Positions 1 to 64,000 of a stretch of DNA of 64,000 nt are shown piece after piece. The notes below the pieces were generated by a model that ran no database searches, had not been told where the DNA came from, and was given only the letters and a program-made list of their open reading frames with translations. Position 1 is the first letter of the stretch. Each line of letters starts with the position of its first letter. The position numbers and the translations under genes were made by a program. The stretch spans positions 205,945-269,944 of the forward strand of contig NZ_JARGEM010000004.1 of NCBI RefSeq assembly GCF_029211225.1. The letters run 5' to 3'. This stretch comes from Antiquaquibacter metalliresistens (GTDB lineage: Bacteria; Actinomycetota; Actinomycetes; Actinomycetales; Microbacteriaceae).

Positions 1-936
1 ACCGAGCTCGAGTTCATCGTCTTCGACGACGGCTATCGGGATGCCTGGGCCAAGAAGTACGAGGGCCTCACCCCGGCCAGCGACTACAACATCGACTACG
101 CGCTCATGGCCTCGAGTCGCATGGAACCGCTGCTGCGCGACATCCGCCTCGGCATGGACGGCGCCGGCATGTACTGCGAGGGCGTCAAGGGCGAGTGCAA
201 TCTGGGGCAGCAGGAGATCGCGTTCCGCTACACCGATGCGCTGACCACGTGCGATAACCACTCGATCTACAAGAACGGGGCCAAGGAGATCGCCGACCAG
301 CACGGCAAGGCCCTCACCTTCATGGCCAAGTTCAACGAGCGCGAAGGCAACTCCTGCCACATCCATCTCTCGGTGCGCGGCACCGACGGCACCGCGGTCA
401 TGGCCGACCCCGACCGGCCGTACGGCTTCTCGAAGCTCATGGAGCACTGGCTCGCCGGGCAGCTGAAGACCCTGCGCGAACTCACGCTCTTCCTCGCGCC
501 GAACATCAACTCCTACAAGCGCTACGTCGAGGGCAGCTTCGCCCCGACCGCGGTCGCCTGGGGCGTCGACAACCGCACGTGCGCGCTGCGCGTGGTCGGC
601 CACGGTCAATCGCTGCGAGCGGAGAACCGCGTGCCCGGCGGCGACGTCAACCAGTACCTCGCGGTCGCCGCCCTCATCGCCGGCGGCCTCTACGGCATCG
701 AGCACGAGCTCGAACTCGAGCCGATCTTCGAGGGCAACGCCTACGCCTCCGATGCTCCGCGCGTGCCCTCCTCGCTGCGCGAGGCGATGGCGCTCTTCGC
801 CGAGTCCGAGGTCGCCGTCGAGGCCTTCGGTCAGGATGTCGTCGACCACTACCTCAACAACGCGCGTATCGAGCAAGCGGCCTTCGACGCCGCCATCACG
901 GATTGGGAGCGGGTTCGTGGCTTCGAGCGGTTCTGA
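1..936 (+). CDS. Glutamine synthetase-like gamma-glutamyl-amine ligase (5'-truncated)
   Basis: The frame is open from base 1, so the N-terminal beta-grasp half lies outside the window; 311 residues are visible. The protein carries the glutamine synthetase catalytic barrel, with NSCHIHLS (about visible residues 117-124), NINSYKRY and NRTCALRVVG followed by RAENRVPGGDVNQYLA. These fit the GlnA3/GlnA4/PuuA type, which ligates glutamate to polyamines or ethanolamine, rather than canonical nitrogen-assimilating GlnA. The next gene, a gamma-glutamyl-GABA hydrolase-like protein, starts inside its 3' end, which supports the catabolic role. Inferred role: ATP-dependent gamma-glutamylation of an amine as the first step of its degradation. 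The exact substrate cannot be read from the sequence. Confidence 0.88.
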   Translation, partial: TELEFIVFDDGYRDAWAKKYEGLTPASDYNIDYALMASSRMEPLLRDIRLGMDGAGMYCEGVKGECNLGQQEIAFRYTDALTTCDNHSIYKNGAKEIADQHGKALTFMAKFNEREGNSCHIHLSVRGTDGTAVMADPDRPYGFSKLMEHWLAGQLKTLRELTLFLAPNINSYKRYVEGSFAPTAVAWGVDNRTCALRVVGHGQSLRAENRVPGGDVNQYLAVAALIAGGLYGIEHELELEPIFEGNAYASDAPRVPSSLREAMALFAESEVAVEAFGQDVVDHYLNNARIEQAAFDAAITDWERVRGFERF

Positions 937-1726
937 GCCTTCTGGCGCGCCCGTCCCCGCCGGGCGCGCGTCCGACGAGGCTTCGGCCAAGCCGGCGCCT
1001 CGTCGGGCCGCGGGGCCTCTGATCGGACTGACGACGTACCTCGAGCAGGCACAGACCGGGGTGTGGGACGTGCCTGCGTCGTTCCTGCCCAAGGTGTACT
1101 TCGAGGCGGTGAACAAGGCCGGTGGCATCGCGGTGCTGCTGCCGCCGCAGCCGGTGACTCCGGAGATCGCGAACCGCGTGCTCGACGGTCTCGACGGGCT
1201 CATCATCACGGGTGGCAAGGACGTGAACCCCGAGCGATACGGGCAGCAGCCGCATCCGGCCACCGACGAGCCCCGCCACGATCGCGACGCGTGGGAGGAT
1301 GCCCTGCTCACCGCCGCGATCGAGCGCGGTCTGCCCTTCCTCGGCATCTGCCGCGGCGCGCAAGTGCTCAATGTCGCGCTCGGCGGCACGTTGCATCAGC
1401 ACCTGCCCGAGGTGGTCGGCTCCGACCGGTACAACAAGGGCGGCGGGGTGTTCGCGACGAACGCGGTCGCCGTCGAGGGCGGTACGCTCGCGACGATCGT
1501 CGGCGACGGTCTCGACGTGAAGTCATACCACCACCAGGCCATCGATGAGCTCGCCGACGGGCTCGTCGTCACCGCGCGGTCCGACGACGGCACGATCCAG
1601 GCGGTGGAACTGCCGGCGGTGCCGTTCGGGGTCGCGGTGCAGTGGCATCCCGAAGAGGATGCCGCCGAGGACGTGCGCCTGTTCCAGGGGCTCGTGGACG
1701 CTGCGAAGGAGTACCGCCGTGGGTAG
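917..1726 (+). CDS. Gamma-glutamyl-gamma-aminobutyrate hydrolase-like (PuuD family, class I GATase fold)
   Basis: A 269-residue class I glutamine-amidotransferase-fold protein. The nucleophile lies in FLGICRGAQ (Cys145) and the His/Glu of the triad in QWHPEE (His244, Glu246), with the ITGGKDVNPERYG segment typical of PuuD. It should hydrolyse the gamma-glutamyl bond of the final intermediate, releasing glutamate and an amino acid. I chose the GTG at 917, which overlaps the ligase gene by 20 bp; an earlier in-frame ATG at 752 would lie deep in that gene and adds only shadow sequence. Residues 2-32 before the conserved PLIGLTTY are low-complexity, so the true N-terminus could be somewhat later. 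Confidence 0.85.
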   Translation: MASSGSEPSGAPVPAGRASDEASAKPAPRRAAGPLIGLTTYLEQAQTGVWDVPASFLPKVYFEAVNKAGGIAVLLPPQPVTPEIANRVLDGLDGLIITGGKDVNPERYGQQPHPATDEPRHDRDAWEDALLTAAIERGLPFLGICRGAQVLNVALGGTLHQHLPEVVGSDRYNKGGGVFATNAVAVEGGTLATIVGDGLDVKSYHHQAIDELADGLVVTARSDDGTIQAVELPAVPFGVAVQWHPEEDAAEDVRLFQGLVDAAKEYRRG

Positions 1727-3077
1727 CACCACCCTGATCAACCCGGCCGACGAGTCCGTGATCCGCGAGGTCGAGCACACGAGCCTCGAGGCGGTGGATG
1801 CCGCGGTCGCCCGAGCGGTGATCGCCCAGCGGGCATGGGCGGCCCTGCCTCCCGTCGAGCGCGCGAACGCCCTGCGCCGGTTCGCCGACGTGGTCGGCGA
1901 GCACATCGAGGAACTCGCGGGGCTCGAGGTCGTCAACTCCGGGCATCCCGTCGCCCAGGCGCGCTGGGAGGCCGGGCACGTGCGCGACGTGCTCAACTAC
2001 TACGCGGCGGCGCCCGAGCGGATGATCGGCAAGCAGATCCCGGTGGCCGGTGGCCTCGACGTGACCTTCCTCGAACCGCTCGGGGTCGTGGGCGTCATCG
2101 TGCCGTGGAACTTCCCGATGACGATCGCCGCCTGGGGTTTTGCGCCTGCGCTCGCCGCCGGCAACGCCGTCGTGCTCAAGCCAGCGGACTGGACGCCGCT
2201 GACCGCGATCCGCCTCGGCGAGCTCGGCCTCGAGGCGGGGCTGCCCGATGGGCTCTTCCAGGTGCTGCCCGGTCGCGGCTCGGTCGTGGGGGAGCGCTTC
2301 GTCACCCATGAGTCGGTGCGCAAGATCGTCTTCACGGGCTCGACCGAGGTCGGCAAGCGCGTGATGGCCGGGTGCGCCGACCAGGTGAAGGCGGTCACGC
2401 TCGAGCTCGGCGGCAAGAGCGCCAACGTGGTCTTCGCCGACGCCGACCTCGAGAAGGCCGCGGCGACGGCGCCCTACGCGGTGTTCGAGAACGCGGGGCA
2501 GGACTGCTGCGCTCGCAGCCGCATCCTCGTCGAACGCAGCGTCTACGATCGCTTTCTCGAACTGCTCGAGCCCGCCGTCAAGGGCGTGAAGGTCGGGGTG
2601 CCGACCGACGAGTCAACCGAGATGGGGCCGCTCGTCTCGAAGGCCCACTTCGAGTCCGTCTCCGGCTACCTCGACGGCGCGAACGTGGCCTTCCGCGGCA
2701 CCGCGCCCGAGGGCGCCGGGTACTGGTTCGCGCCGACCGTGCTGCTGCCGGGCTCGCGCACTGACCGCACGGTGACGGAGGAGATCTTCGGCCCGGTCGT
2801 CTCGGTGCTGCCCTTCGACGACGAGGCCGACGCGATCGCGCTCGCCAACGACTCGATCTACGGCCTGAGCGGCTCGATCTGGACCAGGGATGTCGGCCGC
2901 GCCATCCGCGTCGCCCGCGGCGTGGAGAGCGGCAACCTCTCCGTCAACTCGCACTCGAGCGTGCGCTACTCCACGCCATTCGGCGGGTTCAAGCAGTCCG
3001 GCCTCGGCCGGGAGCTCGGGCCGGATGCCGCCACAGCCTTCACCGAGACCAAGAACGTCTTCATCGCAACCGACTAG
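1719..3077 (+). CDS. Aldehyde dehydrogenase family protein (PuuC-like role)
   Basis: A 452-residue NAD(P)-dependent aldehyde dehydrogenase. PWNFPM, the general-base Glu229 in TLELGGKSANVVF and the catalytic Cys pair 263/264 in GQDCCARSRI are all present, as is the C-terminal PFGGFKQSGLGRELG motif. The GTG start at 1719 has an AAGGAG seven bases upstream and overlaps the PuuD-like stop by 8 bp, so the two are translationally coupled. In this operon it would oxidise a gamma-glutamylated aminoaldehyde to the acid that the PuuD-like enzyme then cleaves. Slightly shorter than the usual 475-500 residues because the N-terminal segment is compact. Confidence 0.88.
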   Translation: MGSTTLINPADESVIREVEHTSLEAVDAAVARAVIAQRAWAALPPVERANALRRFADVVGEHIEELAGLEVVNSGHPVAQARWEAGHVRDVLNYYAAAPERMIGKQIPVAGGLDVTFLEPLGVVGVIVPWNFPMTIAAWGFAPALAAGNAVVLKPADWTPLTAIRLGELGLEAGLPDGLFQVLPGRGSVVGERFVTHESVRKIVFTGSTEVGKRVMAGCADQVKAVTLELGGKSANVVFADADLEKAAATAPYAVFENAGQDCCARSRILVERSVYDRFLELLEPAVKGVKVGVPTDESTEMGPLVSKAHFESVSGYLDGANVAFRGTAPEGAGYWFAPTVLLPGSRTDRTVTEEIFGPVVSVLPFDDEADAIALANDSIYGLSGSIWTRDVGRAIRVARGVESGNLSVNSHSSVRYSTPFGGFKQSGLGRELGPDAATAFTETKNVFIATD

Positions 3078-3084
3078 GAACCAC

Positions 3085-3873
3085 ATGACCATCGAGAAGA
3101 TCGACCTCACCCAGCGCCTGAAGGGCAAGGTCGCCGTGATCACCGGCGGCGCGAGCGGCATCGGGCTCGCGACCGCGCGTCGTTTCGCCGCCGAGGGCGC
3201 GACCGTCGTGATCGGCGACTTCAACCCCGAGACCGGTCAGGCCGCGGCCGCCGAGGTCGACGGCCTGTTCGTGCAGGTGGATGTCACCGACGAGGCCCAG
3301 GTGAACCACCTGTTCGACACCGCGGCCGCCACCTACGGGTCGGTGGACATCGCGTTCAACAACGCCGGCATCTCACCGCCCGACGACGACTCGATCGAGA
3401 CCACCGAGCTTCCGGCCTGGGAGCGGGTGCAGGACGTGAACCTCAAGTCCGTGTACCTGTGCTCGCGGGCCGCACTGCGGCACATGGTCGCCCAGCAGTC
3501 CGGGTCGATCATCAACACGGCATCCTTCGTCGCGGTGATGGGGTCGGCGACCTCGCAGATCTCCTATACCGCCTCCAAGGGTGGCGTGCTCGCGATGACG
3601 AAGGAACTCGGCGTGCAGTTCGCGCGGCAGGGCATCCGGGTCAACGCGCTGTGCCCCGGCCCGGTGAACACCCCGCTGCTGCAGGAACTGTTCGCGAAGG
3701 ATCCGGAGCGCGCGCAGCGACGTCTCGTGCACATCCCGAAGGGCCGGTTCGCCGAGCCCGAGGAGCTCGCAGCCGCGGTCGCGTTCCTCGCCAGTGACGA
3801 CGCGAGCTTCATCACCGCCTCGACGTTCCTCGTCGACGGCGGCATCAGCTCGGCCTACGTGACGCCCCTGTGA
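3085..3873 (+). CDS. Short-chain dehydrogenase/reductase of the glutamylation operon
   Basis: A 262-residue classical SDR with the cofactor motif TGGASGIG, NNAG, and the catalytic Tyr161-xxx-Lys165 in YTASK. ATG at 3085 follows an AGGAA box and lies 7 bp after the aldehyde dehydrogenase stop. SDRs oxidise alcohols, so its place between the ligase/hydrolase/aldehyde dehydrogenase genes and the regulator suggests that it makes the aldehyde from a gamma-glutamylated amino-alcohol. That would fit ethanolamine or alaninol better than putrescine, which needs an amine oxidase. The substrate is inferred from context only. Confidence 0.82.
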   Translation: MTIEKIDLTQRLKGKVAVITGGASGIGLATARRFAAEGATVVIGDFNPETGQAAAAEVDGLFVQVDVTDEAQVNHLFDTAAATYGSVDIAFNNAGISPPDDDSIETTELPAWERVQDVNLKSVYLCSRAALRHMVAQQSGSIINTASFVAVMGSATSQISYTASKGGVLAMTKELGVQFARQGIRVNALCPGPVNTPLLQELFAKDPERAQRRLVHIPKGRFAEPEELAAAVAFLASDDASFITASTFLVDGGISSAYVTPL

Positions 3874-3895
3874 TCCCGATCCGGACCGACCACCG

Positions 3896-4612
3896 GTGAA
3901 CGACGTGTCCTACGAGGGCCTCGCCGATGAGGTGCTGTTCCGCCCGCTGCGGGGTGCCAACGCCTTCGAGGACACCGTCGCGAGGCTGCTGCAGACGATC
4001 CGGCTTGGGGTCGTCGCGCCCGGCGAGGCGCTGCCGTCGGAACGGGACCTCGCGGCGCGGTTCTCGGTGAGCCGCGACACGGTGCGCGATGCCATCCGCT
4101 CGCTCTCGGATGCGGGGTACCTCGTCGCGCGCCGAGGCCGCTACGGCGGCACCTTCGTCAGCGACGTGCTCCCGGCCCCGGATGCCGCGCCGCCGGATGC
4201 CGCGGAGATCGAGGACGTGCTCGTGCTGCGGGAGATCCTCGAGGTCGGCGCGGCGCGCGCCGCCGCGGCACGGGAGCTGGGTGCGGCGGAGCGCGATCTG
4301 CTCTGGACCCGCCTCGGGGAGACCGCCGTGGCATCCATCGACGACTACCGGCGCCTGGACTCCCGGTTGCATCTGACGGTCGGCGAACTCGTCGGCGCAC
4401 CCTCGCTCGTGTCGCTGCTCGCCGACAATCGCACCCGGGTCAACGGGCTGCTGGACGGCATCCCGCTGTTGGCGCGCAACATCGCGCACTCCAATCAGCA
4501 GCACGAGGCGATCGTGGTGGCGATCCTGACCGGCAACCCCGATCGTGCGGCCACCGCGATGAGCGAGCACCTGGCCGGGTCCGCCGCGCTGCTGCGCGCC
4601 TTTCTCAGCTAG
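3896..4612 (+). CDS. GntR-family (FadR/FCD) transcriptional regulator
   Basis: A 238-residue regulator. The winged helix-turn-helix is at about residues 25-85 (LPSERDLAARFSVSRDTVRDAIR and the RRGRYGG wing). An all-alpha FCD ligand-binding domain follows from about residue 105 (ILEVGAARAAAARE, then the metal-site-like histidines in LHLTVGEL and HSNQQHEAI). GTG start 22 bp after the SDR stop, so it is probably the last gene of the operon and an autogenous regulator of it. The operator should lie upstream of the ligase gene, outside the window. It ends with an 8-bp convergent overlap with the next gene. Confidence 0.85.
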   Translation: MNDVSYEGLADEVLFRPLRGANAFEDTVARLLQTIRLGVVAPGEALPSERDLAARFSVSRDTVRDAIRSLSDAGYLVARRGRYGGTFVSDVLPAPDAAPPDAAEIEDVLVLREILEVGAARAAAARELGAAERDLLWTRLGETAVASIDDYRRLDSRLHLTVGELVGAPSLVSLLADNRTRVNGLLDGIPLLARNIAHSNQQHEAIVVAILTGNPDRAATAMSEHLAGSAALLRAFLS

Positions 4613-4934
4613 CGGGCGGCGTCTTCGGCGTGCGCGGCTTCGCCGCGGGCTTGGTCGCTGCGGCCGGGGTGGGCTTCGCGGCCGGTGCCGGTGCCGCCTT
4701 CGTTGTGGTCGGTGCCGCCGCGGCGGAGGCGGCCGGGGACGCGGGCGTGGTCGGCGCGTGCCGGTCCACGTAGAGCTGGGCGGCGCGCGTGGCGACGATC
4801 AGAAAGCGCACCAGCAGGAACACGAGGCCCGCGATCACCAGCACCGCGAACAGGGTCAGCAGCCCGCCGATGATCGTGCCGACCACGTGGCCGAACCATC
4901 CGAAGCCCCACATGCCAGGTCCGTCGTAGCCCAT
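4605..4934 (-). CDS. Small membrane protein with Ala/Pro/Lys-rich tail, unknown function
   Basis: A 109-residue protein I do not recognise. A Gly/Trp-rich N-terminus (GMWGFGWFGH) leads into one or two hydrophobic segments (about residues 18-50). A low-complexity cytoplasmic-type tail rich in Ala, Pro, Thr and Lys follows, with repeated KPA/TPA units. The ATG at 4934 is preceded by GGAGGAG and starts 3 bp after the stop of the 63-residue membrane gene upstream, so the two are one transcription unit. The C-terminal tail resembles disordered charged tails of small actinobacterial membrane proteins. No function is assigned. Confidence 0.6.
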   Translation of the reverse strand: MGYDGPGMWGFGWFGHVVGTIIGGLLTLFAVLVIAGLVFLLVRFLIVATRAAQLYVDRHAPTTPASPAASAAAAPTTTKAAPAPAAKPTPAAATKPAAKPRTPKTPPAS

Positions 4935-4937
4935 CCG

Positions 4938-5129
4938 TCACTCCTCCAGTTCGTTCGCCGCGCGGGATTGCTCGATGACACTGCCGACCGCGAGGGCCAC
5001 GGCGATGCCCCACCCGATCCACATCAGTACGAGGCGCCAGTCTCGCGGACCCTTTCGAGTCGCCTGCACCACACCCCACACCCCGAACAGGGCGCTGAGG
5101 ATGCTCGTGTTGAAGATGAACTTGCGCAC
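4938..5129 (-). CDS. Small two-helix membrane protein, unknown function
   Basis: A 63-residue protein with two predicted membrane helices (NTSILSALFGVWGVVQA and LVLMWIGWGIAVALAVGSVI) separated by a short basic loop (TRKGPRDWR). I chose the GTG at 5129 because a GGAGG box lies 5 bases upstream. A GTG at 5153 in the same frame would add eight residues but has no comparable box. It is the first gene of a two-gene unit with the 109-residue membrane protein and is divergent from the carrier gene that begins at 5201. No family recognised. Confidence 0.55.
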   Translation of the reverse strand: MRKFIFNTSILSALFGVWGVVQATRKGPRDWRLVLMWIGWGIAVALAVGSVIEQSRAANELEE

Positions 5130-5200
5130 GTAGCCTCCGACCGTCCCCTCCACGCTACCCCGTGCAGCGGGGTGCTCGGTGGGCTCGATACTGGTTTCTT

Positions 5201-6355
5201 GTGAAGACCGCGGGATTGGGCATCGTGCTGCTCCTCGCCGGCGCGGTGCTCGTGGTCACGGGCATCCTCCCCGCGGCGGGCGCGTTGGCCGTCGCCGAGC
5301 GCGTCTGGCCGATCCTGCTCTTCGTGGTCGCGATGACGGTCGTGACGGAGTTGGCAGCGGAGGCGGAGCTGTTCCGCGTGCTCGCCGAACGAGCGGCGAC
5401 CTGGGGACTGGGCCGCAGCTGGGTGCTCTGGCTGATCGTCGTGGCCATCGCCGTGCTCGCGACCGTGTTCCTCTCGCTCGACACCACGGCGGTGCTGCTC
5501 ACCCCCGTGGTGGTGCTGCTCGCGCGCCATGTCGGGCTGCCGCCGGTGCCGTTCGCGTTGACCACGGTGTGGCTCGCGAACACCGCGTCGCTGCTGCTGC
5601 CGGTCTCTAACCTCACCAACCTGCTCGCGCAGCATCGTCTCGGCGGCATCTCACCGCCCGCGTTCGCCGCGCTCATGTGGGCACCGGCGATCGTCGCGAT
5701 CGTGGTTCCCATCGCGGTGCTGGCGGTGCTCTATCGGCGATCCTTCGCGAGCCGCTATGTGACGGATGCCCCCGCCCCCGCACCCGACCGCGTGCTGCTG
5801 ATCGCGAGCGCCGTCGTCGTCGCGCTGCTGCTGCCCGCGCTGGTCTCCGGAGCGCCGGTGTGGATGCCCGCCCTCGCCGCCGCGCTCGGGCTCGGCATCG
5901 TCTTCGCGGTTCGTCGCCCGTCGGCGCTGAAGCTCTCCCTGCTGCCCTGGCAGCTCGTGCTGCTGGCGAGCGGCCTGTTCCTCGTGATCGAGGCCTGGCA
6001 CGCCACCGGACTCGCGCAGCTGCTCTCCTCGCTCGCGGGGGAGGGCGAGGACCCGGTGAGCCTGCTGCGACTCGCCGGCGCCGCGGCCACCGGGGCGAAC
6101 GCGGTCAACAACCTGCCCGCCTATCTCGCGTTCGAGGCGATCGCCGACAGTCCCGCGCGCATCGCGGCGGTGCTCATCGGAGTGAACGCCGGCTGCTTGG
6201 TCACCCCCTGGGCGTCCCTGGCGACACTGCTCTGGCATTCGCGCCTGGTCTCCCTGGGCGTCGAGGTGTCGTGGGCGCGGTTCGCGCTGCTCGGTGTCGG
6301 AGTCGCGCCGGCCACGGTGATCCTGGCGACTCTCGCGCTCGCGCTGACAACCTGA
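5201..6355 (+). CDS. ArsB/NhaD-like ion transporter, SLC13 superfamily
   Basis: A 384-residue, strongly hydrophobic protein with roughly ten to eleven membrane segments. Family-like motifs are the SLDTTAVLLTPVVVLLA re-entrant region and NTASLLLPVSNLTNLL near residue 130, with the second half repeating the pattern (ATGANAVNNLPAYLA). The SNLTN and NAVNNLP motifs are characteristic of ArsB/NhaD/CitMHS carriers, so it may export an anion such as arsenite or exchange Na+/H+. No arsenic genes are adjacent. The GTG at 5201 sits 8 nt after a GATACT -10-like hexamer (5187-5192), which suggests a leaderless start; an upstream GTG at 5162 is less likely. Confidence 0.7.
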   Translation: MKTAGLGIVLLLAGAVLVVTGILPAAGALAVAERVWPILLFVVAMTVVTELAAEAELFRVLAERAATWGLGRSWVLWLIVVAIAVLATVFLSLDTTAVLLTPVVVLLARHVGLPPVPFALTTVWLANTASLLLPVSNLTNLLAQHRLGGISPPAFAALMWAPAIVAIVVPIAVLAVLYRRSFASRYVTDAPAPAPDRVLLIASAVVVALLLPALVSGAPVWMPALAAALGLGIVFAVRRPSALKLSLLPWQLVLLASGLFLVIEAWHATGLAQLLSSLAGEGEDPVSLLRLAGAAATGANAVNNLPAYLAFEAIADSPARIAAVLIGVNAGCLVTPWASLATLLWHSRLVSLGVEVSWARFALLGVGVAPATVILATLALALTT

Positions 6356-6389
6356 CCAACTGAGGGTTTGCTGGGTGTTCACCCCGAAC

Positions 6390-6423
6390 TGACCGATCGG
6401 ACAGGATTCTGACCGATCGGTCA
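6390..6423. promoter_or_regulatory. Twin palindromic TetR-type operators
   Basis: Two 14-bp near-identical palindromes lie just upstream of the tetR gene: TGACCGATCGGACA at 6390-6403 (one mismatch from symmetry) and TGACCGATCGGTCA at 6410-6423 (perfect). Their centres are 20 bp apart, about two helical turns, as expected for two TetR dimers on one DNA face. The second site ends 15 bp before the chosen start codon, so bound protein would block the tetR-mmpL promoter. Autoregulation is inferred. Confidence 0.75.
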
Positions 6424-6438
6424 GATACCGTGGATCGC

Positions 6439-6993
6439 ATGTCCAGCCAGGAAGACCTCCGCACCATCGCGCTCGGCGAGTTCGCCACCGCGGGATATGC
6501 GGGCACCTCCCTGCAGCGCATCGCGGAACTCGCCGGCCGCTCCAAGTCGAGCGTGCTCTACCACTACGCCTCGAAGGAGGCGCTGCTCGAGGCGGCGATC
6601 GGTCCGGCCATCGACCGGATGGCCGCCATCCTCGACCCGATCGAGCGGGCCGGCCTGAGCGAGGACGCCCGTCAGGAGTTCCTCGAGGAGTTCGTGGACT
6701 TCCTGCTCCAGCACCGACTCGAGGTGCACATGTTCATCAACCAGGGACCCTCCCTCGTCGATGTGCCCGTGGTCGATCGGGCCAACGCCCTCGTGCGACG
6801 CCTCGCCGAGTTCTTCGGCGAGCACACGGCGTCGCTCGAGGAGAAGATGCGCTTCGGCATCGCCCTCGGTGGCGCCGCCTACATGCTGTGCACCGCACAA
6901 AGCCTCGGCCTCCCGGCCGAACCCGTCGAGGAGACCAGGGCTGCTCTCCTGACGATCATGGGGGAGTTGCTCTCCCCCGTCCATATCCGCTGA
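6439..6993 (+). CDS. TetR-family repressor of the MMPL/YhgE operon
   Basis: A 184-residue TetR protein. The N-terminal helix-turn-helix reads TIALGEFATAGYAGTSLQRIAELAGRSKSSVLYHYASKEALLEAAI and is very close to the family consensus; the C-terminal two-thirds is the helical ligand/dimerisation domain. I prefer the ATG at 6439. The GTG at 6430 is also in frame, but the twin operator ends at 6423 and a GATACC -10-like hexamer at 6424-6429 would place the transcription start near 6436-6439. The gene lies 52 bp upstream of the MMPL transporter on the same strand and very likely controls it; the inducer is unknown. Confidence 0.85.
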   Translation: MSSQEDLRTIALGEFATAGYAGTSLQRIAELAGRSKSSVLYHYASKEALLEAAIGPAIDRMAAILDPIERAGLSEDARQEFLEEFVDFLLQHRLEVHMFINQGPSLVDVPVVDRANALVRRLAEFFGEHTASLEEKMRFGIALGGAAYMLCTAQSLGLPAEPVEETRAALLTIMGELLSPVHIR

Positions 6994-6997
6994 CCTC

Positions 6998-7025
6998 GGA
7001 TCTCGACTCCGCTCGATCACCGAAC
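6998..7025 (+). repeat. Intergenic palindrome family R4, partial copy
   Basis: This stretch begins GGATCTCGACTCC and ends GCTCGATCACCGAAC. It matches the right half of the two longer copies at 24219-24265 and 26588-26629. It lies in the 52-bp gap before the MMPL gene. The left arm of the palindrome is absent or degraded here. Confidence 0.6.
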
Positions 7026-7045
7026 AACCACCCTGGGGTAATCGC

Positions 7046-9943
7046 ATGGCAACACTGCTCTACCGAATCGGCCGGTTCTCCTACCGTCACGCCTGGCGCG
7101 TCATCGGGGTGTGGGTGCTGCTGCTGGCGGGCATCCTCGGCGGCGGAATCGCCCTCGGCGGACAGACCCAGGAGTCCTTCAGCATCCCGGGCACCGAGTC
7201 GCAGAACGCGCTCGACCGGCTCGAGGCGGTGTTCCCGACCGTCGCGGGCGCAGCGGCCCAGGTGGTGCTCGTCGCCCCCGACGGCACCGACGTGACCGAC
7301 CCCCAGATCACCTCGACGATCGAGGAGCTCGTCACCGAGCTCGGCACCATCGACGGCGTCGAGACGGTGATCTCCCCGTTCAGCGAGTACGCCGGCCAGG
7401 CGATCAGCGACGACGAGTCGATGGCGATCGTGCGGGTGCAGTTCGACGGCACCATGTCCGAGGTCACGGATGAGACGCTCGCCGAGGTGGAGAAGGTCGC
7501 GCCGATCGCCGAAGACGCCGGCCTCCGGGTGGAGTTCGGCGGCGAGGTCTTCAAGGACACCACGTTCGGCATCACCGTCACCGAGGCCTTCGGCGTGCTG
7601 TTCGCCGGCGTCGTGCTCTTCATCACCTTCGGCTCGCTGCTGGCGGCGGGCATGCCGCTGCTCGGCGCCCTGGTCGGCGTCGGCGTCGCGATGGGCGGCA
7701 TCACCGCCTACACGGCGTTCGCGACCGTCTCGAGCACCGCACCGTTGCTCGCCCTCATGATCGGCCTCGCGGTCGGCATCGACTACGCGCTGTTCATCCT
7801 GTCGCGGCATCGAAACCAGCTCGCCGCGGGGGAGGACCCCGAGGAGTCCGCCGCAATGGCCGTCGGCACCGCGGGCAGCGCCGTCGTGTTCGCGGGCGTC
7901 ACGGTGATCATCGCGCTGCTCGGACTGCTCGTGGTCGGCATCCCGTTCCTCAGCGTCATGGGCGTCGGTGCGGCGTTCGCGGTGCTCATCGCCATCGGCG
8001 TCGCCGTCACCCTGCTGCCCGCGCTCATGGGTCTGGCCAAGGGGCGGCTCGCACCGAAGGAGGGCTCGCGGGCCTTCAAGCGTGCGCACACCGGCGCGAA
8101 CGCGAAGCCGACCATGGGGCTGCGCTGGGTGCGCGGCGTGATGAAGCGCCCCATCCTCGCCGCCGTCGGTGTCGTCGCGGTGCTCGGCACCCTCGCGATC
8201 CCGGCGCTCAGCCTCGATCTCAACGTGCCCGACGCGGGTTCCGAGCCGGCCGGCTCGACGCAGCGCGAGGCCTACGACCTCGTCAGCGAGGGGTTCGGGC
8301 CCGGGTACAACGGTCCGCTCATCGTCGCGGTGGACATCACCCAGACCGTCGACATCGTGGACGACCTCGAGGGCATCGCGGATCAGTTGCGCGGGCTCGA
8401 CGACGTCGCCTACGTGCAGCAGGGCTTTCCCGACGAGGGGCTCGACACCGCGATCATCCAGGTGACTCCCGAGAGCGCGCCCGACTCGGCCGAGACCAAG
8501 CAGCTGGTGCAGTCCATCCGCGACCTCGCACCCGACATCGAGGCCGAGTACGACACCCCGATCTCCGTGACCGGCACCACGGCGGTCGCGATCGACATCT
8601 CCAATCGGCTCACCAGTGCCCTCGTGCCCTTCGCGCTCGTCGTGGTGGGCCTGTCGATCCTGCTGCTGCTCATGGTGTTCCGATCGGTGCTCGTGCCCAT
8701 CAAGGCCGCGGTCGGCTTCCTGCTCTCCGTCGTCGCCTCGTTCGGCGTGGTCGTGGCGATCTTCCAGTGGGGATGGCTCGGCGATCTCATCGGCGTCGAG
8801 AACCCCGGCCCCATCCTGAGCTTCCTGCCGATTCTGCTCATGGCCGTGCTGTTCGGTCTCGCCATGGACTACGAGGTGTTCCTCGTCTCCGGCATGCGCG
8901 AGGAGTACGTCAAGACCGGCGACCCCAAGTACGCCATCGAGCGCGGGTTCTCCGGCGCTGCCCGGGTGGTCACGGCGGCAGCGCTCATCATGTTCTTCGT
9001 GTTCTTCGCCTTCGTGCCAGAAGGCAGCGGCATGATCAAGCCCATCGCGCTCGGCCTCGCCGTCGGCATCGCGTTCGACGCCTTCCTCGTGCGCATGACC
9101 CTCGTTCCCGCACTCATGACCCTGTTCGGCAAGGCGGCGTGGTGGATGCCCAAGTGGCTCGCGCGCGTGCTGCCCGACGTCGACATCGAGGGCGAGCAAC
9201 TGCGCGAGCACCGTGCCGCCGTCGACTGGGCGCACCACGAGAGCGGCATCTCGATCTCCACCGAGCACCTCGTCTCCGGCTCGCGTGAGCACTCCGTCGG
9301 TCCGCTCACGGTGTCGGTGCCGTCCGGTGCGCTGGTGATCGCCAGCGGCGAGCCGGTCGATCGACGGCTTCTCGCGGCGACCCTTGCCGGGCGCCTCGAT
9401 CCGGTCGCCGGCCGTGCGCAGGTGGCCGGGCATCCCCTGCCGTCGGAGGCCGCGGCGGTGCGCTCGCTGGTCGCTCTCGCCGACGTCGGCGGCATGCAGC
9501 GCACCGAGTCCAGCGTGACCATCGCGGACCTGCTCGTCGAACGGCTGGAGATGACGCAGCCGTGGTACCGCGTCTTCACCACACGGCGCACCGCGCGGCG
9601 CTGGCTCGGACGGATCAACGCCGTGCTGGAGTCCGAGGCGAGCAAGGTGGGCTGGAGCAGCACCCTCATCGACCTGCCGCAGTTCGAGCGCGCGGTGGCG
9701 CTCGCCGCGGTGGCGCTCGCCGAGGGCACCCCGGTGGTCATGCTCGACCAGGTCGACCCGTTTGCAAGCCCCGCGGACGAAGCCCGGTTCATCAGCGCGG
9801 TCAGCGCGCTGGCACCTGCCACGACGACGATCGTCGTCGGATCGCCGCTCCCAGCACGCGCCGTCGAGGCCGGGGATGCCGGTGGCCGACCCATCGCCGC
9901 GATCGATCTCTATTCACTCCAGACGGAAGGTTCACTGCGATGA
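7046..9943 (+). CDS. MMPL/RND-type transporter fused to a degenerate ABC ATPase-like domain
   Basis: A 965-residue protein. Residues 1 to about 710 form a complete MMPL exporter: two halves each with an extracytoplasmic domain and a transmembrane bundle, and the proton-relay motifs GIDYALFILSRHR and GLAMDYEVFLVSGMREEY. Residues from about 735 to 965 look like an ABC nucleotide-binding domain that has lost its catalytic residues. The Walker A region reads ASGEPVDRRLL with no GKS/T (about residues 762-773), the signature region reads LPQFERAVALAAVALAEG, and Walker B reads VVMLDQVD with Gln in place of the catalytic Glu (about 897-904). ATG at 7046; its stop overlaps the next start (ATGA). Likely exports lipids or hydrophobic drugs. 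Confidence 0.85.
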   Translation: MATLLYRIGRFSYRHAWRVIGVWVLLLAGILGGGIALGGQTQESFSIPGTESQNALDRLEAVFPTVAGAAAQVVLVAPDGTDVTDPQITSTIEELVTELGTIDGVETVISPFSEYAGQAISDDESMAIVRVQFDGTMSEVTDETLAEVEKVAPIAEDAGLRVEFGGEVFKDTTFGITVTEAFGVLFAGVVLFITFGSLLAAGMPLLGALVGVGVAMGGITAYTAFATVSSTAPLLALMIGLAVGIDYALFILSRHRNQLAAGEDPEESAAMAVGTAGSAVVFAGVTVIIALLGLLVVGIPFLSVMGVGAAFAVLIAIGVAVTLLPALMGLAKGRLAPKEGSRAFKRAHTGANAKPTMGLRWVRGVMKRPILAAVGVVAVLGTLAIPALSLDLNVPDAGSEPAGSTQREAYDLVSEGFGPGYNGPLIVAVDITQTVDIVDDLEGIADQLRGLDDVAYVQQGFPDEGLDTAIIQVTPESAPDSAETKQLVQSIRDLAPDIEAEYDTPISVTGTTAVAIDISNRLTSALVPFALVVVGLSILLLLMVFRSVLVPIKAAVGFLLSVVASFGVVVAIFQWGWLGDLIGVENPGPILSFLPILLMAVLFGLAMDYEVFLVSGMREEYVKTGDPKYAIERGFSGAARVVTAAALIMFFVFFAFVPEGSGMIKPIALGLAVGIAFDAFLVRMTLVPALMTLFGKAAWWMPKWLARVLPDVDIEGEQLREHRAAVDWAHHESGISISTEHLVSGSREHSVGPLTVSVPSGALVIASGEPVDRRLLAATLAGRLDPVAGRAQVAGHPLPSEAAAVRSLVALADVGGMQRTESSVTIADLLVERLEMTQPWYRVFTTRRTARRWLGRINAVLESEASKVGWSSTLIDLPQFERAVALAAVALAEGTPVVMLDQVDPFASPADEARFISAVSALAPATTTIVVGSPLPARAVEAGDAGGRPIAAIDLYSLQTEGSLR

Positions 9944-11628
9944 CATCGCGACGCATCCTGAAATGGGCCGGACTCTCGGCCGTCGTGCTCGTGCCCCTCG
10001 CCTTCGCCGGACTCTTCGTCGGCGCGATCGGGGGCGGCAACGAGTCGCTCGAGCACATCCCCGTCGCGGTCGTGAACGAGGACGAGATGCAGACCGTGCC
10101 GCAGGCCGACGGCAGCGACCAGATCGTGTTCGCCGGTCGTCAGCTCGTGACCGAGCTCGTCGGCGCGGAGGGCTTCGACTGGACCATCACCAACAGCGAG
10201 GATGCCGACGCCGCCCTCAAGGCCGGCGACGTCTACGCCGTGCTCACGGTGCCGAAGAACTTCTCCACCTCCATCCTGTCGCTCTCGGGCGCCGACCCGC
10301 AGCAGGCGGACATCTCCATCCGCACCGACGACGCGCACAGCTATCTCACCGGTTCGGTCGCCCAGGTGGTCGGTCAGACCATGACGGACACCTTCGGCAA
10401 GGCCATCACTGCGCAGTACATCGGCGGCATCTACTCGAGCCTCGGCGAGCTCGGCGGCTCTCTGACCGCCGCGGCCGACGGCGCGAGCCAGCTCGCGAAC
10501 GGCGCGGCCTCGCTGTCATCGGGCCTGAGCCAGTACACCGACGGCGTCGATTCGCTCGCCTACGGGCTCTCGCAGCTCGAGGAAGGCGCAGCCGGGCTCT
10601 CGCAGCTCAGCGGCGGGGTCTCGCAGTACGCGGGCGGTATCGCGCAGCTCTCCGCGCTCATGTCGTCGATCGACCTGTCGAGCGTCACCGATCCGATGGC
10701 GGCGGCTCAGCTGGCCGGCGTGCGCGACGGGCTCGCGCAGGCCGCGAACGGTGGTGCCGCACTGAGCGGTCAGGCCTCGGCGGCGGTCTCGGGCATCCAG
10801 TCCGGCATCGCGCAGAGCGCGGACGGCGCCTGGCAGCTCTCCTCCGGCGGTGGCGCGCTCGTCGACGGCGCCAACGGACTCGCCTCCGGTGCCACCGACC
10901 TGGCGACCGGCCTCACGGCGGGCGCGGCGCAGATCCCCGCCACCGATGCGGATGCCGCCGCGGCATCCGCCGAGGTCGCCGCGGACCCGGTCGGCCTCTC
11001 GGTGACCACGGACAACGCGGTGACCGAGGTCGGGCAGGTCGTCGCGACCTTCTTCGTGCCCCTCGGCCTGTGGATCGGCGCGCTCGCCGTCTTCCTCGTG
11101 CTGCGCCCCGTGACGCGACGCGCCCTCGTCTCCACCGCGCGCAACGGGCGCCTCGTGGCGACCGCGATCCTGCGCGCGAGCGCGGTGACGGCCGCGCAGG
11201 CGGCGCTGCTCGTGGTGCTGCTGCACGGGGCGATCGGGGTCTCCTGGGCGCTGCTGCCGGCGACCCTCGGGTTCTCGCTGCTCACGGCGCTCGCCTTCAC
11301 CGCGTTCCACTACCTGCTGACGATCGGGCTCGGTCGTGCCGGCCTCGTCGTGTCGCTGTTCCTGCTGGCGGTGCAGGTGACCTCCACCGGAGGCATCTAC
11401 CCGATCGAGCTGCTCGCCACCCCGTTCCAGGTGATCAGCCCGTTCCTGCCGCTGACCTGGGCCGTGGACGGCATGCAGGGCATCATCGCCGGCGGCAGCG
11501 CAGGCAGCGTGATCGGTTCTGCGCTCGTGCTCGCGGCATTCGGCATCGGCAGCGCGCTCCTGGCGCTCTTCGCGATCCGGCGGACGCGACGGGCGAGCGC
11601 GCTCGGACTGGTGCCGGAGACCGCGTAG
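9940..11628 (+). CDS. YhgE/Pip domain membrane protein
   Basis: A 562-residue protein of the YhgE/Pip family (ABC-2-like membrane fold). One N-terminal membrane helix is followed by a large extracytoplasmic region containing IPVAVVNEDE and AVLTVPKNFS, both typical of the family. A long segment of coiled, Gly/Ser/Ala-rich repeats (QLANGAASLSSGLSQY, LEEGAAGLSQLSGG and similar, about residues 170-330) comes next, then five or six membrane helices in the last third. GGAAGG precedes the ATG, which overlaps the MMPL stop by 4 bp, so the two are co-translated. YhgE/Pip genes usually sit beside an ABC ATPase; here the ATPase-like domain is the tail of the MMPL partner. Confidence 0.82.
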   Translation: MTSRRILKWAGLSAVVLVPLAFAGLFVGAIGGGNESLEHIPVAVVNEDEMQTVPQADGSDQIVFAGRQLVTELVGAEGFDWTITNSEDADAALKAGDVYAVLTVPKNFSTSILSLSGADPQQADISIRTDDAHSYLTGSVAQVVGQTMTDTFGKAITAQYIGGIYSSLGELGGSLTAAADGASQLANGAASLSSGLSQYTDGVDSLAYGLSQLEEGAAGLSQLSGGVSQYAGGIAQLSALMSSIDLSSVTDPMAAAQLAGVRDGLAQAANGGAALSGQASAAVSGIQSGIAQSADGAWQLSSGGGALVDGANGLASGATDLATGLTAGAAQIPATDADAAAASAEVAADPVGLSVTTDNAVTEVGQVVATFFVPLGLWIGALAVFLVLRPVTRRALVSTARNGRLVATAILRASAVTAAQAALLVVLLHGAIGVSWALLPATLGFSLLTALAFTAFHYLLTIGLGRAGLVVSLFLLAVQVTSTGGIYPIELLATPFQVISPFLPLTWAVDGMQGIIAGGSAGSVIGSALVLAAFGIGSALLALFAIRRTRRASALGLVPETA

Positions 11629-11634
11629 GTCGCG

Positions 11635-12024
11635 TCAGGCGGCGTGGTTCGCCGCGTGCCGCTCGGCGGAGACGTCGATCGAGTCCTCGTCGTTGCGACG
11701 GCGCAGCAACTCGGCCTCGACGTGCTTCCAGATGCGCCGGTATTCCTCTTCCCCGGGGTCGATGGGATTGGCGCGGCGGCCGGTCATGGGCGCGGTGTGC
11801 TCGTCGGTGGGCGCCTCGGCCCCATCGGCCGGCGCGTCGACCTCGGGCGTCGGCTCGAGGGCGGCCGCGACATCCCACGCGATCGTGTCGGCGACGGTGG
11901 AGACGAACACCGCGTCGTCGGCGCCGGGACGGCCGAGCGTGATGCGGAAGCTGCCACCCGGGCCGAACAGCGCGAACAGCCGCTCTCGCATGAGGTCGTA
12001 GACGGCCTGCTGATCGGGGTGCAC
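11635..12024 (-). CDS. Conserved-looking small protein of unknown function
   Basis: A 129-residue soluble protein I do not recognise. The N-terminal 50 residues look folded (MHPDQQAVYDLMRERLFALF, then FRITLGRPGADDAVFVSTVADTIAWDVA). An acidic/proline linker follows (about 56-80) and then a charged helix (EEEYRRIWKHVEAELLRRRNDED). The GTG at 12024 lies 6 nt after a CACAAT -10-like hexamer, which fits the leaderless pattern of this window. It is convergent with the YhgE gene (6-bp gap) and follows corA on the same strand. Codon use is typical of the genome, so it is probably real. Confidence 0.6.
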   Translation of the reverse strand: MHPDQQAVYDLMRERLFALFGPGGSFRITLGRPGADDAVFVSTVADTIAWDVAAALEPTPEVDAPADGAEAPTDEHTAPMTGRRANPIDPGEEEYRRIWKHVEAELLRRRNDEDSIDVSAERHAANHAA

Positions 12025-12073
12025 GCCCCCATTGTGGGGGACCGTCTTGCTGCCTCCGAGCCCAACACGCCGC

Positions 12074-13090
12074 CTAGAGCCAGCCTCGGCGCTTGAAGAC
12101 GACGTAGAGGCCGACGGCGGAGACGAGCATGAGCCCGAGCGCGAAAGGGTAGCCCCAAGGCTGTTCGAGCTCCGGCATGAACCGGAAGTTCATGCCGTAG
12201 ATCGCGGCGACGAGGGTGGGCGCGAACAGGATGGCGGCCCACCCGGAGATCTTCTTGACCTGCTCGCCCTGCTCGACGCTCGTCGCCGAGAGGCTGCGCA
12301 TCTCGTCGTTCTGGTTCTGCGCGACCATCGTCGACTGCACGGTCAGTGCGTTCTGCAGCAGGGCGCGGAAGGAGTCCGCGCGCTCGACGGTCTTGATGGC
12401 GTGATCGAGCACGTCGCGCAGGTTGCGCCGGAGCTCGACGTCGACGTCGTACTTCTCGTAGCCGGCCTCCAGTGCGGCGAGCATGCCGATCAGCGGCTGC
12501 GTGGCGCGCTGGAATGCCATGGTCTCCCGCGCGAGTTCGTAGATGCGCCGCGAGACGGCGGCGTCGCCGCTGAAGAGCTGGTCCTCGATCTCGTCGATGT
12601 CGTTCTCGAGGCCCGCGATCACGGGGTGGTATTCGTCGACGACCTCGTCGAGCACCGCATAGAGCACCGCCTGCGGGCCGAGGGCGAGCAGCTCCGGCTG
12701 GGCTTCGAGGCGCTTGCGCACGCGGCCGAGATCGGGGGACTCGGCGTGGCGCACCGTGATCGCGAAGTTCGGCCCGACGAAGAGGTGCACCTCGCCGAAC
12801 TCCACCTGCTCGGGCGCATCCAGGTAGCGAGCCGGTCGCAGCACCACGAACAGCGTCTCGCCGTACCGCTCCAGCTTCGGTCGTTGGTGGCCCTGCAGTG
12901 CGTCTTCGACGGCGAGCGGGTGCAGGCCGAACTCGTCGGCGACCGCGGTGAGCTCGTCATCGGTGGGCCGGTAGAGGCCGATCCACGCGAAGCCGCCGCC
13001 GGTGTGCAGCGCCTCGAAGGTGCGGTCGAGGTCGACGGTGCGCGATTCGCGCACGCCGTTGCGATAGATCGCCGACTCGACGATGGGCAT
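12074..13090 (-). CDS. corA: CorA-type Mg2+/Co2+ channel
   Basis: A 338-residue CorA family divalent-cation channel. A long cytoplasmic alpha/beta and helical funnel (residues 1-275) precedes two C-terminal membrane helices. The selectivity signature Tyr298-Gly-Met-Asn follows the first helix and is read here as YGMNF, and the protein ends with the basic FKRRGWL. The ATG at 13090 has a strong GGAGGAGG box. It acts in the cytoplasmic membrane to import magnesium. It stands alone between the TIM-barrel gene and the small unknown gene on the same strand. Confidence 0.93.
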   Translation of the reverse strand: MPIVESAIYRNGVRESRTVDLDRTFEALHTGGGFAWIGLYRPTDDELTAVADEFGLHPLAVEDALQGHQRPKLERYGETLFVVLRPARYLDAPEQVEFGEVHLFVGPNFAITVRHAESPDLGRVRKRLEAQPELLALGPQAVLYAVLDEVVDEYHPVIAGLENDIDEIEDQLFSGDAAVSRRIYELARETMAFQRATQPLIGMLAALEAGYEKYDVDVELRRNLRDVLDHAIKTVERADSFRALLQNALTVQSTMVAQNQNDEMRSLSATSVEQGEQVKKISGWAAILFAPTLVAAIYGMNFRFMPELEQPWGYPFALGLMLVSAVGLYVVFKRRGWL

Positions 13091-13125
13091 GGTCGCCCTC
13101 CTCCCGGGCCCGACTGCACCCGCGA

Positions 13126-13941
13126 TCAGGATACGGCGGTCGCACCGGGCCGCGGGGCGAGATGCCCGCGAGCGAAGGCGAGTGTCTCGGCGAGCAGCTC
13201 GACTCGTCCCTGTTCGGTGCGCGCCCTGCGGGTGTTCACTTCGGCGGTGATCGAGCCCGACCAGCCGGTGTCGGCGAGATGGCGCAGCACCTGGGCGACC
13301 GGTTCGGTGCCGCGGCCCGGCGCGAGGTGCTCGTCGATCACCTTGCCCTCGGCCATCGAGCCGCTGCCGTCGCACAGGTGCAGGTGTCGCAGCCTGGGTC
13401 CCATCGCGAGCGCGAGCTCGAGCGAGTCCCGGCCGGTGAGGGATGCGTGGGAGAAGTCGAGCGTCATCGCCGCGACATCCAGCACGGTCGGGTCTGGACT
13501 CGGGGCATAGGCCGTCACGGACCTGCCGCGCAGCCCCCACGGGAACATGTTCTCCACGGCGACCTCGACGTCGTAGCGCTCGGCGGTCTCGCGCACGATG
13601 CGCTCGAAGTTGACGGCATAGCCGGCCTGCCAGCGGAACGGGGGATGCACGACCACCGTCGGCGCCCCGACATCGACGGCGAGCTGCGCCGACCGCTCGA
13701 GTTTCACCTGCGGGTCGCGGCCCCACACGAAGCTCGTCAGCAGCAGCACGGGCGCGTGGATGGCCAGGATGGGCAGCCCGAACCGTCGGGACGCCGAGCG
13801 CAGACCCGAGGCATCCCGGCTGGCAGCGTCGCCCGTGACCATGATCTCCATGCCGTCGAAGCCGACCTCCGCGGCGAGCCGGAAACCCTGCTCCGGCGGC
13901 GACGGCAGCGTGCACGAGGTGCTCATTCCGACGGCGATCAC
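13126..13941 (-). CDS. Sugar phosphate isomerase/epimerase-like TIM barrel
   Basis: A 271-residue protein of the AP endonuclease 2 / xylose isomerase-like TIM-barrel superfamily. Typical strand-end residues are visible: EIMVTGD, the metal-type HAPV and VVHPPFRW, the glutamate in VEVAVENMFPWG, LDFSHAS, HLHLCDGSG and ITAEVNT. Members isomerise or epimerise sugars or act as endonuclease IV; substrate cannot be assigned. The GTG at 13941 is chosen because a TAGCAT -10 hexamer lies 7 nt upstream, suggesting a leaderless message; ATG at 13926 is the alternative. It is divergent from otsA, with 61 bp between starts. Confidence 0.72.
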   Translation of the reverse strand: MIAVGMSTSCTLPSPPEQGFRLAAEVGFDGMEIMVTGDAASRDASGLRSASRRFGLPILAIHAPVLLLTSFVWGRDPQVKLERSAQLAVDVGAPTVVVHPPFRWQAGYAVNFERIVRETAERYDVEVAVENMFPWGLRGRSVTAYAPSPDPTVLDVAAMTLDFSHASLTGRDSLELALAMGPRLRHLHLCDGSGSMAEGKVIDEHLAPGRGTEPVAQVLRHLADTGWSGSITAEVNTRRARTEQGRVELLAETLAFARGHLAPRPGATAVS

Positions 13942-13988
13942 GCCAGAGATGCTAGCCCGCCCGCCCGAACGCAGCCATCGGGGTCCGG

Positions 13989-13994
13989 TAACGT
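13989..13994 (+). promoter_or_regulatory. Putative -10 element of otsA
   Basis: TAACGT lies 8 nt before the otsA ATG. It fits the TANNNT pattern seen before many starts in this window, so otsA may be transcribed without a leader. The divergent TAGCAT at 13949-13954 on the minus strand would serve the TIM-barrel gene. Confidence 0.4.
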
Positions 13995-14002
13995 GGAAGT
14001 AC

Positions 14003-15499
14003 ATGGCCTCCCCCGGATCGACGCTCTACCACTTCGTCGTGGTCTCGAACCGCCTACCCGTCGACCATTCGACGGCGGCGGACGGCACCACGACCTGGAC
14101 CCGCTCGCCCGGCGGCCTCGTCACCGCGCTCGAACCGGTGATGCGGGATGCCGACGGCGCCTGGGTCGGTTGGGTGGGTCAGCCGGATGTCGAGATCGCG
14201 CCGTTCGAGATCGACGGCATGCATCTGGTGCCGGTCACCCTCAGTCAGCAGGACTACGAGGAGTACTACGAGGGCTTCAGCAACGACACCCTCTGGCCGC
14301 TCTATCACGACGTGATCGCCTCACCGGCCTATCACCGGGTGTGGTGGGAGCGCTACGTCGCGGTCAATCAGCGGTTCGCGGATGCCGCGGCCGCCGTCTC
14401 CGCCGACGGCGCCACCGTGTGGGTGCAGGACTACCAGCTGCAACTCGTGCCCAGGATGCTGCGCGAGTCGAGGCCGGACCTGACGATCGGCTTCTTCGAC
14501 CACATCCCGTTCCCCCCGTACGGCATCTTCGCCCAGCTGCCGTGGCGCACGCAGATCATCGAGGGGCTGCTCGGCGCGGACGTCATCGGCTTCCAGCGCG
14601 TGGCCGACGCCGGCAACTTCTTCAGCGCGGTGCGCCGGCTCACCACCCATGCCACCCGCAGTCCCGCGATCGAGGTGGCCGCCCCCGGCGAGCCGACGCG
14701 CACCGTCGTGGCGCGGCCGTTCCCGATCTCGATCGATGCTGCCGGCTTCGAGGCGCTCGCCCGTCGGCAGGACGTGCAAGACCGCGCCCGCCAGATCCGC
14801 GCGGACCTCGGCAACCCGCGCACGGTCATCCTCGGTGTCGACCGGCTCGACTACACGAAGGGCATCGGCCACCGGCTCAAGGCCTTCGGCGAGCTGCTGC
14901 AGGAGCGACGGGTCGACGTCGAGCAGATCACGCTGGTGCAGGTCGCCAGCCCGAGCCGCGAGCGCGTCGAGGCGTACATGCATCTGCGCGACGAGATCGA
15001 GCTGACGGTGGGGCGCATCAACGGCGACTACTCGACCATCAGCCACACCGCGATCAGCTACCACCACCACGGCTACCCCCGTGAGGAGATGGTGGCGCTG
15101 TATCTGGCCGCCGACATCCTGCTGGTCACCGCGCTGCGCGACGGCATGAACCTCGTGGCCAAGGAGTACGTGGCCTCGCGCTTCGACGACGACGGCGTGC
15201 TCGTGCTGAGCGAGTTCACCGGGGCATCCGACGAACTCAAACGTGCACTGCTCGTCAACCCGCACGACATCGACGGGCTGAAGGATGCCATCGTGACCGC
15301 CATCGAGATGCCACGACGCGAGCGGGCGGCGCGCATGCGATCCATGCGCAAGCGGGTGAGCGAGAACGACGTCGCGCGCTGGTCGAGCAACTTCCTCGCC
15401 ACCCTCGAACAGGCCAAGACCACGCGCTATCAACGCATCGCACCGGCCAGGCTCCCCGACGAACTCGAATGGACCGTCGATCGGCGGTGGAGCAACTGA
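14003..15499 (+). CDS. otsA: Alpha,alpha-trehalose-phosphate synthase
   Basis: A 498-residue GT20 glycosyltransferase that joins UDP- or GDP-glucose to glucose-6-phosphate. Characteristic segments are VVSNRLPV, the SPGGLVTAL glycine-rich loop, WVQDYQLQLVPRML, FDHIPFPP, VDRLDYTKGI (donor-binding Arg and Lys), and VTALRDGMNLVAKEYVAS with the downstream Asp/Glu that binds the ribose. Its stop lies 2 bp before the otsB start, so the two genes form the classical two-step trehalose pathway for osmotic and desiccation protection. Confidence 0.96.
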   Translation: MASPGSTLYHFVVVSNRLPVDHSTAADGTTTWTRSPGGLVTALEPVMRDADGAWVGWVGQPDVEIAPFEIDGMHLVPVTLSQQDYEEYYEGFSNDTLWPLYHDVIASPAYHRVWWERYVAVNQRFADAAAAVSADGATVWVQDYQLQLVPRMLRESRPDLTIGFFDHIPFPPYGIFAQLPWRTQIIEGLLGADVIGFQRVADAGNFFSAVRRLTTHATRSPAIEVAAPGEPTRTVVARPFPISIDAAGFEALARRQDVQDRARQIRADLGNPRTVILGVDRLDYTKGIGHRLKAFGELLQERRVDVEQITLVQVASPSRERVEAYMHLRDEIELTVGRINGDYSTISHTAISYHHHGYPREEMVALYLAADILLVTALRDGMNLVAKEYVASRFDDDGVLVLSEFTGASDELKRALLVNPHDIDGLKDAIVTAIEMPRRERAARMRSMRKRVSENDVARWSSNFLATLEQAKTTRYQRIAPARLPDELEWTVDRRWSN

Positions 15500-15501
15500 C
15501 C

Positions 15502-16317
15502 ATGGTCGACGTCGACACGCCGCCCAGTTTCTCCCGATTGCCCGAACCGCTCGTGGGGGCCCTGCGCGAACTTGCGCGGGTGAAGCGACTGCTCGTGGCC
15601 CTCGACTTCGACGGCACGCTCGCGCCCGAGGTCGACGACCCCGAGAAGGCGCGCGCGCTGCCCGAGGCCCGCGCCGCCGTGCTGCGCCTGCTCCGGATGC
15701 CAGACACCCGCGTCGCGCTCGTCTCCGGCCGCGCGCTGAAGAGCCTCGAACACGTCGCCGACCTGCCCGACACGGTGCTGCTCGTCGGTTCGCACGGCAT
15801 CGAGATCCGCCTCGATTCCCCCGACGACCAGTTCGACCTGGACAGCGATGAGCAGCACCGCGTGGAGTTGCTCAACTCGGTGCTCGGCGAGGTCGCGGAC
15901 GCCGTCGACCAGGTGTGGCTCGAGCCGAAGCCTGCCGGTTTCGCGCTGCACACCCGCATGGCGACCGAGGCCAACAGCAGGATCGCCCACCTCGTCGCGC
16001 GCAGCGAGGCCAGTGCCGAGGTGACCGGCCTCACCATCCGCGAGGGCAAGAACGTGCTCGAGTTCTCCGTGCGGTCGACCACGAAGGGCGAAGCCGTGGA
16101 GCACCTGCGGCAGTACACGCACGCGGATGCCGTCTTCTACGCCGGCGACGACGTGACGGACGAGGACGCCTTCGCCGCCTTGAACCCCGACGACGTGGGG
16201 CTCAAGAGCGGGTCGGGCAGCACCCTGGCGAACTTCAGGGTCGGCGGTCCCGCCGAGGTTGCGCGCACCCTGGCACTGCTCGCGGACCTGCGCGAAGGCG
16301 ACGTGCACGAACAGTAG
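15502..16317 (+). CDS. otsB: Trehalose-6-phosphate phosphatase
   Basis: A 271-residue HAD-superfamily phosphatase. The nucleophile and acid/base aspartates are in LVALDFDGTLAPEV, motif II is in LVSGRALKSLE, and the C-terminal GDDVTDEDAF supplies the Mg2+-binding aspartates. It removes the phosphate from the OtsA product to give trehalose. I chose ATG 15502, which has GGTGGAG upstream and follows otsA by 2 bp; an in-frame ATG at 15469 would overlap otsA by 31 bp. Confidence 0.93.
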   Translation: MVDVDTPPSFSRLPEPLVGALRELARVKRLLVALDFDGTLAPEVDDPEKARALPEARAAVLRLLRMPDTRVALVSGRALKSLEHVADLPDTVLLVGSHGIEIRLDSPDDQFDLDSDEQHRVELLNSVLGEVADAVDQVWLEPKPAGFALHTRMATEANSRIAHLVARSEASAEVTGLTIREGKNVLEFSVRSTTKGEAVEHLRQYTHADAVFYAGDDVTDEDAFAALNPDDVGLKSGSGSTLANFRVGGPAEVARTLALLADLREGDVHEQ

Positions 16318-16333
16318 GGCGAGACCGGGCGGG

Positions 16334-16339
16334 TAGAAT
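16334..16339 (+). promoter_or_regulatory. -10 element of the mrp operon promoter
   Basis: TAGAAT is a near-consensus -10 hexamer located 77 nt before the mrpA start. No good -35 is visible at the expected distance. It implies a leader of roughly 70 nt before the GGAGGAG box at 16405-16411, which is long for this window, where most starts look leaderless. Confidence 0.5.
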
Positions 16340-16416
16340 CGACTCGCGGCCCTGGGATCTTCCGGGTGCTCTCCAGCGACGTGCACCTGCCGCAATGACG
16401 CCCTGGAGGAGATGCC

Positions 16417-19266
16417 GTGCTCGCGCTCCTCCTCGTGTACGCGCTCGTCGCGGTCGTGCTGCCGCCCCTGAGTCGGCGAGTCGGGCCGCGCGTGTTCTTG
16501 ATCGCGGCACTCGTGCCGACCGCAGCGTTCGTCGTCACCGTGCTCGCGGGCCCGGTCGTCATGACCGGCGGCGTCGTCGAAGAGGTGCTGCCCTGGGTGC
16601 CGCAGCTCGACCTGGCGATCGCGCTGCGGCTCGACACGCTCTCCTGGGTGCTCGCACTCGTCGTCACCGGTGTCGGAGCGCTGGTGCTCGTCTACTGCTG
16701 GCGCTACTTCGACGACGACGCACCGAACCTCGGGCGGTTCGCGGCCGAGCTGCTCGCCTTCGCGGGTGCGATGTACGGGCTCGTGATCGCCGACGACGTG
16801 TACGCGCTGTTCATCTTCTGGGAGGCCACCAGTGTGCTCTCCTTCCTGCTCATCGGCCACCGCACCTTCAGCGTGACCAGCCGCGGCGCCGCGCTGCAGG
16901 CGCTGCTGGTGACCACCTTCGGCGGTCTCGCGATGCTCGTCGGCCTCGTGCTGCTCGCCGTGCACACCGGCACCTCGAGGCTCTCCGAGATCGTCGCGAT
17001 CGCCCCCAGTGGGCCGCTGGTGACCGTCGCGGTCATGCTGGTGCTGGTCGGGGCGCTCTCCAAGTCGGCGATCCTGCCGTTCCACTTCTGGCTGCCCGGG
17101 GCGATGGCGGCGCCGACGCCGGTGAGCGCCTACCTGCACGCCGCCGCCATGGTGAAGGCCGGCATCTACCTCGTGGCGCGGCTGGCACCCGGTTTCGCCT
17201 CGACGCCCGGATGGCACGAGGTGCTCGTCGGGCTCGGCGTCGCGACGATGCTGCTCGGCGGCGTGATCGCGCTCCGACAGACGGACCTCAAGCTGCTGCT
17301 CGCCTACGGCACCGTCAGTCAGCTCGGACTGTTGCTCGTCGTGCTCTCCGTCGGCACGCGGGTCGCGGCACTCGCCGGGCTCGCGCTGCTCGTCGGTCAC
17401 GCGCTCTTCAAGTCGACCCTCTTCCTCGTGGTCGGCATCATCGACCACGAGGCGGGCACCCGCGACCTCGGCAAGCTCTCGGGTCTCGGTCGCGCCTCGC
17501 CGATGCTCGCCGGCATTGCGACGCTCGCGGTCGCCTCGATGGCGGGGCTCCCCTTCCTCGTCGGGTTCCTGGCGAAGGAGGCGGCCCTCACCGGGTTGAT
17601 CGAGGCGGCGACGGGGCCGATCGGCTGGGTCGCACTCGTCGGCGTGGCCATCGGCTCCGCGCTCACGGTGGCCTATGGGGCTCGGTTCCTGTGGGGGGCG
17701 TTCGCCGCCAAGCGCGGGATCGAGACCCGGCCCTTCGCTCGGCAGAGGCCGTCGTTCCTGGTCGCGCCCGCCATCCTCGCCCTCACGGGACTGGCGCTCG
17801 GACTCGCAGCACCGCTCGTCGACGGTGCTCTGGTGGGCTATTCGGACGAGTTCCCGGCCGACGGGCCCGCGTATCACCTCGCCCTCTGGCACGGCTGGGA
17901 GCCGGCGCTCGGCATCTCCGCCCTCACGATCGCAGCGGGACTGGGCCTGTTCGCGATCGGGGCGCGCGTCGCGCGCATCCCCGCTCCGTTCGCCGGCCGG
18001 CTCACGGCTGCGGCGGCGTACGCCGCGATCATGCGGGGCATCGACCGCACCGCCGCCCGCACGACGAGCCTCACCCAGCGCGGTTCGCTGCCGTTCTACC
18101 TCGCCGTGATCCTCGGTGTGTTCATCGTGTCCGTCGGCGCCGCGCTCGCGCTGAACCGCACCTGGCCCGACGAGATCCGCTGGTGGGACTCTCCGGGGCA
18201 GGTGGTCATCGCGGCGATCATGATCGTGGCCGCCATCGCCGCGACCCGGGCCGGCAAGCGATTCCAGGCCGTGGTGCTCGTGGGCGTCACCGGGTACGGG
18301 ATGTCGGCCCTCTTCGCCCTGCAGGGCGCACCCGACCTCGCCCTCACCCAGATCCTCGTCGAGGTCGTCACGCTCGTCGCCTTCGTGCTCGTGCTGCGCC
18401 GCCTTCCCGCCAGGCTCGGGGAGGCGCACGGCTCGCACCACCGCGGACTACGCGCCGCGATCGGCATCGCGGTCGGCGTGATCATGTCCGTGGTCGCGGT
18501 CGTCGCCCTCGGTGCCCGCATCGACGCGCCGGTCTCGCTCGACTGGCCGGCGCTCGCCTACGAACAGGCGCACGGCAGCAACGTGGTCAACGTCGCCCTG
18601 GTCGATCTGCGCGGCTGGGACACCATGGGGGAGCTCTCGGTGATCATCGCCGCAGCGACCGGCGTCGCGAGTCTGATCTTCATCAGCGGTCGGGCCGACA
18701 ACCTGCCCCGCGTCTCACGCAGCGTGGCGCGCCGCACGATCCGCGATCGGATGCACCGCGCCCAGGGCACGAGCAGCCGCGCGTCGTGGCTGGTCGCCGG
18801 GCGCACGCTCGACCCGCGCAATCGCTCCATCCTGCTCGAGGTCGTCGTGCGCCTGATCTTCCACGCGGTGCTCGTGATCTCGGTCTACCTGCTGCTCGTG
18901 GGCCACAACGCACCGGGCGGCGGTTTCGCCGGGGGACTGGTCGCGGGCATGGCGCTCGTCGCGCGCTACCTCGCGGGCGGCGCGGAGGAGCTGGGCGCCG
19001 CAGCCCCCGTCGACGCGGGCAAGATGCTCGGCCTCGGTCTCGCGCTCGCGGTCGGCACCGCGCTCGTGCCGCTGTTCTTCGGAGCCGATGCCCTGACCTC
19101 CACCTGGTTCACCATCGACCTCGGGGTGCTGGGTGAGATCGACTTCGTCACGTCGACCATCTTCGACATCGGCGTCTATCTGGTGGTGATCGGGCTCGTG
19201 CTCGACGTGCTGCGCAGCCTCGGCGCGCAGGTCGACCGCCACCAGGAGCAGGAGGTGGGCTCATGA
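16417..19266 (+). CDS. mrpA: Mrp Na+/H+ antiporter subunit A with fused MnhB-type domain
   Basis: A 949-residue polytopic protein. The N-terminal 600 residues are the NuoL/ND5-like proton-translocating domain, with LFIFWEATSVLSFLLIGH, the lysine helix LSKSAILPFHFWLPGAM, HAAAMVKAGIYL and GHALFKSTLFLVVG. An MbhE/DUF4040-like segment follows at about residues 620-680 (ALQGAPDLALTQILVEVVTL). The C-terminal 160 residues are MnhB-like (GHNAPGGGFAGGLVAGMAL), so no separate mrpB exists. GTG start with GGAGGAG 5 bases upstream. The complex uses the proton gradient to expel Na+ and supports alkali and salt tolerance. Confidence 0.94.
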   Translation: MLALLLVYALVAVVLPPLSRRVGPRVFLIAALVPTAAFVVTVLAGPVVMTGGVVEEVLPWVPQLDLAIALRLDTLSWVLALVVTGVGALVLVYCWRYFDDDAPNLGRFAAELLAFAGAMYGLVIADDVYALFIFWEATSVLSFLLIGHRTFSVTSRGAALQALLVTTFGGLAMLVGLVLLAVHTGTSRLSEIVAIAPSGPLVTVAVMLVLVGALSKSAILPFHFWLPGAMAAPTPVSAYLHAAAMVKAGIYLVARLAPGFASTPGWHEVLVGLGVATMLLGGVIALRQTDLKLLLAYGTVSQLGLLLVVLSVGTRVAALAGLALLVGHALFKSTLFLVVGIIDHEAGTRDLGKLSGLGRASPMLAGIATLAVASMAGLPFLVGFLAKEAALTGLIEAATGPIGWVALVGVAIGSALTVAYGARFLWGAFAAKRGIETRPFARQRPSFLVAPAILALTGLALGLAAPLVDGALVGYSDEFPADGPAYHLALWHGWEPALGISALTIAAGLGLFAIGARVARIPAPFAGRLTAAAAYAAIMRGIDRTAARTTSLTQRGSLPFYLAVILGVFIVSVGAALALNRTWPDEIRWWDSPGQVVIAAIMIVAAIAATRAGKRFQAVVLVGVTGYGMSALFALQGAPDLALTQILVEVVTLVAFVLVLRRLPARLGEAHGSHHRGLRAAIGIAVGVIMSVVAVVALGARIDAPVSLDWPALAYEQAHGSNVVNVALVDLRGWDTMGELSVIIAAATGVASLIFISGRADNLPRVSRSVARRTIRDRMHRAQGTSSRASWLVAGRTLDPRNRSILLEVVVRLIFHAVLVISVYLLLVGHNAPGGGFAGGLVAGMALVARYLAGGAEELGAAAPVDAGKMLGLGLALAVGTALVPLFFGADALTSTWFTIDLGVLGEIDFVTSTIFDIGVYLVVIGLVLDVLRSLGAQVDRHQEQEVGS

Positions 19267-19739
19267 GCGTGTCCCTCGTGCTCGTGGTGGCGATGGCCGT
19301 GCTCTATGCCTGCGGCGTCTACCTGCTGCTCGAGCGCAGCATCACCCGGGTGCTGCTCGGCTTCCTGCTCGTCGGCAACGCGACCAACCTGCTGCTGCTG
19401 ATCATGGCGGGCAAGGCGGGACTCGCACCGATCGTCGGCGACGGCGTCGAAGCGAGCCAGATGACCGATCCGCTGCCGCAGGCGCTCATCCTCACGGCGA
19501 TCGTCATCACGTTCGGCGTCTCCGCGTTCCTCATGGCGCTCATCTACCGGTCCTGGCGGCTCGGCCAGCACGATCGGGTCAGCGACGACGAGGCCGATGT
19601 CGCCATGCGCGGCGGGGCGAATCCGATGCCCGACGAGGCGGTCGAATCCGAGGCCGCCGCCTCCGACACGGAGTTCGAGTGGGGCCGAGCGGGTGGGGGC
19701 CACCGCATGGACCCGCCCGCCGAAGGGGGGAGCCGATGA
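19263..19739 (+). CDS. mrpC: Mrp antiporter subunit C (NuoK-like)
   Basis: A 158-residue protein. The first 105 residues are the three-helix NuoK/MnhC fold, with GNATNLLLLIM, DPLPQALILTAIVITFGVSAF and the conserved glutamate in the LLLERS helix. A 50-residue acidic tail, unusually long for MrpC, follows (SDDEADVAMRGGANPMPDEAVESEAAASDTEFEWG). It overlaps mrpA by ATGA and mrpD by ATGA, so all three are translationally coupled. Confidence 0.93.
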   Translation: MSVSLVLVVAMAVLYACGVYLLLERSITRVLLGFLLVGNATNLLLLIMAGKAGLAPIVGDGVEASQMTDPLPQALILTAIVITFGVSAFLMALIYRSWRLGQHDRVSDDEADVAMRGGANPMPDEAVESEAAASDTEFEWGRAGGGHRMDPPAEGGSR

Positions 19740-21253
19740 ACGTGCTCGTCCCGCTCGTCGCTCTCGTGCCGCTGCTGTCGGCGGCCGCGGCCCTGGCGCT
19801 GGGACGCTCGCCGCGCGCCCAGCGCATCATCGCGATCCTCGGACTGACGGCAGTGCTCGGCATCGGGGCGGCGCTCGTCTGGATCGTGGATGCCACGGGC
19901 CCCCTGGTCATGGAGGTCGGCGGCTGGGCCTCGCCCTTCGGCATCGTGCTCGTGGTCGACCGTCTCGCCGCGCTCATGGTCGTCGTCTCGGCGCTCGTGC
20001 TGCTCGCCGTGCTCGTCTTCTCGGTGGGGCAGGGTCTGGCCGACGGGGACGAGGAGACCCCGGTCTCGATCTACTACCCGACCTATCTCATCCTCGCGAC
20101 GGGCGTCTTCACCGCGTTCATCGCCGGCGACCTGTTCAACCTCTACGTGGGCTTCGAGATCCTGCTCGTGGCCAGCTACGTGCTCATCACCCTCGGCGGC
20201 ACCGAACCGCGCATCCGCGCGGGTACCACGTACATCATCGTGAGCCTGGTCTCATCCATGTTCTTCCTGGCCTCGATCGCGATGATCTACGGCGCGACCG
20301 GCACGGTGAACATCGCTGAGCTCTCGGTGCGTCTGGCCGAACTGCCGGTCGACGTGCAGATCCTGCTGCACGCGATGCTGCTGATCGGATTCGGCATCAA
20401 GGCGGCGGTGTTCCCGCTGTCGTTCTGGCTGCCGGACTCCTACCCGACGGCGCCGGCGCCGGTGACCGCCGTGTTCGCCGGCCTGCTCACCAAGGTGGGC
20501 GTGTACGCGATCCTGCGCACCGAGACCGTGATCTTCCCCGGTCCGGAACTCAACACGGTGCTCATGATCGTCGCCCTGCTCACCATGGTCATCGGCGTGC
20601 TCGGCGCGGTGGCGCAGGCGGACATCAAGCGACTGCTCTCCTTCACGCTCGTCAGTCACATCGGCTACATGATCCTGGGCGTGGCGCTGGGATCGGCCGC
20701 GGGCACGGCGGCCGCGATCTTCTACATCGTCCATCACATCATCGTGCAGACCACGCTGTTCCTCGGGGCGGGCCTCATCGAGCGCGTGGGCGGCACCACC
20801 TCCATCCGCCGACTCGGCGGGCTGCTCACCGCGGCGCCCGTGATCGCGGTGCTGTTCTTCGTGCCCGCGTTGAACCTCGGCGGCATTCCGCCGTTCTCCG
20901 GATTCATCGGCAAGCTCGGCCTGTTCGAGGCGAGCGCCGAACAGGGCACGCCGCTGGCCTACGTTCTGATGGGTGCGGGTGCGCTGGTGTCGCTCCTGAC
21001 CCTGTACGCGCTCATGCGCGTGTGGAACCTGGCGTTCTGGCGCAAGGCGGAGGACGCCGAACCGGTGGAGGAGGGATCCGGCGTGCGCGGCATCCCGAAA
21101 CTCATGACGGCGGCGACGGCCGGCATGGTGATCGTGAGCCTGGGCCTGACCGTGTTCGCGGGCCCGCTCTACGGGTTGAGCACGCGAGCCGGCGACAACC
21201 TCGAGGGCCCGAGCTTCTATGTGGACCTCGTCTACCCGGAGGCGCTGCGATGA
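19736..21253 (+). CDS. mrpD: Mrp antiporter subunit D (NuoM/NuoN-like)
   Basis: A 505-residue subunit with about 14 membrane helices of the NuoM/N type. Marker motifs are FNLYVGFEILLVASYVL, the lysine of FGIKAAVFPLSFWLPDSYP, LLTKVGVYAILR, and HHIIVQTTLFLGAGLIE. It forms the second proton-channel-like unit of the Mrp complex. The ATG at 19736 overlaps mrpC by 4 bp and has a G-rich AAGGGGGGAG stretch just upstream. Confidence 0.94.
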   Translation: MNVLVPLVALVPLLSAAAALALGRSPRAQRIIAILGLTAVLGIGAALVWIVDATGPLVMEVGGWASPFGIVLVVDRLAALMVVVSALVLLAVLVFSVGQGLADGDEETPVSIYYPTYLILATGVFTAFIAGDLFNLYVGFEILLVASYVLITLGGTEPRIRAGTTYIIVSLVSSMFFLASIAMIYGATGTVNIAELSVRLAELPVDVQILLHAMLLIGFGIKAAVFPLSFWLPDSYPTAPAPVTAVFAGLLTKVGVYAILRTETVIFPGPELNTVLMIVALLTMVIGVLGAVAQADIKRLLSFTLVSHIGYMILGVALGSAAGTAAAIFYIVHHIIVQTTLFLGAGLIERVGGTTSIRRLGGLLTAAPVIAVLFFVPALNLGGIPPFSGFIGKLGLFEASAEQGTPLAYVLMGAGALVSLLTLYALMRVWNLAFWRKAEDAEPVEEGSGVRGIPKLMTAATAGMVIVSLGLTVFAGPLYGLSTRAGDNLEGPSFYVDLVYPEALR

Positions 21254-21813
21254 CCGCGCCACCGCGCACCCGGCGGGAGATCGGCTGGCGCATCTGGCAG
21301 CAGGTCCCCTTGATCCTCGGTCTCGTCGTGCTCTGGATGCTGTTGTGGGGCGAGTTCAGCTGGCTCGCCCTGGCCAGCGGGGTGCTCGTCGCCGTGCTCG
21401 TCACCCGCGCGTTCTACCTGCCGGCCGTGGAGCTCTCCGGTCGGTTCAACCCGTTCTGGTTTCTCGTGTTCCTCGGCCGGTTCGGCTTCGACCTCGCGGT
21501 CGCCTCGTTCCAGGTCGCCTGGATCGCGGTGCGTCCCCGGCCGCCCGGCCGCAACGCCGTGATCGCGGTCGACCTGGTCACGCGCACCGACTTCATGACC
21601 ACGGCCGTGGCGCTCGCCATCTCGCTCGTGCCGGGTTCGGTGGTCGTCGACGTCGACCGGGAGGCCTCGATCCTCTACCTGCACGTGCTCGGCGTCGATG
21701 ATCAGACGCAGGTGACCGCGGTGCGCGAGCGCGTGCTCGGCGTCGAGCGGGCGCTGGTGCGTGCGCTCGGATCCGCCGACGATGTGCGAAGGGTGAAGGC
21801 ATGGACCTCCTGA
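21250..21813 (+). CDS. mrpE: Mrp antiporter subunit E
   Basis: A 187-residue MnhE-family protein. Two N-terminal membrane helices (LILGLVVLWMLLWGEFSWLALASG and FWFLVFLGRFGFDLAVASFQVAW) precede a cytoplasmic domain with the conserved TRTDFMTTAVALAISLVPGSVVVDVD and the LYLHVLG strand. It starts by ATGA overlap with mrpD and itself overlaps mrpF by 13 bp. Required for assembly and activity of Mrp in characterised systems. Confidence 0.93.
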   Translation: MTAPPRTRREIGWRIWQQVPLILGLVVLWMLLWGEFSWLALASGVLVAVLVTRAFYLPAVELSGRFNPFWFLVFLGRFGFDLAVASFQVAWIAVRPRPPGRNAVIAVDLVTRTDFMTTAVALAISLVPGSVVVDVDREASILYLHVLGVDDQTQVTAVRERVLGVERALVRALGSADDVRRVKAWTS

Positions 21814-22073
21814 CCATCGGGTTCGTCGTCGCCGGGGTGCTGTTCTCGGCAGCGGCGATGCTCGTGCTCTACCGCATCGTGCGCGGTCCGACGATCCTCG
21901 ATCGGATGATCGCCTCCGACGTGCTGCTGACCACGCTCATCCTCGTGCTCGGGGCGGAGATGGCCTACAACGGGCACACCCGGTCCGTGCCGATCATGCT
22001 GGTGATCGCCGCCATCGCGATCTTCTCCACCGTGACCGTGGCGCGCTACGTCTCCAAGCAGGACCGCTCGTGA
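21801..22073 (+). CDS. mrpF: Mrp antiporter subunit F
   Basis: A 90-residue three-helix MnhF protein. It shows the family motifs YRIVRGPTILDRMIASDVL and the following helices, ending in a basic YVSKQDRS tail. Its start lies inside mrpE and its stop overlaps mrpG (GTGA), which fits the fixed gene order of actinobacterial mrp operons. Confidence 0.93.
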   Translation: MDLLTIGFVVAGVLFSAAAMLVLYRIVRGPTILDRMIASDVLLTTLILVLGAEMAYNGHTRSVPIMLVIAAIAIFSTVTVARYVSKQDRS

Positions 22074-22429
22074 ACCTCGACGTGATCCTCGATGCGCTGG
22101 CGGGTCTCTGCCTCGTGCTCGGTGCGACCCTGTCACTGGCCGCCGGCATCGGACTCGTGCGCTTCCCGGACGCGCTCAGCCGCCTGCACGCGGCGACCAA
22201 GCCGCAGATCCTCGGGCTCGTCTTCATCCTCGCGGCGATCGCGCTGCAGGCCCGCAACTGGTCGACGCTGCTGGTGCTCGCGCCCGTGCTGGTGCTGCAG
22301 ATGATCACCGCGCCCATCTCCGCCCACATGGTGGCGCGGGCCGGCTACCGCACCGGCAACTTCGATCGGGACGCCCTGATCGTCGACGAGCTCGACGACG
22401 TGGTCGAGCGGGCCTCCGACCAGCGCTGA
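22070..22429 (+). CDS. mrpG: Mrp antiporter subunit G
   Basis: A 119-residue MnhG protein with three membrane helices. GLVRFPDALSRLHAATKPQILGL is the diagnostic motif, followed by LVLQMITAPISAHMVARAGYR. The start is GTG at 22070, overlapping mrpF by 4 bp. It is the last gene of the mrp operon; the 81 bp that follow contain no clear hairpin terminator before ilvD. Confidence 0.93.
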   Translation: MNLDVILDALAGLCLVLGATLSLAAGIGLVRFPDALSRLHAATKPQILGLVFILAAIALQARNWSTLLVLAPVLVLQMITAPISAHMVARAGYRTGNFDRDALIVDELDDVVERASDQR

Positions 22430-22498
22430 GTCCGAAGCTCCGAGGTCCGAGCAACCGCGAGGCATTCCGAGCAGTCAGCGGCGGTCCGCACGGAACGC

Positions 22499-22504
22499 TA
22501 CCCT
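22499..22504 (+). promoter_or_regulatory. Putative -10 element of ilvD
   Basis: TACCCT lies exactly 6 nt before the ilvD ATG, so the transcript probably begins at or next to the start codon. No ribosome-binding site is visible in the 6-nt gap CGTAAC. Confidence 0.5.
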
Positions 22505-22510
22505 CGTAAC

Positions 22511-24208
22511 ATGCCTGAAACGCCCGACATCAAGCCGCGCTCACGCACCGTCACCGATGGGATCGAAGCCACCACTTCGCGCGGAATGCTGCGTGCGGTC
22601 GGCATGGGTGACGCGGACTGGGACAAGCCGCAGATCGGCATCGCGAGCTCGTGGAACGAGATCACCCCCTGCAACCTCTCGCTCGACCGGCTCGCCCAGG
22701 CGGCGAAGGAGGGCGTGCACTCCGGTGGCGGGTACCCGCTGCAGTTCGGCACCATCTCCGTCTCCGACGGCATCTCGATGGGCCACGAGGGCATGCACTT
22801 CTCGCTCGTGAGCCGCGAGGTGATCGCCGACAGCGTCGAGACGGTCATGCAGGCCGAGCGTCTCGACGGTTCGGTGCTGCTCGCCGGCTGCGACAAGTCG
22901 ATCCCCGGCATGCTCATGGCGGCCGCCCGGCTCGACCTGGCATCCGTCTTCCTCTACGCGGGCTCGATCGCGCCCGGCTGGGTGAAGCTCTCGGACGGCA
23001 CCGAGAAGGACATCACGATCATCGACTCCTTCGAAGCGGTCGGCGCGGTCAAGGCCGGCAAGATGAGCCTCGACGATGCCAAGCGCATCGAGTGCGCCTT
23101 CGCTCCGGGTGAGGGCGCGTGCGGCGGCATGTACACCGCCAACACCATGTCGTCCGTCGCCGAGGCGCTCGGCATGGCGCTGCCGGGCTCCGCGAGTCCC
23201 GCCGCCGCCGATCGCCGTCGCGACTACTACGCGCACCGGTCGGGGGAGGCCGTGGTCGGCATGCTCGAGCGCGGGCACACCACGCGCGACATCCTCACCA
23301 TCAAGGCCTTCGAGAACGCGATCACCGTCGCGATGGCCCTCGGCGGCTCGACCAACGTCGTGCTGCACCTGCTCGCGATCGCGAACGAGGCAGAGGTGCC
23401 GCTGACCCTCGACGACTTCAATCGCATCGGCGACAAGGTCCCGCACCTCGGCGACCTCAAGCCGTTCGGCAAGTACGTGATGAACGACGTCGACCGCCAC
23501 GGCGGCATCCCCGTGCTCATGAAGGCGCTCCTGGATGCCGGACTGCTGCACGGCGACGCCCTCACGGTCACGGGCAAGACCGTCGCCGAGAACCTCGCGG
23601 AACTGAACCCGGAGCCCCTCGACGGCGAGGTGCTGCGCACCCTCGACAACCCCATCCACGCCACCGGCGGCCTCACGATCCTCAATGGTTCGCTCGCCCC
23701 GGAGGGTGCCGTCGTGAAGACCGCGGGCTTCGACGTGGCGGTGTTCGAGGGTCCGGCACGGGTCTTCGAGCGCGAGCGCGGCGCGCTCGACGCGCTGACC
23801 GAGGGATCGATCGAGCCGGGCACGGTCGTCGTGATCCGCTACGAGGGCCCCAAGGGCGGGCCGGGCATGCGCGAGATGCTCGCGATCACCGCGGCCATCA
23901 AGGGCGCCGGCCTCGGCCGCGATGTACTACTCTTGACGGACGGCAGATTCTCAGGCGGCACAACCGGCCTGTGCATCGGCCACATAGCTCCCGAAGCGGT
24001 GGACGCAGGTCCCATCGCCTTCGTGCGCGATGGTGATCTGATACGGGTCGATATCGCAGCTCGCTCGCTCGACCTACTGGTCGACCCTGCAGAGCTGGAA
24101 GCCCGCCGCAACGGCTGGGCTCCCCTTCCACCGCGCTATACCCGTGGCGTTCTCGCAAAGTACTCCAAGCTCGTGCACTCCGCCGCTGAGGGCGCGGTCA
24201 CGGGCTGA
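22511..24208 (+). CDS. ilvD: Dihydroxy-acid dehydratase
   Basis: A 565-residue IlvD that dehydrates 2,3-dihydroxy-isovalerate and -methylvalerate in valine and isoleucine synthesis. Family motifs include [14 protein letters not shown], the Fe-S cysteines in [12 protein letters not shown] and [28 protein letters not shown], and the C-terminal [19 protein letters not shown] 22511 is preceded by TACCCT at the leaderless distance. From about 23920 to the stop the codon use changes abruptly, with many A/T-ending codons (gta, cta, aga, tca, aca, ata, gca), although the protein remains a normal IlvD. This suggests recombination with a divergent allele. Confidence 0.96.
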
Positions 24209-24218
24209 TCCGACACGG

Positions 24219-24265
24219 CGGTCGAGCGCAGCCGAGACGGGATCTCGGCGGGCTCGATCACCGAA
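24219..24265 (+). repeat. Intergenic palindrome family R4, full copy before ilvB
   Basis: An imperfect palindrome of about 46 bp. Outer arms CGAGC/GCTCG and inner arms CCGAGA/TCTCGG surround a short CGGGA loop, and it ends with GCTCGATCACCGAAC. It lies between ilvD and ilvB, just upstream of the AAGGAAG ribosome-binding site. Another copy occupies the same place before ilvC. Confidence 0.7.
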
Positions 24266-24282
24266 CTGACAGAAGGAAGACC

Positions 24283-26067
24283 ATGTCCACGGACACGGCC
24301 CCACGGCCGAAGAGCAGTACACCGGAGATCCTCACCGGGTCCGGTGCGATTCTCCGTTCCCTCGAGATGCTCGGCATCAAGGATGTCTTCGGCCTCCCCG
24401 GCGGCGCCATCATGCCGTTCTACGACGAGCTCATGGCTTCCACGGCCATCCGCCACATCCTGGTGCGCCACGAACAGGGCGCGGGGCACGCGGCCGAGGG
24501 CTACGCGTCATCCACCGGCAAGGTCGGTGTCGCGATCGCCACCTCCGGCCCCGGCGCGACCAACCTCGTGACCGCGATCGCGGATGCCTACATGGACTCG
24601 GTGCCGCTGCTGGCGATCACCGGGCAGGTCTTCTCGACCTCGATGGGCACGGACGCCTTCCAGGAGGTCGACATCGTCGGCGTGACGATGCCGATCACGA
24701 AGCACTCATTCCTGGTGACCAAGCCCGAGGACATCCCGGCGACCCTGGCCGCGGCCTATCACATCGCCACGACCGGACGTCCCGGTCCCGTGCTCGTCGA
24801 CGTCACCAAGGACTGCCAGCAGAAGAGCGCGCCGTTCATCTGGCCGCCCAAGGTGGACCTGCCCGGCTACCGCCCGGTGATGAAGGCCCACGGCAAGCAG
24901 GTCATCGCCGCCGCCCAGCTGCTCGCCGAGGCCGAGCGCCCCGTGTTCTACGTCGGCGGCGGCGTCGTGCGCGCCGGCGCCGCAGCCGAGCTGCTCGAGC
25001 TCGTCCACCGGGTCGGTGCGCCGGTGGTGACCACGCTCATGGCCCGTGGTGCGTTCCCGGACTCGGATCCGCTGCACCTGGGCATGCCCGGCATGCACGG
25101 CGCGGTGCCCGCGGTGCTGGGTCTGCAGGAATCGGATCTGATCATCTCGTTCGGTGCGCGGTTCGACGACCGCGTCACGGGCAAGGCGAGCGAGTTCGCC
25201 CCGCACGCCAAGATCGTGCACGTGGACATCGACCCGGCGGAGATCGGCAAGATCCGCGCAGCAGACGTCCCGATCGTCGGCGATGCCAAAGACGTCATCG
25301 TCGACTTGAACGCAGCCTTCGCCGACGCCGCGAAGGGGCACAAGCCCGACTACACCGCGTGGTGGAAGCGGCTGAACACGCTCAAGGAGCAGTACCCGCT
25401 CGGCTACACGGACCTCGACGACGGCATCCTCGCCCCGCAGATGGTCATCGAGCGCATCGGGCAGCTGACCGGTCCGGAGGCGATCTACGCCGCCGGCGTC
25501 GGCCAGCACCAGATGTGGGCGGCGCAGTTCATCAAGTACGAGCGCCCCAACGCCTGGCTGAACTCCGGCGGCGCGGGCACGATGGGCTACGCGGTGCCCG
25601 CGGCCATGGGCGCCAAGGTGGCCAACCCCGACCGCGTGGTGTGGGCGATCGACGGCGACGGCTGCTTCCAGATGACCAATCAGGAGCTCGCCACCTGCAC
25701 GATCAACGAGATCCCGATCAAGGTCGCGATCATCAACAACTCGTCGCTCGGCATGGTGCGGCAGTGGCAGACCCTGTTCTACGAGGGCCGGCACTCGTTC
25801 ACCGACCTGCACACGGGCACGGACACGAAGATGATCCCGGACTTCGTCAAGCTCGCCGAGGCCTACGGCTGCCTCGCGATCCGCGTGACGAAGGAGGAGG
25901 AGATCGACCCGGCCATCAAGCTCGCCCTGGAGACGAACGATCGCCCGGTGGTGATCGACTTCATCGTCAGTCGCGACGCGATGGTGTGGCCGATGGTGCC
26001 GCAGGGCGTCGGCAACTCGCAGGTGCAGTACGCGCGCGACCACGCGCCCGAGTGGGAAGAGGAGTAA
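24283..26067 (+). CDS. ilvB: Acetolactate synthase large (catalytic) subunit
   Basis: A 594-residue ThDP- and FAD-dependent acetohydroxyacid synthase. The catalytic glutamate is in [16 protein letters not shown], the FAD region in [12 protein letters not shown], and the ThDP/Mg2+ motif in [19 protein letters not shown] with the following [12 protein letters not shown]. It condenses two pyruvates, or pyruvate with 2-oxobutyrate, at the start of branched-chain amino-acid synthesis. ATG 24283 is preceded by AAGGAAG. IlvN follows after 4 bp. Confidence 0.97.
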
Positions 26068-26071
26068 GCCC

Positions 26072-26578
26072 ATGTCTCACGTTCTCTCCCTCCTCGTCGA
26101 GGACAAGCCCGGCCTGCTGACCCGCGTCGCGGGACTGTTCGCCCGCCGGGGGTTCAACATCGAGTCGCTCGCCGTCGGCAAGAGCGAGATCGAGGGCCTC
26201 TCCCGCATCACGGTCGTGGTGGATGTTGAGGAGCTGCCGCTCGAGCAGGTGACCAAGCAGCTGAACAAGCTCATCAACGTCATCAAGATCGTCGAGCTCG
26301 ACCCGAGCCAGTCGGTGACCCGAGAGCACCTGCTCATCAAGGTCAAGGTCGACAACACCACGCGCTCGCAGATCCTCGAGGCCGTGAACCTCTTCCGCGC
26401 GCGGGTGGTGGATGTCGCCACCGACGCCCTCGTCATCGAGACCACCGGCGACTCCGGCAAGATCCAGGCGTTCCTGCGGGTGCTCGAGCCCTACGGCATC
26501 AAGGAGATCGCGCAGTCGGGTCTGCTCGCGATCGGCCGCGGCAGCAAGAGCATCACCGAACGAGTCTTCAAGAACTGA
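26072..26578 (+). CDS. ilvN: Acetolactate synthase small (regulatory) subunit
   Basis: A 168-residue regulatory subunit. The N-terminal ACT domain (HVLSLLVEDKPGLLTRVAGLFARRGFNIESLAVG) senses valine, and the C-terminal half (LLIKVKV to GLLAIGRGSKSITERVFKN) is the ALS_ss_C domain that activates IlvB. The start lies 4 bp after ilvB with a GAAGAGGAG stretch overlapping the ilvB end, so both subunits are made from one message in similar amounts. Confidence 0.97.
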   Translation: MSHVLSLLVEDKPGLLTRVAGLFARRGFNIESLAVGKSEIEGLSRITVVVDVEELPLEQVTKQLNKLINVIKIVELDPSQSVTREHLLIKVKVDNTTRSQILEAVNLFRARVVDVATDALVIETTGDSGKIQAFLRVLEPYGIKEIAQSGLLAIGRGSKSITERVFKN

Positions 26579-27682
<1,104 letters not shown>

Positions 27683-27697
27683 GCGCTGACGGCTCCG

Positions 27698-27754
27698 AAA
27701 GGGGGCCGGTTTCCTGGAGGCGGTAAACGGAGCCTCCAGGAACCGGCCCCCTTT
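27698..27754. terminator. Long stem-loop terminator after ilvC
   Basis: An inverted repeat with arms of 24 nt (27698-27721) and 23 nt (27732-27754) pairs perfectly except for one extra T in the left arm. The loop is 10 nt. The left arm starts AAAGGGGGCCGG and the right arm ends CCGGCCCCCTTT, so the stem itself carries A and T tracts and could act on both strands. It begins 15 bp after the ilvC stop. Confidence 0.85.
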
Positions 27755-27851
27755 CTGCGCCTTCGTTCTGCGCCGCTTTGGCCCCTTCTGCGCCTGTCTC
27801 GCAGCGCGTCGGGGCGGCCCCCGGTGGCCTCGTCCGGGGGAGGATGGGGGC

Positions 27852-28703
27852 ATGGTGCAGCGTGCGGTGTTGGTGACTGGGGCGTCGACGGGGATCGGGC
27901 GCGCGACGGCGCTGCTGCTCGACGCGCAAGGGTGGACGGTGTTCGCCGGGGTGCGCAAGCGGCAGGACGGCGAGGCGCTGGCGGCCGCGGCATCCGGACC
28001 CCTCGTGCCGCTCATGCTCGACGTGACGAAGCCGCGGCAGATCGAGGCGGCGGCGAAGGCGATCGGTGAGCGGGGCATCCCGCTGAAGGGGCTCGTGAAC
28101 AATGCGGGCATCGCCTCGGCGGCGCCGCTCGAGTTCGTGCCGATCGACGACTTCCGGCACCAGCTCGAGGTGAACGTCGTGGGGCAGCTCGCGGTGATCA
28201 AGGCGGTGCTGCCCCTGCTGCGGTCCGCGAAGGGCCGCATCGTGAATGTGACCTCCATCGCCGGGCTCATCGCGGGGCAGATGCTGGGGCCCTACAGCGC
28301 GTCGAAGTTCGCGCTCGAGGCGCTCACCCACACCCTGCGTCAGGAGCTCGCGCCGTGGGGCATCGAGGCGATCGCGATCGAGCCGGGGCAGATCGCGACG
28401 CCGATCTGGTCGACGTCCGCCGCATCCGCCGACCGGATGCTGGGCCCCGTGCTCCCGCAGGTCACGAGCCTCTACGGCCGTCAGTTGCGTGCCGCCAGCC
28501 GAATGGCCGAGCGTGCAGCCCGGGACGGGCTGCCGCCCGAGGAGGTCGCGAAGGTCATCGCGCGGGCGCTCACCGCGAAGCATCCGCGCACTCGGTACCC
28601 GGTCGGCACCGACGCGAAGCTCGGTGCCGCGTTGGTCGCACGCCTGCCCGACCGCGTGCGGGACCGGCTGCTGGGCGGCCGGCGCGCCGCACAGGGCTCC
28701 TAG
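27852..28703 (+). CDS. Short-chain dehydrogenase/reductase, retinol-dehydrogenase-like
   Basis: A 283-residue classical SDR. The cofactor motif is TGASTGIG (residues 9-16), then LDVTKP, NNAGIA, VTSIAG and the catalytic YSASKFALE. The C-terminal 80 residues are longer than in minimal SDRs and contain a substrate-lid segment (RYPVGTDAKLGAALVARLPDRVRDRLLG), typical of SDRs that act on hydrophobic or steroid-like substrates. It stands alone between the ilvC terminator and a repeat-containing gap. Substrate unknown. Confidence 0.8.
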   Translation: MVQRAVLVTGASTGIGRATALLLDAQGWTVFAGVRKRQDGEALAAAASGPLVPLMLDVTKPRQIEAAAKAIGERGIPLKGLVNNAGIASAAPLEFVPIDDFRHQLEVNVVGQLAVIKAVLPLLRSAKGRIVNVTSIAGLIAGQMLGPYSASKFALEALTHTLRQELAPWGIEAIAIEPGQIATPIWSTSAASADRMLGPVLPQVTSLYGRQLRAASRMAERAARDGLPPEEVAKVIARALTAKHPRTRYPVGTDAKLGAALVARLPDRVRDRLLGGRRAAQGS

Positions 28704-28745
28704 GGGCCGCGAGCGGGCGAACCGCTCGCCCCGCCCGGTCGCGCG

Positions 28746-28831
28746 GTGCGCAACTGCACGGATTCGGGGAGCGGGCGGCGTGTCGCGGCGGGCGCCCCGG
28801 TGTGTCGCGCGGGATCCGTGCAGTTGCGCAC
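28746..28831. repeat. 18-bp perfect inverted repeat with 50-bp spacer
   Basis: GTGCGCAACTGCACGGAT at 28746-28763 is exactly repeated in reverse complement at 28814-28831. The intervening 50 bp are G/C-rich with no coding potential. The element fills part of the 214-bp gap between the convergent SDR and DUF6510-like genes and may fold as a bidirectional terminator. The core CAACTGCAC also occurs in the R1 elements at 52463 and 54856, but with the opposite arm polarity. Confidence 0.75.
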
Positions 28832-28917
28832 AGCGGCGGCGCACAGTTCACGGCGACCGGAGCACGGGGCGGCCTGCCGCAGCTGCCGCACGTAGGCGCG
28901 CGGCCCGCTGCGGAGGC

Positions 28918-29169
28918 CTACGCCTCGAGGGCCGTGATGCCGCGCAGGTCGATGCGCAGGCGATCGCCCACGCGCACGAGGGTCATGAGCACGTCGCCGC
29001 AGATGTGGCAGCGCACCGCCCAGCCCGGTGCGGCGTCGTAGACCATCGCCTCGGCCAGCACGCTGACGTCCCCGCAGTGCGCGCAGCGGCCGGTGGCGGT
29101 GGTCATGTCGTCGCGGAACAGCTCGCTCAGCGGGCCGGCGAGCACGTTGCCGTCGAGGTGATCGGTCAT
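28918..29169 (-). CDS. DUF6510-like zinc-ribbon protein
   Basis: An 83-residue protein with two CxxC knuckles, in GRCAHCGDVSV and VRCHICGDVLM, spaced as in a small zinc ribbon. It resembles the actinobacterial DUF6510 family, which tends to occur beside flavin reductase and sulfite-oxidase-like genes, as here. Its start overlaps the stop of the reductase gene by 1 bp. A role in metal handling or assembly for the adjacent molybdoenzyme is plausible but unproved. Confidence 0.75.
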   Translation of the reverse strand: MTDHLDGNVLAGPLSELFRDDMTTATGRCAHCGDVSVLAEAMVYDAAPGWAVRCHICGDVLMTLVRVGDRLRIDLRGITALEA

Positions 29170-29879
29170 CAGGCGCCTCCGAACCGCTCGGTCTTCACGG
29201 CCGCGGCATCGTGCCCCATCGCGACCAGGGCATTGGCGACCGCCTCGACGAATCCGGTCGGCCCGCAGACGAACACGGCGGGTTTGCGCTCGGGCGGCAG
29301 GGTGAGTGCGGCGAGGGTCTCCGGCGTGACCCGCCCCGGCTTCGACGGCCAGTTCGGGGGTGTGGCTCGGGTGTAGACGTAGTCGACCGTGTCGAGCATC
29401 CCGAGCTCATCCGCGAAGAAGCGATCCTCGGGGGTGCGCACCGAGTACAGCAGCCGCATGTCGACGGCGGACCCGGATGCCGCGTGCGAGCGCAGCATCG
29501 CGACCAGCGGCACGACGCCCGACCCGCCCGCGATGAGTTGCACGGGCGGCGTGAGCTCCGGCGTCCACACGAACCAGCCGCCGAGCGGACCGCGCAGCTC
29601 GAGCATGTCGCCGACCATCAGGTCATCGACGAGGTACGGCGAGACCTCGCCGTTCGGCAGCCGGTCGACGGCGAGTTGAAGCTTCGACTCCGGGCCGCTC
29701 GAGGCGATCGAGTAGGAGCGGCTGGCCTGGTACCCGTCCGGCGCGGTGAGCCGCACATCGACGTGCTGGCCGGCGATGTTGCCCGGCCACCCGGGTACCT
29801 CGATGACGATGCTGCGGCCGGTCGGGGTCTCCCGCCGTACTTCGGCGACCGTGCCCACGATCCAGTCCCCGACTACCAA
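29169..29879 (-). CDS. FAD/NAD(P)-binding oxidoreductase, partner of the molybdoenzyme
   Basis: A 236-residue ferredoxin-NADP reductase-fold flavoprotein. The FAD motif RSYSIASSG, the pyrophosphate region LRGPLGGWFVW, the nucleotide-binding GGSGVVPLVAMLR and the C-terminal VFVCGPTGFVEAV are all present. There is no 2Fe-2S domain. The start is assigned to TTG at 29879, because no ATG or GTG of this frame gives the conserved N-terminus and the TTG begins 7 bp after the sulfite-oxidase-like stop. It may pass electrons to or from the molybdoenzyme. Confidence 0.82.
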   Translation of the reverse strand: MVVGDWIVGTVAEVRRETPTGRSIVIEVPGWPGNIAGQHVDVRLTAPDGYQASRSYSIASSGPESKLQLAVDRLPNGEVSPYLVDDLMVGDMLELRGPLGGWFVWTPELTPPVQLIAGGSGVVPLVAMLRSHAASGSAVDMRLLYSVRTPEDRFFADELGMLDTVDYVYTRATPPNWPSKPGRVTPETLAALTLPPERKPAVFVCGPTGFVEAVANALVAMGHDAAAVKTERFGGA

Positions 29880-29886
29880 GCGCGCA

Positions 29887-30477
29887 TCACCAGGACCGCT
29901 GTTCCTTCCACGGGTCGCCGTAGATGTGGTAGCCGTTCTGCTCCCAGAAGCCGGGGTCGTCGTTCGGCATCATCGTGAGGCCGCGGATCCACTTGGCGCT
30001 CTTCCAGAAATACAGGTGCGGCACGAGCAGCCGGGCCGGTCCGCCGTGCTCGGGGTCGAGCGGCTCCCCGTCGAACTCGAAGGCGATCCACGCCTTGCCG
30101 TCCATGAGGTCCTCGAGCGGGATGTTCGTCGTGTAGCCGCCGTAGGAATGCTGCATCACGAAGTCGTAGCTCGTCTCGATGCCTTCGAAGAGGGTGTCGA
30201 GGCTCACGCCGCGCCAGCTGGTGCCGAGCTTCGACCAGCGCGTGACGCAGTGGATGTCGGTGTGCACCTCGTCGATCTTGAGCGCCATGAACTGTTCCCA
30301 GTTCCATTTCGTGACGCCGTTCTCGGTGGTGATGGAGAATTCCCACGTGTCGGTGGGGACGTCGGGCGTAGGCCCGGCGGAGAGAACCGGGAAGTCCTCG
30401 GTGAGGTACTGTCCCGGTGGCAGGTCGGGATTGCTCTCCCGCCCGCGGCCGGAGAAACCGCGCGTGATAAAGCTCAT
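29887..30477 (-). CDS. Sulfite oxidase-like molybdopterin-dependent oxidoreductase
   Basis: A 196-residue protein with only the molybdopterin domain of the sulfite oxidase family. Cys77 in DIHCVTRWSKL would coordinate Mo, and SYGGYTTNIPLEDL and GGPARLLVPHLYFWKSAKWI are typical of cytoplasmic YedY-like or SorA-like short forms. There is no Tat signal (the N-terminus is MSFITRGFSGRGRESNP), so it is probably cytoplasmic and depends on the cofactor genes at 32420-38234. It heads a three-gene unit with its own clear promoter. Confidence 0.85.
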   Translation of the reverse strand: MSFITRGFSGRGRESNPDLPPGQYLTEDFPVLSAGPTPDVPTDTWEFSITTENGVTKWNWEQFMALKIDEVHTDIHCVTRWSKLGTSWRGVSLDTLFEGIETSYDFVMQHSYGGYTTNIPLEDLMDGKAWIAFEFDGEPLDPEHGGPARLLVPHLYFWKSAKWIRGLTMMPNDDPGFWEQNGYHIYGDPWKEQRSW

Positions 30478-30482
30478 GCTTG

Positions 30483-30511
30483 ACTGTACTGCGTGAGTTG
30501 AGTGCTGTCAG
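30483..30511 (-). promoter_or_regulatory. Promoter of the sulfite-oxidase-like operon
   Basis: Read on the minus strand, CTGACA (30511-30506) is followed after exactly 17 bp by TACAGT (30488-30483), and the ATG follows 5 nt later. Both hexamers resemble the consensus for the main sigma factor, and the message would be essentially leaderless. Confidence 0.65.
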
Positions 30512-30565
30512 CGAGCGATTCGATCTGATCCCGCGGATCGACCGGACAGCCAACGAGGAGGCACG

Positions 30566-31186
30566 ATGAACTCGCCGCCGGCCGGACCTTCGTCGGTGCT
30601 GCCCGAGGAAGGCACCCGATCGCACGACATGCTCATGCAGGTCGTGGCGCACGTTCGCACCATCGGCAATGTGAACGTCTCGCTGCGCCAGCTCGCCGCG
30701 GGCATCGGCACCAGCCACCGCATGCTGCAGTACTACTTCGGCACTCGCGAGAACCTGCTGAGCTTGGTGATGATGCAGCTCAGCCGTGAGTACATCGCCA
30801 CGTTTGCGGGCAACCGACCCACGTCTCGGGCGGAAGCGATCCAGGGCACTTGGGACATGTTCCGCGACCCCAGCAATCGCCTCCAGACCCAGATTCTGCT
30901 GACGCTCTCTGGCGCGGCGGCGGAACAGCCAGACCTTCAACTGCCGGGGCTGACGATCGACCTGGACAACTTCGCCATGGGCCTCGCGGCATTCGGGCGT
31001 GCGGAGGGTCTACCGCCGGAGCGTGCTGAGCGCGAGGGGCGATACATCGTCGCGAGCCTGCTCGGGCTCTACCTCGACTTCTACATCACCAAGAGCGAAG
31101 AGAGCGTCGACGCGAGTTTCCAGACCCTCAAAGGCTGGGTGGAGCGCAGCACTCGCGACGCGGGCGGTCCGTCCGCCCCTCACTGA
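30566..31186 (+). CDS. TetR-family regulator
   Basis: A 206-residue TetR protein. The helix-turn-helix lies at about residues 20-65 (ILMQVVAHVRTIGN-like helix, VSLRQLAAGIGTSHRMLQYYFGTRENLLSLVM). The remainder is an all-helical domain. GAGGAGG lies 5 bases before the ATG at 30566. It is divergent from the sulfite-oxidase-like operon, with 88 bp between the starts, so it may regulate that operon. It ends with a 7-bp convergent overlap with the beta-propeller gene. Codon use is a little less G/C-biased than its neighbours. Confidence 0.78.
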   Translation: MNSPPAGPSSVLPEEGTRSHDMLMQVVAHVRTIGNVNVSLRQLAAGIGTSHRMLQYYFGTRENLLSLVMMQLSREYIATFAGNRPTSRAEAIQGTWDMFRDPSNRLQTQILLTLSGAAAEQPDLQLPGLTIDLDNFAMGLAAFGRAEGLPPERAEREGRYIVASLLGLYLDFYITKSEESVDASFQTLKGWVERSTRDAGGPSAPH

Positions 31187-32298
31187 CCGGAGCGTCGGCC
31201 GGATCGTACCGCGAAGGTCAGGGCGACGGCGCCGAGGGCGAGCACCCCGAGCCCGAGCGCGGCGATGACCGGGGATGCCGAGCCGCCCGTGCGCGCGAGC
31301 GCCTCGCCTGCGGGCGCGGCAGCCGGTACCGAGATCACCGACACGGTGTTGTCGCCATGGTTCGCCGAGTAGGCGACGCCGGTCGCGGAGTTCACGGCGA
31401 TCGCCGATGGGTTCGTGCCGATCGTCAGCGTCTTCGCGACGAGCCCGGTGGTCGTGTCGATGACCGACAGGGTGCCGTCGGTGGTGTTCGCGACGAACAG
31501 CGTCGCCGCGGCCGAATCGAGTGCGATCGCGGTGGGGTAGGCGCCGACGGCGATCGTGCTGACGAGCGCGAGCCCGCTGAAGGTCGAGACCGTATTCGCA
31601 CCGGATTCGGCGACATAGACCACGCCGCTGGCCGCATCCACGGCCACGCCGGCGGGTTCCGATCCCGTGGCGATGGTGCTCGTCACCGTCGCGGTGACAC
31701 CGTCGATGACGGAGATCGTGTCGTCCAGGCGGTTCGCGACGTAGATGGTGTTCGTGGATTCGTCAACGGCGATGGCGATGGGGTCGGCACCGACCGCGAC
31801 GGTGCTGACGACGGTGTTCGTCGCGCCGTCGATGACCGAGACCGAATCGTCGTTGAAGTTGACGGCGTAGACCCGGTGGGTGGTCGAGTCGACGGCGATC
31901 GCGCTCGGACCCGTGCCCACTGCGATCGTCGCGACGACGGTGTTGCTCGCGCCATCGATGACGGAGACGGATGACGACGTGCTGTTGGCCACGTAGACCA
32001 AGCCCGTCGACTGGTCGACGGCGACCGCGTAGGGGTGCGGTCCGACCGTGACGGTCGCGGTGGTCGCGTTCGTCGCACCGTCGATCACGGCCACCGTGCC
32101 GCCGCTGAGGCTCGGGACGTACAGCGTGCCCGTGGACTCGTTGACGGCGACGCCGATCGGTCCGGTGGCTGCGGCGATCGTCGCCGTCACAGCGTAGTCC
32201 GCGGCAGCAGCGCTGGCAGAGGATGCGGTGACGCCGACGAGCGCGGCCACGGCAGCGACGGTGGCGATCGAGCGCACGGACCGGGACGTTCGCGACAA
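31180..32298 (-). CDS. Secreted, wall-anchored YVTN beta-propeller protein
   Basis: A 372-residue extracytoplasmic protein. The signal peptide (VRSIATVAAVAALVGVTASSASAAAADY) is followed by about seven 40-residue YncE/YVTN propeller repeats of the pattern SVIDGATNTVV-x-GP-x-AIAVD-x-YVAN. The C-terminus has a sortase-E-type LARTG motif, a hydrophobic helix and a basic RSGRRSGQ tail, so it should be anchored to the cell wall. The start is TTG at 32298, chosen for the AGAGG box 5 bases upstream. Such propellers often bind ligands or act as surface scaffolds; function unknown. Confidence 0.8.
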   Translation of the reverse strand: MSRTSRSVRSIATVAAVAALVGVTASSASAAAADYAVTATIAAATGPIGVAVNESTGTLYVPSLSGGTVAVIDGATNATTATVTVGPHPYAVAVDQSTGLVYVANSTSSSVSVIDGASNTVVATIAVGTGPSAIAVDSTTHRVYAVNFNDDSVSVIDGATNTVVSTVAVGADPIAIAVDESTNTIYVANRLDDTISVIDGVTATVTSTIATGSEPAGVAVDAASGVVYVAESGANTVSTFSGLALVSTIAVGAYPTAIALDSAAATLFVANTTDGTLSVIDTTTGLVAKTLTIGTNPSAIAVNSATGVAYSANHGDNTVSVISVPAAAPAGEALARTGGSASPVIAALGLGVLALGAVALTFAVRSGRRSGQ

Positions 32299-32325
32299 GG
32301 TGGCCTCTTTCGATTCTGCGCGCGT

Positions 32326-32386
32326 GATTACCCAGTGGCACACGACTCGCTCGCGCTCATCTTATCCACTGGCACATGTCTGTCAA
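32326..32386 (-). promoter_or_regulatory. Strong promoter with direct repeats for the beta-propeller gene
   Basis: On the minus strand a perfect TTGACA (32386-32381) is followed after 16 bp by TAAGAT (32364-32359). Two similar direct repeats, GTGCCAGTGGATAA and GTGCCACTGGGTAA, lie at 32375-32362 and 32341-32328, one overlapping the -10 and one downstream, and could be operator copies. A leader of about 54 nt precedes the TTG start. Confidence 0.65.
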
Positions 32387-32407
32387 GGTGGCGCCCGGCA
32401 CGCCGAT

Positions 32408-32413
32408 TAGGGT
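32408..32413 (+). promoter_or_regulatory. Putative -10 element of moaA
   Basis: TAGGGT lies 6 nt before the moaA ATG, giving a leaderless transcript. Its -35 region would overlap the -35 of the divergent beta-propeller promoter. Confidence 0.45.
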
Positions 32414-32419
32414 TGACGC

Positions 32420-33505
32420 ATGACGCTCTCGCTCGGATTGCCGGGCATCCGCCGCGATCCGGCGGAGGCCCCATCCACGCTGGGACGTCCCGACGCCTCG
32501 GAGCTCATCGACCGGTTCGGGCGGATCGCCCGCGACCTGCGCGTCTCGCTCACCGAGAAGTGCTCACTGCGCTGCACGTACTGCATGCCCGCCGAGGGGC
32601 TGCCCGCGATCGCTCGGGACGACCTGCTGACGCCGGTGGAGATCGCCCGGCTGGTCGGCATCGCGGTGCGGGAGCTGGGGGTGCGCGACATCCGCTTCAC
32701 CGGGGGCGAGCCGCTCATGCGGGCGGATCTGGAGGAGATCGTGGCCCGCTCGCGGGAGGCCGTCATGGATCTCGACGAGCCCGATCGCCGGGTGTCGCTG
32801 TCGATGACGACGAACGGCATCGGGCTCGACAAGCGCATCGACGCGCTGGTCGCGGCCGGCCTCGACCGGGTGAACATCTCGCTCGACACCGTCGACCGCG
32901 ACCACTTCGCGCGGCTCACCCGACGTGACCGGTTGCCCGCGGTGCTGCAGGGCATCGAGGCCGCCCGTCGGGCGGGCGTCACGCCGCTGAAGATCAACGC
33001 GGTGCTCATGCGCGACACGCTCGCCGGCGCGGCCGACCTGCTGGCGTGGGCGCTCGAGCACGGCGCGCACCTGCGCTTCATCGAGCAGATGCCGCTCGAC
33101 GCCGACGAGCAGTGGGCGATGGACAACATGGTGCCCGCGCAGCAGCTCATCGACACGCTCTCCGCGCGGTTCGCGCTCACCGAGCCGCACCGCGACGACC
33201 CGTCCGCACCGGCCGAGGAGTGGCTCGTGAACGGGGGGCCGGCGACCGTCGGCATCATCGCCTCGGTCACGCGCAGCTTCTGCGAGGCCTGCGACCGCAC
33301 GCGGGTGACCGCCGAGGGCACGGTGCGCTCCTGCCTGTTCGGCGACGACGAGACCGACCTGCGCGGCCTGCTGAGAGGCGGCGCGGATGACGCGGCCATC
33401 GCCGACCGCTGGCGCGCCGCCCAGTGGCACAAGCAGGCCGGCCACGGCATGGCGCTGCCCGGCTTCCAGCGCCCGATCCGCTCGATGGGGGCGATCGGTG
33501 GTTGA
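32420..33505 (+). CDS. moaA: GTP 3',8-cyclase
   Basis: A 361-residue radical SAM enzyme of molybdenum cofactor synthesis. The N-terminal 4Fe-4S cluster cysteines are Cys48, Cys52 and Cys55 (KCSLRCTYC), the SAM-binding GGEP is in [13 protein letters not shown], and the C-terminal cluster cysteines lie in [21 protein letters not shown]. It converts GTP to 3',8-cyclo-dihydroguanosine triphosphate. MoaA proteins usually end in a conserved GG, which is kept here (GAIGG). It overlaps moaD by 8 bp. Confidence 0.96.
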
Positions 33506-33731
33506 GGTGCGCTACTTCGCCGCCGCCGCCGAGGCGGCGGGGCGGGAGTCCGAGTCGCTCGACGCGGCGACCGTGGGTGAGCTCAAGGGGATGCTCGTGG
33601 AGCGGTATGGGGCGCTCATGGCGAAGGTCGTGGCATCCGGCTCGTTCCTCGTCGACGGCATCGCGTCGCGCGATGACGCCAGGGCGATCGGTGCGCGGGT
33701 GGACGTGCTGCCCCCGTTCGCCGGGGGGTAG
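33498..33731 (+). CDS. moaD: Molybdopterin synthase sulfur-carrier subunit
   Basis: A 77-residue ubiquitin-fold protein. It has [12 protein letters not shown] at the start and the essential C-terminal di-glycine in [10 protein letters not shown], which is thiocarboxylated by the MoeB-like protein encoded at 37158. The GTG at 33498 overlaps the moaA stop by 8 bp. It is convergent with moaE, leaving one base between the two stop codons. Confidence 0.9.
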
Positions 33732-33732
33732 G

Positions 33733-34134
33733 TCAGAGCCCCACCCACTCCGTGACGCCGTCGGCGAGGTGCTGGCGCTTCCAGATCGGCACCTCGGCCT
33801 TGATGGCGTCGACGAGCCGCGCGCAGGCCTCGAAGGCCTCGGCGCGATGGGCGGCGGCGACCACGGCGACGAGCGCGACATCCCCCACCTCGAGGGAGCC
33901 GACGCGGTGCGCCGCCGCGGCAGGGAGCCCCACACGCTCGACGCACGCCGCGAGGAACGACTCGGCATCGGGATGCGCCTGGTAGTCGAGCCGGGTGACG
34001 GCCGCGTCGTGATCGTGGTTGCGCACCACCCCGCGGAAGGTCACGAGCGCGCCGTCGGCGGGGGTGAGCACGAGGGCCTCGATCGCCGCGGCGTCGAGGG
34101 GTTGGCTCGATATCGTCGCGAATCGGCGGTCCAT
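33733..34134 (-). CDS. moaE: Molybdopterin synthase catalytic subunit
   Basis: A 133-residue MoaE. It contains GALVTFRGVVRNHD, the lysine- and histidine-rich active-site region HRVGSLEVGDVALVAVVAAAHRAEAFEA, and IKAEVPIWKRQHLADGVTEWVG, all diagnostic. It converts precursor Z to molybdopterin using thiocarboxylated MoaD, encoded on the opposite strand immediately beside it. ATG at 34134; a longer frame upstream has no conserved sequence. Confidence 0.94.
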   Translation of the reverse strand: MDRRFATISSQPLDAAAIEALVLTPADGALVTFRGVVRNHDHDAAVTRLDYQAHPDAESFLAACVERVGLPAAAAHRVGSLEVGDVALVAVVAAAHRAEAFEACARLVDAIKAEVPIWKRQHLADGVTEWVGL

Positions 34135-34141
34135 GCGTCCT

Positions 34142-34167
34142 AGCCTGACACGCCGACGTGCCAGGCT
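34142..34167. promoter_or_regulatory. Inverted repeat between moaE and eamA starts
   Basis: AGCCTGACAC (34142-34151) and GTGCCAGGCT (34158-34167) form a 10-bp inverted repeat with one mismatch and a 6-bp centre. On each strand CAGGCT lies 7 nt before the outward-facing start codon, so the arms could double as -10 elements of two divergent leaderless promoters or be an operator. Confidence 0.5.
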
Positions 34168-34174
34168 TGGGGCA

Positions 34175-35083
34175 ATGAGTCTGCGCCACGCCCTCCTCGC
34201 GACCCTCGTCGCCGTGATCTGGGGGTTGAACTTCATCGCCATCCGCTTCGGTGTGGACGACGTGCCCCCGCTGCTGTTCCTCGCGATCCGCTTTCTGCTG
34301 GTGTCGATCCCGGCGATCTTCATCCTGAAGCCCCCGGCGATCGGCTGGAAGAACATCGTGCTCATCGGCACGTTCCTGAGCCTCGGGCAGTTCACCCTGC
34401 TCTACCTGTCGATGTCCCTCGGGATGCCGCCCGGGCTCGCCTCACTGCTGCTGCAGACGCAGGTCGTGCTCACCGTGATCGTCGCGGCGATCGTGCTGCG
34501 TGAGCGGCCGACGCGCACACAGATCGTGGGCATCGTCGTGGGCATGGCGGGCCTGGCCGTGGTCGTGGTCTCGCACGGCAGCGTCGCGCCGTGGCTGCCG
34601 CTCGTGATTATTCTGCTCGCGGCGCTGTCGTGGGCGATCGGCAACGTGCTCGCGCGGCGCGCGAAGGCGGCCTCCGGGCTCTCCCTCGTGGTCTGGTCGG
34701 GCGCGGTCGTGCCGATCCCGGCCCTGGCGCTCTCGCTGCTCATCGAGACGCCGCCGGTGGTCGTCGATGCGCTGAGCCATTTCACGCTGAACGCCGTGCT
34801 CAGCACGCTCTACACCGTGATCTTCGCCTCGCTCGTCGGCTACGGCATCTGGAACACCCTGCTCGCCCGCTACCCGGCGAGCGCGGTGGTGCCCTTCACG
34901 CTGCTCGTGCCGATCGTCGGCATCCTCTCCGCGTGGCTCGTGCTCGGCGAGCTGCCGACCGTGCTGGAACTGGTCGGCGGGGCGGTGATGCTCGCCGGGC
35001 TGGCGATCGCGGTGGTGACGTGGGGACCGCGGCGTTCAGTGTCGCCCATCGCCCGTCAGCTGCGCGACGAGGTGCTCGAGTAG
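34175..35083 (+). CDS. EamA/DMT-family transporter (RhaT/YdcZ-like exporter)
   Basis: A 302-residue membrane protein with ten predicted helices in two EamA repeats. The first begins with [33 protein letters not shown] and the second with [17 protein letters not shown]; both halves end in the conserved E-rich helix caps ([25 protein letters not shown]). The family exports amino acids and related metabolites; substrate unknown. ATG 34175. Its last 48 bp overlap, on the opposite strand, the end of the moaCB gene. Confidence 0.85.
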
Positions 35084-35989
35084 CTCGTCGAGCACGGCGA
35101 GCCCGTCCTTGACCCCGCCGGGGGAGCCGGGGAGGTTCACGATGATCGTGTTGCCCGCGACGCCGACGAGCCCGCGGCTGAGGGCCGCCGTCGGGGTGAC
35201 CTGCAGTCCGCGGGCACGGATCGCCTCGGCGACGCCGGGCAGTTCGCGGGTGAGTAGGGGGCGGGTGGCCTCCGGGGTGCGGTCGGTCGGCGTCATCCCC
35301 GTGCCGCCGGTTGTGATCACGACGGCGGGGGCGGCCGCGACGGCGGCGGCGAGCGCCTCGGCGACGTCGGCGTCCGCGACGACCTCGACGGCATCCACCG
35401 CGTAGCCGCGCTCGGCGAGCCAGGCGGCGATCACTGGGCCCGTGGTGTCGTCACGGGTGCCTTCGGCCGCGCTCGTGGACACGACGACCACCGCGGCGGT
35501 GTCGGGGCGCACCGGCACCCGGGTCTTGCCGCCCGTCTTGCTCGTGACCCTGACGTCGCCGAGCACCGAGCCGGGGTCGACCGCCTTCGTCATGTCGTGC
35601 AGCGTGAGCCCCGCGACGGCGACCGCGGTCAGGGCCTCCATCTCGACGCCGGTCTGCCCGGTGGTGCGCGCGGTGGCGGTGATGACGACGTGGTCGTCAC
35701 CGAGCTCGAAGTCGACGTTCACCGAGCTGAGCGGCAGCGGGTGGCACAGCGGGATGAGCTCGCTCGTGCGCTTCGCGCCCTGGATGCCGGCGATGCGCGC
35801 GGTGGCGAGCACGTCGGCCTTGGGCAGGTCGTCGGCCCGGATGAGCGCGATCACCTCGCGGGTGGTGGTGAAGGTGCCGGTCGCGACGGCGGTGCGCCGC
35901 GTGACGGCCTTGCCGCCGACGTCGACCATGCGCGCGCGGCCGTCCGCGTCGAGGTGGGAGAGGCCTGCCCCGGGCTGCGTGTCGCTCAT
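35036..35989 (-). CDS. moaCB: Bifunctional MoaC-MoaB/MogA fusion
   Basis: A 317-residue fusion. Residues 1 to about 155 are MoaC ([20 protein letters not shown], the [10 protein letters not shown] motif and [25 protein letters not shown]), which forms precursor Z together with MoaA. Residues from about 165 are the MogA/MoaB domain ([46 protein letters not shown]), which adenylylates molybdopterin. ATG 35989 overlaps the moeA stop by 4 bp. Such fusions are known in actinobacteria. The 48-bp convergent overlap with the EamA gene is unusually long. Confidence 0.94.
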
Positions 35990-37158
35990 AGCTGCCATGT
36001 TTCCACGGTGTCGCCGGCGGCGAGCTCGGTGACCTCCTCCGGCACGATCACCAGAACGTCGGATGCCGCGAGCCCCGCCACGAGGTGCGAGCTCGCACCC
36101 GACACCTCGACCCGGTCATCCGCCGTCACCCGCGCACGCAGGAACTGCCGCTTGCCGGCCGGCGACCGCACCCCGGTCGCGAGCACCCGGGGCCTGCGCA
36201 CCGCCTGCGGCAGGCCGGCGAGTTCGCGCAGCAACGGGGCGAGGAACACCTCGAACGAGAGCTGCGTGCTCACCGGATTGCCCGGGAAGCACACCACCGG
36301 CACGCCCTGGAAGAGCGCCGTCGCCTGCGGTCCGCCCGGCTGCATGGCGACGTGCCCGACGCGGGCGCCGCGCGGTTCGAGCACGTCGCGCACGACCTCG
36401 TGGTCGCCCGCGGAGATGCCGCCGGAGGTGAGGATGAGGTCGGCGTCGACGGCGGAGTCGAGCGCGGCGAGCATGAACGCGGCATCGTCGTCGACGTGCT
36501 CGCGGTGCACCGGCAGCGCCCCGACCGCGCGCACCGCGGCGGTCAGTGCGGTCGCGTTGGAGTCGAAGAGCTGCCCGGGCAGCGGCTCGGTGCCCGGTTG
36601 CACGATCTCGCTGCCGGTCGTGATGATCGCCACGCGCACCCGGCTGCGCACCTCGAGCCCGGTGAGCCCGGCGGCGGCGAGGGCGGCGAGATGCCGGGAC
36701 TCCAGCCGCGTGGCCTCCGGCACGAGGAGCGAGCCCGCCCTCAGATCGCTGCCGCGCTCGCGCACGAACTCGCCGACCGCCCGACCGCGCGTGACCGTCA
36801 CGGTGTCACCGTGCGCCTCGGTGTCCTCGACGGGAACGATCGCGTCCGCGCCCTCGGGCACGACGGCGCCGGTCATGATGCGCACCGCGCTGCTGGGGGC
36901 CAGGGCTGCGGGCTGGGCGGGCCCGGCCGGCAGGTGACCGGTGATCGGCAGCGTGGTGGGGGAGGATGCGACATCCGCCGCCCGCACGGCGAAGCCGTCC
37001 ATCTGGGAGTTGCGGAAGAGCGGCAGGTCGACGGGGCTCAGCACCGCCGATGCCGTCACCCGGCCGAGCGCGTCGTCGAGCGTCACGAACTCGGGTCGCC
37101 AGCGCAGCGCCACGTGCTCGGCGATGTGCGCGGCGTGCTCGTCGACGCTCCAGCTCAT
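35986..37158 (-). CDS. moeA: Molybdopterin molybdenumtransferase
   Basis: A 390-residue MoeA. Motifs are [35 protein letters not shown], the GSEIV loop in [35 protein letters not shown] and [17 protein letters not shown]. It inserts molybdate into adenylylated molybdopterin. ATGA overlaps link it to moeB upstream and moaCB downstream, so the three are one operon. Confidence 0.95.
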
Positions 37159-38234
37159 CAGTACCTCGCCGTGCTCGGGTCCACCTGCAGCGCCCAGGCG
37201 TCGATGCCGCCGGCGAGGCTCGTGGCGGGGATGCCGCGTGCCGCGAGCTGTTCGCGCGCCGTCTGCGAGCGCACGCCGTGGTGGCAGTAGACGACGATCG
37301 GCCGCGCGTCGTCGAACTCGGCCTCGGCGACTGTGCCGAGCGGCACGAGCACGGAGCCGGGGATGCTCGCGATCGCGGCCTCCCACGGCTCGCGCACGTC
37401 GACGAGCAGCACGTCGTCGCGAGCGGCGAGCTCGGCCGGGGTGATCTCGGCGGCGGGCTCCGTTCGATGACCGGCGGCCGCCGCTCGATCGCCGGCGCAG
37501 AACAGTTCGTAGTCGATGAGCGCGGTCACCGCGGGCGCCTGCGGGTCGCGCGCGTACGGGATCTCGCGGAACGCACCGCTGAGCGCGTCGTAGGTCGTCA
37601 CCCGCCCGATGAGCGGTCGGCCCACGTCGGCGATGAGCTTGAGCGCCTCGGTCGCCATGATGGAGCCGATCACCGCCACGGTCGTCGGCAGCACCCCGCC
37701 GACCGCGCACGAGGGCACCGAACCGGGCGGCGGTGGCGCCGGGAACAGGTCGCGGTAGCTCGTGCCCGCCCAGCTGATGCCGGCCTGCCCGCCGTATTGC
37801 GACACCGCCCCCCAGACCAGCGGGATGCCCGCCAGCTCGGCCGCGTCGTTCGCGAGGTACCGCGTGGGAAAGTTGTCGCTGCCATCGATCACGAGGTCGT
37901 AGCCGGAGAACAGCTCGAGCGCATTGTCGCTCGTCAGGCGCTCCTCGATCGCGACCGCGCTCACGCCCAGCGCCTCCACGAGGGCGGCCGCCGACGCGGC
38001 CTTCGCCTCGCCGATGCGACCGGCGTGCATCACCTGGCGGTGCAGGTTGCTGAGTTCCACGCGGTCGTCGTCGATCACCCCGATCGTGCCCACGCCGGCC
38101 GCGGCGAGCGAGGGGATGACGGTGGATCCCAACCCGCCCGCGCCGATCACGAGCACGCGGGCAGCGCCGAGGCGCTGCTGGGCGGCCACGCCGAAGCCGG
38201 GAAGGGCGAGTTGGCGCGAGTACCGGGCATCCAC
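37158..38234 (-). CDS. moeB: MoeB/ThiF-like adenylyltransferase with C-terminal rhodanese domain
   Basis: A 358-residue protein. The N-terminal ThiF/MoeB domain has the ATP loop VIGAGGLGSTVIPSLA, DDDRVELSNLHRQ and GSDNFPTRYLAND. The C-terminal rhodanese domain runs from about residue 265 and has the sulfur-carrying cysteine in VVYCHHGVRSQ. This MoeZ-like form activates and thiolates the C-terminus of MoaD. The GTG start at 38234 lies 6 nt after a GAGAAT -10-like hexamer. It is the first gene of the moeB-moeA-moaCB operon and divergent from the Mop gene. Confidence 0.92.
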   Translation of the reverse strand: MDARYSRQLALPGFGVAAQQRLGAARVLVIGAGGLGSTVIPSLAAAGVGTIGVIDDDRVELSNLHRQVMHAGRIGEAKAASAAALVEALGVSAVAIEERLTSDNALELFSGYDLVIDGSDNFPTRYLANDAAELAGIPLVWGAVSQYGGQAGISWAGTSYRDLFPAPPPPGSVPSCAVGGVLPTTVAVIGSIMATEALKLIADVGRPLIGRVTTYDALSGAFREIPYARDPQAPAVTALIDYELFCAGDRAAAAGHRTEPAAEITPAELAARDDVLLVDVREPWEAAIASIPGSVLVPLGTVAEAEFDDARPIVVYCHHGVRSQTAREQLAARGIPATSLAGGIDAWALQVDPSTARY

Positions 38235-38288
38235 TCCACCATTCTCGCCCGGGCCCGCCGTCACGGCGTGATCAGCCGCATTCGCGGC

Positions 38289-38294
38289 TAGGAT
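38289..38294 (+). promoter_or_regulatory. Putative -10 element of the mop-modABC operon
   Basis: TAGGAT lies 6 nt before the ATG of the HTH-Mop gene, the same spacing as for moaA. It suggests a leaderless mRNA covering the Mop protein and the molybdate transporter. Confidence 0.5.
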
Positions 38295-38300
38295 CACCAC

Positions 38301-38708
38301 ATGCAAACGCAGAAGCGGAGATTTCGCGTGAGTGAGGCCGCGGCGCTGCTCGGGGTCAGCGACGACACCGTGCGGCGGTGGGCGGAGGCCGGTCGTCTCG
38401 AACTCACGGGCAGCCCCGCGACGGTCGATGGCGTCGCGCTCGCCGGCCTGGCCCAGGAGCTCGCGACGGACTCGGCGCTCGCCGCCGCCTTTCCGCACAC
38501 CCGGGCATCGGCCCGAAACCGGCTGACCGGCATCGTGACGAAGGTCACCAGAGACGGCGTGATGGCCCAGGTCGAACTGCAGGCCGGTCCGTTCCGCATC
38601 GTGAGCCTCATGAGTCGTGAGGCCGCTGACGAACTCGGGCTGGAGCCCGGCGTGCTCGCGACCGCGAGCGCGAAGGCGACGACGATCGTGGTGGAGGTCC
38701 CCGAGTGA
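38301..38708 (+). CDS. HTH-TOBE (Mop) molybdate-binding protein
   Basis: A 135-residue protein. An N-terminal MerR/excisionase-type helix-turn-helix (FRVSEAAALLGVSDDTVRRWAEAGRL, residues 8-33) is followed by a single TOBE/Mop domain (ARNRLTGIVTKVTRDGVMAQVELQAGPFRIVSLMSREAADELGLEPGVLATASAKATTIVVEV). It could bind molybdate and control modABC, or store molybdate. The downstream ModC has no TOBE domain of its own, so the domain may have been split off here. Its stop overlaps the modA start (GTGA). Confidence 0.85.
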   Translation: MQTQKRRFRVSEAAALLGVSDDTVRRWAEAGRLELTGSPATVDGVALAGLAQELATDSALAAAFPHTRASARNRLTGIVTKVTRDGVMAQVELQAGPFRIVSLMSREAADELGLEPGVLATASAKATTIVVEVPE

Positions 38709-39472
38709 AGACGCTGCTGACCGTCGGTGCAGCCGTGCTGCTGCTGGCCGGATGTGCGAGCACCGCACCCGAGCCGACCGAGGAGCCGGACACGCTCGGC
38801 GGCACCGTGACGGTGTTCGCCGCGGCATCCCTCACCGAGAGCTTCGACGAGATCGCGGCCGCCTTCGAGCTGGCCCACCCGAACGTCGAAGTGGTGCTGA
38901 GCTACGGGGGCAGCTCGGGGCTCGCGACCCAGATCGTGGAGGGCGCTCCGGTGGACGTCTTCGCGGCGGCCAGTCCGGCGACCATGGCGACGGTGGTCGA
39001 TGCCGGGCTCGCGGCAGACCCGGTCGACTTCACCGCCAACGTGCTCGAGATCGCGGTGCCGGTCGGCAACCCCGGCGGCATCGAGGGCATCGCCGACTTC
39101 GCGAACCCGCACCTCGCGCTCGCCGTCTGCGCGGTCGAGGTGCCGTGCGGTGCGGCCGCCCAGAAGGTGTTCGATGCCCTCGGGCTCGTCGCCGCGCCCG
39201 ACACCCTCGAGCAGGACGTCAAGTCGGTGCTCACCAAGGTCGAGCTCGGCGAGGTGGATGCCGGACTCGTCTACCGCACGGATGTGCTGGCCGCGGGCGA
39301 CGCCGTCGAGGGCATCGAGTTCCCGGAAGCGGCGGCGGAGGCCGTGAACCGCTACCCGATCGTGGCGCTCACCGGGGCGCCGAATGCGGATGCCGCCGCG
39401 GCCTTCGTGGCCTGGGTCCTGTCCGACGCCGGTCAGACGGTGCTGCAGAAGGCCGGGTTTGGGACACCGTAG
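38705..39472 (+). CDS. modA: Molybdate ABC transporter substrate-binding lipoprotein
   Basis: A 255-residue periplasmic-type binding protein with a lipoprotein signal (LLTVGAAVLLLAGC, cleavage before Cys17). VFAAASLTESFDEIAAAFE and YGGSSGLATQIVEGAPVDVFAAAS are hallmarks of ModA, whose serines bind MoO4. GTG start overlaps the Mop gene by 4 bp. It captures molybdate at the membrane surface for ModBC. Confidence 0.94.
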   Translation: MKTLLTVGAAVLLLAGCASTAPEPTEEPDTLGGTVTVFAAASLTESFDEIAAAFELAHPNVEVVLSYGGSSGLATQIVEGAPVDVFAAASPATMATVVDAGLAADPVDFTANVLEIAVPVGNPGGIEGIADFANPHLALAVCAVEVPCGAAAQKVFDALGLVAAPDTLEQDVKSVLTKVELGEVDAGLVYRTDVLAAGDAVEGIEFPEAAAEAVNRYPIVALTGAPNADAAAAFVAWVLSDAGQTVLQKAGFGTP

Positions 39473-40253
39473 GCGCGGGTTCGCGCCCGTGCTGTGGGTG
39501 CCGGCGGGTCTCGCGCTCGCCCTGCTGGTGCTGCCGCTGGTCGCCCTCGTGGTTCGGGCGCCGTGGGGCCAGCTCGGTCCGCTGCTGGCCAGCAGCGAGG
39601 TGGCGCCGGCGCTCGGCCTGTCGTTGGTGACCGCGTCGCTGGCCACGCTCGCGAGTCTCGTGCTCGGCATCCCTCTGGCCCTCGTGCTGGCGCGCTCACA
39701 GGACTGGCCCGCAGTGCCGCGGCGATTGCTGCGAGCGCTCGTGACGGTGCCGCTCGTGCTGCCGCCGGTCGTCGGCGGTGCGGCGCTGCTGCTGCTGCTC
39801 GGTCGTCGCGGACTGCTGGGTCAGTGGCTGCCGTTCACGCTGCCGTTCACGCCGGCCGCGGTGGTGATCGCCCAGGTGTTCGTGGCGATGCCGTTCCTGG
39901 TGCTCGCGGTGGAGGGGGCGCTGACCTCCTCCGACCGCCGCTTCGAGCTCGCGGCGGCCACGCTCGGCGCCTCCCGCCTGACGGTGTTCCGCCGGGTCAC
40001 GCTGCCGCTGGTGGCACCCGGCATCACCGCCGGAGCGGTGCTGTGCTTCACGCGGGCGCTCGGCGAGTTCGGCGCGACCATCACGTTCGCCGGCAACCTG
40101 CCGGGCGTCACGCAGACCATTCCGATCGCCACCTACCTGCAGTTGCAGCACGACGTGCCGAGCGCGATCGTGCTCTCGCTCGTGCTCATGGCGGTGTCGA
40201 TCGGGGTGCTCGTGGCGCTGCGGGACCGCTGGGTGCCCGGGATCACGCGATGA
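39459..40253 (+). CDS. modB: Molybdate ABC transporter permease
   Basis: A 264-residue permease with five or six membrane helices and the EAA loop ELAAATLGASRLTVFRRVTLPLVAPGI. The start is assigned to TTG at 39459, which overlaps the modA end by 14 bp and has AGAAGG 6 bases upstream; no ATG or GTG with a comparable box exists nearby. It forms the channel for molybdate together with ModA and ModC. Confidence 0.9.
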   Translation: MGHRRRGFAPVLWVPAGLALALLVLPLVALVVRAPWGQLGPLLASSEVAPALGLSLVTASLATLASLVLGIPLALVLARSQDWPAVPRRLLRALVTVPLVLPPVVGGAALLLLLGRRGLLGQWLPFTLPFTPAAVVIAQVFVAMPFLVLAVEGALTSSDRRFELAAATLGASRLTVFRRVTLPLVAPGITAGAVLCFTRALGEFGATITFAGNLPGVTQTIPIATYLQLQHDVPSAIVLSLVLMAVSIGVLVALRDRWVPGITR

Positions 40254-40945
40254 GGCTCGACGTGGATCTCCGCGTGCCAGAACGCGGGGTGTCGGCGGCG
40301 TTCGCCGTGGATTCCGGCGCGCCCCTCGCCCTCGTGGGCCCGAACGGGGCAGGCAAGTCCACCCTCGTGCAGGCGATCGCCGGACTCATCGACGCGGAGG
40401 GCACGGTCGCCCTCGACGGCCGCCGCCTCGACGGCCTGCCGCCGGAACGCCGTCGGGTGGGGCTCGTGTTCCAGGACTACCTGCTGTTCCCGCACCTGAG
40501 CGTGCTCGAGAACGTCGCATTCGGGCCGCGGGCGCAGGGGCGGCGGGATGCCCGTGCCGCGGCATCCGCGCAGCTCGACCGTCTCGGCATCGCCGACCTC
40601 GCCCACCGCCGCCCCGCGCAGCTCTCCGGAGGCCAGTCCCAGCGCGTCGCCCTCGCCCGCGCCCTCGTCGCGGACCCGCAGGTGCTGCTGCTGGATGAAC
40701 CCCTCGCAGCCCTCGACGTGGAGGTGCGTGACGATGTGAGGGCCGAGCTTGCCGAGCACCTGGCGGGATTCTCCGGGGTGACCCTCATCGTCACCCACGA
40801 CATGGAGGATGTCGCCGCCCTGGCCCGCGACGTGCTCGTGCTCGAGGCCGGTCGCATCACCCAGCGCGGGGCCGTGCGCGAGCTGATCCGCGCGCCCGCG
40901 ACCGCGTACGCCGAGCGCCTGGTCGCGCGCTGGGCCGAGGACTGA
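40250..40945 (+). CDS. modC: Molybdate ABC transporter ATP-binding protein
   Basis: A 231-residue ATPase. Walker A is GPNGAGKST, the Q-loop is LVFQDYLLFPHLSV, the signature is LSGGQSQRVALARAL, and Walker B with the catalytic Glu is LLLDEPLAALD; the H-loop is VTHD. Typical ModC proteins are about 350 residues with a C-terminal TOBE pair. This one ends after the ATPase core, and the operon supplies a separate Mop protein. It overlaps modB by 4 bp. Confidence 0.92.
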   Translation: MRLDVDLRVPERGVSAAFAVDSGAPLALVGPNGAGKSTLVQAIAGLIDAEGTVALDGRRLDGLPPERRRVGLVFQDYLLFPHLSVLENVAFGPRAQGRRDARAAASAQLDRLGIADLAHRRPAQLSGGQSQRVALARALVADPQVLLLDEPLAALDVEVRDDVRAELAEHLAGFSGVTLIVTHDMEDVAALARDVLVLEAGRITQRGAVRELIRAPATAYAERLVARWAED

Positions 40946-41064
40946 ACCGGGCCACCCTGCGGCCCCGCATCGCCGTCGCCGTCGCCGGACGCCGCCGCCT
41001 CGGCTCGGGGGCCTCGCCCGACATGCGGCAGGTGTGTCCGAGCCGGGCTCGCGGCGTAACGGCC

Positions 41065-41171
41065 CCTCCGCCGGATTCGCGGGAAACCTCCGCCGGACTC
41101 GCGATAGCCTCGGCCGGATTCGCGGGAAACCTCCGCCGGACTCGCGGAGACCTCCGCCGGGCTCGCGGAAC
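41065..41171. repeat. Five tandem 21-22-bp units
   Basis: Five consecutive units of 22, 21, 22, 21 and 21 bp share the pattern CCTCSGCCGGRYTCGCGRRAR. Units one and three are nearly identical (CGCGGGAAA ending), as are units two and four in their centre, giving a 43-bp higher-order period. The last unit runs directly into the 31-bp hairpin at 41165. Confidence 0.8.
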
Positions 41172-41195
41172 TCAGGACCGACTCCTGAGTTCCGC
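41165..41195. repeat. R2 hairpin element, copy 1
   Basis: Perfect 13-bp arms GCGGAACTCAGGA and TCCTGAGTTCCGC flank a 5-nt loop CCGAC. The whole 31-bp element recurs as its exact reverse complement at 41349-41379. It lies downstream of modC and could act as a terminator. Confidence 0.85.
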
Positions 41196-41221
41196 AGGCA
41201 CATTCGGGCCGCCTCGGCGCT

Positions 41222-41337
41222 AGTTCCAGAGCCAACCGCAGGCTAGCCAGGTCAACCCCGACCTCGTGCTCGACCAGTGCGTCCAGGTGGACCGTGGTGA
41301 TCGTGCCAAGCGAGCGCGCCCCGCCTCCGATTGGCAT
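41222..41337 (-). other. Orphan coding-like fragment between the R2 copies
   Basis: Between the two R2 hairpins the minus strand can be read from an ATG at 41337 as MPIGGGARSLGTITTVHLD and then a plausible helix, ending DLASLRLALEL, before the frame runs into repeat sequence. Third positions are mostly G or C and the composition looks coding, but no family is recognised. It may be a gene remnant or a very small gene; I do not claim it is expressed. Confidence 0.25.
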
Positions 41338-41348
41338 CGGGCGTGTGT

Positions 41349-41379
41349 GCGGAACTCAGGAGTCGGTCCTGAGTTCCGC
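41349..41379. repeat. R2 hairpin element, copy 2 (inverted)
   Basis: Same 13-bp perfect arms as copy 1, with loop GTCGG, so the 31 bp are the exact reverse complement of 41165-41195. The two copies enclose 153 bp. Confidence 0.85.
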
Positions 41380-41426
41380 GAGTGTGCCGGGGTGGCGCGC
41401 GGTCGCGGGCGGGGGTGGGTTGGCAA

Positions 41427-41474
41427 GACGACCGACCGACGACCGACGACGGACGACCGACCGACGACCGACGG
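41427..41474. repeat. Tandem GACC/GACG-rich repeat
   Basis: A 22-bp segment starting GACGACCGACCGACG occurs at 41427-41448 and again at 41452-41473, 25 bp apart, itself built of GAC-CGAC units. It lies about 90 bp before the formamidase-family gene and looks like slippage-prone simple sequence. Confidence 0.75.
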
Positions 41475-41550
41475 CAGGTGGCAGACGACCGAGGGCGGGT
41501 GGCGGGTGGTGGGTGGCAGACGGGCGCGCTGGGCGGTGCGTGCTGGTCGG

Positions 41551-41556
41551 TAGTCT
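41551..41556 (+). promoter_or_regulatory. Putative -10 element of the formamidase-family gene
   Basis: TAGTCT is placed 6 nt before the ATG at 41563, the standard leaderless spacing in this window. Confidence 0.45.
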
Positions 41557-41562
41557 CGACGC

Positions 41563-42591
41563 ATGGATGTACTGCAGCCCGGGCGGGGACCGATCCGCGC
41601 CGCCGCGTACCTGTCCGCCGACCCGGAGCGGGTGTTCTGGGGCGAGTTGCCGTGCGAGGCCGACGAGCCGGTGCTGACGATCGACTCCGGCACCGAGGTG
41701 ACGATCGACACGATAAGCCACGAGGGGATCCTGGAGGACCAGGGGCGCGATCCGCTCGCCTTCTTCGCCGCGCACGGCGCCGACGAGGTGCTGGAGGATG
41801 CGATCGCGCTCGCCGCCTCGGGCCGCGAGCGCGCCGCGGGCCCGCACGTGGTCACCGGTCCGATCGCGGTGCGCGGCGCCAAGCCGGGCGACGTGCTCAC
41901 CATGACCCTCATCGAGGCCCTGCCGCGCGTGCCGTACGGCGTCATCTCCAATCGCCACGGTCGCGGGGCGCTGCCGGACGAGTACCCGGCGCATGGGCAG
42001 ACGGTGAGCATTTTCGCGGGCGTCGACGGCGATCACGGCACCATCGCTCGCGTGGCCGGCGGGTCACGCGACGTGCGGTTCCCGCTCGCGCCGTTCCTCG
42101 GCACGATGGGCGTCGCCGTCGCCGGTGACATCCGCCCGAACTCGGTTCCGCCGGGGCTGCACGGCGGCAACATCGACATCAACCTGCTGACCGCCGGGGC
42201 CTCGTTGCATCTGCCGGTGCAGGTCGACGGTGCCCTCGCCTACGTCGGCGACCCTCACTTCGCCCAGGGCGACGGCGAGGTCGCCCTCACGGCGATGGAG
42301 GCATCCCTCAGGGTCACGGTGCGCTTCGACCTGGTGCCCGGGGGCATGGAGGTGGAGGGGCCGCTCGGCGAGACGGACGAGTACCTGATTCCGACGGGAC
42401 TCGATCGCGACCTCGACACCGCGGTGCAGAAGGCCGTGCGCAACGCCATCACGCTGCTGCGCCACCGTTACGGCATGGATGCCGAACACGCCTACGCCTA
42501 CCTCTCGGCTGCGACCGACTTCGACATCTCCCAGGTCGTCGATCAGGTCAAGGGCGTGCACGCCCGCATCCGCAAGGCCGACTTCGCATGA
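41563..42591 (+). CDS. Acetamidase/formamidase family amidohydrolase
   Basis: A 342-residue FmdA/AmdA-family protein. It shows GDVLTMTLIEALPR, the GDIRPNSVPPGLHGGNIDINLLTAGASLHLPVQVDGALAYVGDPHFAQGDGEV region that forms the active site in this family, and a helical C-terminus. Members hydrolyse small amides such as formamide or acetamide to the acid and ammonia. Its stop overlaps the start of the AtzH-amidase fusion gene, and ureidoglycine aminotransferase and allantoate hydrolase genes follow, so a small amide from purine breakdown, for example oxamate, is a reasonable substrate guess. Confidence 0.82.
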   Translation: MDVLQPGRGPIRAAAYLSADPERVFWGELPCEADEPVLTIDSGTEVTIDTISHEGILEDQGRDPLAFFAAHGADEVLEDAIALAASGRERAAGPHVVTGPIAVRGAKPGDVLTMTLIEALPRVPYGVISNRHGRGALPDEYPAHGQTVSIFAGVDGDHGTIARVAGGSRDVRFPLAPFLGTMGVAVAGDIRPNSVPPGLHGGNIDINLLTAGASLHLPVQVDGALAYVGDPHFAQGDGEVALTAMEASLRVTVRFDLVPGGMEVEGPLGETDEYLIPTGLDRDLDTAVQKAVRNAITLLRHRYGMDAEHAYAYLSAATDFDISQVVDQVKGVHARIRKADFA

Positions 42592-44084
42592 CCGGCCCCC
42601 AACAGCACGCCGAGATCATCGACGCCTTCTGGCAATACGAGCGGGCGCTGATGTCCAACGACCTCGACGCGCTCGACCGGCTGTTCGCGCCAGGGGCGGA
42701 GACGCTGCGCGGCGATGCCGCGGGCATCCTGGTCGGGCACGACGCGATCGCGGACTTCCGCGGCGGCGCCCCGGCGCGCGCGATCCTGCACGTCGAGGTG
42801 CGCGAGATCGCGGATGACGCCGCCCTCGTCGTCGCGATCACCGCCCCCACGACCGGCGGCCGCGGCCAGCAGACCCAGCTCTGGCGCAAGGCCGAAGGAC
42901 TCTGGCGCGTCGCCGCCGCCCACGTCGCAGTTCCGGTCAAAGCCATCGACGCCGCCATCTGGCGCGCGGTCGGCACGCCCCTGGTGCGCGGAGCCGCGCA
43001 CGGGCCCCTGCGCGGGCAGACCGTCGCCGTGAAGGACCTCTACGACATCGTCGGTCAGAAGGTGGGCGCTGGCATCCCCGCCTGGCTCGACCGGGCGGAA
43101 CCCGCGACCGGCACCTCCCCGGCCGTCGCCGCGCTGCTCGCCGCCGGGGCCGATGTGACCGGCATCGCGCAGACCGACGAGTTCGCGTACTCGATCGCCG
43201 GGCGCAACCCGCACTCGGGCACGCCGCTCAATCCCGCGGTGCTCGGCGGGGTGCCGGGCGGCTCGTCGAGCGGGCCGGCCTCCGCGGTCGCGTCGGGGCA
43301 GGCATCCATCGGCCTGGGCACCGACACCGCGGGCTCGATCCGCGTGCCCGCGAGCTACCAGGGACTCTGGGGGCTGCGCACGACCCACGGCGCGGTCTCC
43401 CGCGAGGGGCTGCTGCCGCTCGCGCCGAGCTTCGACACGGTCGGTTGGCTCACCCGCGACGCCGCGACCCTGCGCGCCGCGGCGGCCGCGACGCTTCCCG
43501 CCGGTGGCGGTGTCGCCGACCTCGTCAGTGCCCCCGCCCTCCTCGATGTCGTCGAGGCGGACGTGCGGGCCGCGTTCGAGGCGTTCGACCGCTTCGAGCA
43601 CGTCGAGCTGGGCGACCTCGATGAGCTGTTCTTCGCGTTCCGCACCGTGCAGCAGGCCGAGGCGTGGCGTGCCCATGGGGCGTGGATCACCGCGCACCCC
43701 GGTGCACTCGGCGACGATGTCGCGGGCCGGTTCGCGCTCGCGGCGGCGGTCACGCCTGAGCAGGAGTCCGCCGCTCGCGTCGTGATGGCGGCGGCGCGGC
43801 AGCGACTGGATGCCGTGCTCGGCGACCGCGTGCTGGTGCTGCCGTCCGCGTCATCCGTCGCCCCCTCGGTGTTTGCCGACGCCGAGCTCATCGAGCGCAC
43901 CCGGCAGGGCACCCTGCGCCTGACGTGCATCGCCGGACTCACCGGTCGCCCGGCGCTGAGCGTGCCGCTGCTGGGTGTGCCGCAGCCCGGCGCGCTGCTC
44001 GCGGCTCCCGTCGGGGTGTGCCTCGTCGGGCCGCGCGGCAGCGACCTGGCGCTCATCGACGTCGCGGAGTCCCTCACGCAGTGA
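42588..44084 (+). CDS. AtzH/HpxZ-like domain fused to an amidase-signature hydrolase
   Basis: A 498-residue fusion. Residues 1 to about 118 are an AtzH/HpxZ-like (DUF3225, NTF2-fold) domain (AEIIDAFWQYERALMSNDLDALDRLF, LWRKAEGLWRVAAAHVAVP). Residues from about 130 are an amidase-signature enzyme with the catalytic Lys149 (VAVKDLYD), cis-Ser in GGSSSG (226-228) and the nucleophile Ser250 in GTDTAGSIRVPA. In Klebsiella the separate HpxZ and HpxY proteins belong to the hpx cluster, where oxalurate is the product of a PucG homologue. The neighbouring pucG gene makes oxalurate hydrolysis the best guess. Starts by ATGA overlap with the formamidase-family gene. Confidence 0.85.
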   Translation: MTGPQQHAEIIDAFWQYERALMSNDLDALDRLFAPGAETLRGDAAGILVGHDAIADFRGGAPARAILHVEVREIADDAALVVAITAPTTGGRGQQTQLWRKAEGLWRVAAAHVAVPVKAIDAAIWRAVGTPLVRGAAHGPLRGQTVAVKDLYDIVGQKVGAGIPAWLDRAEPATGTSPAVAALLAAGADVTGIAQTDEFAYSIAGRNPHSGTPLNPAVLGGVPGGSSSGPASAVASGQASIGLGTDTAGSIRVPASYQGLWGLRTTHGAVSREGLLPLAPSFDTVGWLTRDAATLRAAAAATLPAGGGVADLVSAPALLDVVEADVRAAFEAFDRFEHVELGDLDELFFAFRTVQQAEAWRAHGAWITAHPGALGDDVAGRFALAAAVTPEQESAARVVMAAARQRLDAVLGDRVLVLPSASSVAPSVFADAELIERTRQGTLRLTCIAGLTGRPALSVPLLGVPQPGALLAAPVGVCLVGPRGSDLALIDVAESLTQ

Positions 44085-44517
44085 CGGTGCGGGCGATGAG
44101 CCAGCTTGCCGGGATGTGCCCGGCGGCGAGTACGACCGTGGCGACCGCCAGCCAGGGCGAGGCTCCCCACGCCGCGGCGAGACCGAAGGCGAGCACCGGG
44201 AACACCGCCATCGGCACCGGCAGCGGGCCGAGCCGACGGTAGAGCAGAGCGAACGTGCGCCCCCGCAGCAGATACCGCGCCCACAGCGCGAGATAGGCGA
44301 GTTCGGCCGCGGTCACCCCGACGAGCCACCACGGATGCTCGCCGAGGGGGAAGGCGACGAGGGCCAGACAGCCCGCCTGGCCCGCCCGTTCGAGGATCGT
44401 CAGCCCCAGGGGCACGGGCACTCGGCGCATTCCGTCGCGCGGCGGGAACCGCAGCAGCAGCAGATTCGGGGCGAGCACGGCCAGCCCGATCGCCAGACCC
44501 ACCCAGGAGAAGCTCAC
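44074..44517 (-). CDS. Small polytopic membrane protein, unknown function
   Basis: A 147-residue protein with about four or five membrane helices (WVGLAIGLAVLAPNLLLL, ILERAGQAGCLALVAFPLG, WWLVGVTAAELAYLALWARYLL, VPMAVFPVLAFGLAAAWGASPWLAVATVVLAAGHIPASWLIA). I do not recognise the family. The GTG at 44517 is preceded at 6 nt by CAAGAT, matching the leaderless pattern; an in-frame GTG at 44538 is possible. It lies on the opposite strand inside the purine region, overlaps the amidase end by 11 bp and is divergent from pucG. Confidence 0.65.
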   Translation of the reverse strand: MSFSWVGLAIGLAVLAPNLLLLRFPPRDGMRRVPVPLGLTILERAGQAGCLALVAFPLGEHPWWLVGVTAAELAYLALWARYLLRGRTFALLYRRLGPLPVPMAVFPVLAFGLAAAWGASPWLAVATVVLAAGHIPASWLIARTVTA

Positions 44518-44546
44518 GTCGTCATCTTGCCGCAACACGACATCCG

Positions 44547-44552
44547 TAGCAT
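44547..44552 (+). promoter_or_regulatory. Putative -10 element of pucG
   Basis: TAGCAT lies 6 nt upstream of the pucG ATG, so the pucG-allC message is probably leaderless. Confidence 0.5.
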
Positions 44553-44558
44553 TGACTC

Positions 44559-45776
44559 ATGCCGACCGAGCCGATCAACCCTCCCGCGCGCCTGTTGATG
44601 GGTCCGGGCCCGATCAACGCCGACCCGCGCGTGCTGCGTGCCATGTCCGCGCAGCTCGTCGGCCAGTACGACCCGTTCATGACCGCGACGATGAACGAGA
44701 CGATGGCGCTCTACCGCGACGTGTTCCGCACCGACAACGACGCGACCCTGCTGATCGACGGCACGTCGCGGGCGGGCATCGAGTCGGCGTTCGTGAGCCT
44801 CATCGAACCGGGGGATGTCGTGCTCGTGCCGATCTTCGGCCGCTTCGGCCACCTGCTGCGCGAGATCGCCGAGCGCTGCCAGGCCGACGTGCGCGTGATC
44901 GAGCGCGAGTGGGGCACCGTCTTCACCGCCGCCGAGATCGAGGCCGCGCTCATCGAGCACCGACCGAAGCTGCTCGCCATCGTGCACGGTGACACTTCGA
45001 CGACCCTCGTGCAGCCGCTCGCCGAGCTCGGCCAGCTGGCGCTCAAGCACGGCGCCCTGTTCTACACCGACGTCACCGCCTCGCTCGCCGGCAACGAGTT
45101 CGCCTTCGACGACTGGTGCCTGGATGTCGCCACCGGCGGCCTGCAGAAGTGTCTCGCCGGTCCGTCCGGCAGCTCGCCGATCACCCTCTCGGAGCGGGCC
45201 GTGGAGGTCGTCAACTCCCGCAAGTCCGTCGAGGCCGGCATCCGGTCGGAGGGGGATGCCGTCTCCGCCAGCCCCATCCGCAGCAACTACTTCGACCTCA
45301 GCCAGATCCTCGACTACTGGGGGCCGAAGCGCCTCAACCATCACACGGAGGCTACGAGCATGCTCTACGCCGCCCGCGAGTGCGCGCGCTTGCTCGTGGA
45401 GGAGGGCATGGACAACGCAGTCGAGCGCCACCGGGTGCACGGCACCGCGATGGTAGAAGGGCTCGTGGCGCTCGGTCTGGAACTGTTCGGCGACCAGTCG
45501 GTGCGCATGAACAACGTGGTCGGCGTGAAGATCCCCGAGGGCATCGACGGCGACCGTGCCCGCGCCGCGATGCTGCTCGACTACGGCATCGAGATCGGCA
45601 CCTCGTTCGGTCCATTACACGGCAAGGTCTGGCGCATCGGCACCATGGGCTACAACGCGCGCCGCGACGCGGTGCTCTCCACCCTCGCCGCCCTCGAGCA
45701 GGTGCTGCGCCGCGGCGGAGTCACCGTGACCGCCGGCAGCGGCGTCGCAGCGGCCCTGGACAGCTATGAGCGCTGA
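44559..45776 (+). CDS. pucG: (S)-ureidoglycine-glyoxylate aminotransferase-like, PucG
   Basis: A 405-residue class V PLP-dependent aminotransferase. GPGPINADPRVLRAMSAQLVGQYDP is the family start, LLIDGTSRAGIESAF the phosphate-binding region, and the PLP lysine lies in DVATGGLQKCLAGPSGSSPI. PucG moves the amino group of ureidoglycine to glyoxylate, giving glycine and oxalurate. The allC gene begins inside its 3' end (11-bp overlap), and allantoate hydrolysis yields the ureidoglycine it uses. The close AGT/SGAT family makes a simple alanine- or serine-glyoxylate role a weaker alternative. Confidence 0.88.
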   Translation: MPTEPINPPARLLMGPGPINADPRVLRAMSAQLVGQYDPFMTATMNETMALYRDVFRTDNDATLLIDGTSRAGIESAFVSLIEPGDVVLVPIFGRFGHLLREIAERCQADVRVIEREWGTVFTAAEIEAALIEHRPKLLAIVHGDTSTTLVQPLAELGQLALKHGALFYTDVTASLAGNEFAFDDWCLDVATGGLQKCLAGPSGSSPITLSERAVEVVNSRKSVEAGIRSEGDAVSASPIRSNYFDLSQILDYWGPKRLNHHTEATSMLYAARECARLLVEEGMDNAVERHRVHGTAMVEGLVALGLELFGDQSVRMNNVVGVKIPEGIDGDRARAAMLLDYGIEIGTSFGPLHGKVWRIGTMGYNARRDAVLSTLAALEQVLRRGGVTVTAGSGVAAALDSYER

Positions 45777-46983
45777 GTCCATCCTGGAGCGTTGCGACGA
45801 TCTCGCGACGATCACCTCCACGCCCGGGTCGCTCACCCGGGTGCACCTGAGCGCCGAGCATCGCGCCGCCAACGACATGATCGCCGCCTGGATGACCGAG
45901 GCCGGCCTGTCGACCTGGCAGGATGCCGCAGGCAACCAGTGCGGACGCCGCGAGGGCCGCGAACCCGATCTCCCGGCCCTGCTGCTCGGCTCGCACATCG
46001 ACACGGTGCCCGATGCCGGACGCTACGACGGCATGCTGGGCGTGCTGTTGGCCATCGCCGTGGCGGACCGCCTGCGCGACGTGGAACTGCCGTTCGCCCT
46101 CGAGGTCGTCGCCTTCAGCGACGAGGAGGGCACGCGGTTCGGCAACGCCCTGCTCGGCAGCCGGGCCCTCGCGGGCACCTGGGACGACGACTGGTGGAAC
46201 CTCACCGATGACGCCGGCATCACCCTGTTCGAGGCCTTCGGCGATTTCGGACTCGACCCGGCGCGGCTGCCCGGGGCGTTCCGGCGGCCCGAGGAACTCA
46301 TCGGCTACCTGGAGGCGCACATCGAACAGGGGCCGATCCTCGACGATGCCGATCGTCGACTCGCGGTCGTGACCTCGATCGCCGGAGCGCGCCGCTTCGA
46401 GCTCGAGATGATCGGCAAGGCGGGGCACGCCGGCGGCACCCGTTTCGAGCAGCGCCGGGACGCGCTCGTCGGCGCGAGCGAGGTCGTCGTCGCGATCGAG
46501 CGCATCTCCAAGGCGCGGGGTGTGATCGGTACCGTCGGCCGCATCGAGGCGCAGCCCGGCGGCGTGAACGTGATCCCGGGTCGCGTGGAGTTCAGCCTCG
46601 ACCTGCGCGCCGAGTTCGACGACGACCGCGACGAGGCCCTCAAGGAGATCTTCGACGAGGCGACCGCGATCGCCGCACGGCGGGGGCTGAGCTTCGCCCA
46701 CCGCGAGCTGTATCGGGCCGACGCCACCATGTGCGACCTCGACCTGCGCGCGGCGGTCGAGGCGGGCATCCGTGCCACCGGCGACGACGAGCCCCTGGCG
46801 TTCTGGAGCCGGGCCGGCCACGACGGCATGGCCGTCGCGGCGGTCACCCCGATCGCGATGCTGTTCCTGCGCTGCAAGGGCGGCGTGAGCCATCACCCCG
46901 ACGAGGCGGTGCGCAAGTCGGACGTCGCGGCCGCCCTCGACGCGTACGAGGCGGCCGTGCTCGCCCTCGCCGCGCGCCGGTAG
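45766..46983 (+). CDS. allC: Allantoate amidohydrolase (M20/AllC family)
   Basis: A 405-residue M20-family binuclear metal hydrolase. Metal-binding residues sit in GSHIDTVPDAGRYDGMLG (His and Asp), FSDEEGTRFGN (Glu pair), and AHIEQGPILD (His), with the last His in GGVSHHPDE. It belongs to the AllC/HyuC/N-carbamoyl amidohydrolase group; adjacency to pucG, allantoinase and urate genes indicates allantoate as substrate, giving ureidoglycine, CO2 and ammonia. ATG 45766 overlaps pucG by 11 bp. Confidence 0.88.
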   Translation: MSAESILERCDDLATITSTPGSLTRVHLSAEHRAANDMIAAWMTEAGLSTWQDAAGNQCGRREGREPDLPALLLGSHIDTVPDAGRYDGMLGVLLAIAVADRLRDVELPFALEVVAFSDEEGTRFGNALLGSRALAGTWDDDWWNLTDDAGITLFEAFGDFGLDPARLPGAFRRPEELIGYLEAHIEQGPILDDADRRLAVVTSIAGARRFELEMIGKAGHAGGTRFEQRRDALVGASEVVVAIERISKARGVIGTVGRIEAQPGGVNVIPGRVEFSLDLRAEFDDDRDEALKEIFDEATAIAARRGLSFAHRELYRADATMCDLDLRAAVEAGIRATGDDEPLAFWSRAGHDGMAVAAVTPIAMLFLRCKGGVSHHPDEAVRKSDVAAALDAYEAAVLALAARR

Positions 46984-46997
46984 CGCGACCCGGGTCG

Positions 46998-47531
46998 TCA
47001 GCCCTCGTCGCGGTCGATCCCGTGCCAGAGGTCACCGCACTCGATCTCGAGCGCGCCCTGGGCCACGAGGTAGTCGCGCGCGCCGCGGTCGCCGTGCGAC
47101 GATTCGGCCGCTCCCGCCCAGTGCGCCGCCGGGATCAGCACCGGGTGCCCCGGGCGGCCGTCGTACACCGCCTGTGCGAGCGTGCCGGCCGCGAGCACGC
47201 GGCGCACGACGCTCACGGGCAGGGACGGCAGGTCCACGAGCGTGACGAGGGCCGCATCGCCGGATGCCGCCGCCAGTCCCGCGCGCAGCGACGCCGACAT
47301 CCCGGCGCTCCAGTCGTCGGCGACGACCACCTCGGCGGCGCCCGGGACGAGCGGCCGCGCGAGCTGCGCCATCGCGCCCAGCACCACGACGACGCGGGAG
47401 CACCCGCCGCCCAGCAGCGCCGCGGTCGACGCCGCGATCCAACTGGTGCCGTCGGGCAGCCGCAGCAGGGCCTTCGGTCCGCCCGCGCGGGTGCCGGCAC
47501 CGGCGGCGAGCACGATCCCGGTGGCATCCAT
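46998..47531 (-). CDS. MobA/MocA-like nucleotidyltransferase
   Basis: A 177-residue NTP-transferase. The N-terminal signature GIVLAAGAGTRAGGPKALLRLPDGTSW and the LVDLPSLP and GRPGHPVLIP motifs match the MocA type, which attaches CMP to molybdopterin for xanthine dehydrogenase-class enzymes. Xanthine dehydrogenase is not in the window, but this gene sits beside urate-degrading genes, which suggests it lies elsewhere nearby. ATG 47531 lies 7 nt after TATAAC; the start is divergent from uraD with 16 bp between the two start codons. Confidence 0.8.
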   Translation of the reverse strand: MDATGIVLAAGAGTRAGGPKALLRLPDGTSWIAASTAALLGGGCSRVVVVLGAMAQLARPLVPGAAEVVVADDWSAGMSASLRAGLAAASGDAALVTLVDLPSLPVSVVRRVLAAGTLAQAVYDGRPGHPVLIPAAHWAGAAESSHGDRGARDYLVAQGALEIECGDLWHGIDRDEG

Positions 47532-47534
47532 CGC

Positions 47535-47544
47535 TACTGTTATA
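47535..47544. promoter_or_regulatory. Overlapping divergent -10 elements
   Basis: TACTGT (47535-47540, plus strand) lies 7 nt before the uraD ATG, and TATAAC (47544-47539, minus strand) lies 7 nt before the MocA-like ATG. The two hexamers share two bases, so RNA polymerase could open only one of the promoters at a time. Confidence 0.55.
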
Positions 47545-47547
47545 CCG

Positions 47548-48027
47548 ATGATCGACGTCCCCCGCGAAGAACTGGTCGAGAAGCTCACGACGGCTCTCGG
47601 CGTGCGCCGCTGGGTCGATGCGGTCGCGGGCAACGCCCCGTTCGACGATCTGCAGCAGCTGCTGCTCGTCGCCTACACGGAGGCGACCCCGCTCTCTGCG
47701 GGAGAGATCGCCGAGGCGATGGCGCACCATCCGCGCATCGGGGAGAAGCCGACCGGGCAGAGCGCGTCGGCCGCGATGAGCCGCTCGGAGCAGGGCGATG
47801 CGACCGAGCTCGCCGAGGAGCTGGCGGCGGGCAATGCGGCCTACGAGGCGCGCTTCGGGCGCATCTTCATCATCCGTGCGGCGGGCCGGTCGCGGGCCGA
47901 GATGCTCGCCGAGCTGCACCGTCGCCTCGAACTGGATGATGCGGCCGACCTCGCCATCGTCGGCGAGCAGTTGCGCGACATCGCCCTGCTGCGACTCCAG
48001 AGACTGTTCGGAGAGGACACCCCATGA
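47548..48027 (+). CDS. uraD: OHCU decarboxylase
   Basis: A 159-residue all-helical protein. The diagnostic HPRIGEKPTGQSASAAMSRSEQ contains the catalytic His and the Glu-Gln pair, followed by NAAYEARFGRIFIIRAAGRSRAEMLAELHRRL. It converts 2-oxo-4-hydroxy-4-carboxy-5-ureidoimidazoline to (S)-allantoin, the last step of urate oxidation. It overlaps uraH by ATGA. Confidence 0.95.
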   Translation: MIDVPREELVEKLTTALGVRRWVDAVAGNAPFDDLQQLLLVAYTEATPLSAGEIAEAMAHHPRIGEKPTGQSASAAMSRSEQGDATELAEELAAGNAAYEARFGRIFIIRAAGRSRAEMLAELHRRLELDDAADLAIVGEQLRDIALLRLQRLFGEDTP

Positions 48028-48350
48028 GCCACGTCACCACGCACGTGCTGGATGCCGCACTCGGCCGACCCGCGGAAGGCATCTCGGTCGCGCTCGGCGG
48101 TCCGACCGGCGAGATCATCGCCATGGGCGTCACCGACTCGGACGGCCGGATCGCCGACCTGGGCCCGGATGCGCTGCCCGCCGGCGACTACCAGCTCGAG
48201 TTCGCGACCGGTCCCTACTTCGCGGCCGCGGGCCGCGCCACGTTCTATCCGCGGGTCGTCGTCTCGTTCGTGATCGCGGAGACCACGGCGCACTACCACG
48301 TGCCGCTGCTGCTCTCGCCGTTCGCGTACTCGACGTACCGCGGCAGCTGA
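48024..48350 (+). CDS. uraH: 5-hydroxyisourate hydrolase (transthyretin-like)
   Basis: A 108-residue transthyretin-fold enzyme. HVTTHVLDAALGRPAEGI carries the first catalytic His, and the C-terminal YHVPLLLSPFAYSTYRGS carries the second His and the invariant YRGS tetrapeptide. It hydrolyses the urate oxidase product 5-hydroxyisourate to OHCU for UraD. The gene directly follows uraD and is followed by an R3 repeat. Confidence 0.96.
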   Translation: MSHVTTHVLDAALGRPAEGISVALGGPTGEIIAMGVTDSDGRIADLGPDALPAGDYQLEFATGPYFAAAGRATFYPRVVVSFVIAETTAHYHVPLLLSPFAYSTYRGS

Positions 48351-48380
48351 GGCGGGTTCCCGCGGCTCTCGCGGAGGGGG

Positions 48381-48538
48381 ATGCGGTTCGCCGGCGGGAG
48401 ATGCAGCTGGTCGGCGGGGGATGCAGCTGGTCGGCGGGAGATGCGGTTGGTCGGCGGGGGATATCCCGGGTCTGGCGGGAGATGGCGACGGATGGCGGGA
48501 GTTGTTGATCCCGCCATCCGTGAGTATCTCCCGCCACA
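48381..48538. repeat. R3 repeat element, copy 1 (tandem units plus hairpin)
   Basis: Six tandem 20-21-bp units sharing ATGCNGNTNGTCGGCGGGRG run from 48381 to 48501. The last leads into a perfect 13-bp hairpin, ACGGATGGCGGGA (48488-48500) and TCCCGCCATCCGT (48509-48521), with an 8-nt loop. An ATCTCCCGCCA tail follows that is complementary to the unit end TGGCGGGAGAT. The element fills the gap between the convergent uraH and deaminase genes. A homologous element lies at 57608-57678. Confidence 0.85.
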
Positions 48539-48568
48539 GGATTCGGTGGCGAGGGCCGAGGCGAGCAG

Positions 48569-49039
48569 CTAGTAGTCGGTGCGGGACTCGTTGGCGAGCC
48601 AGGCGTCGAAGGGGGCGGCCGCGTCATCCGGCCGCACCGCCTCGATCGTGACCGGCCAGGTGGCGCGGTCGCGGGCGAAGAGTTCGTAGAACTCCCGGTC
48701 GTCGAAGCCGCCGCGGGCCGCGTCATCCCGGTCGGCGGCGAACACGACGCGGTCGATGCGCGCCCACAGCGCCGCCGAGAGGCACAGCGGGCACGGCTCG
48801 CACGAGGTGTAGAGCGTCGCGCCCGCGAGGGAGAAGTCCCCGAGGGATGCGCAGGCCCGCCTGATCGCGACGACCTCGGCGTGCGCGGTCGGGTCGTTGT
48901 CGCGCGTCACGCGGTTCTGGCCCTCCGCGAGCAGCACGCCGTCGCGCACGATGACCGCACCGAACGGACCGCCGCCGTCAGCGACGTTCGCGGTCGCGAG
49001 CTCGATCGCGCGGGCGAGCCAGGCCGCGTCGGAGCTCAT
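48569..49039 (-). CDS. Guanine deaminase-like nucleoside deaminase
   Basis: A 156-residue cytidine-deaminase-fold enzyme. The zinc site is His53-Ala-Glu55 (TAHAEVVAIR) and Cys83/Cys86 in EPCPLCLSA. The length, the start and the C-terminal segment (FDDREFYELFARD) match the GuaD/YkfD group rather than tRNA adenosine deaminase. Next to urate oxidase, deamination of guanine to xanthine is the likely role, feeding purine breakdown. Its start overlaps the urate oxidase stop by ATGA. Confidence 0.85.
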   Translation of the reverse strand: MSSDAAWLARAIELATANVADGGGPFGAVIVRDGVLLAEGQNRVTRDNDPTAHAEVVAIRRACASLGDFSLAGATLYTSCEPCPLCLSAALWARIDRVVFAADRDDAARGGFDDREFYELFARDRATWPVTIEAVRPDDAAAPFDAWLANESRTDY

Positions 49040-49929
49040 GCGAGCCCCGCGGAGAATCGCCAGGCGTCGCCGGCGGGCGGCGCGTCATCCCGCAGCACCT
49101 GCGCCTCGATGAGCCCGTACGGTCGGTCGGCGGCGATGAAGACCTCGCCCGGGTTTTCGAGCCCGAACGGTGCGAGATCGACGACGAAGTGGTGCTTGTT
49201 GGGCGCGGCGAGGCGCACCTCGACGATCTCGGGGAACTCCTCGAGCACCGCCTTGCCCATGTGCCAGAGCGTCTGCTGCAGGGCGAGCGACTGCAGGGTG
49301 GCGAACTCGCGCACCATGATCGCCTTCACCCGCGGGTAGACGGCATCCCAGTCCACCTCGGTCGTGCCGAACCGCCACTTGGCCACGAGGGAGGTGGCCA
49401 TGACGCGGTCGTGGGTCTCCTCGAGCGTCGTGTACTCGTCCTTGAGGAAGCCGGCGAACTCGCTGCCGGTCGACTTGAGGATCACCAGATCCTTGAAGCC
49501 GCCGATCACGTGCTCGCCCGAGGCATCCACGGTGATCGCGGCGGTGCGGATCTCCTGCCCGCGCCGCACCCAGGTGTGATCGTGCTCGGCGCCGTCGATC
49601 ACGACGCGATCCCACGCGAACTCCTCGATCTCGATGCGCGCACCCTCGATCGGCTCCACGTCCGTGACGAAGTGACGGGCGAGCGCGAGCCCGTACTCCT
49701 CGATGGTGGGGATGCCGAACGACTTCGCGTAGGCGAAGGCCGTGTTCTTCTGGGTGTCGGTCGGCAGCACGTTGGACTGGTCGCCGACCAGGTACGCCGG
49801 ATCGAACGGACCCCGCATCGCGGTGGTCACGTTGAGGTCGCGGATCTCGTGTCGAGGCGAGTCGCGCACGATGCGCACGACGCGATTCTCTGCCTTGCCG
49901 TACTGGTTGTCGCCGAGGATGATGCCCAT
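49036..49929 (-). CDS. uox: Urate oxidase (uricase)
   Basis: A 297-residue cofactor-free urate oxidase with two T-fold domains. Conserved features are NQYGKAENRVVRI (catalytic Lys), the NVLPTDTQKNTAFAYAKS loop with the catalytic Thr, FGTTEVDWDAVYPRV, and the PNKHHFVVDLAPFGLEN signature. It oxidises urate to 5-hydroxyisourate. ATG 49929 has an AGGA seven bases upstream. Expected partners UraH and UraD are encoded convergently about 1 kb away. Confidence 0.96.
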   Translation of the reverse strand: MGIILGDNQYGKAENRVVRIVRDSPRHEIRDLNVTTAMRGPFDPAYLVGDQSNVLPTDTQKNTAFAYAKSFGIPTIEEYGLALARHFVTDVEPIEGARIEIEEFAWDRVVIDGAEHDHTWVRRGQEIRTAAITVDASGEHVIGGFKDLVILKSTGSEFAGFLKDEYTTLEETHDRVMATSLVAKWRFGTTEVDWDAVYPRVKAIMVREFATLQSLALQQTLWHMGKAVLEEFPEIVEVRLAAPNKHHFVVDLAPFGLENPGEVFIAADRPYGLIEAQVLRDDAPPAGDAWRFSAGLA

Positions 49930-49961
49930 GCTGCGATCCTGCCACCGTGATGTGTCGGGCG

Positions 49962-49995
49962 CGTTTCCGGTGGTCGAGCGGATCTCGTTCACCGC
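49962..49995. promoter_or_regulatory. Urate oxidase upstream region with CGTTTCCGG motif
   Basis: The 59-bp gap between the allantoinase stop and the urate oxidase start contains CGTTTCCGG (49962-49970), identical to nine bases of the XRE-cupin promoter region at 62651-62659. It is followed by GGTCGAGCGGATCTCG, which resembles the R4 repeat family. It may combine a regulator half-site with a degraded repeat. Confidence 0.35.
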
Positions 49996-51287
49996 TGCAG
50001 CAGCTGCCCCGACCCTGGGGCTTCGCCCCGCACCCACACCCGCCGGGCCACTCCGCGCAGCTCGCGTCCCTCATAGGCCGACACCGGGTTCTTGTGCAGC
50101 AGCGACTCGGCGTGCACGGTGAACGTCTCCTGCGGCGCGAAGGCCACGAGGTCGGCGTCGGCTCCGATGGCGATGCGGCCCTTCTGCTGCAGACCGACGA
50201 GGTCGGCCGGGCCACGTGACATCCACCCCACCACCGTCTCGAGCGGGATGCCGCGGCGCGACGCCTCCGTCCACACCGCACTGAACCCGGTCTGCAACCC
50301 CGCGATGCCGCCCCACGCGAGCTGGAAGTCGCCATCGCCCGCCGTCTTGAGCTCGACGGTCGCGGGGGAGTGGTCGGTGACGACGAGGTCGATGTCGCCG
50401 TCGATGAGCGCCGTCCAGAGCGCATCACGGTTGGCGTCGTCGCGGATCGGCGGGCAGCACTTGAACTGAGTGGCACCGTCGGCGATCTGCTCCTCGGCGA
50501 TCGTCAGGTAGTGCGGGCAGGTCTCGACCGTGATCGGCAGTCCCTGCGCCCGCGCGGCGCGCAGTGCGGGCAGGGCGGCCGATGACGAGAGGTGCAGGAT
50601 GTGCGCCCGCGCCCCCGTGCGCCGCACTCCCGCGATCACCCGCTCGATCGCGGTCACCTCGGCCTCGTCGGGCCTGGACTGCACGAAGGCGCCGTAGTCG
50701 GTGCCGCCGTGGCCCACGTGCGCGTCGAGCACGCCCGGGTCTTCGGCGTGCACGATGAGCAGACTGCCGAGTTCGGCGATCTCCTCGAGCGCGCGTTCGA
50801 GTTGCTCGGCGTTCAGGTGGTCGAACTCGGGCACGCCGCTCGGGGCGAGGAAGGCCTTGAACCCGAAGACGCCGGCCTCGTGCAGCGGGCGCAGCGCCCC
50901 GAGGTTCTGCGGCACCGCTCCGCCCCAGAAGCCGGTGTCGACGCTCACGGTCGCGACCGCGCGCTTGGCCCCGAGCGCCTCCACCGTGGTCGTCGCCGGG
51001 ATGCTGTTGAGCGGCATGTCGACGATCGTCGTCACGCCCGCCGCCGCCGCCGCCCTCGTCGCCGAGGCGAAACCCTCCCACTCCGTGCGCCCCGGCTCGT
51101 TCACGTGCACGTGGGTGTCGACGATGCCGGGGATCAGCACCTCGTCGTCGGCGAGGGTGACGAGCGGACCGTCGAGCGCACTCTCCGAGATCGCGGCGAT
51201 GCGACCGTCGGCGATGCCGATCCACGCCTCGCGCACCGCCCCGTCGATGTGCGCCGCGGTCGCGTGAACGACAAGGTCGAAAGCCAT
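49989..51287 (-). CDS. allB: Allantoinase
   Basis: A 432-residue cyclic amidohydrolase. The metal ligands HVHVNEPGRTEWEGF, the carbamylated lysine in FGFKAFLAPSGVPEF, LLIVHAEDPG, HILHLSSS and the Asp in VVTDHSPATVELK are all present. The RTEWEGF and SIPATT motifs separate allantoinase from dihydropyrimidinase. It opens allantoin to allantoate for AllC. ATG 51287, on the same strand as uricase and about 60 bp upstream of it. Confidence 0.95.
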   Translation of the reverse strand: MAFDLVVHATAAHIDGAVREAWIGIADGRIAAISESALDGPLVTLADDEVLIPGIVDTHVHVNEPGRTEWEGFASATRAAAAAGVTTIVDMPLNSIPATTTVEALGAKRAVATVSVDTGFWGGAVPQNLGALRPLHEAGVFGFKAFLAPSGVPEFDHLNAEQLERALEEIAELGSLLIVHAEDPGVLDAHVGHGGTDYGAFVQSRPDEAEVTAIERVIAGVRRTGARAHILHLSSSAALPALRAARAQGLPITVETCPHYLTIAEEQIADGATQFKCCPPIRDDANRDALWTALIDGDIDLVVTDHSPATVELKTAGDGDFQLAWGGIAGLQTGFSAVWTEASRRGIPLETVVGWMSRGPADLVGLQQKGRIAIGADADLVAFAPQETFTVHAESLLHKNPVSAYEGRELRGVARRVWVRGEAPGSGQLLQR

Positions 51288-51309
51288 GCCTGCAAGTGAA
51301 ACACAGCGG

Positions 51310-51338
51310 CGTTTCGTGTCAGTAACGCGCGCGAAACC
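51310..51338. promoter_or_regulatory. Candidate operator between allB and the MTHFR-like gene
   Basis: CGTTTC (51310-51315), six bases, then GTAACGCG (51322-51329) and CGAAACC (51332-51338) lie in the 72-bp divergent region. The same CGTTTC-N6-GTAACGCG arrangement occurs at 62651-62670 in the other divergent promoter region near the right end. A shared regulator is inferred. Confidence 0.45.
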
Positions 51339-51359
51339 GCGTCGTGCCACGCTGGCATC

Positions 51360-52400
51360 ATGACCACCACGCTCGCCTGCCCCAAGCACATGGAGTACGG
51401 CCCCTGCGGCGGCGTCGAGTTCGACGGGCGCTGCGAGGTCGCGGAGTTCCGCTGCGTGTTCCTCGAGCTTCCGACCGTGCGCTGGCACGGCGTCGAGTCC
51501 GACCTGCCGCCGGGTGCCTCCGATCCGGTGCCGCCCGCGCCCGTGTCGGCGGGTGCCACGGCGATGCGGGAGCTGCTCGCGACGCGACCGATCGTGGTGG
51601 CCGACTTCCCGGCCCGTGCACTCGACGCCGACTCCATCGTCGAGTGCGGGGGCATCCTCGCCGGTTCCGTGGATGCCGTGCTCGCGGGCGATGCCGGCGC
51701 CGCCCGCGTGCAGTTCCCGCCCGCCTACCGCGCCGCCCTCATCCAGACCGCCGGACTGAATGTCTGGACCGGCTTCAACTGCCGCGACCGCAACCGGGTC
51801 GCGATGGAGGGCGAACTCGCCGCCCTCGCCCACGTCGGCGTCGCCGGTGTGCACTGCGTGACCGGCGACCACACCCTCACCGGGCAGCGGCCGGATGCCA
51901 CGCCGGTGTTCGACCTGGACTCGACGGAGGCGGCATCCCTGGCCCGTGCCAACGGTCACCTCGTGAGCGTCGCGGAGGCACCGGCCACCCCGCCCGTGGA
52001 ACGCCGCCCGAACCGACTGTTGGAGAAGGCGCGTGCCGGTGCCGAGGTGTGCTTCGTCAACCACGCCGGTGGGGCCGTGCCGGTGGCGGAGTTCATCAAG
52101 CGGGCGCAGGATCTCGGCGCCGACCTCGCCTACATCCCGTGCGTGCCCGTGGTCGTGGACCGCGAGAGTGCCGGGCTGCTGCGCACCTTCACGACGCTCG
52201 TGCTGCCGCCGCTGTACCTGGAGCGCATCCTCGACGCCGCGGACCCCTTCGAGGAGGGCATTGCGGCCGCGGTGGAACTCTCGCGGGAGTTCCTCGAGAT
52301 CGACGGCGTGCGAGGAGTGAACCTCTCCGGCGGCACCGGGCCGCTGCGCGAAGCCTGGTTCGCCGAGGCGCTCGCCCGCATCGGCCGGGAGCTCGCATGA
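51360..52400 (+). CDS. Methylenetetrahydrofolate reductase-like protein with N-terminal MetV-type cysteine motif
   Basis: A 346-residue protein. The first 40 residues hold a four-cysteine motif (Cys7, Cys16, Cys25 and Cys32 in CPKHMEYGPCGG and CEVAEFRCVFLE), as in the MTHFR C-terminal/MetV family. The rest resembles the MetF TIM barrel (GTGDHTL-like VTGDHTLTGQRPDATPVFDLDS, the barrel strand AEVCFVNHAGG, and FIKRAQDLGADLAYIPCVPVV). It probably handles 5,10-methylene-THF reduction or a related C1 step. It is divergent from allantoinase and may process C1 units from glycine or glyoxylate metabolism; this is inference. Confidence 0.7.
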   Translation: MTTTLACPKHMEYGPCGGVEFDGRCEVAEFRCVFLELPTVRWHGVESDLPPGASDPVPPAPVSAGATAMRELLATRPIVVADFPARALDADSIVECGGILAGSVDAVLAGDAGAARVQFPPAYRAALIQTAGLNVWTGFNCRDRNRVAMEGELAALAHVGVAGVHCVTGDHTLTGQRPDATPVFDLDSTEAASLARANGHLVSVAEAPATPPVERRPNRLLEKARAGAEVCFVNHAGGAVPVAEFIKRAQDLGADLAYIPCVPVVVDRESAGLLRTFTTLVLPPLYLERILDAADPFEEGIAAAVELSREFLEIDGVRGVNLSGGTGPLREAWFAEALARIGRELA

Positions 52401-52551
52401 GGGCCATCCCCGCCGCCGCCGCCCGCACCGCCGCCCCCGCCCGCACCGCCGCCCCCGTCTCAGCGAGTGTGCAGTTCGTGCGGGTGTCGACGCCGCGCAC
52501 CCGCACAAACTGCACACTCGCGGGCTGCGGCAGGGGCCTCGCATGAGGGCC
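52392..52551. repeat. R1 element inserted at a gene junction, flanked by 14-bp direct repeats
   Basis: CTCGCATGAGGGCC occurs at 52392-52405, spanning the stop of the MTHFR-like gene, and again at 52538-52551, spanning the methyltransferase start. Between them lie two 18-bp tandem copies of GCCCGCACCGCCGCCCCC-type sequence and the R1 hairpin. Removing 146 bp would restore a direct ATGA stop-start overlap of the two genes, as at most junctions in this window. Confidence 0.75.
52463..52521. repeat. R1 hairpin, copy 1
   Basis: Inverted repeat with 24-bp arms (52463-52486 and 52498-52521), one mismatch, and an 11-nt loop. The left arm begins GCGAGTGTGCAGTT and the right arm ends AACTGCACACTCGC. 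The copy at 54856-54914 has the same arm and loop lengths. Confidence 0.85.
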
Positions 52552-53095
52552 GAGGAATGGGATGCGCGCTACGCCGCCAGCGACGCGGTGTGGTCGCTCG
52601 AGCCCAACGCGTGGGTCGAGCGCACGCTCGCCCACCTCGACCCCGGCACCGCCGTCGACCTCGGCGCGGGTGAGGGGCGCAACGCCCTGTGGCTCGCGTC
52701 GCTGGGCTGGGAGGTGACCGCGGTCGACTTCTCCGCCGTGGGGCTGGCCACCGGCGCGCGGCGGGCCGCCGAGCTCGGCCTCGACGTCGAGTGGGTGACG
52801 GCGGATGCCACCACCTGGGTCTCCCCGCAGCAGGTCGACCTCGTGGTGATCGCCTACCTGCAGCTGCCCGCCGCCGACCTCGCCCGAGCCATCGGCAACG
52901 CCGCGGGCTACCTGGCTCCCGGCGGCACGCTCGCGCTCGTCGGACACGACCGCGCGAACACGGTGGGCGGACCTGCGGATGCCGCGCTGCTGCACACGGT
53001 GGAGGAGCTGCGGGCCGCCGCATCCGACCTCGACATCGTGGAGTGCCGCCAGGTGGAGCGCGTCACGTCGAAGGGCGTCGCGCTCGACACGGTGC

Positions 53096-53115
<20 letters not shown>
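52543..53115 (+). CDS. Class I SAM-dependent methyltransferase, TehB-like
   Basis: A 190-residue methyltransferase. Motif I is AVDLGAGEGRNALWLASLGWEVTAVDFS, with the acidic residue in ADATTW and LVVIAYLQLPAADL as motif IV. N-terminal WDARYAASDAVWSLEPNAWVERT is typical of the TehB/thiopurine methyltransferase-like group that methylates small molecules or oxyanions. ATG 52543 lies at the second copy of the 14-bp direct repeat. Its 3' end overlaps the ABC-F gene on the other strand by 20 bp. Confidence 0.8.
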
Positions 53116-54712
<1,597 letters not shown>

Positions 54713-54801
54713 AGAGGGAGTCCTGTTCGTGCTGAGAACGAACCCCGCCGGGCATGGCCGCGGACGCGGGGAGATCAGGACCTACAGCAGCACGAGCGTC
54801 G

Positions 54802-54830
54802 ACACTAGACCGCGTCCCCCCGTACGTCAA
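54802..54830 (-). promoter_or_regulatory. Promoter of the ABC-F gene
   Basis: On the minus strand TTGACG (54830-54825) and TAGTGT (54807-54802) are 17 bp apart, close to consensus. Transcription would start near 54795, giving a leader of about 80 nt. The leader contains the short inverted repeat GTTCGT/ACGAAC and a possible ATG-initiated upstream frame. A leader this long is unusual here and is common for ABC-F resistance genes, which often use attenuation. Confidence 0.6.
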
Positions 54831-54855
54831 GCGATGCGCCGCCCGCCCCCGTGCG

Positions 54856-54914
54856 GCGAGCGTGCAGTTGCTGCCGGTGGTGCTGTCGCGCACCCGCAGC
54901 AACTGCACACTCGC
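54856..54914. repeat. R1 hairpin, copy 2
   Basis: Inverted repeat with 24-bp arms (54856-54879 and 54891-54914), two mismatches, and an 11-nt loop, matching copy 1 at 52463 in arm length, loop length and most of the arm sequence (GTGCAGTTGCTGC and its complement). It lies between the ABC-F promoter and the PdxH-like stop, flanked by C-rich sequence on the left and G-rich on the right. Confidence 0.85.
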
Positions 54915-54942
54915 GGGCGGGGGCGCGGCGGGCGCGGCGGGG

Positions 54943-55491
54943 TCAGCCGGGCAGGTACTGCTTCTGCCAGTCGCCGTCGGTGAGGGTGAACTCGGTGCGT
55001 CGTGAGGCCGCTTGCGGGTCGCCCTGCCAGAACGTGAGCCGGTGCGGGCGCACCAGGAACCCGATCCAGGTCTCCGGGGGATGCCGCAGGTGCTCATCCT
55101 CGCTGAACGAGGCCCACAGCGCCCGCCGTTCCTCCAGCGGCAGCTGCGCGTACTCGTGCGTGTTCTGCCAGGCCAGCTGCTTGAGGTACGGCACGCGGGC
55201 GCGGTAGGCGCGATCCTGCTCGACGGCCGGTGCGAGCTCGGCGGTGCCGAGCACCACGAGCTGACGTGTGAAGTCCGGCCACAGGATCGTCAGCGCCACG
55301 CGCGGGTCGTCCGCGAGCTGCTGCACCTTGCGCGAGCGGGAGTCGGTGTGGAAGTAGAAGCCGTGCTCGTCGAACTCGCTCAAGAGCAGGGTGCGCGCAT
55401 CCGGTTCCGCCGTCGACATCGTCATGCGCGGCCGGTTCGGGTCGTCGTTGGCGGGCAGCCAGTCGACGAGCATCTCCCAGTGTTCAGACAT
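54943..55491 (-). CDS. Pyridoxamine 5'-phosphate oxidase family protein
   Basis: A 182-residue FMN split-barrel protein. RTLLLSEFDEHGFYFHTDSRSRKVQQLADDPRVALTILWPDFTRQLVVLGTAE and the C-terminal LVRPHRLTFWQGDPQAASRRTEFTL-like end resemble PdxH, although it is shorter than the usual 210-220 residues. It lies 7 bp inside the end of the creatininase-family gene, at the end of a seven-gene set of catabolic and transport genes, so it may act on a pathway intermediate or recycle PLP. True pyridoxine metabolism is not proved. Confidence 0.72.
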   Translation of the reverse strand: MSEHWEMLVDWLPANDDPNRPRMTMSTAEPDARTLLLSEFDEHGFYFHTDSRSRKVQQLADDPRVALTILWPDFTRQLVVLGTAELAPAVEQDRAYRARVPYLKQLAWQNTHEYAQLPLEERRALWASFSEDEHLRHPPETWIGFLVRPHRLTFWQGDPQAASRRTEFTLTDGDWQKQYLPG

Positions 55492-56230
55492 GGCGGAACC
55501 TCGCGATCTCCTCGAGTGCGGCGACCCCCTGGGCGACGGATGCCGCGAGCAGTTCCTCGCCGTGTGCGAGGTTCGCCGTGGTGGGGTCGCCGATCACGCC
55601 GGATGGCCCGAAGTCGTTCGACAGCCAGCCGAAGCTCACCGCGCCCCCGTTGAACTTGATCTGCTCGTAGTCGGCGAGGTGGTCCGGCACCCACCGCTGG
55701 GTCACGGAGAGGTCGACGAGTTCTGGTCGCAGCGCCAGGATCATCGAGGTCTCGCCGTGTCCGCCGTGGATGCCGAACCCGTTCTCGGTCTCGCCGGCCG
55801 GGATCGACGCGTTCATGAGGAACGTGCGCAACCCGGTCTCCCGGCGGATCTCGCGCAGTGCCACTTGCAGCAGCGCGATGTTGCCCCCGTGCCCGTTGTA
55901 GAGCACGAGGGTGCGCGCCGGCGTGTTCGCGACGGATGCCGCGACCTCCAGCACCGTGCGCATGAGGGTCTCCCACCCGATCCACACCGTGCCCGGCGCC
56001 CAGTCGTGCTCGTCGGACTTCGTGAACGCCAGCGGCGGCAGCAACCACGCGTCGAGCGGGCTCGCCTCGACGATGCGGCGGGAGAGCTCGTCGGCCATGA
56101 TGAGGTCGGTCGAGAGGGGCAGATGGGGGCCGTGGTGCTCGATCGAGCCCACCGGCAGCACGACGATCGAGTCGGCCGTCAGCGTGGTCACAAGGGCCGG
56201 GCCGGGCAGTTCGTCGAGTCGGCGGCTCAC
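55484..56230 (-). CDS. Creatininase-family amidohydrolase
   Basis: A 248-residue member of the creatininase superfamily. The metal-binding and catalytic motifs are VLPVGSIEHHGPHLPLSTDLIMA, LVLYNGHGGNIALLQVALREI and IHGGHGETSMILALRPE. Members include creatininase, MftE peptidase and formamide hydrolases of cofactor pathways, so the substrate is open. GTG 56230 overlaps the FAD-linked oxidase stop by GTGA, and its own end overlaps the PdxH-like start by 8 bp. Confidence 0.82.
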   Translation of the reverse strand: MSRRLDELPGPALVTTLTADSIVVLPVGSIEHHGPHLPLSTDLIMADELSRRIVEASPLDAWLLPPLAFTKSDEHDWAPGTVWIGWETLMRTVLEVAASVANTPARTLVLYNGHGGNIALLQVALREIRRETGLRTFLMNASIPAGETENGFGIHGGHGETSMILALRPELVDLSVTQRWVPDHLADYEQIKFNGGAVSFGWLSNDFGPSGVIGDPTTANLAHGEELLAASVAQGVAALEEIARFRHV

Positions 56231-57540
56231 ACCTGGCTCCCGGTGTCGATGGGCGCCTTCGCCTGCAGCTTGCCCGGGTTCAGCAGGTGCTGCGGGTCGG
56301 TGGTCTCCGCGAGCGCCGCGGTGCGGGCGGGCTCGTAGTCCACGAACCACTGGTGTGGGTTGTGATACCCGACGCCCAGAGCGGCGAGCTTCTCGAATCC
56401 CGCGTAGACGTCGTCGGGGTTCGTGTAGGTGCCGGCGAGCATCCCGATCGGCCTGCCCTTCTGGGCCTCGATGTGCAGCATGCCGCCAGGGTAGACCGCG
56501 TGCACCTCGTCGATGCGGTCGACGAGCTCGTCGCCGGCGACCTCGACGTGGAAGTACGTGTTGGGGTAGGCCTTCTGCAGCCACTCGATGGGGTGGTTGT
56601 AGCTGACCATGCTGATCTTCATGCAGATCTGCGAGCCGGACTCCACGCGGTCGACGCGGCCTCCGGCGTTCTCGACGAGCGCCGTCGCCGCGTCGAGGGA
56701 TGCGGCATCCAGAATCGCCCGCAGGCTCGCCCGCCCGGCCGGGATCTGCAGATCGGCCGGGAGCGCCTCGGCGAGCGTGGGCAGGTCGGCGCTCACCAGT
56801 CGCGGGGTGGGCTCCAGGTCGGCGAACGGCCGGATCACGCTGAGCGCCTGCTCGAACGTGTCGAAGCTCGCGAAGAACCCGCGCCAGTCCTGCAGCGGCT
56901 CGAGCTTGACGGTGACGCGCGCGATGATCCCGGCGGTGCCGTAGTTGTGGATGTAGGGCTCGGTCGCTTCGCCCTCGAGGTGGATGAGCGTCGCGTCTGG
57001 CACGGCGTGCACGACGTCGAGGGCGAGCACGAAGCCGGTGTGCAGCATGCCGTGCTTGATCGAACCGGTGCCGCCGGAGCCACCGGAGACGAAGCCGCCG
57101 ACCGTGGAGTTGGCGGTCGACGGGTACATCAGTACCTGCTGACCGGCCTTGTTGGCGGTGGTCTCGATCGCGACCATCGACGCGCCGGCCTCGGCGGTGA
57201 GGTAGCCGTCGCCGACCTCGAGGATCTCGCGCGCGCGCGAGGTGTCGAGCACGAGTCCGCCCTCGAAGGGGATGGCCTGCCCGTAGTTGCCGGTGCCCTT
57301 GCCGCGCGGGGTGATCGGCACACCATGACGCACCGCGGCGCCGACGGCCAACGCGATCTCCTCGGCGTTGGCGGGGTAGGCGACGAGGTCTGCCAGTCCG
57401 AGCGGCAGTTGCTCGCTGATCACGGGCGACAGGCGCGAACCGTCGACGGACGCTCGCTCGCGGGCGGCGAGCTCGACGCTGACGCCCTTGTCGCCGAGCA
57501 GTTCGCGCAGTTCGGCTTCGAGGGCCTCGATGTTCGGCAT
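56227..57540 (-). CDS. FAD-linked oxidase (VAO/GlcD type)
   Basis: A 437-residue flavoprotein with the PCMH FAD-binding domain. Marker motifs are PITPRGKGTGNYGQAIPFEGGLVLDTSRAREI and the YPSTANSTVGGFVSGGSGGTGSIKHG loop. The C-terminal part (HNPHQWFVDYEPARTAALAETTDPQHLLNPGKL) closes the substrate-binding domain. It probably oxidises a hydroxy- or amino-acid-like substrate of the surrounding pathway. ATG 57540 with GGAAGGA upstream. Confidence 0.82.
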   Translation of the reverse strand: MPNIEALEAELRELLGDKGVSVELAARERASVDGSRLSPVISEQLPLGLADLVAYPANAEEIALAVGAAVRHGVPITPRGKGTGNYGQAIPFEGGLVLDTSRAREILEVGDGYLTAEAGASMVAIETTANKAGQQVLMYPSTANSTVGGFVSGGSGGTGSIKHGMLHTGFVLALDVVHAVPDATLIHLEGEATEPYIHNYGTAGIIARVTVKLEPLQDWRGFFASFDTFEQALSVIRPFADLEPTPRLVSADLPTLAEALPADLQIPAGRASLRAILDAASLDAATALVENAGGRVDRVESGSQICMKISMVSYNHPIEWLQKAYPNTYFHVEVAGDELVDRIDEVHAVYPGGMLHIEAQKGRPIGMLAGTYTNPDDVYAGFEKLAALGVGYHNPHQWFVDYEPARTAALAETTDPQHLLNPGKLQAKAPIDTGSQV

Positions 57541-57607
57541 TGCTGTCCTTCCTGCCTGGTGCTGGTGCTGGTACTGGTGCTGCAGTCGCGGTGCGGCAGG
57601 ATTTGAT

Positions 57608-57678
57608 GACGGTCGGCGGGAGCTACGAGTCCCGCCAACCGTCAGCATCTCCCGCCAATCCTGTGAAATCTCCCGCCA
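57608..57678. repeat. R3 repeat element, copy 2
   Basis: A hairpin with arms GACGGTCGGCGGGA (57608-57621) and TCCCGCCAACCGTC (57630-57643), one mismatch and an 8-nt loop, is followed by ATCTCCCGCCA at 57647-57657 and again at 57668-57678, 21 bp apart. Arm sequence, loop length and the ATCTCCCGCCA tail match copy 1 at 48488-48537. It sits between an SDR gene and the FAD-linked oxidase gene. Confidence 0.85.
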
Positions 57679-57711
57679 GAGGAATGGTGCTCCCGCCGCG
57701 GGTGGTGCCGG

Positions 57712-58470
57712 TCAGTGCATGACCATGCCGCCGGTGACGTTGATCGCCTGGCCGGTGAGGTAGTCGGAGTCCTCGCTGGCGAGGAAGAGGGCGACGGCGG
57801 CGACATCCTTCGTCTCGCCGAGTCGGCCGAGGGGGGAGTAGCTCGACCACTCCTCGACCATCGCGTCGGTGCGGGTCGCTGCACCCATCTCGGTGAGGAT
57901 GTAGCCGGGGCAGATGGAGTTCGCGGTGATGCCGTGCACGCCCCACTCGAGCGCGGCCTGCCGGGTGAGCGCGACGACGGCGGCCTTCGATGCGGGGTAG
58001 GCGCCCTCGCCAGCGCCGCCCTTCTTGGCCGCCATGCTCGCGAGGTTGACGATCTTGCCGCCGTGTCCGGCGTCGAGCATCGAGCGCACGCACACCTGCA
58101 TGGTGGTGAGCATCGCGCGGGTGTTGATGGAGAAGGTCTCGTTCCAGTCCTGCACGGTCACCTCGAGCAGCGATCCGAAGCGCAGGATGCCCGCGCAGTT
58201 GACCAGCACGTCGACGCCGCCGAGGGCGTCCACCGCCGCCTGGGTGGCGGCCGCGGTGGCCACCGGATCGAGCAGATCCACCTCGAAGAAGCTGCCGCCG
58301 ATCGTGTCGGCGTGGGCCGAGCCCTGCTCGGCGAGGCGGTCGAGGATGCCCACCCGGGCACCCTCGACCGCGAAGCGGGCGGCGATCTCGCCGCCGATGC
58401 CACGGGCCCCGCCGGTGACGATGATGCGCTTGCCCAGCAGGCGCTGGTTCGTCACCGACGGGGTCGTCAT
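57712..58470 (-). CDS. Short-chain dehydrogenase/reductase of the right-end cluster
   Basis: A 252-residue classical SDR. Cofactor motif TGGARGIG, NCAGILR, and the catalytic Tyr/Lys in GAYPASKAA are present, and the end (YLTGQAINVTGGMVMH) is typical of FabG-like enzymes. It lies 7 bp after the substrate-binding protein stop, so it is probably in the transporter operon, with the R3 repeat separating it from the FAD-linked oxidase. Confidence 0.8.
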   Translation of the reverse strand: MTTPSVTNQRLLGKRIIVTGGARGIGGEIAARFAVEGARVGILDRLAEQGSAHADTIGGSFFEVDLLDPVATAAATQAAVDALGGVDVLVNCAGILRFGSLLEVTVQDWNETFSINTRAMLTTMQVCVRSMLDAGHGGKIVNLASMAAKKGGAGEGAYPASKAAVVALTRQAALEWGVHGITANSICPGYILTEMGAATRTDAMVEEWSSYSPLGRLGETKDVAAVALFLASEDSDYLTGQAINVTGGMVMH

Positions 58471-58477
58471 GGCGGTG

Positions 58478-59650
58478 CTACTTCAGGCCGAGCGAGGCGT
58501 CGACGAACTCGTTCGTGTAGAGCGCCTCGGGCGTCAGGCCCTCGGCGATCTCCACACCCTGAGCCGTGAAGATCGGCACGACGATGTCGAACAGCGACGC
58601 GACGCGAGCCTCGTCGAAGTTGCCGAGCGTGTCATCCGGTCCGTTGGCGATGATGCCGTCGGCCAGCTGCGTCTCGAACGAGAAGTCGGCAACCTCTGCG
58701 CTGTAGACCCAGCCGGTGTCGTACGCATCGACGAGCTCGAGCACGAGCGCGTTCGTCGAGTCCTTCAGCGTGCCGTCGTAGTAGTCGATCTCCGCCTGCT
58801 GCATGACGGGGACCAGGAGCGAGAGGCAGTCGGCGTAGGCCTCGACGTCATCCGGACGAACCGAGACCATCGCGGCGTACTTCGGGTACCCGGCGTCGTT
58901 GATCAGCTGGTAGGCGACCGGCTTGCCCCACTCCGGAACCTCGTTCTCGTAGATGTACGGCTCGGCGGAGGCGAAGCCCTGCTGTGCGATCTTGCCGCCC
59001 TCCGACACGAACACGGCGGGCTGGCCGTCGTAGGTCGAGTCGATCTGGTCGGCCGAGAGCACACCGGCACCGACGAAGTAGTCGATGTAGACGCCACCGG
59101 GGAAGACGCGGACGGTCGCGCCGGCCTCACCGAGGCCCGCGATGTCGGTGACATCCGGGTAGGTCTCCGGGTCCCACATGATCATCTGCGGGTCCTTCTC
59201 GAGCGGCTGGAACACGCCGACCGTCGGGAGGTCGACGGAGTGGGCGATCGCCTCGTCCGTGCCGACGTACGCCATGAAGATGGAGTCGTCGCTGTACAGC
59301 TGGGCGTTGGGCTGCGCGAAGCCGACTGCCGGGCCACCGGCGAGGATCGTGACATCCACACCCGTGTACTCGCCGCTAGCCATGAGCGGGCCGGTGACGG
59401 TCTTGTTGGTGTCGTCGATCGTGTAGGTGTCGCCGAGGAGGGCGTAGAGGTGGCCGTGCTCGGCCTCCGGGTTCCAGTCGGTCTGGATCTTGATGTCCGC
59501 GGGGCAGCCGGCGGCGGCGAGGTCGACGGCGCCGATCTCGAGTTCCGGTGCTGCGCTGTCCTCGGGCGCGGGGGTGCTGCAGGCGGCGAGCGTCATCGCG
59601 CCGGCCGCGAGGCCGACCGTGATGAGCGCCCTGGTGCGTGTGATGCGCAT
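58478..59650 (-). CDS. ABC transporter substrate-binding lipoprotein, NMT1/THI5-like
   Basis: A 390-residue lipoprotein with signal peptide and lipobox (MTLAACSTPAPE). The mature part begins with the NMT1-type IKIQTDWNPEAEHGHLYALLGD, as in binding proteins for thiamine precursors, nitrate/sulfonates and other small rings or amides. VYIDYFVGAGVL and QPAVFVSEGG are typical barrel-lobe segments. It delivers the solute to the permease and ATPase encoded next to it. Substrate unknown. Confidence 0.82.
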   Translation of the reverse strand: MRITRTRALITVGLAAGAMTLAACSTPAPEDSAAPELEIGAVDLAAAGCPADIKIQTDWNPEAEHGHLYALLGDTYTIDDTNKTVTGPLMASGEYTGVDVTILAGGPAVGFAQPNAQLYSDDSIFMAYVGTDEAIAHSVDLPTVGVFQPLEKDPQMIMWDPETYPDVTDIAGLGEAGATVRVFPGGVYIDYFVGAGVLSADQIDSTYDGQPAVFVSEGGKIAQQGFASAEPYIYENEVPEWGKPVAYQLINDAGYPKYAAMVSVRPDDVEAYADCLSLLVPVMQQAEIDYYDGTLKDSTNALVLELVDAYDTGWVYSAEVADFSFETQLADGIIANGPDDTLGNFDEARVASLFDIVVPIFTAQGVEIAEGLTPEALYTNEFVDASLGLK

Positions 59651-59708
59651 CGGTTCTCCTTGTGTGTTGTGGATGTGATGGTGCAGGGGTGGGTCAGTGT
59701 GGTCTGGG

Positions 59709-60548
59709 TCAGCCGAAGTCGTACCACTTGCCGACGGCGCGCTTGCCGATCCAGCCGAACAGCAGGAAGATCACGACGCCGAACAGCGAGGCGACGAGGA
59801 TCGACGCGAACAGTTCGGCCGAGTTCAGGCGAGCACCGTACTTGGCGATGAGGGCGCCGATGCCGGGGGTGCCGCGCTGGAAGAAGAAGTCGCCGACGAT
59901 CGCGCCGACGACGCTCAGGCCCGCCGAGATGCGCATGCCGGCGAAGATCGCCGGGGTCGCCGCCGGAAGCTCGAGCTTGGTGAGGATGATCCAGCGCGAC
60001 GCACCCTGCAGCTTGAACAGTTCGCGATGCCCCCGGTCGACGGACTGCAGGCCGAACAGCGTGTTGGACACCATGGGGAACAGCGCGATCAGGATGCAGA
60101 CCACCACCCGGGCGAAGAAGTCGTAGCCGAACCAGAACCCGATGAGCGGCACCACCGCGAGGATCGGGATGGACTGGAGGATCACCGCGTAGGGGAACGT
60201 CGTGCGCTCGACCCACTTGGCCTGGTTCATGCCGATCGCCCAGACCACTCCGAGCGCGATCGCGATCGCGAGACCGACGAGCGCCACGGTCGCCGTGTTG
60301 CCGAGGGCGCGGTAGATGTCGGGAGCGGTCTTCGGGTCGACGAGCTTGCCGAGCACGACGTGCGGCTCGGGCAGCAGGAACCCGCGCTCGCCGAGCGCGG
60401 CGTGCAGCGCGTACGCGCCGACGATGAGCGCCGCGAGGAGCCCGATCGGGGGACCCCACAGGCCGATCCTGCCCGGTCCGAAGTTCGTGCCCCGTCGGCG
60501 TAGGCGCACCGCGACCGGTGCCGCGCCCTCGTTCGCCGTGTCGGCCAT
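59709..60548 (-). CDS. ABC transporter permease
   Basis: A 279-residue permease of the SsuC/TauC type with six membrane helices. The EAA loop reads ELFKLQGASRWIILTKLELPAATPAIFAGMRIS. The N-terminus is a basic tail (VRLRRRGTNFGPG). ATG 60548 overlaps the ATPase gene stop by 4 bp, and the binding-protein gene begins 58 bp downstream of its stop. Confidence 0.85.
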   Translation of the reverse strand: MADTANEGAAPVAVRLRRRGTNFGPGRIGLWGPPIGLLAALIVGAYALHAALGERGFLLPEPHVVLGKLVDPKTAPDIYRALGNTATVALVGLAIAIALGVVWAIGMNQAKWVERTTFPYAVILQSIPILAVVPLIGFWFGYDFFARVVVCILIALFPMVSNTLFGLQSVDRGHRELFKLQGASRWIILTKLELPAATPAIFAGMRISAGLSVVGAIVGDFFFQRGTPGIGALIAKYGARLNSAELFASILVASLFGVVIFLLFGWIGKRAVGKWYDFG

Positions 60549-61306
60549 CAGTGGCCCTCCCTCAGTGCGTGCGAGACCTTGCCGACGAGTTCCGCGAACT
60601 CGGCGGTGTAGCGGATCTCGGGGTCCCGTGGCATGGGGAACGGCACCTCGAACTCGTCGACGATCGTGCCCGGACGCCCGGACATCACGATCACGCGGGT
60701 CGAGAGGTACACCGCCTCGGAGACGGAGTGGGTGATGAACAGCCCGGCGAACTGGGTCTCGGCGAACAGCCGCAGCAGTTCGTCGTTGAGGCGCTCGCGG
60801 GTGATCTCGTCGAGCGCACCGAACGGCTCGTCGAACAGGAAGAGCTCGGGGTCGAGGGTCAGTGAGCGCGCGAGCGAGGTGCGCATGCGCATGCCGCCGG
60901 AGAGCTGGCGCGGCAGGTGCTTCTCGAAGCCCGTGAGCCCGACGAGGTCGATGGCATCCTTGGCCTTCTTGCGGCGCACCGCGATGGTGTCCCACTGCAG
61001 TTCGGCGAGCAGCTCGACGTTCGCTTGCACGTTGCGCCACGGCAGCAGCGTCGCGTCTTGGAAGACGTACCCGATGCGGTTCGTGTCGAGCTGCACGGTG
61101 CCGTTCGAAGCCTGCTCGAGACCGGACGCGATGCGCAGCAGCGTGGACTTGCCGCAGCCGGAGGGGCCGACGACGGTCACGAACTCCCCGCGTTTGACGG
61201 TCAGGTCAACGCCGGTGAGGGCGACGGTGCCGTCCGGGAAGGTCATCGCGACATCGCTGAAGTCGAGCAGGGTGTCGTTGAGGGTCGCAGTTGACAAGGG
61301 TGTCAC
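60548..61306 (-). CDS. ABC transporter ATP-binding protein
   Basis: A 252-residue ATPase of the SsuB/TauB group. Walker A is GPSGCGKST, Q-loop GYVFQDATLLPW, signature LSGGMRMRTSLARSL, Walker B LFLFDEPFGALDE and H-loop ITHSVSEA. It energises the NMT1-type importer. The GTG at 61306 overlaps the amidohydrolase stop by 4 bp. Confidence 0.88.
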   Translation of the reverse strand: MTPLSTATLNDTLLDFSDVAMTFPDGTVALTGVDLTVKRGEFVTVVGPSGCGKSTLLRIASGLEQASNGTVQLDTNRIGYVFQDATLLPWRNVQANVELLAELQWDTIAVRRKKAKDAIDLVGLTGFEKHLPRQLSGGMRMRTSLARSLTLDPELFLFDEPFGALDEITRERLNDELLRLFAETQFAGLFITHSVSEAVYLSTRVIVMSGRPGTIVDEFEVPFPMPRDPEIRYTAEFAELVGKVSHALREGH

Positions 61307-62553
61307 CTCGTTTCGAATACGGTCACGCGGGCGGGGGCAGGACGGGCGGTCTCATGGGTGGTGACGCTGTGCGAGACCAGACGGCCGGCGTGGATGACGT
61401 ACCGGTCGGCCGGGGCGTTGGCGACGATATCCGACAGGCTCGTGCCGCGCACGGCGAGCAGTTCCGCTCGAGCCCCGACGTGCACGCCGGCGGGCGGCAG
61501 GCTCATCACCGAACGGGCGCCGTCGGTGACGGCCGTGACGGCCTCTTCGAGCGAGAGGTGCCCGGCGGTCACCAGCAGCGATGCGGTTTCCAACGCGTCG
61601 CTGCGGCCGACGGGGTTGAAGGGGTCGCGCACGTTGTCGGCGCCGGCGGCGACGCGCACACCGGCATCCAGCAGGCGACGCAGCGCGGTGAGTCCGCGGG
61701 GCGTCGCGACCGGGTGATCCCAGCCCTGCAGGTAGAGGTTGGTGATCGGCAGCGAGATGATGCCGAGATCGCTCTCGAGCACGTCGGCGATGACGCCGTC
61801 GAGCTCGTCGTTCTCGAGCGTGCCGAGCCGCACGCAGTGGCCCGCGGAGACGGGGACGTCCCAGTCGCGCACGATGCGGGCGAACTCGATGATCGTCGGG
61901 TCGCCGCCGAGTCCCTCGTCGGTGTGCAGATCCACACCGAGGCCGCGCCGCTCGGCGAGACCCAGCAACCGGCCGAGGTCGCTCAGCGGTTCGGGCGAGA
62001 GGTGCGGGGCCCCGCCGACCAGGTCGAGTCCGAGGTCGAGGGCGGCCTCGATGGTGGCATCGGGGATGTCGTAGCCGGGCAGCGCGACGAGCTCCAGATC
62101 CATGAGTCCCGCCAGGCGTTCGCGCACGTTCACGAGCGCTCGGGCACCACGCAGCGGGTCGTCGCCCACGAGCATGTCGACGTGACTGCGGATCGCGGTC
62201 GTGCCGTTGCGCAGCATCGCGAGCGCCTGGTCGAGCGCGCGTTCCTCGATGCTCTCCGCGGTCATCTCGTCGGAGTAGGCGCGCCACGACACGATCGCGC
62301 GCTCGAGGTCGCCGGCGGGTGGGGCGATGAGGTCCCAGGTTCCCGCCTTGTCGAGGTGCGCGTGGGGCTCGGCGGGGGCGGTGATGAGCAGGTGACCGGC
62401 GAGGTCGAGGGTCGCGGCATCCGGTTCGACGGGGCCGCCGGCGGCGGGGCGCACCGAGCGCACGATGTCTTCGATGAGTTCGACGTCGACGATCGAGCCG
62501 TCGGCGAGCGTGGCGTTCCTCAGCAGGCTGACCTGGCGGGGAAGGGTGGGCAC
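61303..62553 (-). CDS. Cytosine deaminase-like amidohydrolase
   Basis: A 416-residue metal-dependent amidohydrolase. The HAHLDKAGTWDL metal-site motif, VDLHTDEG, SAGHCVRLGTLEN and AAGADNVRDPFNPVGRSDALE (metal Asp) match the CodA/AtzB-like group of deaminases acting on nitrogen heterocycles. It is the first gene of the transporter operon, so the imported solute is probably a heterocycle that is opened or deaminated in the cell. The GTG at 62553 has no clear ribosome-binding site; the leader is about 80 nt. Confidence 0.8.
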   Translation of the reverse strand: MPTLPRQVSLLRNATLADGSIVDVELIEDIVRSVRPAAGGPVEPDAATLDLAGHLLITAPAEPHAHLDKAGTWDLIAPPAGDLERAIVSWRAYSDEMTAESIEERALDQALAMLRNGTTAIRSHVDMLVGDDPLRGARALVNVRERLAGLMDLELVALPGYDIPDATIEAALDLGLDLVGGAPHLSPEPLSDLGRLLGLAERRGLGVDLHTDEGLGGDPTIIEFARIVRDWDVPVSAGHCVRLGTLENDELDGVIADVLESDLGIISLPITNLYLQGWDHPVATPRGLTALRRLLDAGVRVAAGADNVRDPFNPVGRSDALETASLLVTAGHLSLEEAVTAVTDGARSVMSLPPAGVHVGARAELLAVRGTSLSDIVANAPADRYVIHAGRLVSHSVTTHETARPAPARVTVFETR

Positions 62554-62612
62554 GGCGCTCGGCTTTCGGGAGGTGAGACGTGATCGGTGCGCCGTCGAAC
62601 CGATTGCAGGAA

Positions 62613-62641
62613 TGTTGATGTGCTCAACAGGGATGAATCTA
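62613..62641 (-). promoter_or_regulatory. Operator-like palindrome and -10 of the amidohydrolase operon
   Basis: TGTTGA (62613-62618) and TCAACA (62624-62629) form a perfect 6-bp palindrome with a 5-bp centre. On the minus strand it lies just downstream of a TAGATT -10-like hexamer (62641-62636), where a bound repressor would block transcription. The site also lies 102 bp before the divergent XRE-cupin gene, a likely candidate for the binding protein. Confidence 0.55.
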
Positions 62642-62650
62642 GGCAGCGCT

Positions 62651-62679
62651 CGTTTCCGGCGCGTAACGCGATCGTTTCC
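62651..62679. promoter_or_regulatory. Second candidate operator, CGTTTC-N6-GTAACGCG
   Basis: CGTTTC (62651-62656), six bases, GTAACGCG (62663-62670), then CGTTTCC (62673-62679). CGTTTCC is repeated 22 bp apart, about two helical turns. The composite matches the site between allB and the MTHFR-like gene at 51310-51329 with identical spacing. Confidence 0.45.
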
Positions 62680-62730
62680 ACGTGTTAATTACGAGGCGAG
62701 GGGTCACTCGGCTGTGATAGATGTTCACGG

Positions 62731-63300
62731 GTGACTGGCATCGACTCCGCGATCGACCGGCAGGCCGAACGCATCGGCCATCGCATCCGGGCGCTGCGTC
62801 GCGCGCGCGGGTTCACGCTCGTGCGGCTCGCGGAACTCGCGGCGCTCTCGCATCCGTTCCTGAGCCAGCTCGAGCGTGGCCGCGCCCGGCCGAGCATGGC
62901 CTCCCTGGAGCGGATCGCCAGGGCGCTCGGCAGCAGTCAGTTGGAGCTGATGTCCGCCGTCGATGAGGCGACGACCGGTCTCGTGCGCGTCGACGAGGGC
63001 ACCCGCGGTCACTACGCCGAGGGCCAAGCGCGGCTGCTCGTGCACGGCACCCGGAGCTTCAGCCCGATGGAGTTCACTGGATCGAACACGGAGTTCGGCA
63101 CCGCGTTCAGCCACGACGAGGACGAGTTCCTGCACGTCGTCACTGGGGTGATCGAGGTCGATCTCGGCACCGGCAGCACCACGGTTTTGCGAGCCGGCGA
63201 CTCGCTCTACTACGGTGGCGGCACACCCCACCGTTGGCGTGCCGTCGAGCCCGGCGGTTACCGGCTCTTCATCGTCAAGGAGAAACCGGAGCAGTTGTGA
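62731..63300 (+). CDS. XRE-cupin transcriptional regulator
   Basis: A 189-residue regulator. The lambda-repressor-type helix-turn-helix lies at residues 16-70 (IRALRRARGFTLVRLAELAALSHPFLSQLERGRARPSMASLERIARAL). A cupin domain from about residue 115 (EDEFLHVVTGVIEVDLG, LRAGDSLYYGGGTPHRWRA) binds the effector. This architecture resembles PuuR-like and other regulators of amine or ring catabolism. The GTG at 62731 is 7 nt after TAGATG. It is divergent from the amidohydrolase operon and overlaps the oxygenase-reductase gene by GTGA. Confidence 0.85.
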   Translation: MTGIDSAIDRQAERIGHRIRALRRARGFTLVRLAELAALSHPFLSQLERGRARPSMASLERIARALGSSQLELMSAVDEATTGLVRVDEGTRGHYAEGQARLLVHGTRSFSPMEFTGSNTEFGTAFSHDEDEFLHVVTGVIEVDLGTGSTTVLRAGDSLYYGGGTPHRWRAVEPGGYRLFIVKEKPEQL

Positions 63301-64000
63301 ACGCCCTCGACGACACCGCGTACGACATGGTGGTGCACCGCCGGGATGACTCGACCGAGGGCGTCGCCGTGCTCGAACTGGTCCCCGCCACCGACCGCCC
63401 CCTGCCGCGCTGGCAGCCCGGCGCGCACATCGATGTGCTGCTACCGAACGGGGACGCCCGCCAGTACTCGCTGTGCGGCGAGCCGGGCGCCCAGGCGTAC
63501 CGCATCGGGGTGCTGCGTGAGCCCGACGGGCGCGGCGGCTCGGCGTGGATCCACGACACGCTGCACCCAGGGGCATCCGTGCGCGTCGCGGGGCCACGCA
63601 ACCACTTCGAGTTCGTGCCCGAGCGCGGCACCCGCTACCGATTCCTGGCCGCGGGCATCGGCATCACCCCGATCGTGGCGATGCTGCGCTCGGCGGCGGA
63701 GTCCGGTGTCGACTACGCGCTCGAGTACTCGGGGCGCTCGCGCGCGCACATGGCGCTGCTCGACGAGGTGCTCGCCGAGCACGGTTCGCGAGTGAGCGTG
63801 CACGCCGCCGACGAGGGGCGGCGGCTCGACATCCCCGCGCTCTTCGCGGACCTGCCGCCGTTCACCACGACCTACTGCTGCGGGCCGGCCCGCTTCATCG
63901 AGGCGGTCGAGCAGGCCGCGCGCGGGCGCCAACTCAAGGTCGAGCGCTTCGAGGCGAAGGAGCTCGGCGAGCCCGTGCTGAAGGTGCCGTTCGAGGTCGA
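63297..64000 (+). CDS. Phthalate-dioxygenase-reductase-type oxidoreductase (3'-truncated)
   Basis: The gene runs off the right edge; 234 residues are visible. An FMN-binding barrel (RQYSLCGEPGAQAYRIGVLREPDGRGGS) and a nucleotide-binding domain (FLAAGIGITPIVAMLRSA, YCCGPARFIEAVEQAA) match the PDR/VanB family. A C-terminal plant-type 2Fe-2S domain is expected beyond position 64000. It passes electrons from NAD(P)H to a Rieske oxygenase, which should be encoded nearby. It starts by GTGA overlap with the XRE-cupin gene. Confidence 0.88.
   Translation, partial: MNALDDTAYDMVVHRRDDSTEGVAVLELVPATDRPLPRWQPGAHIDVLLPNGDARQYSLCGEPGAQAYRIGVLREPDGRGGSAWIHDTLHPGASVRVAGPRNHFEFVPERGTRYRFLAAGIGITPIVAMLRSAAESGVDYALEYSGRSRAHMALLDEVLAEHGSRVSVHAADEGRRLDIPALFADLPPFTTTYCCGPARFIEAVEQAARGRQLKVERFEAKELGEPVLKVPFEV

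Follow-up and report, generated by a model that had tools for sequence, protein, structure and literature searches.

The genes at positions 41563-46983 of the window, a 64,000-nucleotide stretch of an Antiquaquibacter metalliresistens contig, likely form the end of an aerobic pathway that breaks purines down to ammonia. Four genes of the pathway lie there on one strand, and they encode an acetamidase/formamidase-family protein (FMD), a fusion of an AtzH-like domain with an amidase-signature enzyme, PucG, and AllC. Judging from sequence comparisons, the fused amidase would act on oxalurate, its AtzH half would decarboxylate the product, and FMD would act on oxamate. The cluster is well supported as a pathway, while its mechanism is uncertain.

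In the proposed route, urate would be converted to allantoin and then to allantoate, from which AllC would produce ureidoglycine and the first ammonia. PucG would transfer the amino group of ureidoglycine to glyoxylate, such that oxalurate remains. These early steps are predicted from the families to which the enzymes belong. By analogy with AtzE, the amidase half of the fusion would deaminate oxalurate (H2N-CO-NH-CO-COO-) at its ureido end, yielding N-carboxy-oxamate (-OOC-NH-CO-COO-) and ammonia. The AtzH half of the same chain would then convert this compound to oxamate and CO2, by analogy with the decarboxylation proposed for AtzH itself, and FMD, replacing HpxW, would presumably convert oxamate to oxalate and ammonia.

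The earlier note described four same-strand genes separated by a single membrane-like ORF on the opposite strand, and an ORF check of the window confirmed this arrangement, with Pfam matches. The gene for FMD (41563-42591, plus strand, 342 aa), the proposed oxamate amidohydrolase, overlaps by 4 bases the gene for the fusion (42588-44084, plus strand, 498 aa), the proposed oxalurate amidohydrolase/decarboxylase. Similarly, pucG/hpxJ (44559-45776, plus strand) overlaps allC (45766-46983, plus strand) by 11 bases. The ORF between the fusion and pucG (44074-44538, minus strand, 154 aa) has no Pfam or NCBIfam match, and tblastn at E<=1e-3 finds no counterpart of it in 140 related neighbourhoods; it is probably not part of the pathway. 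Further along are genes for a MobA-like nucleotidyltransferase (46998-47558, minus strand, with an uncertain start that could extend to 47633; PF12804, 100.5 bits), the OHCU decarboxylase UraD (47539-48027, plus strand; TIGR03180, 142 bits, cut-off 139.4), hydroxyisourate hydrolase (48024-48350, plus strand; TIGR02962, 120.8 bits, cut-off 87.45), a nucleoside/guanine-deaminase-like protein (48569-49039, minus strand; PF00383, 88.2 bits), and urate oxidase (49036-49929, minus strand; TIGR03383, 344.8 bits for 49036-49926, cut-off 168.4). The frame and start of a final gene were located at 49989-51287 (minus strand); judging from its sequence, the product is a putative allantoinase, and 54 of the 80 named loci contain a homologue.

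The association of these genes extends well beyond this genome. Among 297 genomes of the order, pucG is present in 51. The fusion (or its amidase) occurs in 50 of these 51 genomes versus 13 of the 246 that lack pucG, and the corresponding numbers for a close FMD, defined in this count by an identity of 50% or more, are 50 of 51 and 25 of 246. Both proteins are represented in all 15 genera that carry pucG, and the two exceptional genomes are G032, without FMD, and G092, without the fusion. Among the genes sought, FMD, fusion, pucG, and allC are consecutive in 33 of 60 neighbourhoods from the order and in 62 of the 80 named loci, and taxa with cluster loci include Microbacterium, Frigoribacterium, Demequina, Cellulomonas, and Nocardioides. 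FMD adjoins pucG-allC even in a case where the fusion gene is located elsewhere (locus L199 of genome G120). Co-occurrence and gene order thus support the proposal that the formamidase-family gene and the fusion belong with pucG. A search of the open-licence PMC literature for an actinobacterial purine cluster of this kind gave no match to the combined description.

Some loci depart from this theme. FMD is absent from the stretch covered in six of the named loci, and pucG is likewise absent from six. Truncated contigs do not account for every case, as the loci concerned include the full-length L096, L104, L128, and L155. FMD and the fusion are found together without pucG in Kineosporia (L155) and on a Rhodococcus plasmid (L180), and some fusions adjoin RutB/BiuH-like isochorismatases, suggesting that the family includes members with substrates other than oxalurate. 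When pucG-linked and isochorismatase-linked fusions are compared (42 and 11 rows), the sole position that differs at 85% in both groups is S227/T.

The window aminotransferase scores 568.5 bits to the solved ureidoglycine-glyoxylate aminotransferase 3nnk and 452.6 bits to PucG 3isl, compared to 292.1 bits for the next kind. The protein carries Gln and Asn at the places of PucG Gln37 and Asn264, two residues characteristic of ureidoglycine-glyoxylate aminotransferases, as do 3nnk and 3isl but unlike three other aligned aminotransferases. The allantoate amidohydrolase AllC clears model NF006775 (527.6 bits, cut-off 479) and misses the AllC equivalog TIGR03176 (194.6 bits, cut-off 597.75). An oxalyl-CoA decarboxylase model scores above its cut-off in one of the 51 pucG genomes. 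Oxalate is probably a waste product, in which case the purpose of the cluster is nitrogen.

The fusion combines in one chain an AtzH-like domain of the NTF2 type (PF11533, 75.9 bits, cut-off 27; residues 4-115, positions 42597-42932, plus strand) and an amidase match (PF01425, 162.4 bits; residues 121-299). The entire amidase half covers residues 125-497 (positions 42960-44078, plus strand) and includes K149, S226, and S250. Because the fusion is a single open frame in many genomes, it is real rather than an artefact of one assembly; all 80 named loci have its AtzH part, as do 56 of 60 loci from the order. Across the phylum at large, an AtzH-like domain is rare, with matches in 9 of 296 genomes, 6 of which are above the cut-off. 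No amidase fusion was found described in the open-licence PMC literature on AtzH-like/DUF3225 proteins. An AlphaFold model of the fusion (pLDDT 90.4, pTM 0.84) has malonamidase E2 structures as its nearest folds, with malonate bound in the top match and malonamate in the next. Malonamate, a substrate of malonamidase E2, is a near relative of oxamate, which counts against an oxalurate role for the fusion.

Alignment of the AtzH half with AtzH (6bjt) reveals counterparts of Tyr22, Arg46, Arg63, Arg73, Gln106, and Gln108, and the absence of counterparts of Arg66, Phe94, and Arg96. The catalytic Tyr and Arg correspond to Y17 and R41 of the window protein; among alignment rows having a letter, the Tyr is conserved in 55 of 56 and the Arg in all 56. 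Against the HpxZ model, this half scores 65.9 bits (cut-off 135). The amidase half scores 366.4 bits to PRK08310 (NF006169, equivalog cut-off 391), a cut-off that the fusion from the Rhodococcus plasmid exceeds with 396.7 bits, versus 139.2 bits to the AtzE family PRK09201 (cut-off 461). In the amidase tree, the clade of the amidase half (100/99) is apart from the AtzE/HpxY clade (100/99), and the fusions form their own clade next to the PRK08310 group. The amidase half is therefore not HpxY/AtzE, but groups with the PRK08310 type. Profile scores and tree together speak against the fusion as HpxX, HpxY, and HpxZ in a single chain, and the view that it is a one-chain version of this three-protein system is rejected as unsupported.

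FMD matches the FmdA_AmdA family (PF03069) with 119.1 bits (cut-off 27) and falls short of the formamidase FmdA equivalog NF045496 (84.1 bits, cut-off 500). Its residues N203, D205, D230, H232, and E239 are conserved in a 116-row alignment, each accounting for 97% or more of the letters. Relatives next to purine genes outside the actinobacteria were sought on plasmids (866 records matched, of which 30 were listed), and four regions beyond that of Rhodococcus were examined. On these Palleronia, Acinetobacter, and two Azospirillum plasmids, no PucG-like aminotransferase or allantoate amidohydrolase is listed near the FMD relative. Xanthine-dehydrogenase genes are nearby in Palleronia and an allantoinase on one Azospirillum plasmid. 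Nothing linking oxalurate with formamidase was found in the open-licence PMC literature.

The earlier note reported that AllE, HpxW, and a separate AtzG-like gene were missing, and this holds for the entire genome (97.7% complete), which lacks a match to each. For PF01019, the Ntn-type oxamate amidohydrolase family of HpxW, matches are absent in 24 and present in 27 of the 51 pucG genomes. One copy from each of four genomes of one genus (g20; G032, G014, G120, and G148) was compared, and these copies are 25-30% identical to the Pseudoalteromonas and Paracoccus enzymes. Compared with a Klebsiella protein piece, two of the copies from G032, G014, and G120 match at 28-30% over about 200 aa, and that of G014 has no match. 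AllE has no match above cut-off, and the AtzG-like (HpxX) subunit no match at all, in any of the 51 pucG genomes, this one included; the AtzG-like search does match a Zymomonas plasmid, a positive control, and none of 14 control genomes. AllG matches are lacking in 50 of the 51, this genome among them. No other oxalurate or oxamate enzyme is present in this genome among the families sought.

A Pseudoalteromonas plasmid provides an informative counterpart. It carries a run consisting of a PRK08310-type amidase (374 bits), an HpxW-like enzyme, a TauE-like gene, PucG, and AllC. Over 191 aa, the HpxW-like enzyme is 50% identical to the Klebsiella piece, and the 17 kb region contains no match to AtzH, AtzG, or FMD. 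The HpxW-like enzyme beside the amidase leaves the latter with the oxalurate step, and FMD seems to occupy the place of HpxW in our cluster. The suggestion that FMD substitutes for HpxW is thus strengthened by this run and by the lack of a PF01019 match in the genome.

The AtzH half might have a different function within the same pathway. It could be non-catalytic and dimerise or stabilise the amidase, a job that AtzG performs for AtzE, with N-carboxy-oxamate losing CO2 unaided. Genomes G139 and G283, from different genera, keep FMD, the amidase, pucG, and allC without an AtzH domain in the amidase gene or a PF11533 match anywhere, indicating that this half is accessory. The Pseudoalteromonas region likewise lacks a match to it, and carbamates of this sort are unstable unaided (PMC6219798). 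However, the positions corresponding to the catalytic Tyr, Arg46, Arg73, and Gln108 hardly vary across 59 rows and do not vary in a 30-row alignment, a conservation that would be needless in a mere scaffold, although the Gln106 counterpart varies (Gln in 40 of 57 rows). On balance, we consider a purely structural AtzH half rather unlikely.

Exchanging the two roles, with FMD acting on oxalurate and the fused amidase on oxamate, would agree with the malonamidase E2 folds. But the Pseudoalteromonas amidase of the same type adjoins an HpxW-like enzyme, and HpxW is reported as the oxamate enzyme (PMC5270733). Also, an AtzH partner is sensible only following ureide deamination, making the exchange improbable. 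Alternatively, FMD and the fusion might serve some other ureide, derived from a pyrimidine or another N-heterocycle, and merely accompany the purine genes. Contexts without pucG that contain isochorismatase, cupin, and creatininase-like genes, the Rhodococcus plasmid with its LLM flavin oxidoreductases, and Paraburkholderia with RutB-like and AtzE-HpxZ genes all fit such a function. This reading is very improbable given that each gene is present in 50 of 51 pucG genomes, unlinked cases included, and that the genome carries no alternative among the oxalurate and oxamate enzymes sought.

If the oxalurate-to-oxalate assignment is correct, the last steps of purine-nitrogen recovery are filled for many actinobacteria, and genes recorded only as 'amidase' and 'acetamidase/formamidase family protein' acquire testable functions. 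More tentatively, the AtzH-amidase and FMD could be a portable two-protein module that converts acylureas (R-CO-NH-CO-NH2) to amides and then to acids, with the unstable N-carboxy-amide passed from one active site of the chain to the other. Such a module would serve purine breakdown (R = carboxylate) as one of its uses. The loci without pucG, in which genes for isochorismatase, creatininase-like proteins, or LLM flavin oxidoreductases are present, would then represent uses on other N-heterocycles.

Two known systems are among the closest comparisons. The Hpx branch of Klebsiella (HpxJ, HpxK, HpxW, HpxX, HpxY, and HpxZ) likewise combines PucG/HpxJ and an AllC-type enzyme with an amidase-signature enzyme and an HpxZ/AtzH-like part, and its proposed intermediates are the same. 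In our cluster, however, the amidase is of another type, the HpxZ part is fused to it, there is no HpxX/AtzG match, and the place of HpxW is proposed to be taken by a formamidase-family enzyme. In cyanuric acid degradation by Pseudomonas sp. ADP, AtzE deaminates 1-carboxybiuret and AtzH is inferred to decarboxylate 1,3-dicarboxyurea (PMC6219798). The proposed order of ureide deamination and decarboxylation is the same and most AtzH pocket residues are common, whereas the substrate differs, AtzE is made soluble by an AtzG that has no match here, and the two parts are fused in our cluster.

The split counterpart of the fusion is a two-gene amidase and hpxZ pair. A search for plasmid-borne relatives of its amidase half matched 75 records, of which 40 were listed, and nine regions around such relatives were examined. 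An hpxZ gene adjoins the amidase in Azospirillum, Roseomonas, Pseudoroseomonas, and Caballeronia, the Rhodococcus region has the fusion, and an hpxZ match is absent in Rhizobium, Variovorax, Paracoccus, and Aminobacter. These proteobacterial pairs with PRK08310-type amidases fall on the same side of the amidase tree and have no AtzG-like neighbour listed, but they are two genes, and their neighbours include xanthine-dehydrogenase-like and DUF1116 genes, or isochorismatase, cupin, and creatininase genes. Relative to the Pseudoalteromonas run, our cluster has FMD instead of the HpxW-like enzyme, and only ours has an AtzH part. These comparisons suggest that interchangeable parts have been put together into an oxalurate-to-oxalate route on more than one occasion. 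In the conserved actinobacterial set, a one-chain double enzyme and a formamidase-like enzyme probably take the last purine nitrogens, using parts that differ from those of Klebsiella.

The cluster lies on contig 29 of a 3.07 Mb assembly (34 contigs, 97.7% complete). ORF positions agree with the earlier note in placing four genes on one strand: FMD (41563-42591), an acetamidase/formamidase-family protein proposed to be an oxamate amidohydrolase; a 498-aa fusion of an AtzH-like domain and an amidase (42588-44084); pucG (44559-45776), whose product makes oxalurate; and allC (45766-46983), for allantoate amidohydrolase. The run is interrupted only by an opposite-strand membrane-like ORF between the fusion and pucG (44074-44538), which has coding-like third-position GC and matches in none of 140 related neighbourhoods. 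Family matches reveal further purine-breakdown genes nearby (a MobA-like gene, uraD, hydroxyisourate hydrolase, a deaminase and urate oxidase), together with a gene that we take from its sequence to be an allantoinase. Genes for an HTH-TOBE protein, an ABC permease and an ABC ATPase, presumably a molybdate uptake set, lie upstream. The region preceding FMD also carries a tandem repeat of about five copies of a 21-base unit (41065-41170) and a CGAC-rich array (41427-41503). Adjoining the allantoinase gene is one that weakly matches a methylene-tetrahydrofolate reductase C-terminal family (DUF5981; 51360-52400).

A search of other genomes for the same gene order beside pucG, as the earlier note proposed, recovered the four-gene run repeatedly. 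Within the order, we compared neighbourhoods from 60 of the 64 matching genomes besides the window's own (G157, G032, G058 and G072 were left out). By tblastn, pucG is present in 42, FMD in 42 and both in 38, and the four genes are consecutive among the genes sought in 33. A set of named loci, the best 80 by similarity of at least 559 fusion relatives and chosen by sequence rather than context, contains FMD in 74, pucG in 74 and allC in 71, with the run consecutive in 62; seven of these 80 also carry the DUF5981-like gene. FMD was not found in six of the 80 (L095, L096, L104, L128, L146, L170), nor pucG in six (L092, L093, L095, L096, L118, L155); contig ends shorten some of these loci, with L096, L104, L128 and L155 at full length. 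Estimated median gaps in the named loci are 37.5 bases for FMD-fusion (at most 150 in 66/74), 75 for fusion-pucG (52/74) and 47 for pucG-allC (68/71). Among the matches listed, the closest named relative of the fusion belongs to a Rhodoglobus MAG, the best segment being 76% identical, so the source organism probably falls within the Microbacteriaceae. About 20 named loci, chiefly from Microbacterium and allied genera, open with an NCS1-type permease, a racemase and allantoinase. In some genomes of one sampled genus (g20, e.g. G120), the fusion gene is elsewhere and FMD lies head to head with pucG-allC (L199). A second fusion match sits beside the first in L116 and L157 (Herbiconiux MAG, Microbacterium indicum).

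Co-occurrence was assessed in 297 genomes from the order. The fusion or its amidase matched in 65, of which 63 were retained, part of them without the AtzH half; G058 and G072 were removed because they matched at only 32-33%. Of the 81 genomes with any FMD match, 75 reach an identity of at least 50%; pucG occurs in 51 genomes. The fusion/amidase is present in 50 of the 51 pucG genomes (all but G092) versus 13 of the 246 without pucG, and FMD in 50 (all but G032) versus 25; all three occur together in 49 genomes. The Fisher p-values for co-occurrence with pucG (<1e-35) take no account of kinship, so counting by genus is more reliable: fusion/amidase and FMD are both present in all 15 pucG genera. 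One genome, G103 (L044), keeps the fusion, possibly after pathway loss; FMD and pucG have no match in searches of that genome, and allC is absent from the neighbourhood.

The absence of AllE, HpxW and an AtzG-like gene, noted earlier for the window, extends genome-wide: HpxW (PF01019), AllG, AtzG and AllE are all without a match in the source genome, the AtzG search being backed by a positive control. Among the 51 pucG genomes, PF01019 is unmatched in 24, AllG in 50 and AtzG in all 51, while AllE is above the cut-off in none (three weak matches fall below it). Oxalyl-CoA decarboxylase exceeds its cut-off in one. Given these absences, the route probably serves to recover nitrogen, and oxalate would be discarded as waste. 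L196 (G014) and L198 (G148) carry a less closely related FMD (50-51% identity by blastp) near an opposite-strand GGT-family gene, which suggests another job for that FMD subgroup.

The earlier suggestion that the fusion is a simplified HpxXYZ system is not supported by scores, phylogeny or gene pairing. The amidase scores 366.4 bits against NCBIfam PRK08310 (cut-off 391) versus 139.2 against AtzE (cut-off 461). In a tree of 43 amidase domains, the 22 fusion-group rows (20 sampled, two of them lacking the AtzH half, plus a Rhodococcus fusion and the window's own) form one clade and six AtzE/HpxY proteins another, each with support 100/99. The branch uniting the fusions with PRK08310-type proteins has support of 88/93, below the starred level, a Pseudoalteromonas amidase is unplaced within this group, and three named outgroup rows fall on no single side of a branch. 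Of nine plasmid regions inspected, four have a separate amidase gene directly adjoining hpxZ; in Caballeronia, hpxZ comes first and the two genes overlap by 4 bases, matching the domain order of the fusion. Together, these data are most simply explained by the joining of a two-gene amidase/hpxZ pair. The pairs in Caballeronia (L187) and Azospirillum (L181) adjoin xanthine-dehydrogenase-like, SRPBCC and DUF1116 (AllG-family) genes, and this set is possibly a variant linked to oxalurate transcarbamylation.

PMC6219798 describes AtzE as the enzyme that deaminates 1-carboxybiuret; for AtzH it infers decarboxylation of 1,3-dicarboxyurea, with Tyr22 the key residue, assisted by Arg46. By analogy, oxalurate would be deaminated at its ureido end to an N-carboxy compound like the AtzE product. 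Across 59 aligned rows (AtzH-half denominators being rows with a letter at that place), the AtzH-half counterparts Y17 (55/56), R41 (56/56), R58 (55/57), R64 (57/57) and Q97 (56/57) are kept, the Gln106 counterpart Q95 in just 40/57. Amidase residues S250 (59/59), K149 (58/59) and S226 (at least 95%) are likewise retained. Two genomes, G139 and G283, retain FMD, amidase, pucG and allC, with the AtzH half absent and PF11533 unmatched anywhere in the genome. This pattern fits an AtzH half that would speed a decarboxylation also proceeding unaided, and a dispensable scaffold too.

Other substrates must also be weighed. The predicted fusion structure is confident (pLDDT 90.4, pTM 0.84) and the nearest solved fold is malonamidase E2, AtzE (6c62) ranking sixth; in view of this match the amidase half may itself act on oxamate, a less likely reading. 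In 11 of the 59 aligned rows, fusions have RutB/BiuH-like isochorismatase neighbours and no pucG (L049, L053, L055, L066, L068-L071, L074, L080, L081), FMD and the fusion stand together in Rhodococcus and Kineosporia loci that lack pucG, and a Paraburkholderia operon places a PRK08310-type amidase alongside AtzE and HpxZ. The family, judged from these contexts, therefore probably acts on more than one substrate. The isochorismatase loci often include cupin, creatininase-like or cytosine-deaminase-like genes plus an ABC transporter, and a comparable set, in which amidase and hpxZ are separate genes, is found on a Roseomonas plasmid (L183).

Klebsiella and cyanuric acid breakdown already provide an outline of the proposed biochemistry. 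The literature searched yielded no description of an AtzH-amidase fusion, which a Rhodococcus database record labels merely 'amidase', and no link between formamidase and oxalurate; within it, this set of parts and the proposed role of FMD as the oxamate enzyme appear to be new. Zymomonas has the arrangement AllC - PucG - AtzH - AtzG-like - AtzE. The Klebsiella record has hpxX, an AtzE-family gene and hpxZ near a PucG-like gene, with HpxW absent from its gene table; an hpx arrangement including the GGT gene is described in PMC6219798. A Pseudoalteromonas plasmid carries amidase (374.4 bits against PRK08310) - GGT-family enzyme - TauE-like - PucG - AllC, with no match to AtzH, AtzG or FMD within 17 kb. 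Its GGT-family enzyme is nearest to 5hft, which we take to be HpxW, and is 50% identical over 191 aa to a Klebsiella piece adjoining hpxX, versus about 25% to the actinobacterial GGTs compared. Since PMC5270733 describes HpxW as an oxamate amidohydrolase, the Pseudoalteromonas amidase is presumably left with the oxalurate step. That run and the window cluster have a PRK08310-like amidase, PucG and AllC in common but differ in carrying an HpxW-like enzyme and FMD, respectively; by analogy, FMD appears to fill the place of HpxW in actinobacteria.
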